Source: an uncultured Fretibacterium sp. (lineage in GTDB: Bacteria; Synergistota; Synergistia; Synergistales; Aminobacteriaceae). From it: a stretch of 64,000 nt of DNA. The stretch covers positions 1-64,000 of the forward strand of contig CAMGZM010000004.1 of assembly GCA_946183145.1 (NCBI GenBank), in the 5' to 3' direction. Below, piece after piece: positions 1-64,000 of the stretch (positions are counted from its first letter, which is position 1; each line of letters begins with the position of its first letter). The translations under genes were made by a program, and so were the position numbers. The notes under the pieces are model-generated. The model ran no database searches and was not told the DNA's origin. It saw only the letters and a program-made list of their open reading frames with translations.

Positions 1-40
1 CCAGCGTTTATCCTGAGCCAGGATCAAACTCTCAGTAAAA
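1..40 (-). rRNA. rrs: 16S ribosomal RNA, 5' end only
   Basis: The reverse complement of the first bases contains AGAGTTTGATCCTGGCTCAG, the conserved 5' end of bacterial 16S rRNA, followed by GATAAACGCTGG. The gene runs off the left edge, so only about 40 bases are present. The mature 5' end is placed about 7 bases before AGAGTTTG by analogy with E. coli and is approximate. Confidence 0.95.
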
Positions 41-83
41 ATTTTGTGAGATTTATTTGATTGGCTTGTTTGTACTATCGCTC

Positions 84-112
84 ATTCATTACACGCTGTA
101 TTCTCTTGTCAA
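84..112 (-). promoter_or_regulatory. second (P2) rRNA promoter, tentative
   Basis: On the minus strand a perfect TTGACA (complement of 107-112) lies about 70 bases before the 16S start. The -10 box is poorer: TAATGA after 15 bases or ATGAAT after 17. Tandem promoters are usual for rRNA operons, which supports a P2 here, but the -10 is uncertain. Confidence 0.45.
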
Positions 113-164
113 TTAACCTTTTGCTTCATCGCCGCTTCGGTGTATCTCGCAACGACAAGAGGGA

Positions 165-192
165 ATTATACACGCATTTTTTTTTCTGTCAA
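165..192 (-). promoter_or_regulatory. P1 rRNA promoter
   Basis: On the minus strand TTGACA (complement of 187-192), a 16-base A-rich spacer and TATAAT (complement of 165-170) form a full-consensus sigma-70-type promoter aimed at the 16S gene. Transcription should start near 158, leaving a leader of about 120 bases. Both hexamers are perfect, which fits the strength expected of an rRNA operon. Confidence 0.78.
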
Positions 193-202
193 CATTTCAA
201 TT

Positions 203-649
203 TTATCTTTCTCTTCCGTTGCATTCGGCATCGCCCATTATCCTCAGCCACACGGATTTTACGGTGTGCAACTGACTCGCGTCCGTAATCGGTTTGCAGT
301 CGTGCGAATTTGGACGTATGCCCGCAGTAAAGATAAGGCCGAGCGCGTTTTTCCTGCCCCATATTTTTTCCTTTACGGCTTCTTCTCCGGCTTTAAACTG
401 GTAGCCGACGAACCATGTCTCACGCCTCAATTCTGTTCCCGCGTCGTTCACTCCGTAGCCGCTGTCAGCAAGATATTCCCAGTTGGCCGCGTTCTTTTTA
501 TCTGCCGCTCCCTTCTCATTAAAGCCGCTCACACCCTGAATGTAACTCATGAATGACACTATCTGATTCGTATAGCCGACAGGATTATTTGCCAGGGCAT
601 CTTGAATTGAATGGTACTTCACGCCGTTGAAACAGAATTTCATATTCAT
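203..649 (-). CDS. C-terminal half of a type IV pilin-like protein (split gene)
   Basis: This 148-residue frame has no signal or membrane segment and looks like the globular part of a pilin or pseudopilin (aromatic-rich, ending in VWLRIMGDAEC). Its first ATG overlaps the stop of the upstream prepilin frame as ATGA. There are two readings. Either one pilin gene of about 220 codons has been split by a frameshift or sequencing error near 650-660, or two genes are translationally coupled through the ATGA. I favour a frameshift, because the upstream part is short for a pilin and this part lacks any export signal of its own. Function is inferred only from its position. Confidence 0.5.
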   Translation of the reverse strand: MNMKFCFNGVKYHSIQDALANNPVGYTNQIVSFMSYIQGVSGFNEKGAADKKNAANWEYLADSGYGVNDAGTELRRETWFVGYQFKAGEEAVKEKIWGRKNALGLIFTAGIRPNSHDCKPITDASQLHTVKSVWLRIMGDAECNGRER

Positions 650-873
650 ATTGCCAACTCCGCTGCTCTTCCCGAAACATATGTTATACGGTCTATGTTG
701 TCTAAGTACCACGCAATTACAGCCTTCCGAATGTGAGTCAGATTGGCCACGATGTTTGAGGCTTTTGCTGTCGTTACCGCTTCAGTGCTCGAAATAATCA
801 TCATGGCCGCAAGCACTCCTATAACTATAATTACAATCAACAATTCTATAAGTGTAAACGCCCTGCGCCTCAT
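646..873 (-). CDS. type IV prepilin-like N-terminal region
   Basis: The frame begins MRRRAFTLIELLIVIIVIGV, a class III prepilin signal: basic leader, cleavage expected between Ala and Phe, Glu at mature position 5, then a hydrophobic helix. A prepilin peptidase would cleave and N-methylate it, and the helix packs into a type IV pilus or type II secretion pseudopilus. The start at 873 is preferred to the track's 942 because GGAGGCGGAGC precedes it and the leader then has the usual length. The frame stops after only 75 residues, and the likely remainder continues in the next frame downstream. No other pilus gene is in the window. Confidence 0.75.
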   Translation of the reverse strand: MRRRAFTLIELLIVIIVIGVLAAMMIISSTEAVTTAKASNIVANLTHIRKAVIAWYLDNIDRITYVSGRAAELAI

Positions 874-1018
874 AGCCGCTCCGCCTCCATATTCATATGT
901 ATATCTTTGGATAAAAGCATTATACAGAAAATTCAAACTCACGAAAAGTTTTCACTGTCCGCCGTGATAGAATGGCATTCAAAAATCCCAACCGCAAAAC
1001 TAAACGGAGGCTTCAAAA

Positions 1019-3841
1019 TTGAAAAGCCCGACTCAAAAACGAGAGTCCCAAAATGAAACGGGGACTCAAAAATCAAACAGCCCGGAACAGAGTCGCACGG
1101 ACAAAATCGAATCGTTTGGCGAAAAACAAGAAACTCAAAAATTTTGGCGCAAGCTGATAAATGAAGTTTTCGGAATCATTAATCAAGACGACTATATAGA
1201 GTTCGAGAAGCGAGTCTTAATCGGACGTACGAAATTCATCGACGCTTATATACCGTCAACAGGAATCGTTATCGAGCAAAAATCACAGGGCGTTGACCTC
1301 TCATTACCCGAAAGACAGTCGGACGGCTCATATCTCACTCCCTACGAGCAGGCCAAACGCTATTATGACTGGCTCCCAGTCTCGCAGAAAGGAGGCTACA
1401 TTCTCACATGCAACTTTGACGAGATACGAGTCCACGACATGGAAGCACATTCAGCACCGCCCGAAATCATTCCACGCAAAGACGCTTCACGCGGCAATCT
1501 CGGATTCCTTCTCACGCCCGGAGAGACTCTTCACCGCGATGTACGAATCTCCGTTGACGCAGGGCAGAACGTCAGAAAACTCTATGATTACCTCCTCGAC
1601 TCACTCGATGACATTTCACGCGAGAATCATTACGACAAAGACCAATACGACAAGGCACGCGATGAGATTAACGTCTTCTGCGTGAGACTCGTTTTCCTGC
1701 TTTACGCTGAGGACTCCGGGTTATTCCGCAAGTCTCAGTTCACAGATTATTTCAGGAAGGGCGCGGACGTAGCACAATCGACGCTCAAAGATTTATTCTC
1801 CGTCCTCAAAACTGAACGCCACAAACGAGACCCGTTTTTATCCGCTGACCTCAAAGAATTTCCCTACGTAAACGGCGGACTCTTTCATGATGATGTCAAA
1901 TTCCCCCCTCTTGATGACGAGGCAAAACGCATAATCCTTCATGACATGGCCGGGTTCGACTGGTCAGGCATAAATCCGACAATTTTCGGCGCAATCTTTG
2001 AAGCTACACTCAATGACGATACACGAAAGCAGGAAGGAATACATTACACATCATCAGCAAACATTCACAAGCTCATTGACCCGCTTTTTCTTGACGGACT
2101 CACAGAGACTCTCAGCGCGATTCTTGATGAGCCGGAGTCCCCCGCAAGGACTCAAAAATTGCTCGCGTTTCAGGAAAAATTATCCTCGCTGAGATTCTTA
2201 GACCCTGCGTGCGGATCAGGGAATTTCCTCACAGAGTCCTTCACGTCATTGCGCAGACTCGAAAACAGCATACTTCACGCGCTCCCTGTAACTGAAAAAC
2301 GCGCCGTAAAAGTCAAAATCACCCAGTTCAACGGAATAGAAGCAAATAATTTTGCAGTCAACATCGCAAAGACAGCATTATGGATCTCAGATCATCAGAT
2401 GTGGAAAGCGACTCAAAAGATTATGCGCCCGGACAAAGCTCCCCTGCCGCTTGAAGAATATGACGGCATAGAGTACGGCGACGCGCTGAGGTCTGACGCT
2501 CTCATTACAGGATGGAAGATTGAACATGAAGATATGCTCTATATTATGGGCAATCCTCCTTTCTTGGGATATTCGCAGAAAAACAGCGGACAGAAAGAAA
2601 TACTCAGCACAATGTTCAAGAACTGGAAAGTTGATTACGTTGCGGGATGGTTCTACGAGGCCTCGAAAATTTTGCAGGATGAAAATGTAAAGGCCGCTTT
2701 CGTCGCAACAAATTCCGTATGTCAGGGTGAACAGCCTTCAGGAATATTCAAGCCGCTTAGTGAAGACTGGCACATAAAAATCGATTTCGCGCATGAGTCT
2801 TTCGTGTGGAAAAATGAGCTTCCAGATCCAAAAAAGATGGCTCATGTTCACGTCGTCATTATCGGCTTCAGCACAGACCCGCCGGAAAAACGCAGGCTAT
2901 ATTACGACTACACAAATGAGGAAGGAGAAATACAGACAGCATACAGGGAAGTTGACAATATCAATTTCTACCTTCATGAAGACCCTGACGAGGATATAGC
3001 AGAGCCGACTGACTCGCCGATTTTCGCGAATGCCCCGGCCATGATGTCAGGAAACCGTCCGGCAGATGACGGAAAACTTATTATTAACGGTGAAGATTAC
3101 GCAGAGTTTATCAGGCGTGAACCAAGAGCTGTGAAATATATCAGGCGTTACATGATGGGAGTCGATTTCATTAACAACATATCACGCTATTGTTTGTGGC
3201 TTGTGGGCGTTAATCCTGATGAGATTCGTAATATGCCGCTCGTACACAAAAGGGTGAAGGCTGTAGAAAGTTTCAGGAAAGCAAGCAAGAGGGCAGCAAC
3301 AAAAAAGCTCGCTAATGCTTCGTGGCTTTTCGCTGAGATAAGATACGCGGGCGGTAACTATATCGCAATCCCGGAAGTGTCATCAGAGAGTCGCATATAT
3401 ATTCCGATGGGCTTTCTTGACGACTCTGTGATACCCGGCAACGGATTACGCATTATCCCCGGCGCAACACTGTATGATTTCGGAGTCCTCACAAGCCGCG
3501 TGCATATGGCGTGGGTTCGGAGAGTCTGCGGACGACTCGAAATGCGTTACAGGTATTCCGGCGATATGGTGTACAACACGTTTTCATGGCCGCGTCCCTC
3601 AGAGAGTCAGCGCGCAAAGATCGAGTCGACAGCGCAGGGGATTCTTGACGCCCGGAGCCTGTACCCTTCTGCGAGTTTCGCGGGGCTGTATGATGACTCA
3701 CTGATGCCGATTGAGTTACGGCGGGCGCATGAGAGAAATGACCGGGCTGTGTGCCGTGCTTACGGATGGGATGAGAATATCAGCGAGGGGGATATAGTGC
3801 GGAAATTGTTCGGGCTGTATCATGAGCTTACAGGTAGGTGA
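1019..3841 (+). CDS. MmeI-like fused restriction endonuclease/adenine methyltransferase (type IIL/IIG)
   Basis: A 940-residue single-chain restriction-modification enzyme; the length is close to MmeI. From the N-terminus it shows a nuclease region with D75 and E86-Q-K88 (FIDAYIP then IVIEQKS, the D...ExK motif), a helical spacer, methyltransferase motif I DPACGSGNF at about 395, catalytic motif IV NPPF at about 512, and a long C-terminal part that should hold the target recognition domain. Such enzymes methylate one strand of their site and cut about 20 bases away, using SAM for both activities. The start is TTG behind AACGGAGG. The first 30 residues are repetitive and polar. Its end is 5 bases from a convergent OLD-type nuclease gene, so the two form a small defence block. 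The target sequence cannot be read from the protein. Confidence 0.88.
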   Translation: MKSPTQKRESQNETGTQKSNSPEQSRTDKIESFGEKQETQKFWRKLINEVFGIINQDDYIEFEKRVLIGRTKFIDAYIPSTGIVIEQKSQGVDLSLPERQSDGSYLTPYEQAKRYYDWLPVSQKGGYILTCNFDEIRVHDMEAHSAPPEIIPRKDASRGNLGFLLTPGETLHRDVRISVDAGQNVRKLYDYLLDSLDDISRENHYDKDQYDKARDEINVFCVRLVFLLYAEDSGLFRKSQFTDYFRKGADVAQSTLKDLFSVLKTERHKRDPFLSADLKEFPYVNGGLFHDDVKFPPLDDEAKRIILHDMAGFDWSGINPTIFGAIFEATLNDDTRKQEGIHYTSSANIHKLIDPLFLDGLTETLSAILDEPESPARTQKLLAFQEKLSSLRFLDPACGSGNFLTESFTSLRRLENSILHALPVTEKRAVKVKITQFNGIEANNFAVNIAKTALWISDHQMWKATQKIMRPDKAPLPLEEYDGIEYGDALRSDALITGWKIEHEDMLYIMGNPPFLGYSQKNSGQKEILSTMFKNWKVDYVAGWFYEASKILQDENVKAAFVATNSVCQGEQPSGIFKPLSEDWHIKIDFAHESFVWKNELPDPKKMAHVHVVIIGFSTDPPEKRRLYYDYTNEEGEIQTAYREVDNINFYLHEDPDEDIAEPTDSPIFANAPAMMSGNRPADDGKLIINGEDYAEFIRREPRAVKYIRRYMMGVDFINNISRYCLWLVGVNPDEIRNMPLVHKRVKAVESFRKASKRAATKKLANASWLFAEIRYAGGNYIAIPEVSSESRIYIPMGFLDDSVIPGNGLRIIPGATLYDFGVLTSRVHMAWVRRVCGRLEMRYRYSGDMVYNTFSWPRPSESQRAKIESTAQGILDARSLYPSASFAGLYDDSLMPIELRRAHERNDRAVCRAYGWDENISEGDIVRKLFGLYHELTGR

Positions 3842-3846
3842 TACGG

Positions 3847-5754
3847 TTATTGCGGCTGGGAGTCGTCCTGGCTGCATATTTCCTCTATGACATCGAATAT
3901 AAGCCTGAAAGAAGAGAAGTCAAAATCCCGTGCAAAATCATCGTTGCTGAGAATCATTTGGGCAAAATCATCTTTGGAGAGAGCAAGAGACTTTTTATGT
4001 TCCCTGTCATGTGAATCGTCATAAACTTTTTTGTCAATGACACCATTAACTTTTACTTTATGCTGTATTTTGTCGCAGCAAGCACGATAAAAATATTTTT
4101 CATCAATGAAGTTGCCATTATCATAAAATTCACAGCCGAGAAAAAGCCTTCTCCCATTCGAAGTTTCCCTAGTTAAGTCTTCTCTCCTGTAATAATGTTC
4201 GATTGATGTATGCGAGCCGTAAATATCTTCATGAGTAATCGGAATAGCAAACGCATAAACGTTATTGCCCAATGACACATATTTTTCACTCTCCAAACGC
4301 CCGGCCAAATCTTTATCGCACTGTCTGAGTTCGTCAAAGTTATCACGGTCAAAAATGCCGATAATTTTTTCGGTGTTCGGCAAACGTGAAAAATGCTTCA
4401 GCATCGTCAAGAGAGTTTTATCTCCTCGTGTGTCTTCAAATTCATCAAAGCTGATGTCACGAGTGATGTTGAGTTTCTGCATTGCCGCTTTCAAGTGCTT
4501 CCAGTCAGTTTTTCCCTCAGTTATCACAAATGGCTTTGATGATTCCCTGATCTGTTTCTGAAGCTGACTAATTGAGGCCGAAAAATTTTCACGCTCATGA
4601 AGAAATACCGTATATGCGTCCCTGAATATTTCATTGTCAGACGGCGGGCAGGGTATTCCCCCGTTGTCGAGATCAAAAATCCTGTATGATATACTCTCGC
4701 TTTCTTCAAGCCCCAAGCCCAAGAACGGAGAATGCGATGAAACGATGAACTGTATGTTAGGAAACATCGCTATAAGTCTAGGCAGTATTTCCTTCTGGAG
4801 TTTGATGTGAAGATGCTTGTCAATCTCATCAACAAGGACTATCCCGTGAACTTTATCTGACGGGCTGAGAATTTTGTCTGACTGCCTGATAATTTCTCCA
4901 AAGAGACAGAGCAAAGCTAATTCTCCTGCTGACATACAGAAAATGCTGGGATAAATCACTTCTCTATTCTCGTTTGTAACGGAGAGCCTTGCTGCACCCT
5001 GAGCTCTTCTCCCTATTCCGATATGGACGGGGATATTCAATTTTGAAGATAGAATATTTGACAGCAGAGCATTAATTTGTTCAATAACAACAACAGCGGA
5101 TGTATCTTGAAGTACTAAGTCCAAGGCAATATCCATCAGCCAGTTTGAAACCTGCTGAATATCGGACGTAATTTCTATAGGATTGGGGAGATACCCAGCA
5201 AAATCCATATCAGTCTTGAATTTCAGCTCTGTCTTGTAGGGATCATTCAAGTAATGCGGAGTTTCGTATCTATATGCCGGAAAATACGTAAGGATTATGT
5301 GGCTGAATATTTCCCTAATGTCTTTGGAACTGCTCAATGACCAGTACTTTATGAATGAGTTATCCTTAAGAGACCGCTCCAATTCAGAAAAAGGCGCAGG
5401 GTTTTCAAGGCGAGCCACTGATAAATAATGTTCTTCGCTACACTGCCCTGTTATATTCACATAGTCATACGTATCACTGTCGCTAATGAACCTCAGGTAA
5501 AGAATTGAAGGCTTTGAAATGTCGACAGAATACAGGCTTGATGAAACCCGGTAGAATTTATGCTTCTTGTCCTCGAACTCGTTAAAGAAAGCTTTTTTCG
5601 CCAACTCGTAAAAAGCGTCTGCAATGTATGACAAGATTGTTGTTTTGCCAGTTCCGTTTACACCTGATAGCACTGATATATTTTCATTGTCGAAATCCAA
5701 CGTAAGATTCCCTGAAGGAGCTATGTTGTTCATGATGATTTTCTTCAGTCTCAT
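3847..5754 (-). CDS. OLD-family ATPase with TOPRIM nuclease domain
   Basis: This 635-residue protein has an N-terminal SMC/ABC-type ATPase and a C-terminal TOPRIM domain. Walker A is GVNGTGKT (31-38); further on come an ABC-like signature (SAGELALL), Walker B LVDEIDKHL and the H-loop SSHSPFLG. The TOPRIM motifs are VITEGKTD and GIFDRDN. This is the class 1 OLD layout; known members are ATP-driven nucleases, several of which act in phage defence. The start at 5754 is preferred over 5796 because GAGG sits at the right distance and the P-loop then falls near residue 30. No GajB-like helicase gene is adjacent, so it is not an obvious Gabija pair. It converges on the MmeI-like gene, which supports a defence role by context. 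Confidence 0.85.
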   Translation of the reverse strand: MRLKKIIMNNIAPSGNLTLDFDNENISVLSGVNGTGKTTILSYIADAFYELAKKAFFNEFEDKKHKFYRVSSSLYSVDISKPSILYLRFISDSDTYDYVNITGQCSEEHYLSVARLENPAPFSELERSLKDNSFIKYWSLSSSKDIREIFSHIILTYFPAYRYETPHYLNDPYKTELKFKTDMDFAGYLPNPIEITSDIQQVSNWLMDIALDLVLQDTSAVVVIEQINALLSNILSSKLNIPVHIGIGRRAQGAARLSVTNENREVIYPSIFCMSAGELALLCLFGEIIRQSDKILSPSDKVHGIVLVDEIDKHLHIKLQKEILPRLIAMFPNIQFIVSSHSPFLGLGLEESESISYRIFDLDNGGIPCPPSDNEIFRDAYTVFLHERENFSASISQLQKQIRESSKPFVITEGKTDWKHLKAAMQKLNITRDISFDEFEDTRGDKTLLTMLKHFSRLPNTEKIIGIFDRDNFDELRQCDKDLAGRLESEKYVSLGNNVYAFAIPITHEDIYGSHTSIEHYYRREDLTRETSNGRRLFLGCEFYDNGNFIDEKYFYRACCDKIQHKVKVNGVIDKKVYDDSHDREHKKSLALSKDDFAQMILSNDDFARDFDFSSFRLIFDVIEEICSQDDSQPQ

Positions 5755-5841
5755 ATTATCGGCCTCATAAATCAAAGTATGTTTTAATTTTAGCATTATG
5801 ATGAAAGTTCAGCGCAAAATCTCGCAGAAGGGCATAAAATT

Positions 5842-5870
5842 TTGCGTTAAGGCGTAAACTGTGATATATT
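5842..5870 (+). promoter_or_regulatory. promoter of the infC operon leader
   Basis: TTGCGT, a 17-base spacer and TATATT lie upstream of the translation-factor operon. Transcription would begin near 5877 and give a 5' leader of about 170 bases before infC. The -35 is weak (TTG conserved) and the -10 is good. Confidence 0.55.
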
Positions 5871-5954
5871 CTCGCAGGCTCTCCTGTTCGGCTTTCAACA
5901 AGAAATGCTGACGGGGAACTAAGAAGCCACACTCTGAATCTATACGCATATAAC

Positions 5955-5999
5955 AATCAGGGAGTCAGGCTTTGAGGAATGAGCCGCCCTGATTTTTTT
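5955..5999 (+). terminator. attenuator-like hairpin in the infC leader
   Basis: AATCAGGG (5955-5962) pairs exactly with CCCTGATT (5987-5994), with an inner GGCT/AGCC stem, and is followed by a run of T. It sits inside the leader, about 50 bases before the infC start. In Firmicutes the infC-rpmI-rplT operon is controlled by leader attenuation through L20; a comparable control is inferred here. It could alternatively be the 3' end of a short stand-alone RNA beginning near 5877. Confidence 0.65.
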
Positions 6000-6047
6000 A
6001 TGCAAAACAACAAAAGCTGCGGCAGATTTTGAAAGGAGGAGGAATTT

Positions 6048-6614
6048 TTGCCCGGCAATGAAGAGAATACCCCGCGCATTAATGAGGAGATAACATCATC
6101 ACAGGTTCTTCTTGTTGACGAGAACGGGGTGAAAGTTGGAATCACAAACACGATTGATGCCATAAGAATGGCGCATGAGCAGTCCCTCGATCTTGTGGAG
6201 GTTGCACCGCTGGCACAGCCGCCCGTTTGCAGGATTATGGATTACGGGAAATACCGCTATCAGCTCCAGAAGAAAGAGAAAGACGCACGCAAGAAACAGA
6301 AAGTCCAGGAACTCAAAGAAATAAAGATGAGGCCGAAAATTGATGACCATGATTTTGACTTCAAGACAAAGGCTGTCAGGCAGTTTCTTGAGAAAGGACA
6401 CAGGGTTAAAGTGTCGGTGTTCTTCAGGGGGCGCGAGATGTCGTTTCTTGACAGGGGCGAGGAAGTTTTGAACCGCGTATTAGCTGAGTGCGAAGACGTA
6501 GGAAAATCCGAATCAAAGCCCATCATGGAAGGAAGATATATGCGGCTCTTATTGACACCGGTAACAGGAAGCACATCAACAAAACAGACGGCAAAAACGA
6601 AAGGAGAAGAATAA
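6048..6614 (+). CDS. infC: translation initiation factor IF-3
   Basis: IF-3 binds the 30S subunit, keeps it apart from 50S and checks start-codon pairing. The 188-residue protein shows the N-domain signature INEEITSSQVLLVDENGVKVG, a Lys-rich linker around residues 70-90, and the C-domain core (MRPKIDDHDFDFK, then FLEKGHRVKVSVFFRGRE). The start is TTG after GGAGGAGG. infC genes often use non-ATG starts that IF-3 itself discriminates against, giving autoregulation; a TTG here would allow the same. It heads infC-rpmI-rplT-pheS-pheT behind an attenuator-like leader. Confidence 0.96.
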   Translation: MPGNEENTPRINEEITSSQVLLVDENGVKVGITNTIDAIRMAHEQSLDLVEVAPLAQPPVCRIMDYGKYRYQLQKKEKDARKKQKVQELKEIKMRPKIDDHDFDFKTKAVRQFLEKGHRVKVSVFFRGREMSFLDRGEEVLNRVLAECEDVGKSESKPIMEGRYMRLLLTPVTGSTSTKQTAKTKGEE

Positions 6615-6818
6615 ATGCCCAAACAGAAATTGAAATCACATTCCGGCGCAAAAAAACGTTTCTTCAAGACAGCATCAGGGAAATTCGCATACAGGAAGTG
6701 CAGCAGGTCTCACATCCTCGTCCACAAAAAGCCCTCAAGAATGCGCCGCCTCAAGGAAACAGGTTACGTAACAGAAACACTCACCGAGCAGATGAGGCAC
6801 TTGCTCCCCTACGACTAG
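6615..6818 (+). CDS. rpmI: 50S ribosomal protein L35
   Basis: A 67-residue basic protein starting MPKQKLKSHSGAKKRF, the L35 signature, with the usual KKPSRMRRLK near the C-terminus. It follows the infC stop directly and precedes rplT, the conserved order in bacteria. It binds 23S rRNA in the large subunit. Its start overlaps the purine-rich end of infC (AAAGGAGAAG), which provides the ribosome binding site. Confidence 0.96.
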   Translation: MPKQKLKSHSGAKKRFFKTASGKFAYRKCSRSHILVHKKPSRMRRLKETGYVTETLTEQMRHLLPYD

Positions 6819-6834
6819 AAAGGACTGACACGCA

Positions 6835-7185
6835 ATGAGAGTAAAAGGAGCTTCACAGAGCAACAACAAGCGCAAAAAGTTATTCAGCATAACAAAAGGT
6901 TACTGGGGCCAGCGCAAGAACGTTTACCGCCGTGCAAGAGAAGCATATTTAGCGGCACTCTCACGGGCATACGGCGACAGGAAGCGCAAAAAGAGAGATT
7001 TCCGCAAATTATGGATTACGAGAATCAGCGCGGCAGTCAGGGCTGAGGGAATGAGCTATAGCGTATTCATGAATGGCCTCAAGAAGCAGGGAATCAATCT
7101 CAATCGTAAAGTGCTGTCAGAAATGGCGATACATGACGCAAAAGCCTTCAGCGATTTAGTCGCAAAGGTAAAGGCCGCCAAGTAA
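6835..7185 (+). CDS. rplT: 50S ribosomal protein L20
   Basis: A 116-residue highly basic protein, an early-assembly 23S rRNA binding protein. The stretch [30 protein letters not shown] is diagnostic, and [27 protein letters not shown] follows as in all L20 proteins. In other bacteria L20 represses this operon through the leader, which fits the attenuator-like hairpin upstream. Its stop overlaps the pheS start as TAATG, suggesting translational coupling. Confidence 0.96.
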
Positions 7186-8237
7186 TGACGGAAGAAAATA
7201 TTACTGTAAATGCTGTGAGGGATTCATTCCGCGAGTCCCTCGCAGGAGCTTCAACACTTCAAGAGTTAGACGAAATCCGCGTAAAATTCACAGGCAAAAA
7301 AGGTTCACTCACTCAATTATTGAGATCACTCGGAAAATTACCCCCCGAATTACGAAAATCAACAGGCCAGGAAGTTAATACCCTCCGCGATGAAATAGAA
7401 CACGAATTAGACCACGCCGGAAGAAAAATTCGCGATGCTGAGAACGAAAAGCAGGAAATCTCACAGCGAATTGATGTAACATTGCCAGCGCATGGCCGGA
7501 CTTCAGGAGCTTTTCACCCTGTTTTGCAGACAATGCACGAAATCGCCGACATAATGCAGGGACTCGGATATTCTGTAGCGTCAGGGCCTGAGATTGAAGA
7601 GGATTACTACAATTTCGAGTGTCTCAACGTTCCGCCGTGGCACCCCGCGCGTGATATGCAGGATACTTTCTATTTTGCTGACGGGACTCTATTGCGGACT
7701 CACACATCGCCCGTACAGATCCGCTCAATGCTGAAATACGGCGCGCCGCTGAGGATCGTTTGCCCGGGAAAAGTTTACCGCCGCGACAATGATACAACCC
7801 ATTCTCCGATGTTCAACCAGATGGAAGGGCTTTTAGTCGACAAAAACGTTTCTTTCAGCGTCATGAAGGGAACAATGTCGGAAATGCTGAACGCGTTTTT
7901 CGGCAAAAGTTTACGCTACAGATTCCGCGCAAGCTATTTCCCTTTCACAGAGCCGTCAATGGAGCTTGATATAGAGTGTGTAGAATGCTCCGGCCATGAT
8001 GAACACTGCCGGGTTTGTCATGGAACTGGCTGGCTTGAAGTCGTAGGCATGGGAATGGTTCATCCGAATGTTATCCGCGCCGGGAAAATTGACCCCGACG
8101 AATATAACGGCTTCGCTTTCGGAATCGGTCTCGACAGAATGGCAATGCTGAAATACGGCATAGGTGATTTGCGTCTGCTGTTTGACGGGAATGTTTCATA
8201 TTTCATGTCAGGATTCGGGGGTGCGGAAAAATGTTAA
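7185..8237 (+). CDS. pheS: phenylalanine--tRNA ligase alpha subunit
   Basis: The catalytic subunit of the alpha2-beta2 PheRS, charging tRNA-Phe. In its 350 residues it has an N-terminal coiled-coil tRNA-binding arm (about 1-90) and a class II synthetase core with motif 2 (RVYRRDNDTTHSPMFNQMEG) and motif 3 (FAFGIGLDRMAMLKYGI). A Cys/His cluster (CVECSGHDEHCRVCHGTGW) lies before motif 3, a zinc-binding-like insert seen in many PheS. Its last codons overlap pheT by 7 bases. Confidence 0.96.
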   Translation: MTEENITVNAVRDSFRESLAGASTLQELDEIRVKFTGKKGSLTQLLRSLGKLPPELRKSTGQEVNTLRDEIEHELDHAGRKIRDAENEKQEISQRIDVTLPAHGRTSGAFHPVLQTMHEIADIMQGLGYSVASGPEIEEDYYNFECLNVPPWHPARDMQDTFYFADGTLLRTHTSPVQIRSMLKYGAPLRIVCPGKVYRRDNDTTHSPMFNQMEGLLVDKNVSFSVMKGTMSEMLNAFFGKSLRYRFRASYFPFTEPSMELDIECVECSGHDEHCRVCHGTGWLEVVGMGMVHPNVIRAGKIDPDEYNGFAFGIGLDRMAMLKYGIGDLRLLFDGNVSYFMSGFGGAEKC

Positions 8238-10648
8238 TCTCGTGGGAATTGCTGAAGAATTTTATCGACATTGAGCCGCTGAATCTCACGCCGGAAGAAT
8301 TAGCAGAGAGACTCACATTCTCAGGCTCTGAAGTCGAAAGCATTACTTACACCGCCGGAAAAATGAAGGGAGTCGTCGCCGCAAAAATTAACGCTCTCGA
8401 AGCTCATCCCAAAGACGCAAAATATTCCATCGCTCACCTTGACACAGGAACGGGGATTCATGTCTGCATTACCAGCGCGAAAAACATGAAGAAGGGCGAC
8501 ACTGTATTTTACGCGGGAGAAGGTTCAATCTTGCCTGACGGGACGCAGTTAGGCACAAGAGATTTTCACGGCGTAATGAGCTATGGAATGATGCTGTCAG
8601 CGGAAGAGCTTGGGCTTCATGATGTTGATGATCCGTCGGGACTCTTAATCCTTCCGAATGACGCGAGGCCGGGCGACAAAGCAGAGAGTCTCTATCATGT
8701 CGGTGATGTCATTCTCGATGTCTCAATCACTCCGAATAGAGGAGACTTGCTGAGTCTTCTCGGAATGGCGCGCGAAATAAAAGGCTTGTACCCAAAATCA
8801 ACGCTGAAGACTCCCGAATGGTTACGCCCTCTTAAGCAGGACAAAGAATGGTCTGAAGAGTTCGGGAAAATCTCATTACCTGATAAAGGCTGTTACGCTT
8901 ACAGATTGGGACTCGCAACAGGCGCAAAGATTTCTGACTCGCCATTAACCGCAAAAATTGACCTCGCACACTTGGGAATGAGGCCGATAAATAATGCCGT
9001 CGACGTAACAAATTATGTCATGCTCATGTTAGGACAGCCCCTTCACGCTTTCGACCTTAATACGCTGCCAGCAAGAGAAATCACAGTGAGAGCTGCTCAT
9101 GAAGGCGAGCATATGATGACTCTTGACGGAAAAGACCGGGCATTGACAGAACGAGACATGCTGATTACTTCAGGCGGAGAAGCAATTGCCCTCGCTGGTG
9201 TAATGGGAGGAGAGCAGACCGGCATCAACGACGACACAAATACAATCGTCATAGAAAGCGCAAGTTTCTCGCCCGTAAGAGTCGGACATACTTCACGCAG
9301 ACTCGGAATTAACTCGGAGGCAGCATTCAGATTCTCACGGACGGTTGACCCCGCTTTGAGCAAATCCGCTCTCATGGCCGCAACAACTCTCATTCGCGAC
9401 TGGTGCGGGGCTGTAGTTGACTACAAACCGTTATCATCTGAGAATGACATTCACGAACCCAAGCCCGTAACTCTCACCCGCAAAAAATTATCCGTCTATT
9501 TATCGTGGGACAATATGAACGAGGCCGCAAAGATTCTTGACGGTTTCGGAATCTCTCAGGTGAAAGACAACGGAGACTCGCGCGTCTTCATGCCGCCGTC
9601 CTCAAGACCTGACATAACGATAGAGGAAGACTTGATAGAGGAGATTGGGAGGTTCAGAGGCTACAACGAGACAGAAGAGAGATTGCCCGGTGAAATGCCA
9701 AAGCGCGCGGACATCGGCGACTCTATGAGGCTTGCTGGATTCGTGAGAAATACTTTGATTCCGCGAGGCTACACGGAAGTATTAACGTACAGTTTCCTTC
9801 CTGAAGATTTCCCCGAAAAGCTGCGGCTTAATCCCGATGACATTCGCGCAAAACCCCTCACAATCTCAAACCCTATCAGCCGCGATCAAATGTCAATGCG
9901 TACAACATTATTGCCGGGATTATTGTCGGGACTCAAAGTCAGCATAACTTCAGGATGGCGCGAACCAGTGAGAATTTTTGAGCAGGGAAGAGTCTTCTTG
10001 AGGGACGCTGAACAATCGCATACTGAACCCGAACACGTTGCGGGACTCATCTTCAACGGACTTGATACGCGCTCGCCTTCTGGGAATCGCAATGAAGATT
10101 TCTACAGCATAAAGGCAGATGTTGAGTCGCTGATTACGGCAAGAGGGTACAGAGTCGATTTTGTTTCCGGCCATGAAAATTTCATGCACGCAGGACAGAC
10201 GGCGGATATTTTTGCTGACGGTGTGAAGATAGGTTACGCAGGAAGATTGAAGCCCGCGATTGAACAGGAGCTTGATGTTTCAGGAGTCTACGTTTTTGAG
10301 ATTGATGTTACGGGACTCACTGAGAGCCGCAAGCCCGCGTTTACTCCCGCAAGTTCATTCCCCGCGTCATTCCGGGATATTTCGCTTCTTGTCGCTGACA
10401 CAAAGAGCAATGATGACGTGATGAAAGACATTCGGCAGTGCGTGAAAGATTCAGGAAGTGATATTACGCTGGAGTCATTGAGGCTTTTCGACATTTACGC
10501 AGGAAAAGGAATCCCGGACGGTTTCAGGAGTCTCGCATACAGTCTGAGCTACCGTTCACACGCAAAAACATTAACCGTTGATGAAGTAGAGTCGCTTCAC
10601 AACGGAGTGCGCGAATCGTTAAAGGCAAAAGGCTACGTAGTGCGCTAG
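8231..10648 (+). CDS. pheT: phenylalanine--tRNA ligase beta subunit
   Basis: A full-length 805-residue PheRS beta chain. The order is the B1 start (MLISWELLKNFIDI), an OB-fold tRNA-binding domain (about 40-150), the B3/B4 editing region that clears mischarged Tyr-tRNA-Phe, a B5 domain (about 400-480), the class II-like core, and a C-terminal ferredoxin-fold anticodon-binding domain (PASFRDISLLV to the end). It overlaps pheS. A terminator follows 17 bases after the stop, closing the infC-pheT operon. Confidence 0.96.
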   Translation: MLISWELLKNFIDIEPLNLTPEELAERLTFSGSEVESITYTAGKMKGVVAAKINALEAHPKDAKYSIAHLDTGTGIHVCITSAKNMKKGDTVFYAGEGSILPDGTQLGTRDFHGVMSYGMMLSAEELGLHDVDDPSGLLILPNDARPGDKAESLYHVGDVILDVSITPNRGDLLSLLGMAREIKGLYPKSTLKTPEWLRPLKQDKEWSEEFGKISLPDKGCYAYRLGLATGAKISDSPLTAKIDLAHLGMRPINNAVDVTNYVMLMLGQPLHAFDLNTLPAREITVRAAHEGEHMMTLDGKDRALTERDMLITSGGEAIALAGVMGGEQTGINDDTNTIVIESASFSPVRVGHTSRRLGINSEAAFRFSRTVDPALSKSALMAATTLIRDWCGAVVDYKPLSSENDIHEPKPVTLTRKKLSVYLSWDNMNEAAKILDGFGISQVKDNGDSRVFMPPSSRPDITIEEDLIEEIGRFRGYNETEERLPGEMPKRADIGDSMRLAGFVRNTLIPRGYTEVLTYSFLPEDFPEKLRLNPDDIRAKPLTISNPISRDQMSMRTTLLPGLLSGLKVSITSGWREPVRIFEQGRVFLRDAEQSHTEPEHVAGLIFNGLDTRSPSGNRNEDFYSIKADVESLITARGYRVDFVSGHENFMHAGQTADIFADGVKIGYAGRLKPAIEQELDVSGVYVFEIDVTGLTESRKPAFTPASSFPASFRDISLLVADTKSNDDVMKDIRQCVKDSGSDITLESLRLFDIYAGKGIPDGFRSLAYSLSYRSHAKTLTVDEVESLHNGVRESLKAKGYVVR

Positions 10649-10665
10649 GATATAACACGCTGATT

Positions 10666-10707
10666 AATCGCCTCTCTGTTACAATTAGCAGCGAGGTGAT
10701 TTTTTTT
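10666..10707 (+). terminator. terminator after pheT that includes the next gene's SD
   Basis: AATCGCCTC (10666-10674) pairs with GAGGTGATT (10693-10701) with one G-T wobble, and T8 follows. The descending arm holds GAGGTG, which is also the best ribosome binding site for the ATG at 10708. The same bases therefore seem to end one operon and start translation of the next gene on any read-through transcript. Confidence 0.7.
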
Positions 10708-10935
10708 ATGGCCGCTAATTTGAATGACGCAGAATATTTTGCTGATACGATTATGAGCCGCGTTGAGCAATTGCTTAATGAACGAAATGTTTTGCGCCGC
10801 GAGATTGCAAGAAAGTCTGACGGAACATTAGAGCATGACAAAGCATTTGTGCGTGCGTTTCAGAACAGTGTGATTGATAACTCTTATGCCTCAGAAAAAA
10901 TTGCGAGGCTTGAACATATGCTGCTGACAAGGTGA
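10708..10935 (+). CDS. small hypothetical helical protein
   Basis: A 75-residue predicted helical protein (ADTIMSRVEQLLNERNVLRREIA...) with no recognised family. The ATG at 10708 is preferred to the track's GTG at 10696 because GAGGTG sits 10 bases upstream and MIFF is encoded by the terminator T-run. It ends 7 bases before a ZapA-like gene, so the two are probably co-expressed; a cell-division link is a guess from that position and from its coiled-coil look. Confidence 0.65.
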   Translation: MAANLNDAEYFADTIMSRVEQLLNERNVLRREIARKSDGTLEHDKAFVRAFQNSVIDNSYASEKIARLEHMLLTR

Positions 10936-10942
10936 TAAAGTT

Positions 10943-11185
10943 ATGAGGACTTCACGCGATGTATCTCTCACTATAGGCAAGGGAATTTACACGATACATA
11001 CCCCGCTTGAGAATGAAGAAATTGACAGGATAAAGGCATTAATCGATGAGGCTTGCGGTGAAATAGTGAAGGGCGCAAAGCAGGAAGATATGTTAATGCT
11101 TACGTGCCTAAAACTTGCGTACAGTCTCGACAGCGTTAATGAAAAGCTCAGGAAGATTCTTGAACGCATTGACAGCGAGAGTTAG
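10943..11185 (+). CDS. zapA: ZapA-like cell division protein
   Basis: An 80-residue protein with the ZapA pattern: a short N-terminal strand region (VSLTIGKGIYTIHTP) followed by two helices (EIDRIKALIDEACGEIV and LKLAYSLDSVNEKLRKILERI). ZapA binds FtsZ and bundles its filaments at the division site. Context agrees: a zapA gene close after pheT is a conserved arrangement in Firmicutes. Sequence identity to well-known ZapA looks low, so the name rests on pattern and position together. Confidence 0.68.
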   Translation: MRTSRDVSLTIGKGIYTIHTPLENEEIDRIKALIDEACGEIVKGAKQEDMLMLTCLKLAYSLDSVNEKLRKILERIDSES

Positions 11186-11189
11186 AGCC

Positions 11190-11954
11190 GTGAAATATGA
11201 TGAGCTGAAATTCAAGATACCAGTTGAGTCAGAATCATACAGGGATGACTCAGAATTTGTTACGCGCATGATACTGGCAATTCTTGATGAGCGGAGAAAA
11301 GCGAATGACAACAGGATAATCATCAACACAAATCTTAAAGCCGGCCTGCCATTGAAGGACATCAACAAAATTGCAGGGCCGTTAATTGAGGCGTGGGCAT
11401 TTGAAGTTTTTGCGGGGATAAGAGACAACAGCAATAACATTTACAGTCTGATTAACGCAGAAGCACAGGGACGCTTAGACATGGCAGACATAATTCTCCA
11501 GTTCCGCAAAGATTCTTCAGTCCTCACAGGAAATATTGACGTTAAAGCCACATCGGACGACATAAAGAAGAGCGGAAAAAGCCCAAACATAACATCATTC
11601 AGCAGAATACGTACAGCATACGTAACAGACCCGGATTTTATGTTCATCGTACTGTCAATAAAACACAAAGTATATTCCGAACGCAACAAGAACACGGGAT
11701 TAGTTGACGGAATTATGGAAATTTCAAGTTATAACGCATATGACCTGAAATTCATCAGCGAGTCGGATTTGAGCTATAACCCAGCTTTAGGCACAGGGCA
11801 AATTCAGGTGAGCGACATTCATTATGTCAGCCTTCAATACCGAACAACGTGGGAGATGTGCCAGCTTTTAGACAGAAAATATCTTCACAGCTCGCGCCGT
11901 ACAATTAATGACTTCTACAGGGAGGCGGTGAAAAACAAATGGCTGAAGGAATAA
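11190..11954 (+). CDS. type II restriction endonuclease (putative)
   Basis: This 254-residue protein is paired with a DNA methyltransferase gene that it overlaps by 16 bases. A plausible PD-(D/E)xK core is DMADIILQFRKDSS...GNIDVKATSDDIKKSG, with DVKA as the catalytic strand, followed by hydrophobic strands (FMFIVLSIKHKVYS). A cellular restriction enzyme transcribed just before its methylase fits this layout. GTG at 11190, 4 bases after zapA, is preferred over the track start, which lies inside zapA. I cannot name the recognition sequence or the subfamily, so the call rests on gene pairing plus the weak nuclease motif. Confidence 0.72.
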   Translation: MKYDELKFKIPVESESYRDDSEFVTRMILAILDERRKANDNRIIINTNLKAGLPLKDINKIAGPLIEAWAFEVFAGIRDNSNNIYSLINAEAQGRLDMADIILQFRKDSSVLTGNIDVKATSDDIKKSGKSPNITSFSRIRTAYVTDPDFMFIVLSIKHKVYSERNKNTGLVDGIMEISSYNAYDLKFISESDLSYNPALGTGQIQVSDIHYVSLQYRTTWEMCQLLDRKYLHSSRRTINDFYREAVKNKWLKE

Positions 11955-12754
11955 GCGTTATATGCGGTGATGCTGTTGACGAAATGAAGAAGCTGCCAGA
12001 TAAAAGCATAAATCTTGTTGTTACCGACCCGCCGTATAATCTTGGGAAAAATTACGGTGCTACTAATGACAGAATGAACTTTGACGACTATATGACATTC
12101 TCCCGCTCATGGCTGAACGAGGCAAAACGAGTCCTCACTGATGACGGCTCAATATATATTTTCATGGGTATGCGCTTCATCTCTTACCTGTATATTATTC
12201 TTGAGCAGGAGCTTGGAATGTTCTTTAACTCCTGGATAACGTGGCATTACACGCAGGGCAGCGGCAAAACACGCGGATATTCGCCAAGACATGACGATAT
12301 ATTATTCTTCACGAAAGACAGGGACAATTTCACATTCAACCTTGATGCAGTGAGAGTCCCGCAGAAATATTACAGATCCCGCAACAACATGAAGGGCGCA
12401 AATCCCGGAAACGTCTGGGAGTTCTCACACATTCACTACTGCAATTCGTCCCGCATGAATCATCCCACACAGAAGCCGGAAGCATTATTCCTGAGAATGA
12501 TACTCGCTTCATCAAATGAGGGTGATACGGTTCTTGATCCTTTCTGCGGTTCTGGTACATCGCTGAGAGTCTGCCAGCAGTCAGCAAGAAACGCAATCGG
12601 AATCGACATAAACCCGGATTACACGGCCATGACACTTGAGAGGCTTGCGGGAGAATTTCACGGCTTCGACAGCTCGGACGCAAGAATCAACAGAGTACCA
12701 GCAGGAAAGAATCACACAAACCAGATTCCAATATGGAGGGAGGAAAATTCATGA
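11939..12754 (+). CDS. type II DNA methyltransferase, beta class (DPPY)
   Basis: A 271-residue SAM-dependent DNA methylase. Motif IV TDPPYNLGKNYG comes early and motif I DPFCGSGT late, with the target domain between them (SWITWHYTQGSGKTRGYSPRHDDI...), the beta-class order seen in N6-adenine and some N4-cytosine enzymes. HPTQKPEAL is the typical motif X region of this group. It modifies the host copy of the site cut by the nuclease encoded upstream. The overlaps on both sides (endonuclease 16 bases, small membrane protein ATGA) mark one transcript. Confidence 0.92.
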   Translation: MAEGISVICGDAVDEMKKLPDKSINLVVTDPPYNLGKNYGATNDRMNFDDYMTFSRSWLNEAKRVLTDDGSIYIFMGMRFISYLYIILEQELGMFFNSWITWHYTQGSGKTRGYSPRHDDILFFTKDRDNFTFNLDAVRVPQKYYRSRNNMKGANPGNVWEFSHIHYCNSSRMNHPTQKPEALFLRMILASSNEGDTVLDPFCGSGTSLRVCQQSARNAIGIDINPDYTAMTLERLAGEFHGFDSSDARINRVPAGKNHTNQIPIWREENS

Positions 12755-12879
12755 CACAGATAATTTTCGGGCTAATCATCATTGCGGGGATATATTTTGC
12801 GCTGAGATTCATTCACCGTGAAAGGCACTGCAAACACAACTGCAGCGAATGCCGCCACCCTTGCCACACAAGAACGTGA
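12751..12879 (+). CDS. 42-residue Cys-rich single-span membrane protein
   Basis: Too short for the ORF track. The ATG overlaps the methylase stop (ATGA) and follows a strong GGAGGGAGG. The product is one hydrophobic segment (IIFGLIIIAGIYFALRF) then a basic, Cys/His-rich tail (CKHNCSECRHPCHTRT). The layout resembles the small FeoB-associated Cys-rich membrane proteins, but no feo gene is nearby. Metal binding by the tail is inferred. It may simply hitch-hike behind the restriction-modification genes. Confidence 0.65.
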   Translation: MTQIIFGLIIIAGIYFALRFIHRERHCKHNCSECRHPCHTRT

Positions 12880-12920
12880 TATTATTTGCGGGTTAAATTT
12901 TTGAAGGGAGATAACTTTTC

Positions 12921-13370
12921 ATGAAGGTAATACTGAAATCAGACGTATCAAAACTCGGCAAAGCAGGCTCACTCATCGACGTAAGCGACGGACACGCAAG
13001 AAATTTCCTCATTCCCAGAGGACTCGCAATCGAGGCGACTCCCGGAAAGCTCAACGAATGGAAAAACGAGCAGGCAAGACTCAAGGCAAAAGATGAAAAA
13101 CTCCGCGCAGAAGCATTAGCCCTTCAGAAAAAATTGCAGGGAAAATCAGTAACAGTTGAAGGCAAAGCAGGCGAGAACGGCAAATTATTCGGCAGCATCA
13201 CAGCGGCGCAAGTCTCGGAAGCCCTTGAAGCACAGCACGGACTAAAAGATTTCGACAAACGAAACATCAAACTTGACGACACAATAAAGCAGCCCGGGAA
13301 TTTCCCTGTATCGCTCAAACTTTACCCCGGAATTGTTGCTGATATGACTCTCACAGTCAAAGTTTCATGA
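12921..13370 (+). CDS. rplI: 50S ribosomal protein L9
   Basis: A 149-residue L9: the N-domain MKVILKSDVSKLGKAGSLIDVSDGHARNFLIPRGLA is the family signature, joined by a long Lys/Glu-rich helix to a C-domain that ends in an MTLTVKVS strand. It binds 23S rRNA at the base of the L1 stalk and helps keep the frame. GAAGGGAG gives the ribosome binding site. Its stop overlaps the dnaB start (ATGA), the common rplI-dnaB pairing. Confidence 0.96.
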   Translation: MKVILKSDVSKLGKAGSLIDVSDGHARNFLIPRGLAIEATPGKLNEWKNEQARLKAKDEKLRAEALALQKKLQGKSVTVEGKAGENGKLFGSITAAQVSEALEAQHGLKDFDKRNIKLDDTIKQPGNFPVSLKLYPGIVADMTLTVKVS

Positions 13371-14722
13371 CTCAGCGTTATTCCACGCTCCCAAACAGCC
13401 GAGACGCTGAACGCTCCGTATTAGGCTCGTGCATAATTTCACCTGAAGCACTAGGAACAGCGATAGAGATTCTCATGCCTGATGACTTCTACAACGTTTC
13501 GTACAGGGCAGTGTTTGCGATTCTCTCGTCGATGTATCTTGCTGACAAAAAGGTAGATTTTCTCACGGTCTGCGAGGAGCTTAAAGCGCGGAATCTTTTT
13601 GAGACTCTCGGCGGTCAGACGTTCATTGCGGGGCTTATGTCCTCAGTAACAACTACCGCGAACATTATCACGCACGCTGAAATTGTCCGGGATTATGCCA
13701 TAAGAAGGCGGCTTATTGAGGCGGGGAATCGAATCATTTCCCTTGCGAAGCGGACGGACAACACAACAAAGAGCATCATTGAAGAGGCAGAAAGATTAAT
13801 CTTTGAGGCGGCTCAGAACAGAAGCTCAAGCGATTTCAGGCATGTGCGCGAGATAATCGGGCCTGTCTTGGTGGGCGTTGAAGAAAGATACAAGGAGAAT
13901 GACAGCAAAGTCGCGGGTTATCCTACGAGTTTTCCTGACCTCGATAACTACACAGGAGGACTTCAGCCCGGAAGCCTCACGATAATTGCGGCTCGTCCCT
14001 CAATGGGAAAAACTGCGTTTGCCGTGAACATTGCGCAGTTCGGAGGAGGAGAGTCAAACCGTCCTGTGCTGCTATTCAGTCTAGAAATGCCCGCTGAACA
14101 GTTAGTTATGCGTATGCTTTCTGCTGAGTCGGGCGTAAATCTCTCACTCCTAAATTCAGGGACATTTGACTCTCACGCGTTTGATTATGTCCGTGAGGCT
14201 TGCGATGTTGTGGCAAAACGAAACATTTTCATCAACGACGACTCAGGCTTGACGGCTATGGATTTCCGCACAAGATGCAGACGATTCAAGACTCGTCATC
14301 CGAATCTCGCGCTTGTTATCGTTGACTATTTGCAGCTAATGAGCTCGGGCGACGGTAGGCCGGAAGGAAGGCAGCAGGAAGTTTCAGACATTTCACGGAT
14401 GCTCAAAGCTTCAGCAAGAGAACTTGAATGCCCCGTTATAGCTTTGTCGCAATTATCACGCGCTGTTGAGTCAAGAAACGAGAAGAAACCGCAATTGTCA
14501 GACTTGAGGGACTCAGGTGCAATTGAGCAGGACGCGGATTTAGTTTTGCTGATGTACAGGGGAGATTATTACGGCGAAAATGAGAACAACGACATTCAGG
14601 ACAGCGAGGCAGAAATAAGAGTCGCAAAGAACAGAAACGGCAGAACAGGAGTCTTCAAGCTCATATTCAAGCGCGAGTTCACAAGATTCCTGAGTCACGC
14701 TGAAGATATGCCCGGCATGTAG
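13367..14722 (+). CDS. dnaB: replicative DNA helicase DnaB
   Basis: The 451-residue hexameric helicase that opens the replication fork. The N-domain (about 1-110; RDAERSVLGSCIISPEAL) binds primase and the loader; the RecA-like C-domain has Walker A ARPSMGKTAF, Walker B LVIVDYLQLM and the arginine-finger region SQLSRAVESR...LSDLRDSGAIEQDAD. Length and motifs are standard and no intein is visible. It is translationally coupled to rplI. Confidence 0.96.
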   Translation: MTQRYSTLPNSRDAERSVLGSCIISPEALGTAIEILMPDDFYNVSYRAVFAILSSMYLADKKVDFLTVCEELKARNLFETLGGQTFIAGLMSSVTTTANIITHAEIVRDYAIRRRLIEAGNRIISLAKRTDNTTKSIIEEAERLIFEAAQNRSSSDFRHVREIIGPVLVGVEERYKENDSKVAGYPTSFPDLDNYTGGLQPGSLTIIAARPSMGKTAFAVNIAQFGGGESNRPVLLFSLEMPAEQLVMRMLSAESGVNLSLLNSGTFDSHAFDYVREACDVVAKRNIFINDDSGLTAMDFRTRCRRFKTRHPNLALVIVDYLQLMSSGDGRPEGRQQEVSDISRMLKASARELECPVIALSQLSRAVESRNEKKPQLSDLRDSGAIEQDADLVLLMYRGDYYGENENNDIQDSEAEIRVAKNRNGRTGVFKLIFKREFTRFLSHAEDMPGM

Positions 14723-14731
14723 CAGAAAATA

Positions 14732-14790
14732 TAGCGGCTGGCGGCCATGCAACAATCACTTAACCGCTGACCGCTGAATTTTATTCCGTC
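14732..14790 (+). terminator. probable terminator after dnaB
   Basis: AGCGGCTGGCGG (from 14732) pairs imperfectly with CCGCTGACCGCT (ending near 14776), and AATTTTATT follows. The stem has mismatches in the middle and the T-run is short, so it may be only a weak terminator. Confidence 0.42.
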
Positions 14791-14819
14791 CGCAATGCGT
14801 CAAGAGGGAAAAAAATTAA

Positions 14820-14828
14820 TGCTATAAT
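14820..14828 (+). promoter_or_regulatory. extended -10 promoter for the PH-domain gene
   Basis: TGCTATAAT at 14820-14828 is an extended -10 with a full TATAAT, about 50 bases before the next gene. No good -35 is present at 17 bases, as expected for extended -10 promoters. The same nonamer occurs before cheY, and close relatives occur before other genes here. Confidence 0.6.
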
Positions 14829-14881
14829 GTCAAATACTCACTGAAAAAATTTAGCTGTGAAAGGAAGTATCATTAATCATC

Positions 14882-15376
14882 ATGGAACCGTTATACAAGA
14901 CCTACAAACCCGCCGTAAAAGGTTTCTACAAACTTTGGCTTCTCGCGCTTCTCCTTCTCGTTCTCGCTGGAGTAGCTAATTACTTCAAGCCCGGCGAGGC
15001 GTGGCTCAAATGGTTATGGATTGCAGTTGCTGCTGTTGATGTCCTCATCATTCTTTACATCTACGCAAAACGCTGGACACTCTCACTCACAATCAAGGAC
15101 AATCCCGAAAAGCCATCGGATCAGGAAGTATCATTTGAGGAGTGCAACCCGTTAAAGCCGTTCAGCTCGGATTTCAGCAAATCAATTGAAATCAGCCTTC
15201 AGAACATTGAGCACATTGAAGTGAAACAGACGATGATGCAGAAAATTCTTGGTATCGGCGACATCATAATAGCTTCATCAGGAACTGGACGCGAAGAGAT
15301 TCAAGCTCCGAATATCCCCGACCCTCAGGCAGTACGCGACGAGATTCAGCTTCACGCGAGCAATTACAGGAAGTAG
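14882..15376 (+). CDS. membrane-anchored bacterial PH-domain protein
   Basis: A 164-residue protein with two N-terminal transmembrane helices (LWLLALLLLVLAGVANYF and WLWIAVAAVDVLIILYIYA), then a cytoplasmic bPH2-like domain (SIEISLQNIEHIEVKQTMMQKILGIGDIIIASSG...IPDPQAVRDEI). The last motif is typical of YdbS/YdbT-type PH domains, whose exact role is unknown. It is transcribed alone from its own extended -10 promoter and ends at a bidirectional terminator shared with the kinase gene. Confidence 0.75.
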   Translation: MEPLYKTYKPAVKGFYKLWLLALLLLVLAGVANYFKPGEAWLKWLWIAVAAVDVLIILYIYAKRWTLSLTIKDNPEKPSDQEVSFEECNPLKPFSSDFSKSIEISLQNIEHIEVKQTMMQKILGIGDIIIASSGTGREEIQAPNIPDPQAVRDEIQLHASNYRK

Positions 15377-15409
15377 CATACAGAATACATTACACGCAGA
15401 AACGCAGCA

Positions 15410-15458
15410 AAAACACGGGAGCATTTGTCCATCACAAAGACATTTGCCCCCGTTTTTG
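15410..15458. terminator. shared terminator between convergent genes
   Basis: An imperfect hairpin, ACGGGAGCATTTGTC to GACATTTGCCCCCGT, is flanked by AAAAAC on the left and GTTTTTG on the right. It lies between the PH-domain gene (+) and the histidine kinase gene (-), so it can end both transcripts. Confidence 0.6.
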
Positions 15459-15481
15459 TTTGCCTTTTGCACGTTTACCCG

Positions 15482-17326
15482 CTATTTTTTGTTGAGGCAT
15501 TCCTTCAGTATTCTCATCATTTCGAGGCTCTTGAAGGGTTTCGGGAGATAATCATCGAATCCCATCGCTATATATTCAGCCCGCGCATTTCCCCCGGCGT
15601 TCGCAGTCAGGGCTATGAATGACGTATCAGGCGCGTACTTTTTCGCATGGCCGAGAGTCTCTACTCCGTCCATACCCGGCATTTTGTGATCGAGAAACAC
15701 AATGTCATAATGTCCCGCCTTGATTTTCTCTAACGCTTCCTCGCCTGATTCAGCAGTCTCAATATCAGCCATCGACTCTTTCAGCATTCCTTTTGCGACA
15801 ACGAGATTCACAGGAGTGTCATCAACCACAAGAATTTTCGCGCCAGGCCACACGGAAGGCCCTTCATCATTCACAGTCTCAGCGGGCGCGGCGTTTTGCA
15901 TGAACTCTTCATACTCTTTGATTGTGATATTGTCCCCGCGTGAGATTCTCTGAGGCACGTTGAAGGTTATCTTTGTACCCTCGCCGTATTTGCTCTCAAG
16001 CTGTATATTCCCGCTCATTATGTGTATTATGTCTCTCACAAGCGCAAGCCCTAAACCCGCGCCGGGTATGTGCCGAGTCTCAACGATATTAGCACGCTCG
16101 AAAGGCTCAAAGATCTTCACGGTCTCTTCCTGCCTGATTCCCATCCCGGTATCCTCAACCGTAACAGTGAGAATCACCGCTGAATTTCCGTTCCCCGTAA
16201 CATTCCCCGTAACTGTGAGCGTGATATTTCCTGACTGAGTATATTTAGCGGCGTTGTTCAGAAGATTCGTCAAAACCTGCTTCAGCCTGAGAGAGTCTCC
16301 GTGCAGATGTTCAGGGAGTGAAGGCTCTGCGTTAAGGATGAATTTCACGGGCTTCCCTGAGATTAACGGAGTAATATAGCTCTCGCAGTCCTTGAGAATC
16401 TCCCACAGGTGATAATCTGACTCGTAAAGCTCCATTTTCCCCGCTTCAATCTTTGAGATGTCAAGAATATTGTTGACGATATTCAGCAGATGTTCTCCCG
16501 CGTCCTTGATGTCGTTTGAGGCTTTTCGGGTCTCGCTGTCTTGTGCTTCCGCGTAAATCATCTCATTGATACCGAGTATTGCGTTCATAGGCGTGCGTAT
16601 CTCGTGTGATGTGCTTGCGAGGAAATTGCTTTTTGCTTTGTTCGCCGCTCCTGCTCTCTTCATTGACTCTTCTGCTGCTATTCTCGCCTCTTCTGTTTCG
16701 TTCTGCGCCCCTATCAATCGTCTGTATGTCGGTGCCTCAAGGTAGAAGAACGTGAACACAAGCATTATTGTTGCGACTGCGTAGACAAACGGAAGGTTGA
16801 GCCTGAAAAGATACTGCATCACGAATGAGTCAATCAGCAATATAAACATCAGGTTCATCACGATAAACTGCCCTTTTCCGTAATGCTCCTGAAAGATAAT
16901 CTGCAATATGAATCCTTCAATCACAAACAGGACTCCAAATCCCGGTGAAAATATCATGTATAATCTGTCATTTCTCCCGAAAACAACAAGAAGCGTAAGA
17001 CTCACCGTGAGAATGAGAAAATGTATGTCCGTGAATCTCCTGCTGATTACGTTCGTATAGGCCGCAACGTAGCACATTAAGCAGTAAGCGTTGATGTTGA
17101 TTACGCCGTAAAATATTTTCGTCCACGCTGTTACGCTCTTCATTCCCGTCGTAACATCAAGTACAAGCTCGAACACCGCCGCAATAAGAGTCGAAATCAC
17201 AAGAAGAAGATACCGCCGGTTGATTTCGGACTTAGTAGCCATTCTCCCGCCCAAAAACGCAGAGAGCACGCAAAGAAACGGAATCATAGACAGCTCTATA
17301 AAAGCCTCGTTAAAATGTAAAGCCAT
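15482..17326 (-). CDS. hybrid sensor histidine kinase with receiver domain
   Basis: A 614-residue membrane signalling protein. The first 210 residues hold about seven hydrophobic segments without a periplasmic domain. They are followed by a HisKA dimerisation domain with phospho-acceptor His in STSHEIRTPMNAILG (about residue 240), an HATPase domain (N-box LTNLLNNAAKYT, GMGI, GAGLGLALV) and a C-terminal receiver (VVDDTPVN, FLDHKMPGMDG, K in LPKPF). The signal is unknown and no partner regulator or HPt gene is adjacent. The track start is a TTG only 2 bases from GGGG; the ATG at 17326 is taken instead, though its spacing is long. Confidence 0.9.
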   Translation of the reverse strand: MALHFNEAFIELSMIPFLCVLSAFLGGRMATKSEINRRYLLLVISTLIAAVFELVLDVTTGMKSVTAWTKIFYGVININAYCLMCYVAAYTNVISRRFTDIHFLILTVSLTLLVVFGRNDRLYMIFSPGFGVLFVIEGFILQIIFQEHYGKGQFIVMNLMFILLIDSFVMQYLFRLNLPFVYAVATIMLVFTFFYLEAPTYRRLIGAQNETEEARIAAEESMKRAGAANKAKSNFLASTSHEIRTPMNAILGINEMIYAEAQDSETRKASNDIKDAGEHLLNIVNNILDISKIEAGKMELYESDYHLWEILKDCESYITPLISGKPVKFILNAEPSLPEHLHGDSLRLKQVLTNLLNNAAKYTQSGNITLTVTGNVTGNGNSAVILTVTVEDTGMGIRQEETVKIFEPFERANIVETRHIPGAGLGLALVRDIIHIMSGNIQLESKYGEGTKITFNVPQRISRGDNITIKEYEEFMQNAAPAETVNDEGPSVWPGAKILVVDDTPVNLVVAKGMLKESMADIETAESGEEALEKIKAGHYDIVFLDHKMPGMDGVETLGHAKKYAPDTSFIALTANAGGNARAEYIAMGFDDYLPKPFKSLEMMRILKECLNKK

Positions 17327-17397
17327 TGTGAAAAGCAAAGCCCCTTTTGTGTGAAAATGTGATTAATTGAGTATAGCACCTTGACGGCTTTCACGCG

Positions 17398-17406
17398 TGA
17401 TATAAT
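17398..17406 (+). promoter_or_regulatory. extended -10 promoter for the permease gene
   Basis: TGATATAAT (TG, one base, then TATAAT) lies about 40 bases before the permease start. A TTGACG is present at 17381, but only 14 bases upstream of the -10, so the extended -10 is the better reading. Confidence 0.55.
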
Positions 17407-17444
17407 GCGCTGACATATCCCAATAAAGGACAGGCCACATAAAA

Positions 17445-18911
17445 ATGTTATTCATGATTGACACAAGCAGGCATCTTGAACGCAGACTTACGCCCCTTAA
17501 TGTATGGTCGCTCGCTTTCGGGTGCGTAATAGGCTGGAGCGCGTATGTTATGCCCGGCACAATTTTCCTTCCGAACGCCGGCCCTCTAGGAACGTTGATA
17601 GCTATGGAGCTTGCGACTCTCGTAATGCTCATAATCGCGTACAATTACAGCTACATGATCAAGAAATTTCCTCTTACGGGCGGAGAATTTATCTATGCGA
17701 AAATGGCATTCGGCGAGACACACGGATTTTTGTGCGCGTGGTTCTTGAGCCTCTCTTACTTGTCTGTTATTCCCCTTAATGCTACGGCCATGAACTTAAT
17801 CATGCGTGCTGTTGCGGGTGATACGTTCCAGTTCGGATTTCACTATGTAGTATCGGGCTATGATGTATATTTCGGTGAAATGGTGCTTGCTATTGGCGCG
17901 TTATTCCTGTTCCAGATGATTAACTCTGCTGGCGTTCATGTTACGGGGAAGATTCAGACGTTTCTTGTGATGATTCTTCTCGGAGGAATATTGATACTTC
18001 TCGGCGGAGCGATGTTCAGCCCGAATGCGTCAACAGAGAATCTCACACCGATGTTTCACCCTGTAGACTCATCATTCACGAAAGGGATTATGGCTCAGAT
18101 AATCGCGGTGTTTGTTACTGGGCCGATGTCGTTCGTAGGATTTGACACAGTGCCGCAGCTTATGGAGGAGTCAAAATTCTCATCAGACCGCGTAAAAGTC
18201 GTAATGGATACGAGCATAGTATGCGGGGGGTTTGTGTATATTGCGCTAACTATTTTTGCGTGCGCTGTAATTCCGTATGTCTATCATCATTCATGGCCGG
18301 CATATATCGCTGACTTGTCGAATCAATCCGGCACGGCGGGAATTGCGACCCTCAACGCGGCGCGGATCGTCATGGGCAGCAAGGGGCTAATCATTCTCAC
18401 AGCGTCAGTGCTTGCGGCGATGCTTACGGGGATGATTGGCTTCTACATGGCAACAAGCAGACTCCTCTACTCAATGTCGCGGGATGGAATGCTTCCGGAA
18501 TGGTTCGCGTATCTCAACAAAAACGGAGTGCCTACACACGCGGGACTCTTCTGCACGGTCATAGCTTCTCTCACGTGCTTAATGGGTCGCGCTGTAATGG
18601 GCTGGGTTTTCGACATGGCTTCAACGGGAGCGGCGATAGGTTTTGCGTACACGTCAATATCTGCGGCTAAATATTCGTGGCAGGAAAAACGAACCGACAT
18701 ATTGATATTCGGCGTGCTAGGTTTCATTCTCTCGCTGATGATGGCGGTGTTCTTATTGTTCCCTCTTCCCGGCCTTAATGTTTCGCTCGGAAATGAGTCG
18801 TATACTCTTCTGTTCTTATGGGTAGTTATCGGTACTTTGTTCTACGTGATACGGCGTACTTGGGGGGGGGGGGTCAATCGTCCGTCATTACGAGGAGAAT
18901 ATAGAGAGTGA
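17445..18911 (+). CDS. APC-family amino acid/polyamine permease
   Basis: A 488-residue inner-membrane transporter with about 12 hydrophobic segments. The N-terminal GCVIGWSAYVMPGTIFLPNAGPLG corresponds to the APC TM1 unwound glycine motif, and FPLTGGEFIYAKMAFGETHGF to the conserved TM2-TM3 loop. Substrate cannot be told from sequence; amino acid uptake or exchange would suit an amino-acid-fermenting synergist. The last 20 codons include a run of 12 G that encodes WGGGV, so the C-terminal tail depends on the exact tract length. A hairpin terminator follows. Confidence 0.87.
   Translation: MLFMIDTSRHLERRLTPLNVWSLAFGCVIGWSAYVMPGTIFLPNAGPLGTLIAMELATLVMLIIAYNYSYMIKKFPLTGGEFIYAKMAFGETHGFLCAWFLSLSYLSVIPLNATAMNLIMRAVAGDTFQFGFHYVVSGYDVYFGEMVLAIGALFLFQMINSAGVHVTGKIQTFLVMILLGGILILLGGAMFSPNASTENLTPMFHPVDSSFTKGIMAQIIAVFVTGPMSFVGFDTVPQLMEESKFSSDRVKVVMDTSIVCGGFVYIALTIFACAVIPYVYHHSWPAYIADLSNQSGTAGIATLNAARIVMGSKGLIILTASVLAAMLTGMIGFYMATSRLLYSMSRDGMLPEWFAYLNKNGVPTHAGLFCTVIASLTCLMGRAVMGWVFDMASTGAAIGFAYTSISAAKYSWQEKRTDILIFGVLGFILSLMMAVFLLFPLPGLNVSLGNESYTLLFLWVVIGTLFYVIRRTWGGGVNRPSLRGEYRE
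18862..18873 (+). repeat. homopolymeric G12 tract
   Basis: Twelve consecutive G lie inside the 3' end of the permease gene. A run this long stands out in the window. It is a classical substrate for slipped-strand mispairing, which would change the last dozen or so residues, and also a classical spot for sequencing error. Confidence 0.9.
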
Positions 18912-18938
18912 AGAAAGCAATTGACGCATGAATAAAAG

Positions 18939-18972
18939 CTCCGTTGATTTTGAGTCAGCGGAGTATTTTTTT
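18939..18972 (+). terminator. terminator after the permease gene
   Basis: CTCCGTTGA (18939-18947) pairs with TCAGCGGAG (18955-18963) with one wobble, followed by TATTTTTTT. This is a clear Rho-independent terminator. Confidence 0.85.
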
Positions 18973-18989
18973 GTGTTCATAGTTGAGGC

Positions 18990-18995
18990 TATAAT
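18990..18995 (+). promoter_or_regulatory. -10 box for the S37 peptidase gene
   Basis: A full TATAAT in GGCTATAATATC lies about 40 bases before the peptidase start and just after the preceding terminator. No convincing -35 is seen. Confidence 0.5.
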
Positions 18996-19034
18996 ATCAG
19001 CATTCATATTCATCACATGAAAGAAGGAATCATT

Positions 19035-20627
19035 ATGAGCGTCAAAAAGTTTTTGCTTGCGTTTCTGTTTTTGTGCGTAACTTTTCAGGCTGAAGCGGCA
19101 AATTTCCGTGATGAGCTTCTGAGGCTTGAAGGTGTTGTATCTGTTGACGTTATCACACAGAGTCCCGACAAAGATGGTAATGTTCCTTTCAAGGAGAAAT
19201 ATATTGCGTGGTTCTCTCAACCAATCGACTGGAAGAATCCTAGCGGTGATAAATTCCTTCAGCGGGTCGAAATAGGCTATCAGGGAATCGATAATGTGAA
19301 CGTCGCGTATGTCGGCGGCTATAATCTCAGGAATAGCGATTTCCCAAAAGATGACCGCGTAGAGCTTGTGAGAATGTACAACGCAAACTTCATCAGCTTT
19401 GAGTACAGGTATTACGGACTCTCAATGCCTGAAAGACTCTCGGACGATGTGCCAGCGTTATGGGAGCATCTCACGAACAAGAACGCCGCTAATGATTTTC
19501 ACAGCGTAATGGAAAAACTCCGGGGAATTTTGTCGGGCAATTGGGCGTTCACGGGAATCAGCAAGGGAGGACAGACGACAAATATTTTTGCGTACTATTA
19601 TCCCAATGACGCAGATGTTTACGTCCCGTATGTAGCTCCTTTGTGTTACGGCCCGGAGGATATGAGACTCCCTGAAGCTGTATTCACGTCAATCGGCAAT
19701 GAGCGTTACGGAGAGTCAAAAGCAAAACAGTACCGCGACATAATCATGAAGTATCTTGTCGAGATGATAAGGGAACGGAAATATATTCAGCCGAGATACT
19801 ACAAGTTAATATCTGATGATGTTCCTTACGGGAGCGAGGATATGTATATTTCTGCTGACGATATGCCCTCGTTTGATGTTCGCTATGAGGCAGAGCTTGT
19901 AGATATTCCTGTGAGTATGTGGCAGTATGACAAAAATTTTGCCTCGTTCGATGAGGTGCTTAACATGCCCAAGTCAACAAGCAGCGACAAAGAAGCATAT
20001 CTGCGTGAAATGCTAAGACTTCTCAGGGAGAATGACTCAGCCAGCGATACGGGCAGCGATGAGGAAAAATCCCAAACTCCCCGCGTCAGGAAGGATTATG
20101 CGTATCAAGTTCAGGTTCACAAAGAGAACGGCGCATACGGGATAATGTTGAAGTATTTCCGCGAGGCTGCAAGGAAGGAAGGACTCACCATTAAGTTCAA
20201 AGAGGAGGACGAGCCCGGATATTACTCAAGGACTGAGATAAAACCGAATCTGCTTGCTACACTCAGCTATGACAGCACACTAAGCGACAATATACGCAGA
20301 TGGTCTCACACAACAGAGTCGAAAGTCATAATGATTTACGGAAATTCTGACCCTTGGTACTTTGTGAGGATGGAAGATGTTACGGACAACCCGAATGTGA
20401 GAGTCTTTGTGGCTGATTACGGACACGGCGCAGAAATATCTATGCTTTCTTCTGAGGACAAAGCAGCTGCAACAGAAATTCTCAATGCACAGCTTCAGAC
20501 GAACACGAAAGAGAATCCGCAGGAGCTTCGAGTCCTCAATTCATCGGGCGGAAATTGCAGCTTCACAGGAACAGGAGCATTAATGCTGTCTGTATTGCTG
20601 ATGTTCATTCGCAGGAAGAAATCATGA
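19035..20627 (+). CDS. secreted S37-family serine (tripeptidyl-type) peptidase with Synergist-CTERM tail
   Basis: A 530-residue exported protein: signal peptide (MSVKKFLLAFLFLCVTFQAEA), then an alpha/beta-hydrolase-type peptidase. The nucleophile is S176 in GISKGG; the likely triad partners are D439 (YGNSDPW) and H464 (DYGHGAE), the S37 pattern. S37 enzymes release tripeptides from the N-terminus of proteins. The C-terminus ends NSSGGNC, a hydrophobic stretch, then FIRRKKS, matching the Synergist-CTERM sorting signal for envelope retention. The start at 19035 is chosen because AGAAGGA lies 8 bases upstream. It overlaps the cupin gene as ATGA. Confidence 0.85.
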   Translation: MSVKKFLLAFLFLCVTFQAEAANFRDELLRLEGVVSVDVITQSPDKDGNVPFKEKYIAWFSQPIDWKNPSGDKFLQRVEIGYQGIDNVNVAYVGGYNLRNSDFPKDDRVELVRMYNANFISFEYRYYGLSMPERLSDDVPALWEHLTNKNAANDFHSVMEKLRGILSGNWAFTGISKGGQTTNIFAYYYPNDADVYVPYVAPLCYGPEDMRLPEAVFTSIGNERYGESKAKQYRDIIMKYLVEMIRERKYIQPRYYKLISDDVPYGSEDMYISADDMPSFDVRYEAELVDIPVSMWQYDKNFASFDEVLNMPKSTSSDKEAYLREMLRLLRENDSASDTGSDEEKSQTPRVRKDYAYQVQVHKENGAYGIMLKYFREAARKEGLTIKFKEEDEPGYYSRTEIKPNLLATLSYDSTLSDNIRRWSHTTESKVIMIYGNSDPWYFVRMEDVTDNPNVRVFVADYGHGAEISMLSSEDKAAATEILNAQLQTNTKENPQELRVLNSSGGNCSFTGTGALMLSVLLMFIRRKKS

Positions 20628-20959
20628 TTGCGGACATAAAGCGCGGGAATCTCTTTTCGCCCGTAAGAAAAAGCGATGAGGAATTTTCTGAGATTCTAAT
20701 TTCGGGGAAATCAGGCGGGAGTCGTGCCGAAAGAATCATCTCACACGGCCATGTATCACCGCCGGGATTCTGGTATGACCAAGACGAATGGGAGTTTGTT
20801 GCGGTCTTGCAGGGAGATGCGGAACTTGAGTTTGAGTCCGGGACTCTGAGAATGAATCCGGGGGACTGGGTGATAATTCCGGCGCATTTACGGCACAGAG
20901 TCAAAAAGACTTCGGAGACTCCGCCGTGCGTATGGCTTGCGTTTTTCGGGAATGAATGA
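20624..20959 (+). CDS. small cupin-domain protein
   Basis: A 111-residue single-domain cupin. The two cupin motifs are approximated by HGHVSPPGFWYDQDEWEFVAVLQGDAELE and LRMNPGDWVIIPAHLRHRVKK; His and Glu residues that could bind a metal are present. Small cupins of this type have varied roles (isomerase, dioxygenase, sensor), so no substrate is assigned. The start at 20624 overlaps the peptidase stop by ATGA with AGGAAG upstream; the track start lies inside the peptidase gene. Confidence 0.85.
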   Translation: MIADIKRGNLFSPVRKSDEEFSEILISGKSGGSRAERIISHGHVSPPGFWYDQDEWEFVAVLQGDAELEFESGTLRMNPGDWVIIPAHLRHRVKKTSETPPCVWLAFFGNE

Positions 20960-20974
20960 CAATGAGGAGAAATA

Positions 20975-21634
20975 ATGCCAAGACAGAATAATATCCCGGA
21001 GCTTGATAAACTTTTTCAGGACGTAAGAGAGTACCGCTCAAGCAAAAACTATATGGAGCTGTTAGACTTCATAAAGCGTTTCAGAAATATAGCCCCGTAT
21101 AATGCGATGCTGATTCATATTCAGAAGCCGGGAAGCAAATATGTTGCCAGCGCAAAAGATTGGTATGCGAGATTCGGACGGAGGCCCAAACCCGGAGCAA
21201 GGCCGCTGATTATATTATGGACATTCGGCCCGGTGTCGTTTGTGTACGAGCTTGAAGACACAGAGGGAGAAGAATTTCCGATTGCGATAACTCTCAACAG
21301 CAATCATGATGAAGTTACGCAGCTTGCGACGATATATCATGAATTAGGTCATATTTACTGCGGTCATCTTGGGAATCAAAAGCTGGATTATCTTCCGAAA
21401 CGTTGTGTACTACCGATAGAGGTTAAAGAATTTGAAGCGGAGTCTGTGTGCTGGCTTTTATGTGAACGCGAGGGAATCAAGAATCCTTCTGCTGAATATC
21501 TGAGCAATTATCTTAACAGCTATAATGAGATCCCGGATATAAGCATTGATACTGTACTGAAAGCAGCGGCAAAAATTGAGCAGATGAGAAATAAAGTATT
21601 AACTTCACCGCGCAAAGAGCTTAAGATAGACTAG
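20975..21634 (+). CDS. ArdC-like/ImmA-IrrE-type zinc metallopeptidase
   Basis: A 219-residue protein. The N-terminal half (YMELLDFIKRFRNIAPYNAMLIHIQKPG...ARFGRRPKPGARPLIIL) resembles the ssDNA-binding domain of ArdC antirestriction proteins. The C-terminal half has the zinc motif HELGH followed by EFEAESVCWLLCE, the third ligand region of ImmA/IrrE peptidases. ArdC proteins shield incoming DNA; ImmA/IrrE enzymes cleave phage or stress repressors. No phage or plasmid gene is next to it. A strong shared terminator follows. Confidence 0.78.
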   Translation: MPRQNNIPELDKLFQDVREYRSSKNYMELLDFIKRFRNIAPYNAMLIHIQKPGSKYVASAKDWYARFGRRPKPGARPLIILWTFGPVSFVYELEDTEGEEFPIAITLNSNHDEVTQLATIYHELGHIYCGHLGNQKLDYLPKRCVLPIEVKEFEAESVCWLLCEREGIKNPSAEYLSNYLNSYNEIPDISIDTVLKAAAKIEQMRNKVLTSPRKELKID

Positions 21635-21637
21635 CAC

Positions 21638-21692
21638 AAAAAATCCCCCTTCAGCCGAACAAAAACATGGACGGAAGGGGGAAAATTTTTAT
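21638..21692. terminator. bidirectional terminator
   Basis: CCCCCTTC (21645-21652) pairs with GAAGGGGG (21674-21681). AAAAAAT precedes and AAAATTTTT follows, so both convergent transcripts (the metallopeptidase gene and the coiled-coil gene) can end here. Confidence 0.85.
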
Positions 21693-22210
21693 GCGTTGCG
21701 GGGTTCTGATTTGCTTTCCTCGATTAAGCGTTTCACGTCCTCAAGAGTTATTGACGGCTTACGGGAGGCGTTCCACTCAAGAAATTTCTGCACCATCGGC
21801 AATGCCATTAGTATTCCCAGCATAACAATCAGCAAGTACAGAAAGTTTTGCGTGTCTCCTATTCTCGCGTCAATATCGTGTACCCTCTGCGACAATGCAG
21901 CAACGGAAGCGGCTATGTTGCTTATGTCCTGCCTGAGAGATTTTATTTCCTTGTTCATTTCTTCTCTCACCTGTTTTATTTCTTCCCTCTGCGCTTTGAG
22001 TTCTTCTTTTATGCCCTTGATTTCCTCTCTCATTTCCTCGCGCATTTGCTTCATTTCCCGCATGATAGCATCAAATTTGCTGTTGATACTTTCCATGTGA
22101 GCATTGAAGACTTCCTTACGCACGTAAATTTCTGGGTCTGCCGTCTCTGCTCCGTAACTAGCGCCGCAAATAACAAGCACAAACATTATCATCATCATAA
22201 ACTTTTTCAT
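21689..22210 (-). CDS. exported coiled-coil protein with C-terminal membrane anchor
   Basis: A 173-residue protein: signal peptide (MKKFMMMIMFVLVICGASYGAE), a long coiled coil (about 35-120; repeated MREEMREEIKGIKEELKAQREEIKQV), then one transmembrane helix (FLYLLIVMLGILMALPMV) and a short charged tail ending in SEPRNA. No family recognised. It could be an envelope spacer or scaffold. The start at 22210 follows GAAGGAGAACAGG; the track start would lie inside the neighbouring reductase gene. Confidence 0.75.
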   Translation of the reverse strand: MKKFMMMIMFVLVICGASYGAETADPEIYVRKEVFNAHMESINSKFDAIMREMKQMREEMREEIKGIKEELKAQREEIKQVREEMNKEIKSLRQDISNIAASVAALSQRVHDIDARIGDTQNFLYLLIVMLGILMALPMVQKFLEWNASRKPSITLEDVKRLIEESKSEPRNA

Positions 22211-22304
22211 GTCCTGTTCTCCTTCCTGAAAATTAACAGCCAAGCCCGCAATGAGCCTGACTGTTATTATAGTGCAATGCTGTCTGAAAGTTTTTGCTGA
22301 AAGT

Positions 22305-24809
22305 TTACTTGTTCTCAGCGTTGAGAGTCTGAGCCGCGATTCTTCCTGACACAAAAATTTCTGTGATCGCATTTCCGCCGAGACGATTCCCGCCGTGAAT
22401 GCCTCCCGTAACTTCTCCGGCCGCGTAAAGTCCCGGAATGATTCTCCCTTTAGGCGTGAGTACGTGCCTTCCTTCGTCTACAACAATTCCGCCCATCGTG
22501 TGATGCGTACTCGGTGCCATGAGTCTTATCGTCATAATCGTGTTGTCGAGGTCATATGAGTCAACGTTGTATGAGCCGTCCGGGTTTTTCTGGACATTTC
22601 CGACAGGGCGAGAGGCTATAGCTTTTCCGACATCGGGGAACTCTGAACCAGTCATCACCGCTTTGTCGTATGCGCGTATTGTCTGTTCTACGACTTTGGG
22701 ATCTGCTTTGACTCCAAGCTCTGCGAACAATGCGGGAAGCTCTGAGATTTTCCGCCTGTAATAGCGTCCGGGGTAATCTCCCGTTTCAGGAAGCTGAGTC
22801 GGCGCGGGCATCTTCTGCTCAACGTTGTAGAACTCAAGAAAGACTCCCTTGCTGCCCTTGTAATCCATTCCGTTTTTGAACTCAGCAAGCGACAATACAT
22901 CACGTTCTGATCCCTCATCAACGAATCTATGTCCCGTAATCGGTGAAATCCAGCAGGCATAATTTCCGCCGCCGAACGCTAAATTACCGTTGTCGATCCA
23001 CGCAATTGGCATCATCTGTGTGAAGCCCATTCCCGTAGAAGCTGCCCCGGCTTTTTCGGACATTATGATTCCGTCGCCCTGAAGTGATGAGCGGTTTGTC
23101 GTTTTTGTCGACATTGTTACGTATTCGGGAGACCAGTAGACATTATCATTCACAACTTCTTTCAGGTTCGCCGCAAATCCTCCTGTCGCTACTATTACGC
23201 CTTTTGCCGCGTATGCTGTTATCTCTGTGCCGTCATAACGTTTTGCCTTTACGCCGATAACGCGCCCGCCTTCCTTGATGAGTTCCGTTGCTGTTGTGCG
23301 AGTCATGAGCTTGTTCGCGGGATTGGCTTTGTACATGGCCGTCAACGGTGCGACAAAGTATGTTCCCCATCGGCCCGGATAACTTTCTTTCGTTCCGTCG
23401 CCGTCAGTGTCAACTTCTGCGCCTACAAATTCATTCTCACGATACCATAATGCGCCGATTAATGTCTGCTGTGTGTCCTCGTGGAAAGTCGCTCCCATTC
23501 CTTCAAGCCATTCTTTGAGACCCTGCGCGCGCTCGATGAACTGTCTTACGAGATTCACATCGCCGTAAATCCATGATTTTTTGTCCGCGCTCTGTCTGAG
23601 TCCGCCGTAATATGTCTGGAATATATGAAGGTTGAGAGTCGAGAACAAAGCGAGCTGATTCTCAGGAGTCCCCGCGTCAAGTTTAGGCTGCGCCCACGAA
23701 AGATATTCGCGGATTTCGTCCTTCAACGCTTTGAGAATGGGCAAATATTCAGCGTGAACACCGTGCTTTGAGAGTTCTGCGGCATCACCTGCTACATATT
23801 CGTGTGTGTCGTAATATTTCGCGTCAAAAGGTGCTTCGTTCCAGTTGAGAATCATTTTCAGCTCATTGATACAGCCCGGCACGCTCTTGACTTTGGGATA
23901 TTCCTGGCCTGTGAAAGCGTAAATTCCTGTTGTTGCGTCAGGATTTTTCGGATTCCAAACAAGATAGGGCATGACAGATTGATATTGTCCGCCTGAAACG
24001 AGAGTATTTCCGCCTGCCTCCGCGTTTTTCTCGATGATGAGAACAGTATTTCCGTCCTGAGCTGCCTGCGCTCCTGCCGCGACTCCTGCACCGCCCGCGC
24101 CGATGATAATCACGTCATACGTATACTTTTCGGGATTGCCGGGTTTGTGTTCGACTTTTGCGGCCTTGAATGCGTCCATGTTCGTGCATGATGCTTTTTC
24201 CGCCGCGCTGTTTACGGCGTTGCGTAATGCCCTCGTCGAGAATGTCGCCCCCGATACAGCGTCAACCCCTGAGCCGTTAGCTTGAATCATTTCGGGAATC
24301 ATGATGTCGAATGCTATATCGCCAACGTGAGGAGTCTCCGTATGAGTCGTAACTTCAAGCTCTGTCATCTTGTCGGCTGTGAATCTTGCGCGGATGTGAA
24401 CAGGCCCGTTATAGCCCATTGCTTCAGCGGTATATTCACCGGGCGTGAATGATACGGGGGCGTTGTTGCTTGCTGACTCACCTCTTGCGGCCTTGAGAGC
24501 TTTGCTGACGGCTTCAACGATTCCATCTCGTGTCATTGTTGCGTTTGAGACTGCGTCAATTTTTGCCTCGCTTTTTCCGATGAGCTGCCCTTTGTAGTTC
24601 TCGAAATTCTGAACTCCGAACGGGACTTCTTCCGGCGCGTCAATCTCTACAGCAGTGATTTTGTCCGCGTCAACAGTAACCTTCACTTTGACGGGAGATC
24701 CCTCGCTGTAGCCTTTTCCTTCTCCCTCATACGTGCCGGGCGTGAATGCACCGTAAGCGCACGACGAAAGAAGCATTACACATAGAATAACGCTGAGAAA
24801 TTTTTTCAT
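22305..24809 (-). CDS. exported FAD-dependent reductase with two FMN-binding domains (fumarate reductase-like)
   Basis: An 834-residue periplasmic flavoprotein. It has a signal peptide with a lipobox-like LSSC, two FMN_bind domains with the covalent FMN motif (SNAT at 88-91, SGAT at 186-189), then a fumarate reductase/succinate dehydrogenase-type FAD domain (GAGGAG at about 237-242; late HTMGGI and GNRLGGNAI motifs). No CxxCH heme motif is present, so this is the heme-free UrdA/ArdA-like layout. Such enzymes reduce an unsaturated acid (fumarate, urocanate, acrylate or cinnamate types) as anaerobic electron sinks; the substrate is not evident. Its upstream region is duplicated near 25744. Confidence 0.88.
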   Translation of the reverse strand: MKKFLSVILCVMLLSSCAYGAFTPGTYEGEGKGYSEGSPVKVKVTVDADKITAVEIDAPEEVPFGVQNFENYKGQLIGKSEAKIDAVSNATMTRDGIVEAVSKALKAARGESASNNAPVSFTPGEYTAEAMGYNGPVHIRARFTADKMTELEVTTHTETPHVGDIAFDIMIPEMIQANGSGVDAVSGATFSTRALRNAVNSAAEKASCTNMDAFKAAKVEHKPGNPEKYTYDVIIIGAGGAGVAAGAQAAQDGNTVLIIEKNAEAGGNTLVSGGQYQSVMPYLVWNPKNPDATTGIYAFTGQEYPKVKSVPGCINELKMILNWNEAPFDAKYYDTHEYVAGDAAELSKHGVHAEYLPILKALKDEIREYLSWAQPKLDAGTPENQLALFSTLNLHIFQTYYGGLRQSADKKSWIYGDVNLVRQFIERAQGLKEWLEGMGATFHEDTQQTLIGALWYRENEFVGAEVDTDGDGTKESYPGRWGTYFVAPLTAMYKANPANKLMTRTTATELIKEGGRVIGVKAKRYDGTEITAYAAKGVIVATGGFAANLKEVVNDNVYWSPEYVTMSTKTTNRSSLQGDGIIMSEKAGAASTGMGFTQMMPIAWIDNGNLAFGGGNYACWISPITGHRFVDEGSERDVLSLAEFKNGMDYKGSKGVFLEFYNVEQKMPAPTQLPETGDYPGRYYRRKISELPALFAELGVKADPKVVEQTIRAYDKAVMTGSEFPDVGKAIASRPVGNVQKNPDGSYNVDSYDLDNTIMTIRLMAPSTHHTMGGIVVDEGRHVLTPKGRIIPGLYAAGEVTGGIHGGNRLGGNAITEIFVSGRIAAQTLNAENK

Positions 24810-24860
24810 GATGAATCCCTCTTTGCATTAAAATTTTTTGGATGGCAATAATAATATCAT
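24798..24860. repeat. direct repeat copy 1 (reductase start and upstream region)
   Basis: About 63 bases from the first codons of the reductase through its SD and upstream region closely match 25744-25807; the cores AATCCCTCTTTGCATT and AATAATATCAT are identical. This copy belongs to the intact gene. Confidence 0.85.
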
Positions 24861-24884
24861 GCTTTTATACTTTTCAGCTTAGGA

Positions 24885-25565
24885 TTAGAATGGAGTTGCT
24901 GTTTCTGTTAAAGCATCTTCGGACATACGTACATAACCAAAGTGGAACTGTGAATTTGATATTACCTTTTTCAGATTGGCTCCAGTGCTTATGATTCTGA
25001 ACATGTCAGCTTTCAGAGTATGCTCTTCCTTGATGTTTGTGATTTTTATCCAGAGTCTCGCGTGTTCATTTCCGCCAAATTCAACTGGCACACACGAAAC
25101 ATCATCAGGGCAGTACATACGATTCTTTGAAGTTTGAATCTCTAGCACCTCAGCTGTGTAGCAAATATCGTTTTCTTCATCTGAGACTGCGAACAGGATT
25201 ATTACTTTTTCACCGCTCCCGGCTCTGCGGTTATATTCATCTGCTTTTTCTTTGGCCATGCCGTAACTCATGCTGTCCGTAGAAAACCACGTGTAACCGT
25301 GTCCGTTAGTGGCTGCATTATTCTGGTAAGCCTTGATGACTTTATGACCGTCCATCTTGTCGCCATTTACTGAAGTCCCGATATTGAGCTTGATAAATAT
25401 GTAGTCGTTGCTGTTTCTTGTTTCTTTTGTTTCCTGTTTCGGCATATCGCTTATCCCACAGTATTTTTTCTCTAACTCAACGTAGAGTTTCTCGTCATGC
25501 GACAACATATACATTCTCAGCATTTCGGAAAGAGCTTCTGTTTTTTCGACTCCCTTGATTTTCAC
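24885..25565 (-). CDS. hypothetical protein with N-terminal ribbon-helix-helix-like segment
   Basis: The frame stays open upstream of the track's GTG to about 25674 and there reads RSKYISLYADEETQRIFDEFVKIKGVEKTEALSEML, a ribbon-helix-helix pattern, so the annotated start probably cuts the real N-terminus. No ATG, GTG or TTG exists in that upstream part. An in-frame ATA stands 9 bases after AGGAAGG. The remaining 170 residues are unknown and look alpha/beta (TWFSTDSMSYGMAKEKADEYNRRAG, VIILFAVSDEENDICYTAEVLEI). It may be a self-regulated protein, or a gene damaged at its 5' end. It lies between two copies of a direct repeat. Confidence 0.6.
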   Translation of the reverse strand: MKIKGVEKTEALSEMLRMYMLSHDEKLYVELEKKYCGISDMPKQETKETRNSNDYIFIKLNIGTSVNGDKMDGHKVIKAYQNNAATNGHGYTWFSTDSMSYGMAKEKADEYNRRAGSGEKVIILFAVSDEENDICYTAEVLEIQTSKNRMYCPDDVSCVPVEFGGNEHARLWIKITNIKEEHTLKADMFRIISTGANLKKVISNSQFHFGYVRMSEDALTETATPF

Positions 25566-25671
25566 AAACTCATCAAATATTCTTTGAGTCTCTTCATCAG
25601 CATAAAGAGATATATATTTCGACCTTCCTATGATAAATCCGCTTCTTTCAATTGATTTTGAGATGTGTATA

Positions 25672-25700
25672 TGTTAATACCGCTTAAAAAACCATGTCAA
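25672..25700 (-). promoter_or_regulatory. probable promoter for the RHH-like gene
   Basis: A perfect TTGACA on the minus strand (complement of 25695-25700) is followed by TATTAA after 15 bases or TTAACA after 17. The implied transcript starts close to the open frame and carries AGGAAGG as its ribosome binding site. Confidence 0.45.
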
Positions 25701-25728
25701 TAAATGTACCGCAAAATTGAACGAGATA

Positions 25729-25755
25729 TTAATTCGAAACAGCAAATTTTTTCAT
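25729..25755 (-). pseudogene. decapitated remnant of a second reductase-like gene start
   Basis: Within the second repeat copy the minus strand reads GAGGGATTCACTC then ATGAAAAAATTT, the same SD and first codons (MKKF) as the intact reductase, but continues GCTGTTTCGAATTAA and stops after eight codons. It looks like the start of a lost paralogue or a recombination scar. Confidence 0.4.
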
Positions 25756-25807
25756 GAGTGAATCCCTCTTTGCATTAAAATTTTGGGGATGTGAGTAATA
25801 ATATCAT
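25744..25807. repeat. direct repeat copy 2
   Basis: Matches 24798-24860 in the same orientation with a few substitutions and small indels. The two copies bracket the RHH-like gene, about 880 bases of unique sequence. Loss or gain of that segment by recombination between the copies is possible. Confidence 0.85.
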
Positions 25808-25943
25808 CTTTCATTTTTCACATATCAGTTACATTTGCAGACTCGTGAAATTGAGTCAGCGATTTATTTTTCTGACTCTCAGACTCATATCACATGCCTG
25901 AAAATTTTTTTGCACAGTTAATTTTTGTTCAGTATATCTTCAA

Positions 25944-25972
25944 TTGACGAAACCGCGAATTTATATTAAATT
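25944..25972 (+). promoter_or_regulatory. possible promoter of the TPP enzyme/aldehyde dehydrogenase pair
   Basis: TTGACG, 17 bases, TAAATT in an AT-rich stretch about 80 bases before the gene. The rest of 25808-26040 is AT-rich with no gene or hairpin I can support. Confidence 0.45.
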
Positions 25973-26049
25973 ATTCCCGTTTCCAGTAAAATTTAATTCA
26001 CTAGAAAATTTCTCATCATCATCAATCTTAAAGGAGGCAAGTTTTACGC

Positions 26050-27900
26050 ATGAGCAAAAAACTCGTAGCAGACCTCATTGTAGATTACCTTGAACGCCGC
26101 GAAGTAAGGTATATTTTCGGGCTTTGCGGACATACAGTTATCGGAATGCTTGACGCTCTAAACCGCAACGAACAGAAGGGCGGAAAACTGCGCTACATCT
26201 CCAACAGGCACGAAGCAGTAGCCTCAACAGCCGCTGACGGTTACGCGAGAGTCACGCACAAAGCCTCGGTCGTAATGTGCCACTTAGGGCCGGGAATCAC
26301 GAACGTGCTGACGGGAGTCGCAAACGCCGCATTCGATTCGATTCCGATGGTTGTATTCGCCGGAGATGTACCGAGCTACTATTACGGCAAGCACCCTCAT
26401 CAAGAAGTCAACATGCACGGCGACGCTACACAGTACAGATTGCTTGAACCAGTCTGCAAACGCTGCTGGAGAGTCGATGACGCAGAAGCATTACCCGATA
26501 TTCTCGATAAGGCGTTCAGGCTCGCGGAGTCAGGCAGGCCCGGCCCGGTGTTAATCGATATGCCGATGGACATTTGGAGCAGGGAGATTGAAGAGGATCT
26601 TTTCGCCCGCACATATCAGGACAGCCACATAACAGTGAAGCCCGCGTTAGATCCGTCATGCGCAAAGGCAATCGCAAAGAGGCTCATTGAGGCAAAAGCA
26701 CCCGTTATCCATGCCGGCGGCGGTATACTTCTCGCACAGGCTTCAAACGAGCTTGCAGCACTCGCAGAATTTCTTGACATTCCCATTTCACGCACACTTA
26801 TGGGGCAGGGCTGCGTAAGTGATTTGCACCCGTTAATGATAGGTCAGACGGGATTCTGGGGACTCGCACATACTCATGAATTTACGCTTGGTGCTGATGT
26901 GATTCTTGCGCTTGGGACTCGTTTTGCTGAGGCTGACTCGTCAAGCTGGTATCAGGGCGTAACGTTTGACCCGTCAACAACAAAATTTATGCAGATCGAC
27001 ATTGACCCGACAGAAATCGGCAGAAATTATCCCGTTGAGATCGGAGCAGTTGCAGACCTGAAATTAGCCCTCGCACAGATTCTTGAAGCCGCAAAAGAAA
27101 TCAAGCCGGAAGGAATCAAACGCGCCGGACTCCGTGAGAAAATCGCAAAGGCAAAAGCAGACTTCAAAGCCTCAAACGTAGCAATCTCCAATGACTCACG
27201 CTTCCCGATGACCCCGCAGAGAATCTTGAAAGAGCTTAAAGGCGCACTCCCTGAAGACGCGTTAATCTTCACCGATGTAGGCTGGAACAAAAACGGAGTC
27301 GCACAGCAGTATGACATAACGATTCCCGGCACTGTACATCACTCATCAGGACTCGCGACAATGGGATTCGGAGCTTCAGCGGTTCTCGGAGGAAAGAAGG
27401 CAGCCCCGGATAAAATTTGCGTTGCGTTAATCGGTGATGGCGGATTCGGTGTCAATCCTACGTGCATGGCTACGGCTGTTGAAGAGGGAATCGCGTGCAC
27501 ATGGCTTGTCATGAACAATATGGCATTCGGGACAATCGCAGGACTTGAGAACGCGAACTATCACACGCAGTACGGCACGAAATTCCACACTCCGAACGGC
27601 GAGGCATATTCCCCGAACTGGGCAAAAGTCGCAGAGGGTTACGGAGTCGACTCAATCCGCGTAAATTCTGCTGATGAGTTAGGCCCCGCATTGAAGAAAG
27701 CTGTTGAGGCGAACAAAGCCGGAAAGCCTTTCCTCGTTGAAGCAATCATGGAGAATATCGCAGTTCCTACACCCGGCTGCTGGAACATCAACGACATCTA
27801 CACGCCCGGCGACCTCGTGAAGGAAGGCAAGTTAGTCAAGAAGGACGCGAACGGCAAATACATTCCGCCGAGTCACGCAAAATCACACATCACGAAATAA
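26050..27900 (+). CDS. thiamine diphosphate-dependent enzyme, acetolactate synthase/2-oxoacid decarboxylase family
   Basis: A 616-residue three-domain TPP enzyme. The PYR domain carries the activating Glu in NRHEAVASTAADGYARV and the GPGITNVLTGVANA motif; the middle domain ends near 345; the PP domain has the GDG...NN cofactor motif (GDGGFGVNPTCMATAVEEG then MNN). The family includes acetolactate synthase, sulfoacetaldehyde acetyltransferase, oxalyl-CoA and 2-oxoacid decarboxylases. The long KHPHQEVNMHGDATQYRLLEPVCKR segment does not match the acetolactate synthases I know, and no small subunit is adjacent. The next gene is a CoA-acylating aldehyde dehydrogenase, which points to aldehyde formation by decarboxylation. 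The SD is AAAGGAGG. Confidence 0.85.
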   Translation: MSKKLVADLIVDYLERREVRYIFGLCGHTVIGMLDALNRNEQKGGKLRYISNRHEAVASTAADGYARVTHKASVVMCHLGPGITNVLTGVANAAFDSIPMVVFAGDVPSYYYGKHPHQEVNMHGDATQYRLLEPVCKRCWRVDDAEALPDILDKAFRLAESGRPGPVLIDMPMDIWSREIEEDLFARTYQDSHITVKPALDPSCAKAIAKRLIEAKAPVIHAGGGILLAQASNELAALAEFLDIPISRTLMGQGCVSDLHPLMIGQTGFWGLAHTHEFTLGADVILALGTRFAEADSSSWYQGVTFDPSTTKFMQIDIDPTEIGRNYPVEIGAVADLKLALAQILEAAKEIKPEGIKRAGLREKIAKAKADFKASNVAISNDSRFPMTPQRILKELKGALPEDALIFTDVGWNKNGVAQQYDITIPGTVHHSSGLATMGFGASAVLGGKKAAPDKICVALIGDGGFGVNPTCMATAVEEGIACTWLVMNNMAFGTIAGLENANYHTQYGTKFHTPNGEAYSPNWAKVAEGYGVDSIRVNSADELGPALKKAVEANKAGKPFLVEAIMENIAVPTPGCWNINDIYTPGDLVKEGKLVKKDANGKYIPPSHAKSHITK

Positions 27901-27927
27901 TTTTTGAGAGGAGCAAAACTAAACACA

Positions 27928-29409
27928 ATGGCACATCATGAAGTAACACCTGAAGAAATCGCAATGCTTGAAGAAATGGTGAAGAAGGCCAAAGCCGCAG
28001 CAGAAGTTATCGCGACATATGACCAGGAAAGAGTCGACCGCCTTGCGCGCGCAATCTGTGCAGCACTCTACCCGCTCAAAGTCTGGGGGCCGATCTGCGA
28101 TGAAGCTGTTGACGAAACACGACTCGGCGACAAGGTAACCAAACGCAACAAGCGCAACAAGCTCAAGCTGATATTGAGAGACTGCCTCAGACAGAAGAGC
28201 GTCGGAATCATCGAGGAAATTCCCGAAAAAGGACTCGTGAAGTACGCAAAGCCCGTAGGAGTCATCGCTACACTCGTTCCCACAACTAACCCCTGTGTAA
28301 CTCCCGCAGGTCAGGCAATTTACGCCGTGAAAGCACGCGACGTTCTCATCTGCTCACCGCATCCCAGAGCGAAGAAGACAACCTGCAAGACCGTCAACAT
28401 TATCCGCGATGTTTTAGCCCGTGAAGGCGCGCCCGCTGACATCATTCAGGTAATCGAGGAGCCTAGCATCACATTAACGCAGGAATTGATGAAGATGGTT
28501 GACCTCGTAATAGCTACTGGAGGCCGTCCGATGGTGAGGGCTGCTTACTCGTCAGGAGTTCCGGCTTACGGTTCAGGCGCGGGGAACTCAACAGTAATCG
28601 TTGACAACACAGCGAACACGAAAGAACGCGCATATGAGGCAGCAACAAACACAAGAATCTCAAAGTGCGCTGATTTCGGATCAGGCTGCTCATGCGATGG
28701 AAATTTGATTGTTCATGAAGATGTCTATGATAACTTTGTAGAAGGACTCGTGAAGGAAGGCGCGTATATTCCGACATGGGAACAGGCAGAGGCAATCAAA
28801 AAAGTTATGTGGGACGAGACCGGCCACAGACTCCCCGACACGGTAGCGATTTCAGCGCAGGCACTCGCAAAGGCAGCAGGATTTGAGATTCCCGCAGACC
28901 GGAAATTCATCGCAGTACCCAACAACGGCCAGAAGGAAGGCTTCACCATCCGCAACGCTGACGACATCAAGAAGTGCATCGGCAAGCAGCATTTCTTCAG
29001 CACCGAGAAACTTACGACATTGTTGACGCTCTTCAAGTACGGCGGAGAGTTCCAGACAGCACTCGACATTATGCAGGAAATTTTCGACAAGTCCGGCGGC
29101 AAGGGACACTCATGCGGACTCTACTCGTTCGATGACGATCATATTCACCGTCTGGGAATGTGCGCTCCCGTATCACGCTGCATGATTCGCCAGCCGAACA
29201 ACCGCGGCAACGCTGGAAGCGCGACAAACGGAATGCCCCCCACGAACTCAATGGGCTGCGGCACATGGGGCGGCAACATCGTCAGCGAGAACATCACACT
29301 CAAGCACTACATGAACACGACATGGGTAGCGCGTCCGATTCCTGAGGATATGCCCTCACTGAAGGAACTTTTCGGCGAGTTCTACCAGGACGGAATGGAC
29401 GAGGAATAA
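27928..29409 (+). CDS. CoA-acylating aldehyde dehydrogenase (SauS/EutE/AdhE-N type)
   Basis: A 493-residue enzyme of the acylating ALDH group, which oxidises an aldehyde to acyl-CoA with NAD(P)+ and CoA. Markers are the NAD region PTTNPCVTPAGQAIYAVKARD, the catalytic Cys in GSGCSCDGNLIVHEDVYD, and a C-terminal GCGTWGGNIVSENITLKHYMN stretch typical of sulfoacetaldehyde-type and AdhE N-terminal enzymes. It follows the TPP enzyme by 27 bases, so a two-step route 2-oxoacid to aldehyde to acyl-CoA is inferred. No Eut/Pdu shell genes are near and it lacks an encapsulation-like N-terminus. The ATG at 27928 is preferred over TTG at 27904, which lies at the SD. Confidence 0.87.
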   Translation: MAHHEVTPEEIAMLEEMVKKAKAAAEVIATYDQERVDRLARAICAALYPLKVWGPICDEAVDETRLGDKVTKRNKRNKLKLILRDCLRQKSVGIIEEIPEKGLVKYAKPVGVIATLVPTTNPCVTPAGQAIYAVKARDVLICSPHPRAKKTTCKTVNIIRDVLAREGAPADIIQVIEEPSITLTQELMKMVDLVIATGGRPMVRAAYSSGVPAYGSGAGNSTVIVDNTANTKERAYEAATNTRISKCADFGSGCSCDGNLIVHEDVYDNFVEGLVKEGAYIPTWEQAEAIKKVMWDETGHRLPDTVAISAQALAKAAGFEIPADRKFIAVPNNGQKEGFTIRNADDIKKCIGKQHFFSTEKLTTLLTLFKYGGEFQTALDIMQEIFDKSGGKGHSCGLYSFDDDHIHRLGMCAPVSRCMIRQPNNRGNAGSATNGMPPTNSMGCGTWGGNIVSENITLKHYMNTTWVARPIPEDMPSLKELFGEFYQDGMDEE

Positions 29410-29430
29410 CCGTTAATCCGAATTTCACAG

Positions 29431-29464
29431 CAGACTCCGTATCAAAGCGGGGTCTGTTTTTTTG
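29431..29464 (+). terminator. terminator after the aldehyde dehydrogenase gene
   Basis: CAGACTCCG (29431-29439) pairs with CGGGGTCTG (29448-29456) with one wobble, followed by T8. Confidence 0.87.
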
Positions 29465-29534
29465 TGTGAGTGTTGTTTGTGCTTGTGAAAAAATTGCGGT
29501 GAATGTGTGCTGACGGCGTGAAGATATAAAAATC

Positions 29535-29610
29535 GGAAGGCTTATGCTAAAATACTGTCTGTAGGATTAGTATCACAGTACTTTAGCACGGCTATGTTTT
29601 GCCGCCTTCC
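29535..29610 (+). other. long imperfect inverted repeat, possible structured RNA
   Basis: GGAAGGC (29535-29541) pairs with GCCTTCC (29604-29610); inside, TGCTAAAATACTGT (29545-29558) pairs with ACAGTACTTTAGCA (29575-29588) with one wobble; and CGGC/GCCG forms a side hairpin. It lies in the 240-base gap before the lipoprotein gene, which otherwise holds no gene. TGCTAAAAT also reads as an extended -10, so DNA-level (operator or promoter) and RNA-level roles are both possible. Confidence 0.55.
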
Positions 29611-29704
29611 TGTTTGTGTTCATTATAACATAGTGAAGGGGGGTTAAGTATGGTCGTGCGTATTAATTTGTAATGAAAATTTTTCGGCGGGAGTGTGAGA
29701 TTTT

Positions 29705-30970
29705 ATGCGCTTCAGGAAAAACGGCTTGTGCAAAATTCTTCTGGTGATATTGTTTCTTGCGTTCATTTCGGGCGGCTGCGGAGGCGGCAGCAGTGGCAGC
29801 GGCGGAAACTCTCAGGGCTATAACGGCAACGGCAACAGCGACGGGAATGACGGCGGGCAGTCAGGGAAAATTAATGGAACGTGGGAGATTGTATCAGGGC
29901 GCGGAACTCTTTCAGGAGCAGGACAGACATTCCATCTCACATATGTACCGGGCAAAATTGGCGCAATCGGTGTAGAAGTTTCACCTAATACTACATGGGG
30001 AGAAAATTTCAGGGGGGCATATTGCGTTACGCTTACCGGGGAAGGTCTCGCGCAGGAAACAATCTACAAGGGAACAGGGACAATGACGCTCTACTGTACT
30101 GTTGATGAGCGTCCGAATCAATCAGCCTTGCCTGTGATGGCATTTTCAGGCGGAATGACTTTCGACTACATAGGCAACAATACTTATCAGGATACAGAAA
30201 AGACTTATGCGAAATATACAGGAGTAACACAGCGGCTTGCAGACTATGAATCAACACTGACGCTTGAAGACTCATCGACTCTTAGATGGACATACCGAAC
30301 AACAACGGCTAATAATATTCTCTCTGATTTAGCATTGGGTGAAGCTGAAACATTGTATGAAATCGTCCTCAAGAGAGCAGGAAGCAGCTACAACCCTGAC
30401 GACTACACCAACAACACCGCCCCTAACACTAACACGAACACAAACACATCTCCGACTCCGACTCCCAACACAAACACCAACACTAACACGCAATCCGACA
30501 TACCCCCGCAAATTTCCGGCACATGGCATATCACTTCAGGCAGCGGACTCACATCGCAGACCGTCTCAGGAAGACACTACGTCTCTCACCTCACGTACTC
30601 GCCTCAGCGAAACGACAAAGCATTTGACATCGACATCACGCAGAATGACACAGCGACATACTACGGAGATTACGCCGGGTTATTCTCGCTGACTCTCACG
30701 GGCCATAACATCATCAACAGCGGCTCAAAAGGTGCGGGCGCATTGAGAGTCTCTTACTCAGTCGCAGAAGCCCCCGGAAAAGAAACCAGCTTCACTTTCA
30801 CAGGCGGTAAATCTTTCAGCTACATCGGCAACGGCACATACAAACTCAGCGTCAACAATGGGACATCGTATCAGGAGCAAACTATTACGCTTGAGGATGA
30901 GTCGACAATACGATGGAAGTATACAGTTCCTTCTGATGGATGGTATGAGATTGTTTTGACGAAGGAATAA
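29705..30970 (+). CDS. lipoprotein with two copies of an unknown beta-rich domain
   Basis: A 421-residue exported lipoprotein: signal peptide with lipobox ISGGC, a Gly/Asn/Ser-rich spacer (about 25-55), domain A (GTWEIVSGRGTLS..., about 57-225), a Thr/Asn/Pro linker (PNTNTNTNT, about 240-265) and domain B (GTWHITSGSGLTS..., about 273-421). The two domains align throughout (HLTY near the start; FTFTGGKSFSYIGNGTY; TLEDESTIRWKY; WYEIVL at the end), so they arose by tandem duplication. No family recognised. It is probably a surface adhesin or ligand-binding lipoprotein. Confidence 0.82.
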   Translation: MRFRKNGLCKILLVILFLAFISGGCGGGSSGSGGNSQGYNGNGNSDGNDGGQSGKINGTWEIVSGRGTLSGAGQTFHLTYVPGKIGAIGVEVSPNTTWGENFRGAYCVTLTGEGLAQETIYKGTGTMTLYCTVDERPNQSALPVMAFSGGMTFDYIGNNTYQDTEKTYAKYTGVTQRLADYESTLTLEDSSTLRWTYRTTTANNILSDLALGEAETLYEIVLKRAGSSYNPDDYTNNTAPNTNTNTNTSPTPTPNTNTNTNTQSDIPPQISGTWHITSGSGLTSQTVSGRHYVSHLTYSPQRNDKAFDIDITQNDTATYYGDYAGLFSLTLTGHNIINSGSKGAGALRVSYSVAEAPGKETSFTFTGGKSFSYIGNGTYKLSVNNGTSYQEQTITLEDESTIRWKYTVPSDGWYEIVLTKE

Positions 30971-31057
30971 ATCACAGGGCCTTGCGGAAATCGTGAGGCT
31001 CTTTTTTCTGCGCTGATATAATTATCGCATTCCATTTTCACAAAGGCAGGTTTCATT

Positions 31058-33973
31058 ATGCTGACTCAATCCTACAACAACAGATCCGATTTTGACAGAA
31101 TCATTCACGCTTTACGGCAGAAATTTTCACGCCGCGAATTACGGTTTATAGTTCCTTCACGAAAAGACAAACGCTTAATGCCGAATTATGACGAGATAAT
31201 CATATGGACGTGGCAGGATTTGTATGAAGATATTGTGCCTCCCGGAAACAGACGGCGGACTCTCTCTCCTCCCGATCATTTATTGATACTCCGCAAAATT
31301 CTTAAGGACTCAATCATCAATCACAGCGACAAAATAAAATCATTGCCCGGAGTCGAACGCGCCGGATTTTTGCCGGTGCTTTCAGGCGACATACGCGAGC
31401 TTCTGAATGAAGGAGTGAAACACGAACAATTAATCAGCAATCCCGAAAGCGATAACCCCGCAGAGTTCCTTTTGCCCGAAATTTACACCGAGTACAAGAA
31501 TTATCTTGAGACATTCAGCCTTCTTGACAGCGCGCAAATATATTCAGAGGCTTATGAATCAATACGCAATAATCAGGAATGGGGAAAAGGGTTAATCATA
31601 ATTTTCGCGGGATTCCTCTCGTTTAATCACGCGCAGTTAGAGCTTGTTGAGGCGATTCGCGACCGCTGTTATGACACAATAATCATCAAGCCTGAAGCGA
31701 ACATGCGGGGATTTCATGACGCAGGCGTTCAGCTCGGAGAACAGGAGAAGGCTTCACCGTCAGCAGGAAGAATCCTCGAAATTCCGTCAGCGGAACCAGG
31801 ACTCGAACCCGAAATTATTGCGAGGACTCTTGCTTTGTGGAACGCGGGCAAATCTGACATGGCCGGGCAGAAATTCCCCGGATTTGACGCAATAGGACTC
31901 ATGATTGACGAGGGGCGCGAGGAATCATTTTCGGAGTCATTCGCTCGTTACGGAATCCCGCATAACTTCCGGGACGGCGTTACGATAAGCAGGACTCTTC
32001 CCGGGAAAATTCTCTCAGCATTGCGACATCTCAACGCGAGGCAGTTCCCGACATATGAGACTGCAATTTTGTGGACGCAGCCATGTTTCGCGGGGTCAAA
32101 ATTTCCCGTCATGAATGCTTACAGGGCCGGGCGTTTGGGAATCGAAAGCTGGATTGAATACTTGTCAGAAAGAGCCAACGACCACGACAACAAATCGCAT
32201 GACTCATTTCACACGGCCATGATTGCGGCTGAAGCGGTCAAAAATTTCTGTGCTTTTCTTGACGCTAAGCATACCCCTGCGGAAATAATGAGTGAGTTTA
32301 ACAAGTTCCTTCACACGCCGGGGATTTGGCTTGAGCGTGATGATAATATTTCCCCTTTTCCTGAGCTTGACGAGTCAATGAGGATGACAGCAAGCGCAAT
32401 CGAGACAGTAAGCGAGAAAGTTACGGCACTTCATGAATTACTGCCTGATTTGGGACATGCAAAAGATGACAAAATCAAGGGCGATGACGCATATAATTTC
32501 CTTGAGGACTGGTGCAAAAATTCGCATATTCGCGCGCCGATTCAGCTCTCGAACTCTGTGCAGATATTCGCGGGCCGTCCTCCTGTATTAACGTCATTCC
32601 CCGTGTGGATAATGTCAGGCGTAACACAAAAATCATGGTCGCAGAGTCAGAAAGCCTCCCCGCTTTTAGGCAACGAGGAACGAACAGCCATAAACGAGAA
32701 CGGAGCATTTATCCCCCGAACGAAAGAGAAAGCAGAACAGAATGAAGCAGTATTCCGGCGGCTGATAATGACGGGTGAAAAGCTCACAGTAATTTCACGT
32801 CCTTTGCTTGATGACGAGGGAAGGCCGGTATCTGAGTCACCGTTCGTGAAGAAGTTTCTTGACGATTTTCCCGGCTGGAAGAAAGAGTCGCGTAACTCTG
32901 AGGGGATAAAAATTCTGCTTGGTGCTGACGGCTTTACGTTCCCTGAGATTGACGCGGGTGAAAATATTTCCCGCTATACTCCGTCCGTTAAGGCTCATGC
33001 GGACTCAGTTAATGCGAGCGATATACAGGAGCTGTTAGAATGCCCGTTCTTGTGGCATCAGAAGAGGAAAGCGAAACTCTTTCAGCCTGACACAGAATTA
33101 ATCCCGCCTACACAATGGGGAAATCTGCTGCATAAATATTGGGAGTCAGTCTGGAAAATTTACCGTCATGACATGGCCGCGCCCGGAAAAAATTTTGTCT
33201 CAGCCGCAAAATCAGAATGGGAAAAATTATCGGCTGTCGATGACTCATACGCTGAATTTTCATCACTGCTCAAAGATTCACGGCTCTCAAGAAAACGTGA
33301 GGGCTTGAGATTCCGCGCTGAGAGATTAGCGGTTTTACAGGGTGAAATTCTTGACGCGCTGCACAAAGATTACAGGCACGAGTCTATATTGCTTGAAGAT
33401 GAAGCACACCTTGAGACAAGAATCAGCGGCGTAAAATTTTTCGGGAAATGCGACAGGATAGAGATATTACGGGGAAATGATGACTCACTAACCGCATTCA
33501 TCACGGACTACAAAGAAGGAAGAATGCAGAGCAGAAGCTACGATGACGGAATGAAGAATCTCGGCGCAAAATTCTGGCACAAAGACGGCGAGCCTGACTC
33601 ATTCGCGCACGGTTTGCAGCTCGCGCTGTACTCGGCCATGTTCAAGGAGAAATACGGCTATGATGTCTCAGGAGTATATATTTTAGGCCATGAAGACGGG
33701 CGAGTCTGGGGGACATTCTCAGGACTCACAGCGGGAATCTTCAGGAGCTTCACGCCTTATGACAATGACGGGAAAAATGTTGCGCCTGATACGGATATTG
33801 CCGGAAGAATTGACGAGGGACGTTACGCAATGGAATGCGCCGTAAGGATTCTTGAAGCCGGGAATTTTTCGCCCGATTACGATTCGGAACGCTGCAAGAA
33901 CTGCAAGATCACCAGCATTTGCCGCAAAGGTGAATTTAGGGGAGAAATGACAGAAGACAGCGAGTCAGATTAG
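31058..33973 (+). CDS. AddB/RexB-like PD-(D/E)XK exonuclease subunit
   Basis: A 971-residue protein. The long front part is a degenerate helicase-like region without a clear Walker A; the end is a RecB-type nuclease. The nuclease core is FFGKCDRIEIL (Asp) and FITDYKEG (D-x-K). Four Cys for an Fe-S cluster, one in ELLECPFLWHQKRK and three in CKNCKITSIC, bracket the nuclease exactly as in AddB. AddB works with the AddA helicase-nuclease in double-strand break repair and degradation of foreign DNA. No addA gene is adjacent on either side. Confidence 0.82.
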   Translation: MLTQSYNNRSDFDRIIHALRQKFSRRELRFIVPSRKDKRLMPNYDEIIIWTWQDLYEDIVPPGNRRRTLSPPDHLLILRKILKDSIINHSDKIKSLPGVERAGFLPVLSGDIRELLNEGVKHEQLISNPESDNPAEFLLPEIYTEYKNYLETFSLLDSAQIYSEAYESIRNNQEWGKGLIIIFAGFLSFNHAQLELVEAIRDRCYDTIIIKPEANMRGFHDAGVQLGEQEKASPSAGRILEIPSAEPGLEPEIIARTLALWNAGKSDMAGQKFPGFDAIGLMIDEGREESFSESFARYGIPHNFRDGVTISRTLPGKILSALRHLNARQFPTYETAILWTQPCFAGSKFPVMNAYRAGRLGIESWIEYLSERANDHDNKSHDSFHTAMIAAEAVKNFCAFLDAKHTPAEIMSEFNKFLHTPGIWLERDDNISPFPELDESMRMTASAIETVSEKVTALHELLPDLGHAKDDKIKGDDAYNFLEDWCKNSHIRAPIQLSNSVQIFAGRPPVLTSFPVWIMSGVTQKSWSQSQKASPLLGNEERTAINENGAFIPRTKEKAEQNEAVFRRLIMTGEKLTVISRPLLDDEGRPVSESPFVKKFLDDFPGWKKESRNSEGIKILLGADGFTFPEIDAGENISRYTPSVKAHADSVNASDIQELLECPFLWHQKRKAKLFQPDTELIPPTQWGNLLHKYWESVWKIYRHDMAAPGKNFVSAAKSEWEKLSAVDDSYAEFSSLLKDSRLSRKREGLRFRAERLAVLQGEILDALHKDYRHESILLEDEAHLETRISGVKFFGKCDRIEILRGNDDSLTAFITDYKEGRMQSRSYDDGMKNLGAKFWHKDGEPDSFAHGLQLALYSAMFKEKYGYDVSGVYILGHEDGRVWGTFSGLTAGIFRSFTPYDNDGKNVAPDTDIAGRIDEGRYAMECAVRILEAGNFSPDYDSERCKNCKITSICRKGEFRGEMTEDSESD

Positions 33974-33982
33974 CCCGTAAGC

Positions 33983-34022
33983 AAAAAAAAATCCCGCAGG
34001 AATCTCATGACTCACTGCGGGA
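33983..34022 (-). terminator. terminator of the gmd end of the minus-strand operon
   Basis: On the minus strand TCCCGCAG...CTGCGGGA forms a perfect 8-base stem followed by T9 (the A-run at 33983-33991). It follows the gmd stop by about 20 bases. Confidence 0.88.
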
Positions 34023-34039
34023 AAATTCTCATCACTGCT

Positions 34040-35131
34040 TTATATTTCTTCAAGCGCGCTTGTAACTTTGTAGCCTGCATCGCGCACAAGTATATCTTTC
34101 CTGAAAAGCTCCATGTCATATTTCACCATTCTTTTCACAAGCTCCGGGAATGTTACTTTGCGTTTCCAGCCTAAAACTCTTTCAGCCTTTGACGGATCAC
34201 CGAGAAGCAAATCGACTTCAGTCGGACGGAAATACATCGGATCAACCTCAATCACTGCACGGCCTGTAGCTGTGTCGATTCCTTTTTCGTCAAGACCTTC
34301 GCCGCGCCACTCGATATTTATCCCCGCTTCATGAAACGCAAGCTCAGCAAATTCCCTCACTGAATGAGTCTCACCTGTCGCAATCACAAAATCTTCCGGC
34401 TCTTCCTGCTGAAGTATGAGCCACATTGCACGCACGTAATCTTCTGAATGTCCCCAATCGCGTTTTGAGTTGAGATTTCCGAGATATGTTTTCTCCTGAA
34501 GTCCTAATGCGATTCTTGCGGCGGCTCTCGTTATCTTGCGCGTAACAAAAGTTTCTCCCCTCAATTCTGACTCGTGGTTGAAGAGAATCCCATTGCACGC
34601 GAACATGTTATAGGCTTCGCGGTAATTCACCGTTATCCAGTACGCATATAATTTAGCGGCAGCGTAAGGACTCCGGGGGTAAAACGGCGTTGTTTCTTTC
34701 TGCGGTGTCTCCTGAACTTTTCCGTATAATTCGCTCGTTGATGCCTGGTAAAATCTCGTGTGATTCTCAAGTCCCAATATCCTTATCGCCTCAAGAAGCC
34801 TCAATGTTCCGAGTCCGTCCGAGTCTGCTGTGTATTCAGGCTCCTCAAATGAGACTCTTACGTGGCTTTGCGCCGCAAGGTTGTAGATCTCATCGGGCTG
34901 AATCTCCTGCACCATGCGAATCAAGTTTGATGAGTCCGTCAAGTCCCCGTAATGAAGGAAGAATTTATGCCCCTCATCGTGAAGGTCTTTGTAGAGTCCG
35001 TCAATCCTCGCTGTGTTGAAGATTGAGCTTCTCCGTTTGAGGCCGTGAACCTCGTAGCCCTTTCTGAGCAGGAATGTCGAGAGATATGCTCCGTCCTGCC
35101 CCGTTACGCCTGTGATTAATGCCTTCTTCAT
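34040..35131 (-). CDS. gmd: GDP-mannose 4,6-dehydratase
   Basis: A 363-residue short-chain dehydrogenase converting GDP-mannose to GDP-4-keto-6-deoxymannose, the entry to GDP-fucose, rhamnose or perosamine. The Rossmann motif is [10 protein letters not shown]; the catalytic residues are the TSELYGK Thr/Glu region and Y-x3-K in [15 protein letters not shown]; the family marker NTARIDGLY is present. It follows the Wzt gene by one base, so the deoxysugar probably belongs to the glycan that the Wzm/Wzt pair exports. The next-step enzyme is not in the window. Confidence 0.95.
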
Positions 35132-35132
35132 G

Positions 35133-36419
35133 TTAAGCTCCTTTCACTGTCCATAATATATTGAGTGCCATTACGCCGGAACGTTCCATCACGCAGAACG
35201 GCGAGTCATTAAGCGGGCCTTCAAGCGTGAATGATACTGAGGGAGTATTCTTGTCATTGGGATGTATCAGCCATTCGCGCCCGAAAAGAATCACCGCAAG
35301 TGCAAGCCTCTTGTCGCCCAAATTCAGAACGTCAAGCGGAATCTCTGAGCGTATGCACACATGGCCGCAAAGATTCTGGAGTTCATTCGGCGAATTGTCG
35401 AGATCTTTCTGGAATGTCCAGTACAATAATACACCATCATGATTATACATAGCGTAGCCAATGCACAATGACTCGTCAGGTTTCGTGATTGTCCCCTCGA
35501 TTTCAGCGTAAACTTTGCCCCCGCGAGTCAACGGGCCTGTTACTGGTTTGCCGTCTGAGTCATAAATTCCGAATCTTTCAGGCAGAAAATAATCGTTAAT
35601 ACATTCGCTTTTCTTGTTGATCCATTCCGAGCGGCTTATGTTGTCTCCTGAGAGGGATAAATATTTCTTCACACCTTCAGCGGGATTTGTCGTGTCAAAA
35701 ATCATTTTCCCCCCGTCAAGGCAAATTACACGGCTGCAAAGCTGCAACACCGCGCCCATGTTATGACTCACAAAAAGAATCGTGCGTCCTTCACCCCTGC
35801 TTATCTCGTCCATTTTTCCCAGACATTTTTTCTGGAACTCCACATCACCGACAGCAAGAACTTCATCAATTATGAGAATCTCAGAGTCCAAATGAGCAGC
35901 AACAGCAAACGCAAGACGCACATACATTCCCGATGAGTAACGCTTGACGGGAGTATCAATAAACTTTTCGACACCGGAAAAATCAACAATCGCATCAAAT
36001 TTCCGTCGTATTTCGTGAGTCCTCATTCCCAGAATTGCGGCATTGAGATAAATATTTTCGCGGCCAGTCAATTCCGGGTGAAATCCTGTTCCGACTTCGA
36101 GGAGGCTTGAGACTCTTCCCCGTAATGATATTCTTCCTTCTGTGGGAGATGTGATTCTGCTGATGAGCTTCAAGAGTGTAGATTTCCCCGCACCGTTGCG
36201 GCCGATAAGCGCGAGGCGTTCACCTTCCTCAACGCTGAATGAGACGTTGCGCAACGCCCAAAAATTTTCGTCCTCCTGAGATTTTATCCGTGTGAATGGG
36301 TGAATGATTCTTTTTGCCGTCCGTGAAAGGAATCCGGCCATGACATCATAAAGCCTGTCTTCATTTCTCCGGGAGATGATATATTTTTTCCCGGCGTTTT
36401 CTATTTTTATCGCTGTCAT
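35133..36419 (-). CDS. wzt: polysaccharide ABC exporter ATPase (Wzt-like)
   Basis: A 428-residue ATPase. The nucleotide-binding domain (about 1-250) has Walker [10 protein letters not shown], signature [11 protein letters not shown] and Walker [15 protein letters not shown]-terminal domain of about 170 residues ([12 protein letters not shown]...) resembles the Wzt carbohydrate-binding module that recognises capped O-antigen. With the Wzm partner upstream it would move lipid-linked glycan across the inner membrane. The start at 36419 overlaps the permease stop (TAATG); the track's longer start lies within that gene. Confidence 0.92.
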
Positions 36420-37249
36420 TATATGTAGTCCGCAAAAAATTTCTCTGTCTTCCTGAAATACTTTAAGCCAATCACGAATATCACAGCCGAGCTTATGACC
36501 GAGATTATTACGCCCGGAACGTAAAGCCCCCCGCCGTGTATGCACCATCTGAAGCCGTCAATGACTCCCGCCATAGGGTTGACGCTGTAAATCATTCGCC
36601 ATTTCTGCGGGATTATTGAGCTTGAGAATCCTACAGGTGAGATGAATAGCCCGGCCTGTAAAATGAACGGCATAATGTGCCTGAAGTCGTGATACTTTAC
36701 ACCGAGCGCAGAAAACAAAAATCCCGCACCTAACGCAGACATAGCAGCAGGGACAAAGAAAACGGGAATGAATATCATCATTGCTGACGGGGTAAACCTG
36801 AAAATCACCATCAGTATGCACAGTACAGCGAATGAGATTATGAAGTCTATTGTGCTTACGATTACGGCTGACGCGGGAAGGATTATGCGCGGGAAATATA
36901 CCTTGCTTATCATGCTTTCGGAACGTATGAGAGCTTCTGAGCCTGCCTGCATTGAGTTCGAGAAAAACTGCCACGGAAGAAGAGCGGAGAACACCATTAC
37001 GGGATAAGGTATTCCGCCGCTGGGAAGTTTTGCGACTCTTCCGAATATCACGGAGAAAACTATCATGCTCATCAAGGGACGTATTACGCTCCACGCGACT
37101 CCGATTACGGTCTGTTTGTAGCGGACGAGAATGTCACGCCATGCCATGAAGAAAAACAATTCCCGGAACTTCACAAGCTCACGGAAAAAATCAGCGGTAT
37201 TTTTCTCAGGCTCTATTATGATGTCGAACCCTGAGTCATTCGCCGTCAT
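36419..37249 (-). CDS. wzm: polysaccharide ABC exporter permease (Wzm-like)
   Basis: A 276-residue ABC-2 type permease with six hydrophobic segments. The amphipathic start (FRELVKFRELFFFMAWRDILVRYKQTVIGVAWSVIRP) is the hallmark of the TagG/Wzm/KpsM group. It pairs with the Wzt ATPase to export O-antigen or similar glycan. The start at 37249 overlaps the end of the ankyrin gene by 14 bases, and a GGTG is the only SD, so translation may be coupled to the upstream gene. Confidence 0.92.
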   Translation of the reverse strand: MTANDSGFDIIIEPEKNTADFFRELVKFRELFFFMAWRDILVRYKQTVIGVAWSVIRPLMSMIVFSVIFGRVAKLPSGGIPYPVMVFSALLPWQFFSNSMQAGSEALIRSESMISKVYFPRIILPASAVIVSTIDFIISFAVLCILMVIFRFTPSAMMIFIPVFFVPAAMSALGAGFLFSALGVKYHDFRHIMPFILQAGLFISPVGFSSSIIPQKWRMIYSVNPMAGVIDGFRWCIHGGGLYVPGVIISVISSAVIFVIGLKYFRKTEKFFADYI

Positions 37250-38576
37250 TCTCAGTTTCACCGCCGCCCGTGAGAATATCTGCGGCCTCGTCATCAAATC
37301 CCATCATCGCGCACATCATCGCGTTCATTCCCTTGTTGTCCATAATGTTTATGTCAGCTCCGTGACTCACAAGCAATCTTATGCTGTCGAGCTGCGCCCC
37401 CCGTTTCAACGCCGCGTACATCGCAACGAGGGCAAACCATGATTTCCAGCCTTCAGCCCTGAGTCCTCCCGTGCGAATCAGTGATGACATCATCAGGCCG
37501 GGACTCCTGTCTTTGCCTCCTACAACCCATAACAGCGCGGTCATTCCGTCCTCGTCCTGCGCGTTAATGTCAGCTCCGTGTTCTATTAGTGCCTCCATTA
37601 TGCCCGGCTCTGTTCCTACATCGAGGGCAGCAAGCATTAAGGGAGTGCGTTTGTTTTTGTCCGCGATATTGGGATCTGCGCCGTAATCGAGGAGAAGCCG
37701 CAAAATTTCCTCGCTCGTTACAACTGCGTACACAAGTGAAGTGCGTCCGCTTGGGTCTCTGTAATTGGGATTAGCTCCGTTTGAAAGCAATATTTCTGTG
37801 ATGTCGGGCCTGTCTGCTGTGATTGATACGTTGATTGCGTTCGTGTATGTGTCCTCGCCTAGCGCAAAAACTTCATCAAGATCCGCGCCGTTCTCAGCAA
37901 GAAATCTCACCATGTCGGCATTGATTCCCTGTTCGCCTGTGAACATGGCCGCCGCTAACGGAGACTGCTCAACCTCAAACATACATTTTCTGTTTAAGTC
38001 CGCGCCGTTTTTCGTGATAAGCTCAAGGAAAGGAATATTTCCCGACTTCACAGCGATAATCATAGCTTCCTCGTAATTAGCTCCGCCCTTCATGAGATTC
38101 TCAATTATTGCGGGGTCAATTTTACGTTTGTTCCTGATGTGTACGATTTCGACCTGCATTAACGCTGTGTATGTCAGCGCGCTGTATCCTGCTTCTGATC
38201 TTGCGTCAACGTCAGCACCGAGATCAATCAGCCATTTCACGACACGGGGCTTGTTTGATGTTACTGCGAGAAATAGCGGGCTGTAACCGTTAGAGTCTAC
38301 TGCGTTTATATCGGCTCCGTTATCAGCAAGAAATTTTATGAGCTTCTTTTTCCCTTTCACTACTGCTGCTGTGAATCCGTCCCCCTCATTCGCTCCGTGT
38401 TCAAGAAGAACAGGTATTGCGTCATAATTCTCTTCCATCACCGCAACGAAAAGCGGAGGAACTTTCGCCCCGAAAATATACGCGCGCTTGTTTGCGTCAG
38501 CCCCGGATTCTAATGCCGACTCTATTTCCTCGCGGCCTCCTATCACACAGAGCTGCAAAAATTCTTTCTGCGTCAT
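37236..38576 (-). CDS. ankyrin-repeat protein
   Basis: A 446-residue protein built almost wholly of about 12 ankyrin repeats (LLEHGANEGDGFTAAVV, FLADNGADINAVDSNGYSPLFLAV, LLDYGADPNIADKNKRTPLMLAA and others). It has no signal peptide or membrane segment, so it is probably cytoplasmic. Ankyrin repeats bind other proteins; the partner is unknown. It sits 6 bases after tlyA and overlaps wzm, so it is made from the same transcript as isoprenoid and glycan-export genes, an unusual placement. Confidence 0.9.
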   Translation of the reverse strand: MTQKEFLQLCVIGGREEIESALESGADANKRAYIFGAKVPPLFVAVMEENYDAIPVLLEHGANEGDGFTAAVVKGKKKLIKFLADNGADINAVDSNGYSPLFLAVTSNKPRVVKWLIDLGADVDARSEAGYSALTYTALMQVEIVHIRNKRKIDPAIIENLMKGGANYEEAMIIAVKSGNIPFLELITKNGADLNRKCMFEVEQSPLAAAMFTGEQGINADMVRFLAENGADLDEVFALGEDTYTNAINVSITADRPDITEILLSNGANPNYRDPSGRTSLVYAVVTSEEILRLLLDYGADPNIADKNKRTPLMLAALDVGTEPGIMEALIEHGADINAQDEDGMTALLWVVGGKDRSPGLMMSSLIRTGGLRAEGWKSWFALVAMYAALKRGAQLDSIRLLVSHGADINIMDNKGMNAMMCAMMGFDDEAADILTGGGETENDGE

Positions 38577-38582
38577 ATAACG

Positions 38583-39377
38583 TTAATCACCCCTCGTATT
38601 TTCATGAGCTTCATCAACTATATCACCAACGCTGAAATTATCATCACTCCCATTATGCGAGACACGGCACAAAAATTCTATATTCCCTTCAGGCCCTCTT
38701 ATCGGTGAATACGTCAATCCCGTAACATGAAACTTTGTCTTCTCACGTATATAACGAATAATCCCGTCAACAACTTCTGCATGAATAGCTTTGTCCTTCA
38801 CAATACCGCGCGAAATTTTTTCCCTTCCTGCTTCAAACTGAGGCTTGATTAACACAACAGCTTCATCATCAACAACTTCATCAAGAACAGGCAGTATCAA
38901 TCTCAGCGATATAAACGAGACATCACAGCCCGCAAAATCTATTTTCTCTGGGAAATTTTCACGTGTAAGATAACGAGCGTTAGTACGATCCATAACAACG
39001 ACTCTTGAATCGCTCGCCAATCTCCAAATCAATTGCCCGTAACCTACATCGACAGCGTAGACTCTTTTCGCTCCGTTCGACAGTAACACATCCGTGAATC
39101 CTCCTGTTGAAGCTCCGAAATCAGCGCAGATTTTCCCGTCAACATTAAGGTGAAAGACCTCAAACGCCCGCAAGAGTTTCAACGCGCCGCGCCCCGCCCA
39201 TTTGGGAACGTCATCAACGGTGATATTGACTCCATGTTCATACATTGCGCCAGATTTTGTGATTACCTGATTGTTTACGCGGACTTTTCCGGCCATGATT
39301 AAAGCCTGAGCCTTTGTTCGTGTTTCAGCGAGTCCAAGCTCAGGCAGTAATTTATCGAGTCGTTCTTTATGCTTCAT
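38583..39377 (-). CDS. tlyA: TlyA-family rRNA 2'-O-methyltransferase
   Basis: A 264-residue protein with an N-terminal S4 RNA-binding domain (ERLDKLLPELGLAETRTKAQALIMAGKVRVN) and a RrmJ/FtsJ-type SAM domain (CADFGASTGGFTDVLLSNGAKRVYAVDVGYGQL). TlyA methylates cytidines of 16S and 23S rRNA, affecting subunit contacts and capreomycin sensitivity in other bacteria. The start at 39377 overlaps the dxs stop by 11 bases, and the dxs-tlyA pairing is common in bacteria. The longer track start would lie inside dxs. Confidence 0.92.
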   Translation of the reverse strand: MKHKERLDKLLPELGLAETRTKAQALIMAGKVRVNNQVITKSGAMYEHGVNITVDDVPKWAGRGALKLLRAFEVFHLNVDGKICADFGASTGGFTDVLLSNGAKRVYAVDVGYGQLIWRLASDSRVVVMDRTNARYLTRENFPEKIDFAGCDVSFISLRLILPVLDEVVDDEAVVLIKPQFEAGREKISRGIVKDKAIHAEVVDGIIRYIREKTKFHVTGLTYSPIRGPEGNIEFLCRVSHNGSDDNFSVGDIVDEAHENTRGD

Positions 39378-41199
39378 TCGTGTATGTGTCGATGATGTTA
39401 CGCGCTGTGATTCCGTAAAGCTCGCGCTGTTCTTCCTGTGTCGCATGTTTCACGCAAACGTCAGGGACTCCGAATCTCATGAGCTTAACACCGAGTCCAT
39501 TTTCCGCGATTACCGCCCCGAATGCCTCGCCGAATCCCCCGGCCATGTAGTTATCCTCAAGCACTCCTACAGCCTTGTAGCCTCTCAGAATCTCACACAG
39601 AGACTCCGAATCAATCGGCTTCACTCGTCTCACGTCATAAACAGCAGGGACATCAACGCCCTCATTCTGTGCGATTTCCCGAACGTCAAGCATGATGTTT
39701 ACGTTTGAGCCGTTCCCGAACAACGCCCAGTTTTGACCGTCAAGAATTTTTGCGACTCCGTCATCAGAATCAACGCTGAGTTTTACGGGAGTAATTTTCC
39801 CGCGCGGGTAACGAATCAGAGTCGGCCCGTTACGTTTTGAGGCGATAATCATACATTCACGCAGTGAGTCTTCATCGCAGGGGGCGTAAATTTCGAGATT
39901 GGGTACAGCTCTTCCCCATGAAATATCGAGCATACCTTGATGTGTATCACCGTCAGAACCTGCAAGCCCGGCCCGGTCAACCATAATCACAACCGGCAAA
40001 TTCTGTAGCGCAATGTCGTGCATCAACTGATCCATTGCCCTTTGCAGGAACGTAGAATAGATGAATACCCACGGGCGCATACCTCCGGCCGCAAGTCCCG
40101 CCGCCATTGTGAGCATGTGAGACTCAGCTATGCCAACGTCAAAGAATCTGTCAGGAAATTCACGCGAAAATTTTTCCAGCTTTACCCCCGTCATCATGGC
40201 CGCTGTAAAGCAGATTATTCTGTCGTCATTCATCGCTAACTCTTCTGCGATTTCTGAGGCTGCCTCGCTCCATGTCCTGAATTTTTGCGTTCCTGAGGGT
40301 GAAACTTGATGATATTTTGTCGGATCTTTTTCGGCTTCGGGGAGTCCTTTTCCCTTCACCGTGTTGAAGTGAAGTATCACGGGCTTGTAGTAATTTTTCG
40401 CAAGTGTCATCATTCGTATTGCGGTCTTCATGTCATGGCCGTCGAATGGCCCCCAGTACTTTATTCCGAGCTTGTCGAAAATGTTTATCGGCCTCGCAAA
40501 CGCTTTGAGCATGTTTCGTATACGGGCTAAAATGTTCGTGTTACCGCTGTAAGGGTGTTTCTTCTCGCTTCCGAAATGACGGCGGAAGAAATTTTTTGTC
40601 CTCCTGTAGAGAGTGTTTGCTGACAGTTCCGCAAGAACAGTTGAGAATCCTCCGACTCTGCTGCTGATTGAGTGTGTGTTGTCGTTGAGTATGATTATCA
40701 GCTTTGTGTGAGATTCGCTGACGTAATTCAGTGCCTCGAACGCCAAGCCGTTAATCAATGACGCGTCCCCGATGAACGCAATAATGTTCCTGTCCTCGTG
40801 AAGCAAATCCCGCGCCTTTGCGTAACCCAATGCCGCAGAAATTGACGTGCTTGAATGCCCCGTGTTGAAATGATCATAGGGAGACTCATTGCGCCGTGGA
40901 AATCCTGATATGCCGTCCTTCATTCGGAGCGTGTGAAACTTGTCGAATCTGTCTGTCAGAATCTTATACGGGTAAGATTGATGTCCCACGTCAAAAATTA
41001 TACGATCATTGAGAGGGTCAAAAACTTTCAGCATTGCTATTGTCAGCTCAACAACTCCGAGTGATGAGCCTAAATGCCCGCCGTTTTTCCTCACCGTATC
41101 AATAATAACTTCCCTCACCTCATTAGCAAGCAAGGGAAGATCATTATCATCAATCCGCAATAAATCTTTGTGCGTAAATCCTGTTTTCAGAAAATTCAT
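39367..41199 (-). CDS. dxs: 1-deoxy-D-xylulose-5-phosphate synthase
   Basis: A 610-residue TPP enzyme joining pyruvate and glyceraldehyde-3-phosphate in the first step of the MEP isoprenoid pathway. Motifs: FDVGHQSYPYKILTDR with the catalytic His, the TPP-binding GDASLINGLAFEALN...NDN, the transketolase-type EFPDRFFDVGIAESHM and VDRAGLAGSDGDTHQGMLD. The window also carries ispDF, so two parts of the MEP route are present. The start at 41199 follows ACGGTGAT and avoids an overlap with the GAF gene. Confidence 0.96.
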   Translation of the reverse strand: MNFLKTGFTHKDLLRIDDNDLPLLANEVREVIIDTVRKNGGHLGSSLGVVELTIAMLKVFDPLNDRIIFDVGHQSYPYKILTDRFDKFHTLRMKDGISGFPRRNESPYDHFNTGHSSTSISAALGYAKARDLLHEDRNIIAFIGDASLINGLAFEALNYVSESHTKLIIILNDNTHSISSRVGGFSTVLAELSANTLYRRTKNFFRRHFGSEKKHPYSGNTNILARIRNMLKAFARPINIFDKLGIKYWGPFDGHDMKTAIRMMTLAKNYYKPVILHFNTVKGKGLPEAEKDPTKYHQVSPSGTQKFRTWSEAASEIAEELAMNDDRIICFTAAMMTGVKLEKFSREFPDRFFDVGIAESHMLTMAAGLAAGGMRPWVFIYSTFLQRAMDQLMHDIALQNLPVVIMVDRAGLAGSDGDTHQGMLDISWGRAVPNLEIYAPCDEDSLRECMIIASKRNGPTLIRYPRGKITPVKLSVDSDDGVAKILDGQNWALFGNGSNVNIMLDVREIAQNEGVDVPAVYDVRRVKPIDSESLCEILRGYKAVGVLEDNYMAGGFGEAFGAVIAENGLGVKLMRFGVPDVCVKHATQEEQRELYGITARNIIDTYTNEA

Positions 41200-41206
41200 A
41201 TCACCG

Positions 41207-42595
41207 TTAATTGAACCGCCTGAACTCATACGCCGCAAACTGTGCAATCAGTTGTAATGATGCAAGCTGTGAACGGTCAAGCGCGGTCCTTCCGTCAATG
41301 CTCGAACCAAGCGCAATGATTCCAACGAGTGAATTATCATCGCAGACAGGGAAAATGTATTTTGCTGACGACTCTTTTAGCGCGTTTTTCCACGGACACC
41401 CGGCAAGCCCCCATGACCTGAATACTGAATCGGGACTCATTGCTTCAAGGTCATAATATGCCTCGCTAACGTTCGCGCTTTTCACAGGGCCTGAAGATGA
41501 CGGCAGTAATGTCGGATCTGCTTCAGCCTTGATGTGTCCTCTTCTCTGTTCTGAAAGCGTGTAGCCTGAGCGTGAATTGTTCCACGTTGCGAGAATGCAG
41601 CTGTTCATTCTGCACTGCTCCATGAATATATCAACGAGCAATGAGAAGAATTTTGCGCGGTCTTCTGCACCCTTTAAGACTTTGAGGACGTTCGACAGTG
41701 AAAGCACCGTAAATTCTCCCGATGACATTGTAGCTTCTACCTGCCTTGACTGAACACGGAGATTGTTTATTGCGGTTGCGCGGACTGCGAGATTGCCGAG
41801 TAACTCAAGGAAATTCATTGTCTCTTTGTCGGGAAGCTCGTCCCACGTCATAAGACAGAAGAGTCTGCAATCACCTTCAGCGACAGGCAAAACGACTTCA
41901 GCGGGCGAATCACTTTTCACGACAACGGGCGCGGGCGGCAAAATCTGCTGTGCGTAAATCCCTTTTCGTTCAGGAATCGAGTCGGCTTTTCCGTTGAAGA
42001 CAGTCAGATAGCTTCCCTCGTCCTTGAGAATCGCAACAGATTTCGGGAACAAACTTTCCTGCAATACGTCAGCAAGAAACGAGGCGAAATACTGCAAGGG
42101 CATCGGCTCAAAGATTGAAGCGAGAGTGCTTTTTGTCGCAAGAATCATGTATGAGAGCCGGGATAATTTTTTCTCAGTCTCTGAAATTTTCCGCGACGTT
42201 TCCCACAAATGAATCAATCCCGCGTAAGGCTTGAGATTTTCGAGAAGTGATTTTGAATCGGCAGGCTTTTCTTTGCACAAAATGTAAAGCTCCCAATGCG
42301 CTCCCCAAATTTTTACGGCATAAGGCCATGACTCACAGTTTGAGGATGAAGAAAGCTCAAATGATTCTTTTGCGACAGATTTCGGGAATGAGTTTGTGAT
42401 TTCGTCCTTGAGAGTTAATGACGAAGGAACGAGTCCGGCAGCGTCGATAATGTTAATGACTCCGGGATTTGATGACGGCTCCGCGATAAGTGCCTTGATG
42501 TTTTGAGACGTGAGGAAATCCGTGAGACATTTTAACGCGCCTCCGCTGATGAGAAAATCTATATTTCGGTAAAGGTCATTGATATTTTCGGACAT
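41207..42595 (-). CDS. protein with two GAF-like domains
   Basis: A 462-residue soluble protein. After an N-terminal region and a helical linker (WETSRKISETEKKLSRLSYMILATKSTLASIF) a first GAF-like domain spans about 160-280 and a second about 310-460 (FSLLVDIFMEQCRMNSCILATWN...KYIFPVCDDNSLVGIIALGSSIDG...QLIAQFAAYEF). No kinase, cyclase or other output domain is attached, so it is probably a ligand-sensing adaptor. It heads the minus-strand run and ends 7 bases before dxs. The ligand is unknown. Confidence 0.75.
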   Translation of the reverse strand: MSENINDLYRNIDFLISGGALKCLTDFLTSQNIKALIAEPSSNPGVINIIDAAGLVPSSLTLKDEITNSFPKSVAKESFELSSSSNCESWPYAVKIWGAHWELYILCKEKPADSKSLLENLKPYAGLIHLWETSRKISETEKKLSRLSYMILATKSTLASIFEPMPLQYFASFLADVLQESLFPKSVAILKDEGSYLTVFNGKADSIPERKGIYAQQILPPAPVVVKSDSPAEVVLPVAEGDCRLFCLMTWDELPDKETMNFLELLGNLAVRATAINNLRVQSRQVEATMSSGEFTVLSLSNVLKVLKGAEDRAKFFSLLVDIFMEQCRMNSCILATWNNSRSGYTLSEQRRGHIKAEADPTLLPSSSGPVKSANVSEAYYDLEAMSPDSVFRSWGLAGCPWKNALKESSAKYIFPVCDDNSLVGIIALGSSIDGRTALDRSQLASLQLIAQFAAYEFRRFN

Positions 42596-42738
42596 GAAAA
42601 ACTATGCACCTCCGGGAAAAATTTTGTCGTGATTATTTTATCGCTTTTTGCTGTCAAAATCGTATAATATTAGGCTGATTATCCCGAAAAATATTACGGA
42701 TTACGAAACTAAAAGCGAAGGGCTGGCGTTGTAATATA

Positions 42739-42957
42739 ATGATTGAAGTACATCGTCTGAACGGTGAAGCATTCCTGCTCAATTCCGACATGATAGAAAC
42801 AATAGACGTAACGCCGGATACTGTTTTGCGGCTTCTCAACGGTCATAGATATGTCGTGCGCGAAAAAGTTAAAGACGTTTACCGGAAAATTATAGCCTTC
42901 AGGAAAGCGGCGGGCTATACGTGCATAATCGCAAACACGGCGGACGAATCAGAATAA
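42739..42957 (+). CDS. flbD: FlbD-family flagellar protein
   Basis: A 72-residue protein starting MIEVHRLNGEAFLLNSDMIETID with TPDTVLRLLNGHRYVVREKV, the small FlbD family found next to motAB or flgE in spirochaetes, Firmicutes and relatives. Its biochemical role is unclear. It is the first gene of the flagellar run; a TATAAT-like box (GTAATATAATG) overlaps its start region, so the exact promoter is unclear. Confidence 0.9.
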   Translation: MIEVHRLNGEAFLLNSDMIETIDVTPDTVLRLLNGHRYVVREKVKDVYRKIIAFRKAAGYTCIIANTADESE

Positions 42958-42982
42958 TTACAGCGGCAGAGGTGCATATACT

Positions 42983-43756
42983 TTGGATTTAACAAGTCTC
43001 ATCGGATTTCTTGCAACATGGATTCTAGTCGTAGCGTCAATGGCTTCAGGCGGCAACATCGGAGCATATATAGACGTTCCCTCATTGATGATAACAATCG
43101 GCGGCGCAATCGGAGCGACAATAATCTCAAACCCCGGCGCAAGGCTAAAAGCTATGGGCGGCTGTCTGAAGAATGTATTTATGTTTCAGGAGCCTGACCT
43201 TGTAGGAATGGTGCAGATGATTGTGAGTTTTGCGGAAAAGGCACGGCGCGAGGGACTCTTGTCTCTTGAAGCTGACGTTGCGGAAGTAGACAGCGAGTTT
43301 ATGAGGAAGGCAATACAGCTTGTAGTTGACGGAACAGACCCGGAATTAGTGCGTGCTATTCTTGATACGGAGATAGGAAATTTTGAGGACAGGCACAGCG
43401 CGAACAAAGCAGTTTTTGACCACCTTACGGAATTTGCGCCCTCGTTCGGAATGATAGGTACGCTAATCGGATTGATTGCAATGCTGGGTAACTTGTCGGA
43501 CGTTAACGCGCTCGGTCCCGGAATGGCGGTCGCACTCATCACGACAATGTACGGCTCAATGATGGCTAACATGTTCGGATCTCCCGTCAGCAAAAAACTT
43601 GCGGCACGTTCAGCGCAGGAAGTCAAATCAATGGAGTTAATGGTAGAAGGAATCTTAGCGATACAGGCGGGCGAGAACCCTCGAATCGTAGAAGAAAAGC
43701 TGAAAGTGTATCTTCCTCCCGCAATGCGTGAAGCCTTCAACCAGGAGGAGGGCTAA
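42983..43756 (+). CDS. motA: flagellar stator protein MotA
   Basis: A 257-residue four-helix stator subunit that forms the ion channel with MotB and pushes FliG. Typical parts: DLTSLIGFLATWILVVASM (TM1), the cytoplasmic loop with charged residues (FAEKARREGLLSLE) and the Pro-rich TM3-TM4 region (APSFGMIGTLIGLIAML; MYGSMMANMFGSPVSKKLAAR). The start is TTG after GAGGTG. Confidence 0.95.
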   Translation: MDLTSLIGFLATWILVVASMASGGNIGAYIDVPSLMITIGGAIGATIISNPGARLKAMGGCLKNVFMFQEPDLVGMVQMIVSFAEKARREGLLSLEADVAEVDSEFMRKAIQLVVDGTDPELVRAILDTEIGNFEDRHSANKAVFDHLTEFAPSFGMIGTLIGLIAMLGNLSDVNALGPGMAVALITTMYGSMMANMFGSPVSKKLAARSAQEVKSMELMVEGILAIQAGENPRIVEEKLKVYLPPAMREAFNQEEG

Positions 43757-43759
43757 CAG

Positions 43760-44488
43760 ATGGCGCGTCAGAAAAAACCTGAAGAGCCGGGACTCTCAGC
43801 ACCGTTTTACATGGGTACATATGGAGACATGGTTACGCTCATACTATGCTTCTTCATATTGTTGTTCGCAATGTCATCGATTGATGCTCAGAAATTCCAG
43901 AAAGCTCTATTGTCATTGCGCGGCTCATTGGGGATTCTCAAAGGCGGAGTAACGACAGAAGAGTCAACTGACCCGAACAGAAGCGGCGAAGTAGGAACGA
44001 GTCCGGGAGCGAGCGAAAGAGTCGAAATTGACACGAGGCATGTTGCGTACACGCTGAATTCTTTCCTTCGTTCTGAGAATTTGACGAGGGATATACAGGT
44101 ATCAATCAACCAGCGGGGAGTCGCCGTATCAATCAGCGATCAGTTTATGTTTTTTCCCGGTAGTGCTGAGTTGAGGCCGGAAGGAAGGCGCGCGCTGTAC
44201 AAAATTTCGGAGCTTGTGAGGGATCGAGTCCCATTTGCGGCGGTTGAGGGACATACTGATTCGGGAGTTTTGCGCGGAGGGCCTTACCGTGATAACTGGG
44301 GGCTGTCGGCCATGAGAGCGGCGGCAGTTGCGAGCTACATGCAGAGTGATGGAGGATTTGACCCCGTGAAACTTCAGGCAACGGGATTCAGTTCAGCGCA
44401 GCCTATAGTACCGAATGACACGAGCGAACACAGAGCCTTGAACAGAAGAGTAGAGATAGTGTTCTTGTCGCAATATCCTAAACGTTAA
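43760..44488 (+). CDS. motB: flagellar stator protein MotB
   Basis: A 242-residue stator subunit: one N-terminal helix with the ion-carrying Asp at D23 (GTYGDMVTLILCFFILLFAMSS), a Ser/Gly/Glu-rich plug/linker, and an OmpA-like peptidoglycan-binding domain (FFPGSAELRPEGRRAL, VEGHTDSG, NRRVEIVF). It lies 3 bases after motA. TM residues do not let me decide between proton and sodium drive. Confidence 0.95.
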   Translation: MARQKKPEEPGLSAPFYMGTYGDMVTLILCFFILLFAMSSIDAQKFQKALLSLRGSLGILKGGVTTEESTDPNRSGEVGTSPGASERVEIDTRHVAYTLNSFLRSENLTRDIQVSINQRGVAVSISDQFMFFPGSAELRPEGRRALYKISELVRDRVPFAAVEGHTDSGVLRGGPYRDNWGLSAMRAAAVASYMQSDGGFDPVKLQATGFSSAQPIVPNDTSEHRALNRRVEIVFLSQYPKR

Positions 44489-44501
44489 GGAGGGATTTAC
44501 G

Positions 44502-44756
44502 ATGCAATTTACAGCTTGTTACACGAAACTTGACGAAACAGGCGGCTATATGGGGCAGCTTTTGGAGTGGCCGAACGTCATAACAGATGGCGAAAACCTT
44601 GAAGAATGCCGTGCATCATTGATTGAAGTCGCGGCTGAGATGGCTGATATTTATGAGGAGGACGGCTTGGAGATACCTAACGTTTCCCTTATAGTTGAGC
44701 CTGTGAATGTGCCAATAAAGAGCAAGAAAGGGTCTGTACTCGCGCATGTCGGTTAA
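44502..44756 (+). CDS. hicB: HicB-family antitoxin
   Basis: An 84-residue partial RNase H-fold protein, MQFTACYTKLDETGGYMGQLLEWPNVITDGENLEECRASL, the HicB core (normally the antitoxin that binds HicA). It lacks the C-terminal HTH or RHH DNA-binding domain that many HicB have, so self-repression may be weak. The hicB-first order and 11-base overlap with hicA mark a complete module, placed inside a flagellar operon between motB and fliL. A strong AAGGAGGG precedes it. Confidence 0.88.
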   Translation: MQFTACYTKLDETGGYMGQLLEWPNVITDGENLEECRASLIEVAAEMADIYEEDGLEIPNVSLIVEPVNVPIKSKKGSVLAHVG

Positions 44757-44937
44757 AAGGAGAGATATTATCCAGCACTTCAGAAAGTATGGATTTTTTC
44801 TCAAGCGTGAAGGAGCAAAGCACAGTTTTTACAGCAACGGCAAGGGAATTAATATTCCTATAAAAAGGCATAATGTATTCACTAGGATTCAAGCAAACCA
44901 ACTCTGCAAGGAAGCAGGTATCCCGCAGATATTCTAG
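44746..44937 (+). CDS. hicA: HicA-family mRNA interferase toxin
   Basis: A 63-residue dsRBD-like small toxin with the full HicA layout: KRRDIIQHFRKYGFFLKREGAKHSFY (catalytic His in GAKH) and IPIKRHNVFTRIQANQLCKEAGI. HicA cleaves mRNA and is held by HicB. It is intact by eye and overlaps hicB, so expression is coupled. Confidence 0.9.
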   Translation: MSVKRRDIIQHFRKYGFFLKREGAKHSFYSNGKGINIPIKRHNVFTRIQANQLCKEAGIPQIF

Positions 44938-44969
44938 GCTGTTCTCATAATTTAAGGAGGAAAAACGGA

Positions 44970-45362
44970 ATGCAATTCACAGCATGTTACACGAAACTTG
45001 AACACGGTTATATGGGAAAATTGTTAGAATGGCCGGGAGTTATTACGGAAGGTGAAGACCTTGACGACTGCCGGGAATCCCTCATAGATGCCGCGGCGGG
45101 GATGGCTCTTGCTTATCGTGATGACGGGCGCGAATTTCCACAGACAAAATTAACTCTTGAAACTCTGTCGATTCCGCTTGAAGATGAATCATTACTTTCA
45201 ACACACGGCGAATATCATGATGTTCTTGCTAATGAGGAAGGAAGCTTCATAACGCTGAAACAAGCTGATGAATTTGATGATTACACGGTGAAAGAACTAT
45301 GCAGGGAAGCAGGTATCCCGGATATATTCCAGACACAAAACAGGGAGGACAATAAAATTTGA
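44970..45362 (+). CDS. second HicB fused to a HicA C-terminal remnant
   Basis: A 130-residue protein. Residues 1-85 are a paralogue of the upstream HicB (MQFTACYTKLEHGYMGKLLEWPGVITEGEDLDDC). After an unrelated middle part (LSTHGEYHDVLANEEGSFITLKQADEFDDY) it ends TVKELCREAGIPDIF, which matches the HicA end RIQANQLCKEAGIPQIF, also at DNA level (GAAGCAGGTATCCCG in both). It looks like a duplicated hicBA in which the toxin lost its catalytic part and was joined to the antitoxin. It might still bind HicA or HicB. It overlaps the fliL start. Confidence 0.8.
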   Translation: MQFTACYTKLEHGYMGKLLEWPGVITEGEDLDDCRESLIDAAAGMALAYRDDGREFPQTKLTLETLSIPLEDESLLSTHGEYHDVLANEEGSFITLKQADEFDDYTVKELCREAGIPDIFQTQNREDNKI

Positions 45363-45814
45363 AGCGCATATTAATTTTTGCAGTAGTAGGACTCGTAATG
45401 TTCGGCGCAGGATTCGGAGGCGGACTCATTCTCGGACGCTCTATGACTCCTGCTGACGACAACCAAATAGGCACAGCAAAAGTCATCCAGAACCCCGGCC
45501 CGGTCGTCTCAATCGGAGAATTTACCAGCAACTTGGCCGGAGCAGGGCGGCACGTAATCAGCTTCGGACTCTCTCTTGAGCTTACCGAAAAGGAAGGAGC
45601 AGCGGCTCTCATTCAGACTCCCGGCTGGCTCATGAGAATACGCAATGAAGTTTTCATGCTCGTTAAAGACAGAGTATATGACGATCTCACAAGCGCAGAA
45701 GGAACGCTCCAATTTGCCGGCGACATAAAACGATCGTTAAACAGAATGCTTCCTGATGTCGGCGGTGAAGCTCCCATAACAAACGTGCTTTTCGAGAGCA
45801 TAGTTTTACAGTAA
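45359..45814 (+). CDS. fliL: flagellar basal body-associated protein FliL
   Basis: A 151-residue single-span membrane protein: N-terminal helix (ILIFAVVGLVMFGAGFGGGLILG) and a periplasmic stomatin-like domain that rings the stators (FTSNLAGAGRHVISFGLSLELTE...MRIRNEVFMLVKDRVYDDL). The start is TTG overlapping the previous stop (TTGA), behind GGGAGGA. Confidence 0.93.
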   Translation: MKRILIFAVVGLVMFGAGFGGGLILGRSMTPADDNQIGTAKVIQNPGPVVSIGEFTSNLAGAGRHVISFGLSLELTEKEGAAALIQTPGWLMRIRNEVFMLVKDRVYDDLTSAEGTLQFAGDIKRSLNRMLPDVGGEAPITNVLFESIVLQ

Positions 45815-45826
45815 GAGGCCGGAAAA

Positions 45827-46846
45827 ATGCCCGACGTATTATCACAGGACGCTATTGATGCAATGCTGAAGTCAATCTCCAGCGGTGCCAAAATTGAGGA
45901 CATCGCTGCGAAGGCTGACGAATACGCAAAACTGAAAGTCTACGATTTCAAGCGTCCCGACAAATTCAGCAAAGACCAGCTGCGCGCAATACAGATGATT
46001 CATGAGTCCTTTGCGCGTCAAATGACTACAGTACTTTCTACGTTAATCCGCTCTATAGTCTCGGCAGAAATCGCTTCTGTTGAACAGCTTGCATATGAAG
46101 AGTTTGTGAATTACATGGTACAGCCGACAGTTATCGGGCTGATTGAGATGCACCCGTTTGAAGGCTCAATGCTCATTGAGATTAACCCGGCGTTAGTCTT
46201 CACGATTATTGACCGTATGTTAGGCGGGCGAGGTACATTCTTGGGAACAGTGAGAGAATTAACCGACATTGAAAAGACTGTTATCGAGCGCGTAATCATG
46301 AGGATACTGGAATTGCTTGAAGACAGCTGGAGCACCGTTGTAGATGTGAGATTCAGATTCGAGTCGATGGAAAGCAATCCGTTTTTCGTTCAGATATGTT
46401 CACCGAGCGATATGGTTCTCGTTGTCATTATGAAGCTGAGAGTCTCAGACGTTGAAGGAATGGTGAGCTTATGTTTTCCGTACTTCCTGATTGAGCCGAT
46501 AATGGACAGGCTATCGAGTCAGCAGTGGTTCGCGTCAACAAGCCACAAGGGAGATGACCAGGTCAAGCAGTGGCTGAACAACTCAATCATGAAAGTTAAT
46601 ATGCCTCTTGCAATGGAACTCGGCCATACCGTTTTGTCTCTTGCTGACGTTTACGCGCTTCAGCCCGGCGATGTCATAAAACTTGATGAGCTTAAAGACT
46701 CGCATATCGATGTGAGAGTCGGAAATCAGGTGCGCTTCAAGGCGAGACCCGGCACGCTTAACGGACATATGGCGGTCGAACTCACGAAAGTATTGACGAA
46801 CGAAATACCCGAAATTGCATCGGCAAATGAAGAAGATAACGCATGA
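45827..46846 (+). CDS. fliM: flagellar motor switch protein FliM
   Basis: The 339-residue C-ring protein. The N-terminal LSQDAIDAML is the CheY-P docking motif, the middle CheC-like domain contains MLGGRGTFLGTVRELTDIE, and the C-terminal SpoA/FliN domain is near 260-330. It couples CheY binding to rotor reversal with FliG and FliY. Confidence 0.96.
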   Translation: MPDVLSQDAIDAMLKSISSGAKIEDIAAKADEYAKLKVYDFKRPDKFSKDQLRAIQMIHESFARQMTTVLSTLIRSIVSAEIASVEQLAYEEFVNYMVQPTVIGLIEMHPFEGSMLIEINPALVFTIIDRMLGGRGTFLGTVRELTDIEKTVIERVIMRILELLEDSWSTVVDVRFRFESMESNPFFVQICSPSDMVLVVIMKLRVSDVEGMVSLCFPYFLIEPIMDRLSSQQWFASTSHKGDDQVKQWLNNSIMKVNMPLAMELGHTVLSLADVYALQPGDVIKLDELKDSHIDVRVGNQVRFKARPGTLNGHMAVELTKVLTNEIPEIASANEEDNA

Positions 46847-46861
46847 AAGGAGAAATGATTA

Positions 46862-47920
46862 ATGCCTGATGATTTATTGAGTCCCGATGAGATTAACGCG
46901 CTTCTTTCAGGCGGGGGGGATTTCGGTGATGTCGATGAAATTTCGTCCTCAGATGCCGAACAGCTCGCGAAAGTAGCCGACACATTCGCAAATTCTGAAA
47001 ACAGCGTAATCAATATGCTTGCGGGGAAAAATGTTACGACAAGCGTAGGAAATCCCGAAGTAATGACTCAAGATGATTTTCGCGGGAAATTCTCAGAGCT
47101 TCCGTTTCTTTTCTCGACAACTTTCGGCGGAATGGATGACAGGCCTCTTGCGCTTGTTGTTGACCAGAAGGGAGCATTAACCCTCGCAGACTTGATGATT
47201 GGCGGAGGCGGCGCGGAAGTTCCCGAACCCAGCGATCTATATTGGAACGCGGCGCAGGAAGGATTGAGTCAGGTAGTAGGCTCTGCGTTCACGAGTCTTG
47301 CGGGATTGATGGGCGGAAGAAGACTCATGCCCGAAAACACTACGTCAGCACTTGGCGAGGATGACTGGCGCGCATTGTCCCTTGAGCCTGCCGACAAAAA
47401 GATTTGGTGCAGCCCCGTTAATGTTGTGATTGACGGACTCACACCGTTTAACATCTGGACATGTTTGACGCTCGATAACGCTCTGGACATTGCCGGATTT
47501 ATGCGTGATGCCGCTGAAGGGAAACCGCAGCCCCAGGCATCGAACAATAACCCTATGGGAGGCGGAAATATGAGCGGAGGAGCTAGACAGAACGCAGGCC
47601 CCGCAGTTGACGTAAGGCCGGCAGCGTTTCAGCCTTTGGGAGGAGGCACAAGCGGAGGCGCACCGAGTCCAATTGACTTAATCGCCGATATTCCTGTTCG
47701 TGTTACGGTTGAATTAGGCAAAGCAAGAAAGAGCGTCTCAGAAATTTTAGCCCTGACAGCAGGAGCGGTTGTTGAGCTTGACAAAATGGCCGGTGAACCT
47801 GTTGACATTCTCGTGAACGGGAAATTGATTGCTCACGGTGAAGTTGTTGTTATTGATGAAAATTTCGGAGTAAGAATCACTGACATAATTCCGGGAGGAG
47901 CAGCGCGGGCGGCCTCGTAA
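46862..47920 (+). CDS. fliY: flagellar motor switch phosphatase FliY (FliN-type)
   Basis: A 352-residue protein: N-terminal CheY-P motif LLSPDEINALLSG, a CheC-like domain (about 85-225), a Gly/Asn/Pro-rich linker (GGGNMSGGARQNAG), then a FliN/SpoA domain (ADIPVRVTVELGKARKSVSEILALTAGAVVELDKMAGEPVDI). FliY in Bacillus and Thermotoga both builds the C-ring and dephosphorylates CheY-P; whether the phosphatase residues are intact here is not checked. Confidence 0.92.
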   Translation: MPDDLLSPDEINALLSGGGDFGDVDEISSSDAEQLAKVADTFANSENSVINMLAGKNVTTSVGNPEVMTQDDFRGKFSELPFLFSTTFGGMDDRPLALVVDQKGALTLADLMIGGGGAEVPEPSDLYWNAAQEGLSQVVGSAFTSLAGLMGGRRLMPENTTSALGEDDWRALSLEPADKKIWCSPVNVVIDGLTPFNIWTCLTLDNALDIAGFMRDAAEGKPQPQASNNNPMGGGNMSGGARQNAGPAVDVRPAAFQPLGGGTSGGAPSPIDLIADIPVRVTVELGKARKSVSEILALTAGAVVELDKMAGEPVDILVNGKLIAHGEVVVIDENFGVRITDIIPGGAARAAS

Positions 47921-47938
47921 AATTTTAGGCTTAATTCG

Positions 47939-47947
47939 TGCTATAAT
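47939..47947 (+). promoter_or_regulatory. extended -10 promoter before cheY
   Basis: TGCTATAAT at 47939-47947 matches the extended -10 seen elsewhere in the window, about 48 bases before cheY. It would let cheY and the export genes be transcribed apart from the stator/C-ring part of the operon. Confidence 0.6.
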
Positions 47948-47994
47948 GCAATCAAATTCCACAAAATATATTTACATTGAAGGAGCGTTTTTCA

Positions 47995-48357
47995 ATGGGA
48001 AAGAAAGTTTTGATAGTCGATGACGCGGCATTCATGCGTATGATGCTGAAAGACATTCTCACAAAAAATGATTTCGAGGTTGTCGCAGAAGCTGAAAACG
48101 GGAAGGCAGGAGTCGCGGCGTTCCAGAAATACAAGCCCGACATCATTACAATGGATATAACAATGCCGGAAATGAATGGCATAGACGCAGTGAAAGCGAT
48201 AAAAGCACTCGATCCAAGCGTGAAAGTCGTAATGGTCTCGGCAATGGGCCAGCAGCCTATGGTAATCGAAGCAATACAGGCGGGAGCAAATGATTTCATC
48301 GTAAAGCCCTTCCAGCCTGAAAGAGTCATTGAAGCAATAACGAAGGTGCTGTCATAG
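47995..48357 (+). CDS. cheY: chemotaxis response regulator CheY
   Basis: A 120-residue single receiver domain: VDDAAFMR acidic pocket, phospho-acceptor Asp in IITMDITMPEMNG, Ser in VMVSAMGQ, Lys in IVKPF. Placement among C-ring genes identifies it as the motor-binding CheY rather than a transcription regulator. The start at 47995 follows GAAGGAG; the track's TTG start lies at the SD. Confidence 0.94.
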   Translation: MGKKVLIVDDAAFMRMMLKDILTKNDFEVVAEAENGKAGVAAFQKYKPDIITMDITMPEMNGIDAVKAIKALDPSVKVVMVSAMGQQPMVIEAIQAGANDFIVKPFQPERVIEAITKVLS

Positions 48358-48416
48358 AAATACAGGGCGCAAGTCTCACAGCCTATTTAATCCGGGCTGT
48401 TGTCGCGTTAATTCTT

Positions 48417-48653
48417 ATGTCGGCATTCGCGTTTGTCCTCGTAAAATTCACAAAGAAAAAAAATCTTAACGCAAAAGATTCACGCAACGTTGAAATAATT
48501 ACGTCCCTGCGCTTGAGTGCCAGGGATATATTTTTAGTTGTGCGCTGCGGGCCTGATGTTATCGCGTTCACTGTCGGGCCTCACGGTTCAAGCCTCATGG
48601 GGAGATGGAGCTATGACGAATGGACTAAATCACAAGCTGAAACGGGCAGTTAG
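48417..48653 (+). CDS. fliO: FliO-like flagellar export protein, start uncertain
   Basis: Small membrane protein between cheY and fliP, the fliO position, with a transmembrane stretch (TAYLIRAVVALILMSAFAFVLVKF), a basic segment and a strand-rich tail (VEIITSLRLSARDIFLVVRCGPDVIAFTVG) as in FliO. FliO helps assemble FliP in the export gate. The ATG at 48417 falls in the middle of the membrane helix. The open frame extends back to 48333 but offers no ATG, GTG or TTG; an ATA at 48354, 7 bases after GAAGG and overlapping the cheY stop, would restore the helix. Confidence 0.75.
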   Translation: MSAFAFVLVKFTKKKNLNAKDSRNVEIITSLRLSARDIFLVVRCGPDVIAFTVGPHGSSLMGRWSYDEWTKSQAETGS

Positions 48654-49440
48654 AATCCTCGCGCCCGTGATGATTCTGCTCGTCATGATTCTTCACGGCG
48701 TATCATCTGCTGCGATTCTCAATCCTCCGAGGCCGCCGGAACTTTCCGGGACAATCCCATTACCGTCAATCACATTAGGACTCGGACAGGCTGATTCACC
48801 CCGCGACGTTGCATTAACGCTTCAGGTTTTGGCGTTGATGACAGTGCTTAGTCTTGTGCCTGCGATTCTCTTAATGGTTACAAGCTTCACGCGGATAATT
48901 ATTGTCGTCGGCTTCGTTCAGCGTGCAATAGGTCTTCAACAGTCGCCCCCTCAGCAGGTCATAGCGGGGCTGTCATTATTCCTCACAATGTTTACGATGT
49001 ATCCTACGTGGACTCAGGTCTACGAGAACGGACTCAATCCATATTTGTCCGGCAACATCAACGCGTCTCAGGCGTGGGAGAGGTCTATAGAGCCTGTGAG
49101 AAATTTCATGTTCCGTTACACGCGTCAGGAAGAATTATCCCTCATAATCTCAATGGCAGGTGCTGAACGTCCCGCGAATCAGTCAGAAGTTCCGACAAGA
49201 ATCTTGATTCCCGCGTTCATGCTGAGCGAAATGAAGACCGCCTTTCAGATGGGAGTCGTGATATATATTCCGTTCCTCGTTGTTGATATGGTTGTGTCAA
49301 GCGTATTGCTTGCTATGGGTATGATGATGCTTCCGCCTATGATGATTTCTCTGCCCTTCAAGCTGTTATTGTTTGTCATGGCCGACGGATGGAATCTCGT
49401 TGTGATGAGCGTGTTAAAGAGTTTCACAAACGTACCGTAA
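48613..49440 (+). CDS. fliP: flagellar export gate protein FliP
   Basis: A 275-residue protein with a cleavable signal-like N-terminus (APVMILLVMILHGVSSA), then the conserved core LTLQVLALMTVLSLVPAILLMVTSFTRIIIVVGFVQRAIGLQQSPPQQVIAGLSLFLT. FliP forms the core of the FliPQR export gate. The start at 48613 overlaps fliO and has GGAG close by; the earlier track start lacks any SD. Confidence 0.94.
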   Translation: MTNGLNHKLKRAVRILAPVMILLVMILHGVSSAAILNPPRPPELSGTIPLPSITLGLGQADSPRDVALTLQVLALMTVLSLVPAILLMVTSFTRIIIVVGFVQRAIGLQQSPPQQVIAGLSLFLTMFTMYPTWTQVYENGLNPYLSGNINASQAWERSIEPVRNFMFRYTRQEELSLIISMAGAERPANQSEVPTRILIPAFMLSEMKTAFQMGVVIYIPFLVVDMVVSSVLLAMGMMMLPPMMISLPFKLLLFVMADGWNLVVMSVLKSFTNVP

Positions 49441-49455
49441 AGAGAGTGTGAGAAA

Positions 49456-49731
49456 ATGAATGTTACAACATTAAGCCTTCCCGATATTATGACGGGGGCA
49501 ATATGGACAATGATTAGCGTTACGCTTCCGATTCTGCTTGTGGCGATGGTGATCGGATTGTTCATCGGAATTTTGCAGACAGCTACATCAATTCAGGAGC
49601 AGACGTTGATATTTATCCCGAAAATTTTGGCCGTGTTCCTGTGCATCGTGCTTTTATCCCCGTGGATAGGCCAGCGAATGCTAGTAATGACCCGCGAAAT
49701 TTTAGGCCAGCTCGAACGGTTCATAAACTGA
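49456..49731 (+). CDS. fliQ: flagellar export gate protein FliQ
   Basis: A 91-residue protein with two hydrophobic helices (TMISVTLPILLVAMVIGLFIGILQTATSIQEQTLIFIPKILAVFLCIVLLSPW); the QTATSIQEQTL loop is the family signature. It stacks on FliP in the gate. Confidence 0.95.
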   Translation: MNVTTLSLPDIMTGAIWTMISVTLPILLVAMVIGLFIGILQTATSIQEQTLIFIPKILAVFLCIVLLSPWIGQRMLVMTREILGQLERFIN

Positions 49732-49738
49732 TTCACAA

Positions 49739-50536
49739 ATGCGCGGGCTTGAATTACCTTCTCAACTATTAGCCGTATACTTGCTCCTTCACCTGCGTTA
49801 TATCGGACTCGTATTCAGCTCGCCGATTTTCACATCAACAATGCCGCCGACTCCTTTCCGTTATCTTTTCGCCGTAATGCTCACGGTTTGTTCAGTCGGA
49901 ATCATCAAGGCTGAAGATATACCCATGATATATTTTGACGAGGTTATATTCATCGCGGCCGTATTCATTCGTGAATTGCTGATAGGAGTCGCGCTCGGAT
50001 TCATTTCTGCACTTCCACTTTTTGCGCTGAGAGTCGCGGGTGAACAGACTGGTACGACAATAGGCTTCTCAATGGCTCAGGTGATGGATCCTTCAACGCA
50101 GAGTGAAACATCAATTCTCGGACAGCTGAATTTCTTTGTCGCAATGTGGTTCTATTTCAAGTGGAACGGACATTTGATTATGATTCAGGCGTTAATCGAG
50201 ACGTTGAAACTTGTACCCCCCGGCCAAATATCTTTATTCCCTTCCGGTGATTTGCAGCTAGGCTCATGGCTTCAGAGTCTTTTCACGCTCGCTTTGAGGA
50301 TGGTTATTCCGTTTTACTGCGCGTTAGTTCTGTCTGACGTGGGACTCGGATTCTTGGCGCGAACTGTTCCGCAGATGAATATTTTTGTCGTAGGACTCCC
50401 GGTGAAAGTCATGCTCGGATTCATGGTGCTTGCTGCTGTAATCCCGCTGATGATGGACTTGATTCACGCAAACTTTGAACGCTGGGTAGAATTTGCGTTA
50501 AGCGTCATAAGATTATGGAGGCCCGTAAATGGCTGA
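49739..50536 (+). CDS. fliR: flagellar export gate protein FliR
   Basis: A 265-residue membrane protein with about six helices; RELLIGVALGFISALPLFALRVAGEQTGTTIGFSMAQVMDPSTQSETSILGQL is characteristic. It is the third gate subunit. The last codons overlap flhB by 8 bases. Confidence 0.94.
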   Translation: MRGLELPSQLLAVYLLLHLRYIGLVFSSPIFTSTMPPTPFRYLFAVMLTVCSVGIIKAEDIPMIYFDEVIFIAAVFIRELLIGVALGFISALPLFALRVAGEQTGTTIGFSMAQVMDPSTQSETSILGQLNFFVAMWFYFKWNGHLIMIQALIETLKLVPPGQISLFPSGDLQLGSWLQSLFTLALRMVIPFYCALVLSDVGLGFLARTVPQMNIFVVGLPVKVMLGFMVLAAVIPLMMDLIHANFERWVEFALSVIRLWRPVNG

Positions 50537-51587
50537 AGAACGAACAGAGGAAGCGACTCCACACAAGCGCGAGAAAGTCCGCGAGGAAGGCCGCGTATGT
50601 GTCAGCAAAGACATTAACGCATCGGCGGCAATCATTACGGCACTGTTAGCGATTGCGTTGCTTGGCGCGTCAATATGGCGTGTTCTCACGGGAATGATTC
50701 GCTTCATGCTAATGGCAATTGGCGACAGGGCTATACTTCAAGACGGCTGGTTTTCGTGGGTATCATGGGAGGCAATGAAGGACTATTTTGCGGCGTGGCT
50801 TCCTTTGGGCGGACTCGTTGTTCTTTTTGCTACAAGCGCGGTGATTGCTCAAGTTGGATTCGCGTTTACTGGTGAGCCTTTTGTGCCGAAATTCGACAGG
50901 CTTAACCCTTTCACGGGAATGAAGAAAATTATCTCTATGCGCTCATGCGTCGAACTGCTGAAAGGTTTGCTGAAGTCCGCAATTTTCGCCGTGATGATCT
51001 ACAACGCAATCAAGAATTATCTTCCTGTGTCGTCAAAAACAATGCAGATGCCTCTTGAATTGGGAAGCCGACAATTTTGGGATATGCTTTGGACTCTCGC
51101 AATGAGGCTCGCGCTTATGATGTTAGTGATGGCGTTTGCTGATTACGCTTATCAGAAATGGGAATTTGAGAACTCTATCAAGATGAGCAAGAAAGAAATC
51201 AAAGACGAGTACAAACAAATGGAAGGAGACCCGCAAATCAAGCAGAAAATCCGCCAGAAGCAAAGAGAAATGGCACGCAACAGAATGATGGCCGATGTCC
51301 CAAAAGCTGACGTAGTAATCACGAACCCGACTCATATCGCCGTAGCTATACAGTATGACCGCGGAGTCATGGGCGCGCCTCAGGTAATCGCAAAAGGAGC
51401 AGACTACACAGCGCAAAGAATCCGGGAGATCGCAAAGAATAATCTTGTGCCTATTGTCGAGAATAAACCGCTTGCATGGGCGTTGTATGAAAATGTAGAA
51501 ATCGGCGAGGAGATTCCAGAAGACTTTTACAGGGGAGTCGCAGAGGTCTTAGCGTTCGTTTACAGGCTCAAGGGCAAAGCGTCATAA
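50529..51587 (+). CDS. flhB: flagellar export switch protein FlhB
   Basis: A 352-residue export switch protein: start MAEERTEEATPHKREKVREEGRV, four transmembrane helices, then a cytoplasmic domain with the autocleavage motif NPTH (VVITNPTHIAVAIQYD). Cleavage switches export from rod/hook to filament proteins. flhA, which normally follows, is absent here; the operon stops after flhB. Confidence 0.96.
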   Translation: MAEERTEEATPHKREKVREEGRVCVSKDINASAAIITALLAIALLGASIWRVLTGMIRFMLMAIGDRAILQDGWFSWVSWEAMKDYFAAWLPLGGLVVLFATSAVIAQVGFAFTGEPFVPKFDRLNPFTGMKKIISMRSCVELLKGLLKSAIFAVMIYNAIKNYLPVSSKTMQMPLELGSRQFWDMLWTLAMRLALMMLVMAFADYAYQKWEFENSIKMSKKEIKDEYKQMEGDPQIKQKIRQKQREMARNRMMADVPKADVVITNPTHIAVAIQYDRGVMGAPQVIAKGADYTAQRIREIAKNNLVPIVENKPLAWALYENVEIGEEIPEDFYRGVAEVLAFVYRLKGKAS

Positions 51588-51662
51588 ACTTTTCATACAC
51601 AATACACACAAATACGTATCACAGACTGAGTATTAATGCGCTTTAGGGGGTGGGATTGAAGC

Positions 51663-51668
51663 TATAAT
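51663..51668 (+). promoter_or_regulatory. -10 box for the small secreted protein gene
   Basis: A full TATAAT in AAGCTATAATGC about 45 bases before the start; no clear -35. Confidence 0.5.
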
Positions 51669-51711
51669 GCTTTTATCTCTGAAATTATCACGGAAAAAGG
51701 AAGGATTTTTC

Positions 51712-52179
51712 ATGAAGCGTTCAAAGGTAATTGCTGTACTTGTTGTGTGCGTTATGGTGATGGGAGTAATTCAGCCTGCATTCGCGTTTTCAGGCGGGAA
51801 GGTAGTAAAAGACACTGCGGAATATTTGCTTAAGGCAGAAAACATAAACGAGTCTGCTCGCGGTATGCGGGACGGCTTAGTGAAAACTGCTGCGAAAGAG
51901 ACAATTAAGCACGCTGCAGATACGGCTATTGTAGGTTCTGCAACTTCAACGGCTGTAACGGTTGCCGGGTATGCCGGGATGACAGCTAAAACAGGTACAG
52001 CGATTGCTGCTCTTTCGGGCGCGGCGGCTACGAATGCGACTCTATGCGCGATTGGGACTCCTGTCGTTACGACTCTGGGGATTGCGGCGGCTCCTGCTGT
52101 CGTCGGCGGTGTTATTGTCGGTGCGGCGGCGGCGGGAGTCTGTTACGGCGTTCACTGCTTAATTGACTGGATATGGTGA
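51712..52179 (+). CDS. exported Ala/Gly-rich hypothetical protein
   Basis: A 155-residue protein with a signal peptide (VIAVLVVCVMVMGVIQPAFAF), a helical middle (DTAEYLLKAENINESARGMRDGLVKTAAKETIKHAADTAIVG) and a long Ala/Gly/Val-rich hydrophobic end (AAAPAVVGGVIVGAAAAGVCYGVHCLIDWIW). The glycine-rich tail resembles those of bacteriocin-like or membrane-inserting small proteins, but no processing or immunity gene is adjacent, so no function is given. It has its own promoter and terminator. The start at 51712 follows AAAGGAAGG. Confidence 0.7.
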   Translation: MKRSKVIAVLVVCVMVMGVIQPAFAFSGGKVVKDTAEYLLKAENINESARGMRDGLVKTAAKETIKHAADTAIVGSATSTAVTVAGYAGMTAKTGTAIAALSGAAATNATLCAIGTPVVTTLGIAAAPAVVGGVIVGAAAAGVCYGVHCLIDWIW

Positions 52180-52205
52180 AGCTGGTGTAAAATTGATATG
52201 TATTG

Positions 52206-52247
52206 TCCTGCATACAGAGTTTCATTCTCCGATGCAGGATTTTTTTA
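52206..52247 (+). terminator. terminator after the secreted protein gene
   Basis: TCCTGCAT (52206-52213) pairs exactly with ATGCAGGA (52232-52239), followed by T7. Confidence 0.87.
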
Positions 52248-52302
52248 CGCAAAAATTTCTGTCAGTTAAGCGCGTAAAATTTCCCTCTTTCTGATTTACG
52301 TT

Positions 52303-52327
52303 TTTTGTTATGATAAACATAACAAAA
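52303..52327 (+). promoter_or_regulatory. perfect inverted repeat upstream of leuC, putative operator
   Basis: TTTTGTTATG, ATAAA, CATAACAAAA: a perfect 10-base palindrome with a 5-base centre, ending about 10 bases before the leuC ribosome binding site. It is AT-rich and lacks a T-run on the gene side, so it looks like a repressor site rather than a terminator. The TATG...CATA centre may overlap a -10 region. Confidence 0.6.
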
Positions 52328-52347
52328 TTATGAAGGGGGAAAATCTT

Positions 52348-53610
52348 TTGCACGCAATCGAAAAGATTCTCATGAAGAACAGCGGAAAATCATCAATCGA
52401 AACCGGCGAAATTGTTACGGCAAAAATAGATTTCGCAGAGATTAACGACTTGTACCTTCAGACCGTATACTCATTCTACGAGATGGGCGGCGTAAAAGTC
52501 TGGGACAATACGAGGTGCGCTTTCGTTTTCGACCATTACGCCCCCTGCCCCGACATAAAGAGCGCGGAAAATCACAAGGCCATGCGTGAATTTGCCGTCA
52601 AAAACAACCTCAAGTATCACTTTGACACAAACGCGGGAGTCTGCCATCAGGTTTTGGCGGAAGCGGGACTCATTTACCCCGGCATGATTGTTGTTGAGAC
52701 TGACAGCCACACGACAACGCAGGGAGCATTCGGCGCAATGGGCACGGGCTGCGGAGCTACTGACATGGCTACGATTCTCATGACGGGCGAATTATGGTTC
52801 AGAGTCCCGGAAGTTATCGAGGTCAGGTTAGAGGGCGAGACTCAAAAGGGCGTTTACCCGAAAGATGTCGTGCTTGCTGTTTTGGGGAAAATCCGCGCTG
52901 ACGGTGCAGTCTACAAGGCAATTGATTTCACAGGGAGCTACGTTGACGGACTCAATGTCGCCGGGAGAATGACAATCTGCAACATGGCCGTAGAAATGGG
53001 CGCGAAAACTGCCTACATGCAGCCGAATGATGATGTGATTGATTTCGTCAGCAAAAGAGCCGTAAGACCGTATGAAGTCCAGCACACAGATAAAGGCTAC
53101 AAATACGCCGAGTCCTACGTCTTCAATGTCTCAGAATTAGAGCCTGAATTAGCATGTCCCAGCAGCGTCGAGAACGTTCACACATTGAGGAGCGTTGTTG
53201 CTGAAGGAGACGTGAAACTCAATCAGGGCTATATAGGCTCATGCACAGGCGGAAGAGTCGAGGATATAGAGATAGCCGCAAAGATTCTCAGAGGCAAACA
53301 CATTCCCGAATACACGAGGCTTGTTGTGATTCCGGCATCACGTGAAGTAATGCTTGAGTGCATAGCAAGAGGATACATCACGGACTTGATGAACGCGGGC
53401 GCAACGATTTCGACTCCGGGCTGCGGCGCGTGTCTCGGAGCGCATGAAGGGATATTAGCCCCCGGTGAAGTCTGCATTACCAGCACAAACAGGAATTTTC
53501 CCGGCCGTATGGGATCAACAGAAGCGTTAATGTATCTTGCGAGTCCTGCAACTGTTGCCGCAAGCATTCTCAACGGGAAAATCACAGACCCGCGCGAATA
53601 TCTCGACTAA
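52348..53610 (+). CDS. leuC: 3-isopropylmalate dehydratase-type hydro-lyase, large subunit
   Basis: A 420-residue aconitase-family large subunit with the three Fe-S cysteines (one in GSCTGGRVED, two in TPGCGACLGAHEG) and the substrate-loop motif ETDSHTTTQGAFGAMGTGCGATDMA. The LeuC group also covers homoaconitase and dimethylmalate or methylcitrate-type dehydratases. leuA and leuB are not near, so the substrate may not be isopropylmalate. The start TTG at 52348 has AAGGGGG 8 bases upstream; the track ATG at 52330 overlaps that SD. Confidence 0.85.
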   Translation: MHAIEKILMKNSGKSSIETGEIVTAKIDFAEINDLYLQTVYSFYEMGGVKVWDNTRCAFVFDHYAPCPDIKSAENHKAMREFAVKNNLKYHFDTNAGVCHQVLAEAGLIYPGMIVVETDSHTTTQGAFGAMGTGCGATDMATILMTGELWFRVPEVIEVRLEGETQKGVYPKDVVLAVLGKIRADGAVYKAIDFTGSYVDGLNVAGRMTICNMAVEMGAKTAYMQPNDDVIDFVSKRAVRPYEVQHTDKGYKYAESYVFNVSELEPELACPSSVENVHTLRSVVAEGDVKLNQGYIGSCTGGRVEDIEIAAKILRGKHIPEYTRLVVIPASREVMLECIARGYITDLMNAGATISTPGCGACLGAHEGILAPGEVCITSTNRNFPGRMGSTEALMYLASPATVAASILNGKITDPREYLD

Positions 53611-53623
53611 AGGAGGCTTCATC

Positions 53624-54127
53624 ATGCAGAAAGTTTTGACGGGAAAATGTATCGTAATCGGCGACAATATTGACACGGATCAGATTTACCCCGGGCGTTT
53701 CCTCGCAATCACTAACCCGAAAGAGATCGGCTCTCACTGTCTTTGCGGAGTGAATGAGGACATTGCCGCGAATTTCCCGGCGGGGGGATTCGTTGTCGCG
53801 GGGCGTAATTTCGGGTGCGGTTCGTCGAGGGAACATGCTCCTATTGCGCTGCTCAATATGGGAGCGTGCGCGGTGCTTGCTGACTCGTTCGCGAGAATCT
53901 TTTTCCGCAATGCCGTGAATTTGGGATTACTGCCGATTGTCTGCAAGGGTATCAATCAGCACGTGAAAGAAGGCGAGACTCTTACGCTTGACATTGAAGC
54001 CGGAACAGTGAAGAATGATGAGACGGGAGAAATCTTCCAGTGCGAAAAGTTAGGGGATCAAGCCATGAAGATTCTTGAGGCCGGGGGAATAAAGCCGTTA
54101 ATGCGGGCGAAATTTGCCGGGAAATAA
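53624..54127 (+). CDS. leuD: 3-isopropylmalate dehydratase-type hydro-lyase, small subunit
   Basis: A 167-residue small subunit carrying the swivel domain: GDNIDTDQIYPGRF and GRNFGCGSSREHAPIALL are the family motifs, the latter giving substrate-binding Ser/Arg. It pairs with the large subunit 13 bases upstream behind AAGGAGG. The start at 53624 is chosen because the track start lies within the large subunit gene. Confidence 0.87.
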   Translation: MQKVLTGKCIVIGDNIDTDQIYPGRFLAITNPKEIGSHCLCGVNEDIAANFPAGGFVVAGRNFGCGSSREHAPIALLNMGACAVLADSFARIFFRNAVNLGLLPIVCKGINQHVKEGETLTLDIEAGTVKNDETGEIFQCEKLGDQAMKILEAGGIKPLMRAKFAGK

Positions 54128-54179
54128 TGAATTAGTGTGTACAGCCTGTGAGTCTTGTAAAATGATTCACTGGCTGTTA

Positions 54180-54188
54180 TGCTAAAAT
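54180..54188 (+). promoter_or_regulatory. extended -10 promoter of the membrane polymerase-like gene
   Basis: TGCTAAAAT, 20 bases before the start region; the same nonamer occurs in the stem-loop near 29545. Confidence 0.45.
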
Positions 54189-54204
54189 ATAAACAAAAGG
54201 GGCA

Positions 54205-55641
54205 GTGTTGAAACATATGTTTGAAATGCGTATAAACAGAAAAAATTTTATGATATGTATGTGCATATTTGTGGTGCTGTTTATATGCACGTTATTTCAT
54301 GAAATACCTTTCTTTTCGTATGTTTCACTTGCTGCATTCGTTCTTTTCCTGTACACGATGTTCACAAGAATGACTCATTTTATGGTGACGTATTTCGTTT
54401 TTGTGTTTCTGTCCTCTGGCCTGATTGTAGGTTGTGCCTTATGCGAGTTTAGAGATGCTTATTTGCCGGAATTTGGAGCTTGGGGACATTTTGTAGGTTC
54501 TCTGCCTTTATTAATTCTGTTGTATGTATTATTATTTCTTGCAATCGCGTTCTTTGACGGAATAAATGAAAATCGATTAAAAAATACCCAAAACACTGTA
54601 ATACAAAAGAACCATTACCCTGCTGTGTGTCACTATGTCTCCGTGCTGTGTTCAATGATAATGCTTTTTCTCTTCTTAAGGATCATAAGAAATCCTGCGT
54701 TTTTAATGGGTTATAGCCGCGGGGAATATGCAGAACAATTCGGCAACCGTTCCGGGATATTCGGCAGCCTTGATAAGAGCATGTATATCTTTCTTGCTTT
54801 TGCGCTTCTGGACTATATGAACGGATATAAACGTACGGGGAAAATAGGTATTGCATCGTATTTCCTTTATTATTTATGGAGCGGACATAAATTCGGTACT
54901 TTTTTTAATTTTGCGGTCATTTTTATATTCGTCTTCCATGATCGATTGCTTGAGATTGAAAAAAAACGATTGACTAAGTTTATTCGTACTGCTTTCGTTG
55001 CTATTTTTCTACTTTTAGGTTTAACATCCTTATTAGCAGTTAATATGTCCAGTAAAGCTATAAATTGGGGTACTATGCTCGATTTCTTACTTATGAGGAT
55101 ATCCTCGCAAGGAGGAATCTGGTATAAAACATTTGAGATAACAGATCAAACTCACTTGAATGAAATAGATGATGAGATTCAAGGAATGATAGAACGTCCT
55201 GCTCACCCTGAGAATTATATAAAGTATGGAATGTATAAGATGATGTGTTTGTGTGTCGAGCACAAAAACAAAGTAAAGTTCATAAATAAAGCTATTGAGA
55301 CTGGTTATGTATTTACTGAAGCAGCCTGTGCAAGTTCATATTACTATTTAGGGACTGCCGGAGGAATTATTTTCATCATTTTCCATGCCTTTGCCATTTC
55401 TTTAACTTTTAATTTATTATTCGCATCATTAAGACGGAATAAAGTTGTTAGAATAATTCTTTTGCTAAGAATGTACAATATTCTGAGATTTTCTCTTTTT
55501 TCACTCGAATACGTTAGTGCATACTTTAATTTATTGTCAATTATCGGATATGCGATTATTATAGTTGGCTTTTGGCAGGATCACGCGGCAAACAGAAAAT
55601 CATTTCAACATGCTGAAGCCTATAGAAATTCTTTAGCGTAA
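54205..55641 (+). CDS. multi-span membrane protein, O-antigen polymerase/ligase-like
   Basis: A 478-residue protein with 10 or more hydrophobic segments and a large loop between about 285 and 380 (ISSQGGIWYKTFEITDQTHLNEIDDEIQ...), a layout seen in Wzy-type polymerases and related oligosaccharide proteins. No single motif proves it. Its base composition is visibly more AT-rich than the neighbours, as is common for glycan polymerases gained by transfer. It stands alone without glycosyltransferases, between leuD and tsaD. The start may be GTG 54205 or TTG 54208 after AAAAGGGG. Confidence 0.6.
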   Translation: MLKHMFEMRINRKNFMICMCIFVVLFICTLFHEIPFFSYVSLAAFVLFLYTMFTRMTHFMVTYFVFVFLSSGLIVGCALCEFRDAYLPEFGAWGHFVGSLPLLILLYVLLFLAIAFFDGINENRLKNTQNTVIQKNHYPAVCHYVSVLCSMIMLFLFLRIIRNPAFLMGYSRGEYAEQFGNRSGIFGSLDKSMYIFLAFALLDYMNGYKRTGKIGIASYFLYYLWSGHKFGTFFNFAVIFIFVFHDRLLEIEKKRLTKFIRTAFVAIFLLLGLTSLLAVNMSSKAINWGTMLDFLLMRISSQGGIWYKTFEITDQTHLNEIDDEIQGMIERPAHPENYIKYGMYKMMCLCVEHKNKVKFINKAIETGYVFTEAACASSYYYLGTAGGIIFIIFHAFAISLTFNLLFASLRRNKVVRIILLLRMYNILRFSLFSLEYVSAYFNLLSIIGYAIIIVGFWQDHAANRKSFQHAEAYRNSLA

Positions 55642-55697
55642 AAGTCATGTCGGCTTTGTTCTCTGAAATTTCATAAACATAATAAATCTCTGGTTTA

Positions 55698-56684
55698 TCA
55701 TAAACTGTGCAATGATGGATCCGGCATTACGTCATTCATTCTGACTCCACGCTCCCACGAATTTGCGCCCGCCATCGCTATCATCACCGCATTGTCCGTA
55801 CAGCGTCCCTTAGCCGGAAGCCACGTGCGGAATCTCTCATCACTTCTCAGAGCCTCACGCAATGCACCATTCGCAGACACTCCGCCGGAAGCCGACACTT
55901 TGCGAATGCCCGTAATCTTCACAGCGAGATTCACTTTTGCCATGAGAGACTCTGTTACTGCACGCTGAAATGACGCGCAAAGATCATTCACCGGGATATT
56001 ACCGCCGTCAAATTTCTTCACCTGCCACAATAACGCCGTCTTCAACCCGCTGAAGCTGAACTCTATTTTGTCCGTGTTCTTCAACGGAATCGGGAAATCG
56101 AACGCGTTAGGATTACCCGTTTTCGCGAGCCTCTCTATCTCAGGGCCTCCCGGGTATTTCAGGCCGAGAATCCTCGCTGCTTTGTCGTATGCTTCCCCGG
56201 CAGCGTCATCACGAGTCTGGCCGAGAAGCTCATACTTCCCGAAATCATGAACGCAAATTATCTCCGTGTGTCCTCCTGAAACTATCAGCGACAAAAACGG
56301 AGGCTCTAAATCTTCAGCGTCAACAAGAGGCGCGAACAAATGCCCCTCAAGGTGATTCACTCCGATTAAAGGGACATTCCACGCCTGAGACAACGCCCGT
56401 GCGGTCATTACTCCGACAATCAGCGAACCCATCAAGCCAGGCCCGCGAGTTACCGCTATAAGGTCTAAATCATGGCCGGATATATCGCACTCTCTCAACG
56501 CCGCGTCAACCAACGGCAGAAGATTCTCAAGATGTTTACGGGCTGCAAATTCGGGTATCACTCCGCCGAATCGCGAATGATCTTTTATCTGGCTCGACAG
56601 AAATTCACAGAGTACTTCACGATCGTTGCGGATTACTGCGACTCCCGTGTCATCACAGCTTGTTTCTATTCCTAGTGTCAGCAT
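55698..56684 (-). CDS. tsaD: tRNA N6-adenosine threonylcarbamoyltransferase TsaD
   Basis: A 328-residue ASKHA-fold enzyme that transfers threonylcarbamoyl to A37 of ANN-decoding tRNAs, with TsaB, TsaC and TsaE. Motifs: GIETSCDDTGVAV at the start, the metal HxxxH in NHLEGH, the nucleotide site SGGHTE and the late ASGGVSANGALRE and DNAVMIA. It lies 3 bases after a small ORF and shares its transcript with ispDF. Confidence 0.95.
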   Translation of the reverse strand: MLTLGIETSCDDTGVAVIRNDREVLCEFLSSQIKDHSRFGGVIPEFAARKHLENLLPLVDAALRECDISGHDLDLIAVTRGPGLMGSLIVGVMTARALSQAWNVPLIGVNHLEGHLFAPLVDAEDLEPPFLSLIVSGGHTEIICVHDFGKYELLGQTRDDAAGEAYDKAARILGLKYPGGPEIERLAKTGNPNAFDFPIPLKNTDKIEFSFSGLKTALLWQVKKFDGGNIPVNDLCASFQRAVTESLMAKVNLAVKITGIRKVSASGGVSANGALREALRSDERFRTWLPAKGRCTDNAVMIAMAGANSWERGVRMNDVMPDPSLHSL

Positions 56685-56686
56685 GT

Positions 56687-56869
56687 CTACATGTATGAGT
56701 TATCCTGCACAAATTCAGGCCATGAATGGTCAACAAAATCATCATACGCGTCAAAAAGCGGCGGTGTCATAATTTCATCGTTGAAGATATACTGCTCGAA
56801 TCCGTTTAACGCCAATTCACCAAACCACAATTTAGAGTCGCATTCTCTGTTGTGTTTGAACGCTAACAT
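56687..56869 (-). CDS. 60-residue hypothetical protein between ispDF and tsaD
   Basis: An acidic, aromatic-rich small protein (LFDAYDDFVDHSWPEFVQDNSYM at the end) with no family recognised. It is likely to be real: its ATG overlaps the ispDF stop (ATGTTAG), AAGGTG lies 7 bases upstream, and its stop is 2 bases before the tsaD start, so it is threaded into an operon. The function is unknown. Confidence 0.65.
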   Translation of the reverse strand: MLAFKHNRECDSKLWFGELALNGFEQYIFNDEIMTPPLFDAYDDFVDHSWPEFVQDNSYM

Positions 56870-57981
56870 CTCTCAATCACCTTCCCTAATGTCGCAACAG
56901 CATGGCACGTTATGCACAATCCGCGCCCGGAGTCGTCAAGATTCTCTGCTGACTTGAATTTTATGTTTACAGGGAAAAATTCAGACAAGTTACGCATAAT
57001 TTCTTCACGGTATTTGTTGAGACGTGGAACTTGAGCCGTGATTACCGCGTCAACAAATTCTACGCTCCATCCTTCAGCCGCAACAAGCCTCATAACTTCA
57101 CGCAGCAAATTCACACTGTCAGCACCCCGGAATCTCTCATCACTCGCCGGAAAAATATTGCCGATGTCAGGAAGACCCGCGCCCCCTAAAATCGCGTCCA
57201 TTATTGCGTGTGTGAGTACATCAGCGTCAGAATGTCCCAGCAAACCCAGCGGAGAGTCTATTCTCACGCCTCCGAGTATCAATTTTCTGTCAGGTACGAG
57301 CCTGTGAATATCCCAGCCGAGGCCCGTCCGTATGATTTTCTGTTCGCTTAATGCGCGCGCTATCGTCATGTCGTCTTTCACCGTCGCTTTGAAGTTAAGC
57401 CTCTCGCCGTCAACATATCTCAATTCATGGCCGGATTTGAGCCACGATTCAGCCTCGTCTTTTGCTGACGGGGAATCTTTCACAGCCTCAATCAGTTTCA
57501 GCCGGGGAAAAACTTGCGGAGTCTGCGTGATGAATAACCCTTCACGGTCAACTGATGAGATTTTCCCCTCGTCATCAATCCTCTTCAGGGCATCGCTTAC
57601 GGGCAATAGGGGAATGACTCCGGCATCATCATTCACAGAGTCAATCAACCGCCGGAACAATTCAGGACTCGCAAAAGGTCTCGCGGCATCATGCACCATG
57701 ACATAATCACACGCGGCCATGTTCAGACCGTTCAAGACTGATTCAGCGCGTTCATTTCCTCCGTGAACAATTCGCAGGGGAATATTGTTGTTCCATTGAG
57801 GAGTCAGAGTCTCACCTTTCGGAATCACAAGTACGATTTCACGTATTGAGTCAGAAAGTTTTGCGGCATTTTCCGCGCTCCATCGCCATAATTCACGGTC
57901 TCCGAGAGTCATGAACTGCTTTTTTCCGCCGAATCTTGTTCCTTTTCCGCCTGCTGCTATGATGAATGAAAACTCCTTCAA
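56863..57981 (-). CDS. ispDF: bifunctional IspD/IspF enzyme
   Basis: A 372-residue fusion for two MEP steps. Residues 1-215 are IspD, the CTP transferase (IIAAGGKGTRFGGKKQF; VMVHDAARPF). Residues 216-372 are IspF, the cyclodiphosphate synthase (GLGWDIHRL; LGHSDADVLTHAIMDAILGG with metal-binding Asp/His). The C-terminal IspF motif reads KSAENLDDSGRGLCITCHAVATL where KATTxExLGFxGRxEGI is usual, a noticeable variation. With dxs it gives the window three MEP activities. It overlaps recR by ATGA. Confidence 0.93.
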   Translation of the reverse strand: MKEFSFIIAAGGKGTRFGGKKQFMTLGDRELWRWSAENAAKLSDSIREIVLVIPKGETLTPQWNNNIPLRIVHGGNERAESVLNGLNMAACDYVMVHDAARPFASPELFRRLIDSVNDDAGVIPLLPVSDALKRIDDEGKISSVDREGLFITQTPQVFPRLKLIEAVKDSPSAKDEAESWLKSGHELRYVDGERLNFKATVKDDMTIARALSEQKIIRTGLGWDIHRLVPDRKLILGGVRIDSPLGLLGHSDADVLTHAIMDAILGGAGLPDIGNIFPASDERFRGADSVNLLREVMRLVAAEGWSVEFVDAVITAQVPRLNKYREEIMRNLSEFFPVNIKFKSAENLDDSGRGLCITCHAVATLGKVIERC

Positions 57982-58556
57982 ATTTTCCGCCTTCCTTCAA
58001 GTGCTGTGTGAAGAGTCATCCTGTCAGCAAACTCAATGCTTCCTCCCAAAGGCAGACCGTAAGCAAGCCTCGTAATATTCTTGACACCGAGTCCCTTCAG
58101 AATGTCAATCAGCGTGTAATACATCATATCTCCCTCAATTCGCGGCGATGAAGCTATGATTACTTCCGACGGCTTGAGACTGCGTATATGTTTTGCGAGG
58201 AAATCGGCTGACTCGTCTGTGAGTTCTCCCGAAATCCTTCCGCCTAAAACGTGATAGAGTCCGTTGTAGATTCCTGACTGTTCAAACGCTGAGAGAGACT
58301 CTAAATCGTCAACAACGCACAATATATCCCGGTCGCGCAAAGGGTCTGTGCAAATTCTGCACGGGTCTTTCTCCGAGACATTTCCGCACTGCGAACAGGT
58401 TACGAGATTCTTCTTGAGACTGGAAATCAGCCCGCCGATTCGCTGTAATTCTTTGTCGTCCTGCTTCAGAAGGTAGAATGCTATACGCCGTGCGCTTTTA
58501 GGGCCTAACGAGGGAAATTTTTTCAGGGCGTTTATGAGGCTGTCAAGTGATTCCAT
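57978..58556 (-). CDS. recR: recombination protein RecR
   Basis: A 192-residue RecFOR-pathway protein: a helix-hairpin-helix (LINALKKFPSLGPKSARRIAFYLL), a C4 zinc finger (CSQCGNVSEKDPCRIC) and a TOPRIM domain (ILCVVDDLESLSAFEQSGIYNGLYHVLGG). It loads RecA at gaps together with RecO. The start at 58556 removes an 11-residue extension that overlaps ybaB. Confidence 0.96.
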   Translation of the reverse strand: MESLDSLINALKKFPSLGPKSARRIAFYLLKQDDKELQRIGGLISSLKKNLVTCSQCGNVSEKDPCRICTDPLRDRDILCVVDDLESLSAFEQSGIYNGLYHVLGGRISGELTDESADFLAKHIRSLKPSEVIIASSPRIEGDMMYYTLIDILKGLGVKNITRLAYGLPLGGSIEFADRMTLHTALEGRRKI

Positions 58557-58566
58557 TGCGTGAGAA

Positions 58567-58878
58567 TTAGAGTCCCATTCCCATAGCACCGAGCGCGCTT
58601 GTTATTCCGCCCATTTTCTCGCTCATTAATTCACGGCTCTTTTTGAGTCCTTCATTCACTGCTGAGATTATGAGGTCTTCAAGCATTTCTTTGTCGTCAG
58701 GATTTATGACTTCCGGGTCAATCTTCACGGCTTTCATGTCGCCCTGCCCGGTGAAAACTGCCGTAACCATTCCGCCCCCGACGCTTGCCTCTACAGTTTC
58801 GTTCGCTAAATTCTCCTGTATCTGCATCATCTGGGACTGCATTTGTCTGGCCTGCTTCATTATGTTGTTGAGCTTCAT
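58567..58878 (-). CDS. ybaB: YbaB/EbfC nucleoid-associated protein
   Basis: A 103-residue dimeric DNA-binding protein (MKQARQMQSQMMQIQENLANETVEASVGGGMVTAVFTGQGDMKAVKIDPEV). It is usually encoded as dnaX-ybaB-recR; here ybaB-recR is kept, but dnaX is not upstream, where a divergent gene begins. Confidence 0.95.
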   Translation of the reverse strand: MKLNNIMKQARQMQSQMMQIQENLANETVEASVGGGMVTAVFTGQGDMKAVKIDPEVINPDDKEMLEDLIISAVNEGLKKSRELMSEKMGGITSALGAMGMGL

Positions 58879-58929
58879 TCATAACTCTCCTTGTTGTGTT
58901 GGGATTTTTCCGCGTCAATTCTATCACGT

Positions 58930-58936
58930 GTATAAT
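58930..58936 (+). promoter_or_regulatory. -10 box for the DUF554 gene
   Basis: GTATAATAG, with the TATAAT-type box about 35 bases before the start and no clear -35. It lies in the short divergent region between ybaB and the DUF554 gene. Confidence 0.45.
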
Positions 58937-58970
58937 AGGCCGAAAATGTGAAGGAGCAAAAATTTTCATC

Positions 58971-59675
58971 ATGCTGGAAATCTTCAAGTCAATCACCGCA
59001 GGAGGAACTGTATTCAATTCGCTCGCTGTAATTTTAGGAAGCTCAATCGGAATCATTGCCGGAAAATTCATTCCCGAAAAAACAAATGATACTATCTTCA
59101 ACTGTTTGGGACTCTTCACGATATATGTCGGTGTAAATATGACTCTGAAGACTCAGCACTCAATCGCCGTATTACTGAGTCTAGTGCTTGGTACATTAAC
59201 TGGAGAAATTTTAGGGATTGAGACAAAGCTGAACTCATTGGGCGATACGCTGAAAGCAAAAATTCACACGTCAAACGCAAAATTTACGGAAGGATTTGTG
59301 AGCGCGACTCTGTTGTTCTGCGTCGGATCGATGGCGATAATCGGATCAATTGAGGACGGCTTGAGGCATAACCCGGAGATTCTCATGACGAAAGGAATAA
59401 TGGACTGCATAGCGGGATCAATGCTTGCGGGGGCGTACGGAGTCGGCGTAATGTTCTCGGTTGTTCCGATGTTCATATATCAGGGAGCAATAACGCTCGG
59501 AGCTTCATGGGCTGAAAGCGTCATAACGGAGTCAATGTACGCGAATATTTCGGGGCTTGGCGGATTGATGATTATGGCAATAGGACTCAACATGATGAAA
59601 GTTACGCGGCTGAAATTGGGCGATATGCTTCCGGGGTTGATTTATGTTGTGTTCCTCACGATGATTTTTGCGTGA
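58971..59675 (+). CDS. DUF554 (YdfK/YqgA-like) membrane protein
   Basis: A 234-residue membrane protein with about seven hydrophobic segments; GTVFNSLAVILGSSIGIIAGKFIPE, CLGLFTIYVGVNMTLKTQ and DCIAGSMLAGAYGVGVMFS mark the DUF554 family. Function is unknown; a transport role has been suggested in general for the family. The start at 58971 keeps the family's usual N-terminus. Confidence 0.85.
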   Translation: MLEIFKSITAGGTVFNSLAVILGSSIGIIAGKFIPEKTNDTIFNCLGLFTIYVGVNMTLKTQHSIAVLLSLVLGTLTGEILGIETKLNSLGDTLKAKIHTSNAKFTEGFVSATLLFCVGSMAIIGSIEDGLRHNPEILMTKGIMDCIAGSMLAGAYGVGVMFSVVPMFIYQGAITLGASWAESVITESMYANISGLGGLMIMAIGLNMMKVTRLKLGDMLPGLIYVVFLTMIFA

Positions 59676-59716
59676 TATAATTCAGAAAATTTCCCAAAGA
59701 AAGGACGACTAACAAA

Positions 59717-59848
59717 TTGAGCTTCAGGAATAATATTCCTTACGGCTTACGGCAGTTATGCTCATTAATCAGTTCAAATAATTCCTGTTCACACAATCAG
59801 ACAATAAATTTTCCCTGCGTTATTTCGCTGCGTAAGGGGGAATGTTAA
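59717..59848 (+). CDS. possible 43-residue ORF before the KdsB-like gene
   Basis: TTG at 59717 opens a frame (SFRNNIPYGLRQLCSLISS...RKGEC) that ends in TAA touching the next TTG start. AAAGGA lies 12 bases upstream. There is no family and the composition is not distinctive, so it may be only leader sequence. The 173-base gap holds nothing else that I can support. Confidence 0.22.
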   Translation: MSFRNNIPYGLRQLCSLISSNNSCSHNQTINFPCVISLRKGEC

Positions 59849-60589
59849 TTGCGTGTTGTAGGAATAATTCCTGCGCGCTATGGTTCAACGAGGCTTCCGG
59901 GAAAACCGCTTAGGCTTATTCTTGGCCGGCCTATGCTCCAATGGGTTTATGAACGCACACGTTCGGTTAAGAAACTCGATGTGATATATACTGCTACCGA
60001 TGATGAAAGGATAAAGGCTGTATGTGATGAGCTGAATATCCCCGTTATAATGACTTCAGACAAGCACAGGACAGCCGCAAACCGCCTTGCAGAAGCTGCT
60101 AAGACAATAAGTGCTGATTTCTACGTGCAGATTAACGGAGACGAGCCGTTGATAGAACCACGCGCAATTGAGGCCGCAATACCTGACTATATACCGCAGG
60201 ATAAAGAGTTCGGAACGAATGTTATAACTGAAATGACAGATCCTGTACAGGTTATAGATACTTCAAACATAAAGATGGTTTTTGACTGCGGCATGAATGC
60301 TCTTTACATGTCCCGTGCCCCGGTTCCTTATCCGTTCAAGTCTCTTAACTTCAAATACTATAAGCATGTCGGCATAATCGGCTATAACAAAAAAATGCTG
60401 GATTTCTACGCTGACTCCCAGCCCGGCCGCTTTGAGCTTATCGAGGGAATTGACACGCTGAGATTCATTGACTACGGGAAACAATTGAAACTCTCAATAG
60501 TTGAAAACTGCAGATGCCTGTCAGTTGATACTGAGAAAGATTTAGAGATAATAACGCAAATAATGAAAGAGGAAAATAATGTACATTAA
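59849..60589 (+). CDS. CMP-ulosonate (KdsB-like) cytidylyltransferase
   Basis: A 246-residue nucleotidyltransferase activating a 2-keto-3-deoxy sugar acid with CTP. It has the KdsB N-terminus IIPARYGSTRLPGKPLRLILGRPMLQWVYERT, then DVIYTATDDERI, a Mg site YVQINGDEPLI and YMSRAPVPYPFK...KHVGIIGYNKKMLDFY. Kdo is the usual substrate, but the next gene is an aldolase overlapping by 11 bases and no other Kdo gene is near, so a different ulosonic acid is possible. TTG start behind AAGGGGGAA. Confidence 0.88.
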   Translation: MRVVGIIPARYGSTRLPGKPLRLILGRPMLQWVYERTRSVKKLDVIYTATDDERIKAVCDELNIPVIMTSDKHRTAANRLAEAAKTISADFYVQINGDEPLIEPRAIEAAIPDYIPQDKEFGTNVITEMTDPVQVIDTSNIKMVFDCGMNALYMSRAPVPYPFKSLNFKYYKHVGIIGYNKKMLDFYADSQPGRFELIEGIDTLRFIDYGKQLKLSIVENCRCLSVDTEKDLEIITQIMKEENNVH

Positions 60590-62144
60590 AGATTTGAAGC
60601 TCCTCGACTGCACACTCAGGGACGGAGGCTACATTAACGACTGGAAATGGGGACGGAATACAGCAGGCAACATAATTCGCTCACTGGTGAAAGCAAAAAT
60701 CGACATTGTAGAAGCGGGCTTCCTCCGCAATACTGAAGGCTATAATCCTGATATTACAGTCTGCAATACCATTGAGGAACTCAACAGCCTTGTACCTGCT
60801 TATACCGGGCATACTATGTTTTCTGCAATGGCCATGAGAAGCAACTACGACATAAGCAAGCTGACACCTTACAGCGGAAATGGTATCGAAATGATACGCA
60901 TTACAGCTCATGATTACGATATTGCAGAAGGCTTTGTATTTGCGCGTGAAGTAAAGGAAAGAGGCTACAAACTCAGTATTAACCCAATAAACATAATGGG
61001 ATATTCAGACCGTGAAATCTTATGGATAATCGACCAGACAAACAGCATACAGCCTTATCAGTTTTCAGTTGTCGATACTTTCGGGAGCATGAAGCGGAAA
61101 GATCTCCTGCGTATTGTCTCGGCTGTTGATCATAATCTTGACCCGAATATACGTCTGGCTCTTCACTTGCACGAAAATATGTCGCTCAGTTATTCCCTTG
61201 CTCAGGACTTCATAGAGTTTCACCTTAACCGCCCTATTACCATAGATGCCAGCCTTATGGGTATTGGACGGACTCCCGGTAATCTTCCCGTTGAACTTAT
61301 TGCTGACTACCTGAATGACAATGAGGGGAAATCATACGATATTGATTACATGATGGATGCCATAGATGATTACATCACTCCCATGAGAGGCCAAGCAAAC
61401 TGGGGTTACTCGCCTTCATATTTTCTTTCAGCCCGTTTCAACCTTCACAGGAATTACGCCGAATACTACCTTAAAAAGGGAGACCTGACTCACAGGGACA
61501 TCAATCACATTCTTGCGGGTTTCGACCGCTCAAAATGCACAGCCTTTGACTCTGAGTATGCTGACATGCTTTATGAGCAGTACAAGAACAACAGCATTGA
61601 CGACACGCAGAGCCGCGAAAGCCTGAAACGTGAGCTTCACGGAAAAGATATTCTGCTTATTGCCCCCGGCGCGAGCATAACGGATCATGAGGACGAAATA
61701 AGGCAGTACATAGAGCTTCACAGGCCGGTGGTAATATCCGTTAATTTTGTTACGGACAAATTCCGCGCTGACTATTCATTTTTCGGAAACAACAGGCGTT
61801 TTGACTATAATGACAGCTTCCCGGGAAAAGTCATAGCCACGTCAAATTTGCCTGAGCGGAAAGTCGATTACAGGATTGACTACAACAGCCTGACAGGGGA
61901 TTTCAGTTACAGCTCAAGCAGTGTGATTATGGCATTGAAACTTTTGCGTGATATGGGCGTAAATAGTATCGCTGTTGCTGGTGCTGACGGCTATAAAGAA
62001 GGTGTAAAAAGCTATTATGACAGCAGCATGAGGCGTTATTCCGGGGAAGACAGCAAAATTAACGCTGCATTCGTGAAAGCTGTGAAAAGTCTCGGAATCA
62101 ATATAGAGTTTATTACGCCGTCAATTTACGCGGAAATGCTGTAG
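60579..62144 (+). CDS. DRE-TIM aldolase fused to a Rossmann-like C-terminal domain
   Basis: A 521-residue two-domain protein. Residues 1-300 form a DRE-TIM (HMGL-like) aldolase barrel: D10-CTLRDG, and the metal HxH at H196/H198 in LALHLHENMSLS; nearest are 4-hydroxy-2-oxovalerate aldolase-like enzymes found in glycan clusters. From about 348 a second domain starts KDILLIAPGASITDHEDEIRQYI, then VVISVNFV, ADYSFFGNNRRF and SIAVAGADGYKEG, resembling the Rossmann folds of DUF115/MAF and CMP-sugar sialyltransferases. Coupled to a CMP-sugar synthetase gene, it could make and possibly transfer a 2-oxo acid sugar. The fusion and its role are inferred. Confidence 0.75.
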   Translation: MYIKDLKLLDCTLRDGGYINDWKWGRNTAGNIIRSLVKAKIDIVEAGFLRNTEGYNPDITVCNTIEELNSLVPAYTGHTMFSAMAMRSNYDISKLTPYSGNGIEMIRITAHDYDIAEGFVFAREVKERGYKLSINPINIMGYSDREILWIIDQTNSIQPYQFSVVDTFGSMKRKDLLRIVSAVDHNLDPNIRLALHLHENMSLSYSLAQDFIEFHLNRPITIDASLMGIGRTPGNLPVELIADYLNDNEGKSYDIDYMMDAIDDYITPMRGQANWGYSPSYFLSARFNLHRNYAEYYLKKGDLTHRDINHILAGFDRSKCTAFDSEYADMLYEQYKNNSIDDTQSRESLKRELHGKDILLIAPGASITDHEDEIRQYIELHRPVVISVNFVTDKFRADYSFFGNNRRFDYNDSFPGKVIATSNLPERKVDYRIDYNSLTGDFSYSSSSVIMALKLLRDMGVNSIAVAGADGYKEGVKSYYDSSMRRYSGEDSKINAAFVKAVKSLGINIEFITPSIYAEML

Positions 62145-62154
62145 CAAGAGCAGC

Positions 62155-62196
62155 AGACAGGAGAACATTTGCCCCGCGTATTATGCTCTCCTGTCT
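62155..62196. terminator. perfect inverted repeat between convergent genes
   Basis: AGACAGGAGA (62155-62164) and TCTCCTGTCT (62187-62196) pair over 10 bases in the gap between the aldolase and metK genes. No T-run follows on either side, so it is terminator-like only. Confidence 0.45.
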
Positions 62197-62209
62197 CAAT
62201 CACAAACGC

Positions 62210-63409
62210 TTAAATCCCTGCTGCTTTCCTGAGAGTTTCTGCCCTGTCGGTTTTCTCCCACCCCGGCAAATTCTGCAGATCGATTCTACCCATATGACCA
62301 TAAGCCGCCAACTCTTTATACTGAGGCTTCCTCAAATCTAAATCCCGGATAATCGCTGCCGGCCTGAAGTCAAAGTATTCACGGAGCAGCGCAGAAATTT
62401 TTTCCTCGCTGATTTTCCCCGTTCCGAATGTGTTTACGTTGAGTGATACGGGCTCTGCGACTCCGATTGCGTACGCGACCTGAATCTGGCACTCGTCAGC
62501 AAGTCCCGCCGCAACAATATTTTTCGCCGCGTAGCGTGTCATATATGCGCCGCTTCTGTCAACCTTCGTAGGATCTTTCCCGCTGAAAGCTCCGCCGCCG
62601 TGAGGAACCCATCCGCCGTAAGTGTCAACGATAATCTTACGCCCCGTTAAGCCTGAGTCAGCAGCAGGGCCACCCTTCACGAAACGCCCCGTAGGATTCA
62701 CGAATATGCGCGTGTTTTTGTCGATGAGATTCGCGGGGACTATCGGCTCAATCACACGAGAAATCATATCAGCTCGAATCATTTCGAGGCTCGCTGAAGG
62801 GTCATGCTGAGTCGATACTACTATCGTGTCTGCGTGTACTGCCTTTCTGTTCTCGTAACGCAATGAGACCTGAGTTTTTCCGTCCGGCCTGAGATACGGC
62901 AATGTTCCGTCCTTGCGTATTTTTGCGAGCTGGCGTGCTAATGCGTGCGACAAAGCGATGGGCATCGGCATAAATTCTTCTGTCTCATTCGTAGCATATC
63001 CGAACATCATACCCTGATCCCCTGCTCCGATTTTCGCAACGTCCTCTTCTCCTGCTCCTGAGCCGCGAACCTCTATTGCGTCATCGACTCCCTGCGCAAT
63101 GTCCCCGGACTGTTCATCGAGTGCCACAAACACAGCGCATGAATTTCCGTCAAAACCGTAATCCGCGTTCGTGTAGCCGATTCCGTTTATCGTCTCTCGC
63201 GCAATTTTCTGTATGTCAACATGTGCCTTTGTCGTAATCTCGCCTGCAATCACAGCGAATCCCGTTGACACTAACGTTTCACACGCAACACGCCCCATCG
63301 GATCTTCAGCTAAAATTGCGTCAAGAACTGAGTCCGAAATCTGATCCGCTACTTTGTCGGGGTGTCCTTCTGTTACTGACTCTGATGAAAATATGAATGT
63401 ATCTGCCAT
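62210..63409 (-). CDS. metK: S-adenosylmethionine synthetase
   Basis: A 399-residue enzyme making SAM from methionine and ATP. It has the signature [17 protein letters not shown] at the start and [12 protein letters not shown], plus [23 protein letters not shown] for the phosphate site. The upstream leader is a SAM-I riboswitch with a terminator, so the product shuts off its own gene. SD is AAGGAGG. Confidence 0.97.
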
Positions 63410-63437
63410 CTTACAGCCTCCTTGTTATGTATAAGCA

Positions 63438-63475
63438 CAAAAAAATGTACCCTCCTGAACAATTCAAGAGAGTAC
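63438..63475 (-). terminator. expression-platform terminator of the metK SAM riboswitch
   Basis: On the minus strand GTACTCTCTTGAA pairs with TTCAGGAGGGTAC (two wobbles) around TTG, followed by T7. It lies between the riboswitch aptamer and metK and would form when SAM is bound. Confidence 0.9.
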
Positions 63476-63501
63476 ACGCAAATTTTCTTCTGTCGTTCTC
63501 T

Positions 63502-63601
63502 CTCTCATCATCCAGCTTTGACTTGCTGCCGATATTGGCACCTGATTCAAACAGGTTGCCGGGCTTCACAGGGTCGGTCCCTCCGCCTCTCTCGATAAGA
63601 G
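63502..63601 (-). promoter_or_regulatory. SAM-I (S-box) riboswitch
   Basis: The minus strand reads CTCTTATCGAGAGAGGCGGAGGGACCGACCC, then TGAAGCCCGGCAACC, GGTGCCAAT, and closes with GATGAGAG, which pairs with the 5' CTCTTATC (P1). These are the conserved SAM-I elements in order. SAM binding stabilises P1 and lets the downstream terminator form, cutting metK expression. Confidence 0.95.
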
Positions 63602-63625
63602 TTATATTTTCTTACGGTTTATATT

Positions 63626-64000
63626 TTACTTTGAGTACAACTCGACCGCAAGTATTTCTGTTACATCAATGGGCAGTTCCTCGCGCAAGGGTTCACGGAT
63701 TAATTTTGCGCTGAACTGTGCTTTGTCCTTCTCAAGGTAGGGTACGCTGAACGACACAAGCCCGTTGAAGTTTGACTCAACAAGAGGATTCGTGCGTGTT
63801 TTCTCCTTGAGGCTGATTACGTCATTGACCTTCACGCCGTATGACGGAATGTCTACTTTTGAGCCGTTCACGAGAATATGCCCGTGAGTAACGAGCTGCC
63901 TTGCCTGACGGATTGAGCGTGCGAATCCAGTGCGGTAAACGAGATTGTCGAGCCTGCACTCTAACGCCTTGAGCAACGCAACACCAGTCATCTCATCGCT
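63626..64000 (-). CDS. rpsD: 30S ribosomal protein S4, C-terminal part
   Basis: The last 124 residues of S4, cut by the right edge. The S4 RNA-binding domain is clear ([30 protein letters not shown]), followed by the C-terminal [21 protein letters not shown]4 starts 30S assembly. The missing N-terminus lies beyond 64000, so start and full length are not known. Confidence 0.95.

Follow-up and report, generated by a model that had tools for sequence, protein, structure and literature searches.

The gene pair and its surroundings

The window, by which we mean the whole stretch of 64,000 nucleotides analysed here from an uncultured Fretibacterium sp., carries on its forward strand two genes in close succession. 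The first encodes a KdsB-type CMP-ulosonate synthetase and the second (60579-62144, +, ATG start) a protein of 521 aa, in which an aldolase is fused to a Rossmann-like domain. The features are the following:

59849-60589, +: KdsB-type CMP-ulosonate synthetase, 246 aa, TTG start, with AAGGGGGA on its 5' side (PF02348, NF003952)
60579-60589, +: overlap of the two genes, 11 bases (ORF coordinates)
60579-61589, +: HMGL/DRE-TIM metal-dependent aldolase domain plus helical linker, residues 1-337 (PF00682; 3dxi and DmpG 1nvm by profile and fold)
60618-60623, +: R14-D15, equivalent to DmpG R17-D18, the enolate-stabilising Arg and the metal-ligand Asp (profile alignment to 1nvm)
61164-61172, +: H196-L-H198, metal site, equivalent to DmpG H200/H202 (profile alignment to 1nvm)
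61590-62144, +: C-terminal Rossmann-like domain with a DUF115/MptE/SteA/sialyltransferase-like fold, residues 338-521 (AF2, Foldseek, hhalign)
61977-61991, +: A467-G-x-D-G471 motif of the C-terminal domain (column counts)

The ORF coordinates confirm the 11-base overlap between the KdsB-type gene and the 521-residue fusion that the first-pass annotation had described, and this overlap suggests that the two genes are translationally coupled. The preceding gene stops 173 bases 5' of the pair and the gene on the 3' side (metK, identified by eye) lies on the opposite strand, so the two genes form an isolated unit. No HAD phosphatase gene adjoins the pair, and no PEP-dependent synthase (KdsA or NeuB) is present at the window locus. 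A promoter and terminator scan gave no more signals than were found in shuffled sequences, and a DNA match in E. coli was not found. Spread by phages or plasmids was considered and rejected: there is one short phage match, and among 15 plasmid records no single place covers 80% of the query.

The aldolase domain

Pfam places the HMGL-like family PF00682 at residues 6-247 with 50.8 bits against a cut-off of 29, and AlphaFold2 predicts a TIM barrel (pLDDT 92) that Foldseek matches to 3dxi and 1nvm. The LLDCTLRDGG motif (residues 8-17) and the HLH motif (residues 196-198), from which a DRE-TIM aldolase had originally been recognised, include R14, D15, H196 and H198, all of them invariant in 51 homologues. 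In the profile alignment to 1nvm these residues fall on R17, D18, H200 and H202 of DmpG, which bind the metal and the pyruvate enolate. By cut-off, fold and metal-site residues the protein is an HMGL-like/DRE-TIM metallolyase.

The nearest solved relatives are a putative aldolase of Bacteroides vulgatus (BVU_2661, PDB 3dxi) and then the 4-hydroxy-2-oxovalerate aldolases such as DmpG. 3dxi is the closest solved sequence both in a single-sequence search (E 2.6e-22) and in a profile search (E 1.9e-49); the entry is titled as the N-terminal domain of a putative aldolase, and the solved chain comprises the aldolase part only. With DmpG, which acts together with DmpF, the window protein shares the TIM barrel, the Arg-Asp pair and HxH metal site, a profile match at E 3.9e-26 and a Rossmann-type partner. 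The two differ in several respects: the protein scores 57.9 bits with TIGR03217, the 4-hydroxy-2-oxovalerate aldolase equivalog, where the cut-off is 286, the domain joined to the aldolase is no aldehyde dehydrogenase, and the genomic context is of the capsule type rather than that of aromatic degradation. In addition, the catalytic His21 of DmpG is replaced by Tyr18 (a tyrosine in about 82% of homologues), so the exact chemistry may differ from that of DmpG.

It could be asked whether the donor is pyruvate at all. The DRE-TIM group includes Claisen synthases (IPMS, homocitrate synthase) that the window aldolase weakly matches, and the loss of His21, together with a second, TPP-linked genomic context, would also fit a donor other than pyruvate, either a different 2-oxo acid or an acyl-CoA, and a product that is not an ordinary ulosonate. 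We consider this unlikely, as 3dxi and the HOA aldolases come out best in both the profile and the fold comparison, and partners of the KdsB/NeuA type, like the KdsC-type phosphatase described below, belong to ulosonate chemistry.

The CMP-synthetase partner

The assignment of the upstream gene to the KdsB-type cytidylyltransferases holds, since the protein matches PF02348 with E 2.6e-45 (155 bits) and KdsB models are its best matches. It passes the KdsB subfamily model NF003952 (225.9 bits, cut-off 193) and is slightly below the KdsB equivalog TIGR00466 (149.6 bits, cut-off 155.2). It has IDTLR where Kdo enzymes have LEQLR, a motif present in 4/4 solved KdsB sequences compared, and retains the positions of the catalytic core. 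The same pattern is seen in the other KdsB-type enzymes paired with aldolases: R15, K19, R78, D100, K143, R157 and D235 (E. coli numbering) are present in 39 out of 39, the LEQLR glutamine Q211 in none of the 39, Q98 in 13 and H181 in 24. Judging from these residues, the CTP/Mg core is retained while what is presumed to be the sugar pocket has drifted; the paired synthetases are therefore probably not Kdo enzymes, and different aldolase/synthetase pairs may make different sugars. Kdo itself is an unlikely product of the pair, as its signature is missing from the paired enzymes and the host has its own kdsA-kdsD-kdsB operon.

Copies in the host and in a genome of the same genus

The host genome contains three aldolase fusions, one in the window (contig C4) and two on contigs C8 and C3 that are 38-39% identical to it. 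Each has a CMP-synthetase directly upstream, of KdsB type on C4 and of NeuA/PseF type on C3 and C8. The synthetase of the C8 copy (L007 8401-9158) is split over two frames, the N-terminus lying in one and the remainder in the other, which may mean that the C8 copy is inactive or mis-assembled. True CMP-ulosonate synthetase genes (PF02348) number five in the host, three of which are those beside the aldolase fusions. The other two are kdsB, in the kdsA-kdsD-kdsB operon on C7, and pseF, near pseI on C10, where both PseF and PseI score above their equivalog cut-offs. All five synthetases are thus accounted for, each lying near a potential ulosonate-forming enzyme, which in three cases is the aldolase. 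No KdsC above cut-off was found in the host genome.

The C10 genes belong to a pseudaminic acid operon (L133 3123-9895), whose members other than PseF and PseI were named by appearance, and any nonulosonate on the flagellin of the host would probably come from this operon. Nothing was found in favour of the suggestion in the first-pass annotation that the window pair might serve flagellin: fliR/flhB, flagellar genes identified by eye, lie about 8 kb from the pair, and pseudaminic acid has its separate operon.

A second genome of the same genus (G048) has five aldolase copies with eight adjoining CMP-synthetases, one KdsA and no NeuB, and the orthologs of the window pair also adjoin metK there. 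Two or three different synthetases in tandem beside a single aldolase fusion occur twice in this genome, as KdsB-KdsB-NeuA (L040 4929-7274) and as KdsB-KdsB (L042 1077-2596). A protein family with a GVDS PP-loop-like motif (by eye), which has no clear Pfam match, is found in L007 (5569-8380), L048 (188-1402), L050, L078 and L090; L007 has two copies of it, partly broken.

Conserved pairing of the aldolase with CMP-synthetases

The neighbourhood survey covered the best 80 loci by similarity to the window protein, drawn from 84,980 species, a choice that favours close kin. The loci come from Bacillota, Verrucomicrobiota, Spirochaetota, Fusobacteriota, cyanobacterial relatives, Campylobacterota, Bacteroidota, Pseudomonadota and one archaeon. 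A CMP-synthetase lies at most 100 bp upstream of the aldolase in 54 of the 80 loci and somewhere in the locus in 62, so the pairing first noticed in the window is a conserved one, present in many bacteria of the gut and of the environment. Given the three host copies and the several phyla, it is beyond chance. In a tree of 86 aldolase fusions the partner has switched between the KdsB and the NeuA type at least 14 times, and a NeuA/PseF-type synthetase adjoins the aldolase in 24 of the 86 loci. The repeated recruitment of two kinds of synthetase would be hard to explain unless the reactions of the two enzymes were linked.

The next commonest neighbour is a HAD phosphatase of KdsC or Gph type (43/80 loci); the KdsC-type members resemble KDN-9-phosphatase and KdsC models most closely. 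In 32 of the 80 loci there are genes for polysialyltransferase-like (PF07388) or DUF115-like proteins. Outside the 80-locus survey, a polysaccharide locus on a Leisingera plasmid has the order aldolase, KdsB, HAD hydrolase; this aldolase is 25% identical to that of the window and also carries the C-terminal domain. As a separate observation, large HAD-domain proteins (650-900 aa) lie next to polysialyltransferase-like proteins in the capsule loci L063, L065, L066, L075, L085, L104, L107 and L108.

Of the 44 genomes that carry the pair, a strong NeuB is present in 21 and a KdsA above cut-off in 6 (one has both), while 18 have neither. In this count, weak NeuB matches at 1e-6 to 1e-13 were presumed to be DAHP synthases, in support of which the same places match the KDO8P model below cut-off. 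In all 18 NeuB-/KdsA-less genomes a clear PF02348 gene directly adjoins the fusion, and most of them have no other clear PF02348 gene (one has three pairs). Since most carriers are draft MAGs this absence is soft, although 4 of the 18 are isolate drafts, namely Proteocatella sphenisci, two Paenibacillus and Flavonifractor An82.

These genomes also bear on the opposite reading of the pair, in which the aldolase would cleave a 2-keto-3-deoxy acid and the CMP-synthetase would be a salvage or an unrelated enzyme. HOA-type aldolases such as DmpG work in the cleavage direction, and a 2-keto-3-deoxygluconate (KDG)-type kinase adjoins four of the fusions. A degradative role is, however, improbable: the neighbours are capsule and exopolysaccharide genes with no catabolic genes among them, and in the 18 genomes the synthetase would be left with no other known source of an ulosonate.

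The C-terminal domain

Residues 338-521 are modelled confidently by AlphaFold2 (pLDDT 94.1), and Pfam gives nothing above cut-off for this region. According to Foldseek, the best solved neighbours are SteA (9hmz), an archaeal HPPK (MptE, 8sd5, E 5.6e-4) and human ST8SiaIII with bound CMP-3F-Neu5Ac (5bo9, prob 1.00, E 1e-3, TM 0.49), all three at a TM near 0.5. The profile of the domain aligns with DUF115/MptE-like neighbour proteins at 95% and E 2.5e-8 in hhalign. Structure prediction, Foldseek and hhalign thus agree on the DUF115-like fold that had been proposed from the sequence, and the likeness to sialyltransferases that had been proposed with it is probable. At the level of Pfam models the similarity is faint: PF01973 (DUF115/MptE-like) is weakly matched by 21 of 82 members (best E 3e-4), the window protein scoring 12 bits against a gathering score of 34.6, and the CST-I model is weakly matched by 2 of 82. 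A match of some members to D-lyxose isomerase (PF07385, best 3.9e-5) is partial, covering 74 residues, and was treated as chance.

R407, G468, D470, G471 and T513 are invariant in 82 out of 82 members. No alignment column contains 12 or more histidines among the 82 homologues, and the catalytic base of the GT42 and GT29 families is a histidine. Taken together, the domain shares with DUF115/MptE-like proteins and SteA, and probably with GT42 and GT29, the fold class and a PGxS/GPSL-like loop, and differs from them in being below the Pfam cut-off, in lacking a conserved histidine and in being fused to an aldolase.

The first-pass annotation had read the locus as three steps in two genes, with the aldolase making an ulosonate, KdsB activating it and the fused CST-like domain transferring it. 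Its first part, a pyruvate-type aldolase coupled to CMP-ulosonate activation, is supported by the pairing counts given above (54/80 and 62/80), and neither of the two outcomes that were to count against it, rare pairing with a cytidylyltransferase or a C-terminal domain of some other fold, was observed. Its last part is not supported. The transferase step would be in line with the fold match to ST8SiaIII bound to a CMP-sugar analogue, with the weak CST-I and MptE sequence matches and with the homology to DUF115 neighbours. However, the domain is matched at least equally well by SteA and MptE, neither of which is a glycosyltransferase, and separate transferases of the CMP-sugar type are already encoded in 32 of the 80 loci. 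Moreover, 5 of the 11 genomes of the TPP class (see below) have no clear CMP-ulosonate synthetase, and the domain and its invariant residues are nonetheless present. The complete three-step scheme is therefore unlikely, and in view of the missing histidine and these five genomes a role of the domain as a general CMP-sugar transferase is not supported.

The presence of the domain in both classes of loci implies a role common to both, which favours handling of the aldolase substrate or product over handling of a CMP-sugar. We tentatively speculate, at rather less than even odds, that its role is not that of a glycosyltransferase but the binding of a phosphate- or nucleotide-bearing substrate of the aldolase, which it would deliver or channel. 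It is not essential for the pairing, because the aldolase-only relatives in L041, L043 and L046 keep their CMP-synthetase. In G048 the fusion orthologous to that of the window (L039 8511-10071) is interrupted by a frameshift within this domain, its aldolase domain being intact. The conserved domain is a defined target for future studies on the role of an aldolase-fused DUF115-like fold.

A proposed pathway and its relation to known systems

We propose that the two genes specify the central part of an alternative route to CMP-ulosonates for glycans of the cell surface, in which the aldolase replaces KdsA and NeuB, and we give this reading a probability of roughly two in three. The direction of synthesis, pyruvate as the donor, the aldehyde and the product are what we infer. 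In the first step, as the family chemistry and the active-site residues would have it, a metal-bound pyruvate enolate would add to an aldose or aldose phosphate to give a 4-hydroxy-2-oxo acid, namely a 3-deoxy-2-ulosonate or its phosphate. The acceptor is probably a sugar phosphate, because the homologues usually have a gene for a HAD phosphatase of KdsC or Gph type beside them. This neighbour would then dephosphorylate the ulosonate phosphate; for the window copy the phosphatase would need to be unlinked. Thirdly, the KdsB/NeuA-type partner would, by analogy with its family, move CMP onto the ulosonate, and finally the CMP sugar would be used by separate polysialyltransferase-like or DUF115-like enzymes.

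It is instructive to compare this scheme with the Kdo pathway (KdsA-KdsC-KdsB). Both have a synthetase of the KdsB family, a KdsC-type phosphatase (beside the homologues) and the same logic, in which an ulosonate is formed, dephosphorylated and linked to CMP. The differences are that the window locus has an HMGL-type aldolase instead of KdsA, that the paired synthetases lack LEQLR, and that the host has a separate and complete Kdo set. The NeuB/NeuA and PseI/PseF systems are similar in as much as NeuA/PseF-type synthetases stand beside the aldolase and polysialyltransferase-like and DUF115-like proteins are nearby, but the fusion loci have no NeuB partner and the pseudaminic acid operon of the host is elsewhere. 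CMP-ulosonate biosynthesis itself is already known, so the novelty would lie in a different enzyme forming the C-C bond.

A description of the aldolase/CMP-synthetase pairing or of BVU_2661 was not found in the open literature, most subscription papers lying outside the search. The public annotation of such a protein reads 'aldolase catalytic domain-containing protein'. Genome surveys for sialic-acid-like and Kdo-like sugars that are keyed to NeuB or KdsA would overlook these loci entirely. If the proposal is true, many gut Bacillota and other bacteria make CMP-activated ulosonic acids that have been overlooked, and a family of uncharacterised aldolases becomes testable in an assay with two proteins. 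The HAD phosphatase, the three host copies, the CDP-sugar/TPP context and the Kdo and pseudaminic acid operons elsewhere in the host are observations that go beyond the first-pass annotation.

A second context with TPP enzymes and CDP-sugar genes

The aldolase product can apparently have another fate, since 18 of the 80 loci have no CMP-synthetase; instead, 13 of these have a TPP enzyme and 9 have RfbH. An acetolactate-synthase-type TPP enzyme, often with RfbH and CDP-glucose genes, is encoded in L100, L109, L114, L115, L116, L118, L120, L121 and L123. L100 has RfbF and RfbG as well, which amounts to a CDP-3,6-dideoxyhexose pathway. The plasmid locus L131 belongs to this context as well, its TPP enzyme being of the transketolase type.

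The composition of these loci suggests that they make branched CDP-sugars from an aldolase product. We speculate that the TPP enzyme might decarboxylate the 4-hydroxy-2-oxo acid and move the resulting acyl group onto a CDP-4-ketosugar, in the way that YerE, an acetolactate-synthase-like enzyme, uses pyruvate in yersiniose synthesis. In its widest form the proposal would be a widespread, multi-copy third route to CMP-ulosonic acids, yielding a family of novel 3-deoxy-2-ulosonates in Gram-positive and Gram-negative bacteria. The aldolase product would also feed a TPP enzyme for branched CDP-sugars, and the C-terminal domain would be a novel module for catalysis or for handling the substrate; we regard this extended version as possible, with a chance somewhat below one half.

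In L045 (3473-9910, from the same-genus genome G075), L077 and L115 the fusion is accompanied by a TPP enzyme, by a 3-dehydroquinate-synthase-like protein and, in some of them, by an SDR. It is possible that these clusters represent a route to a carbocyclic sugar.
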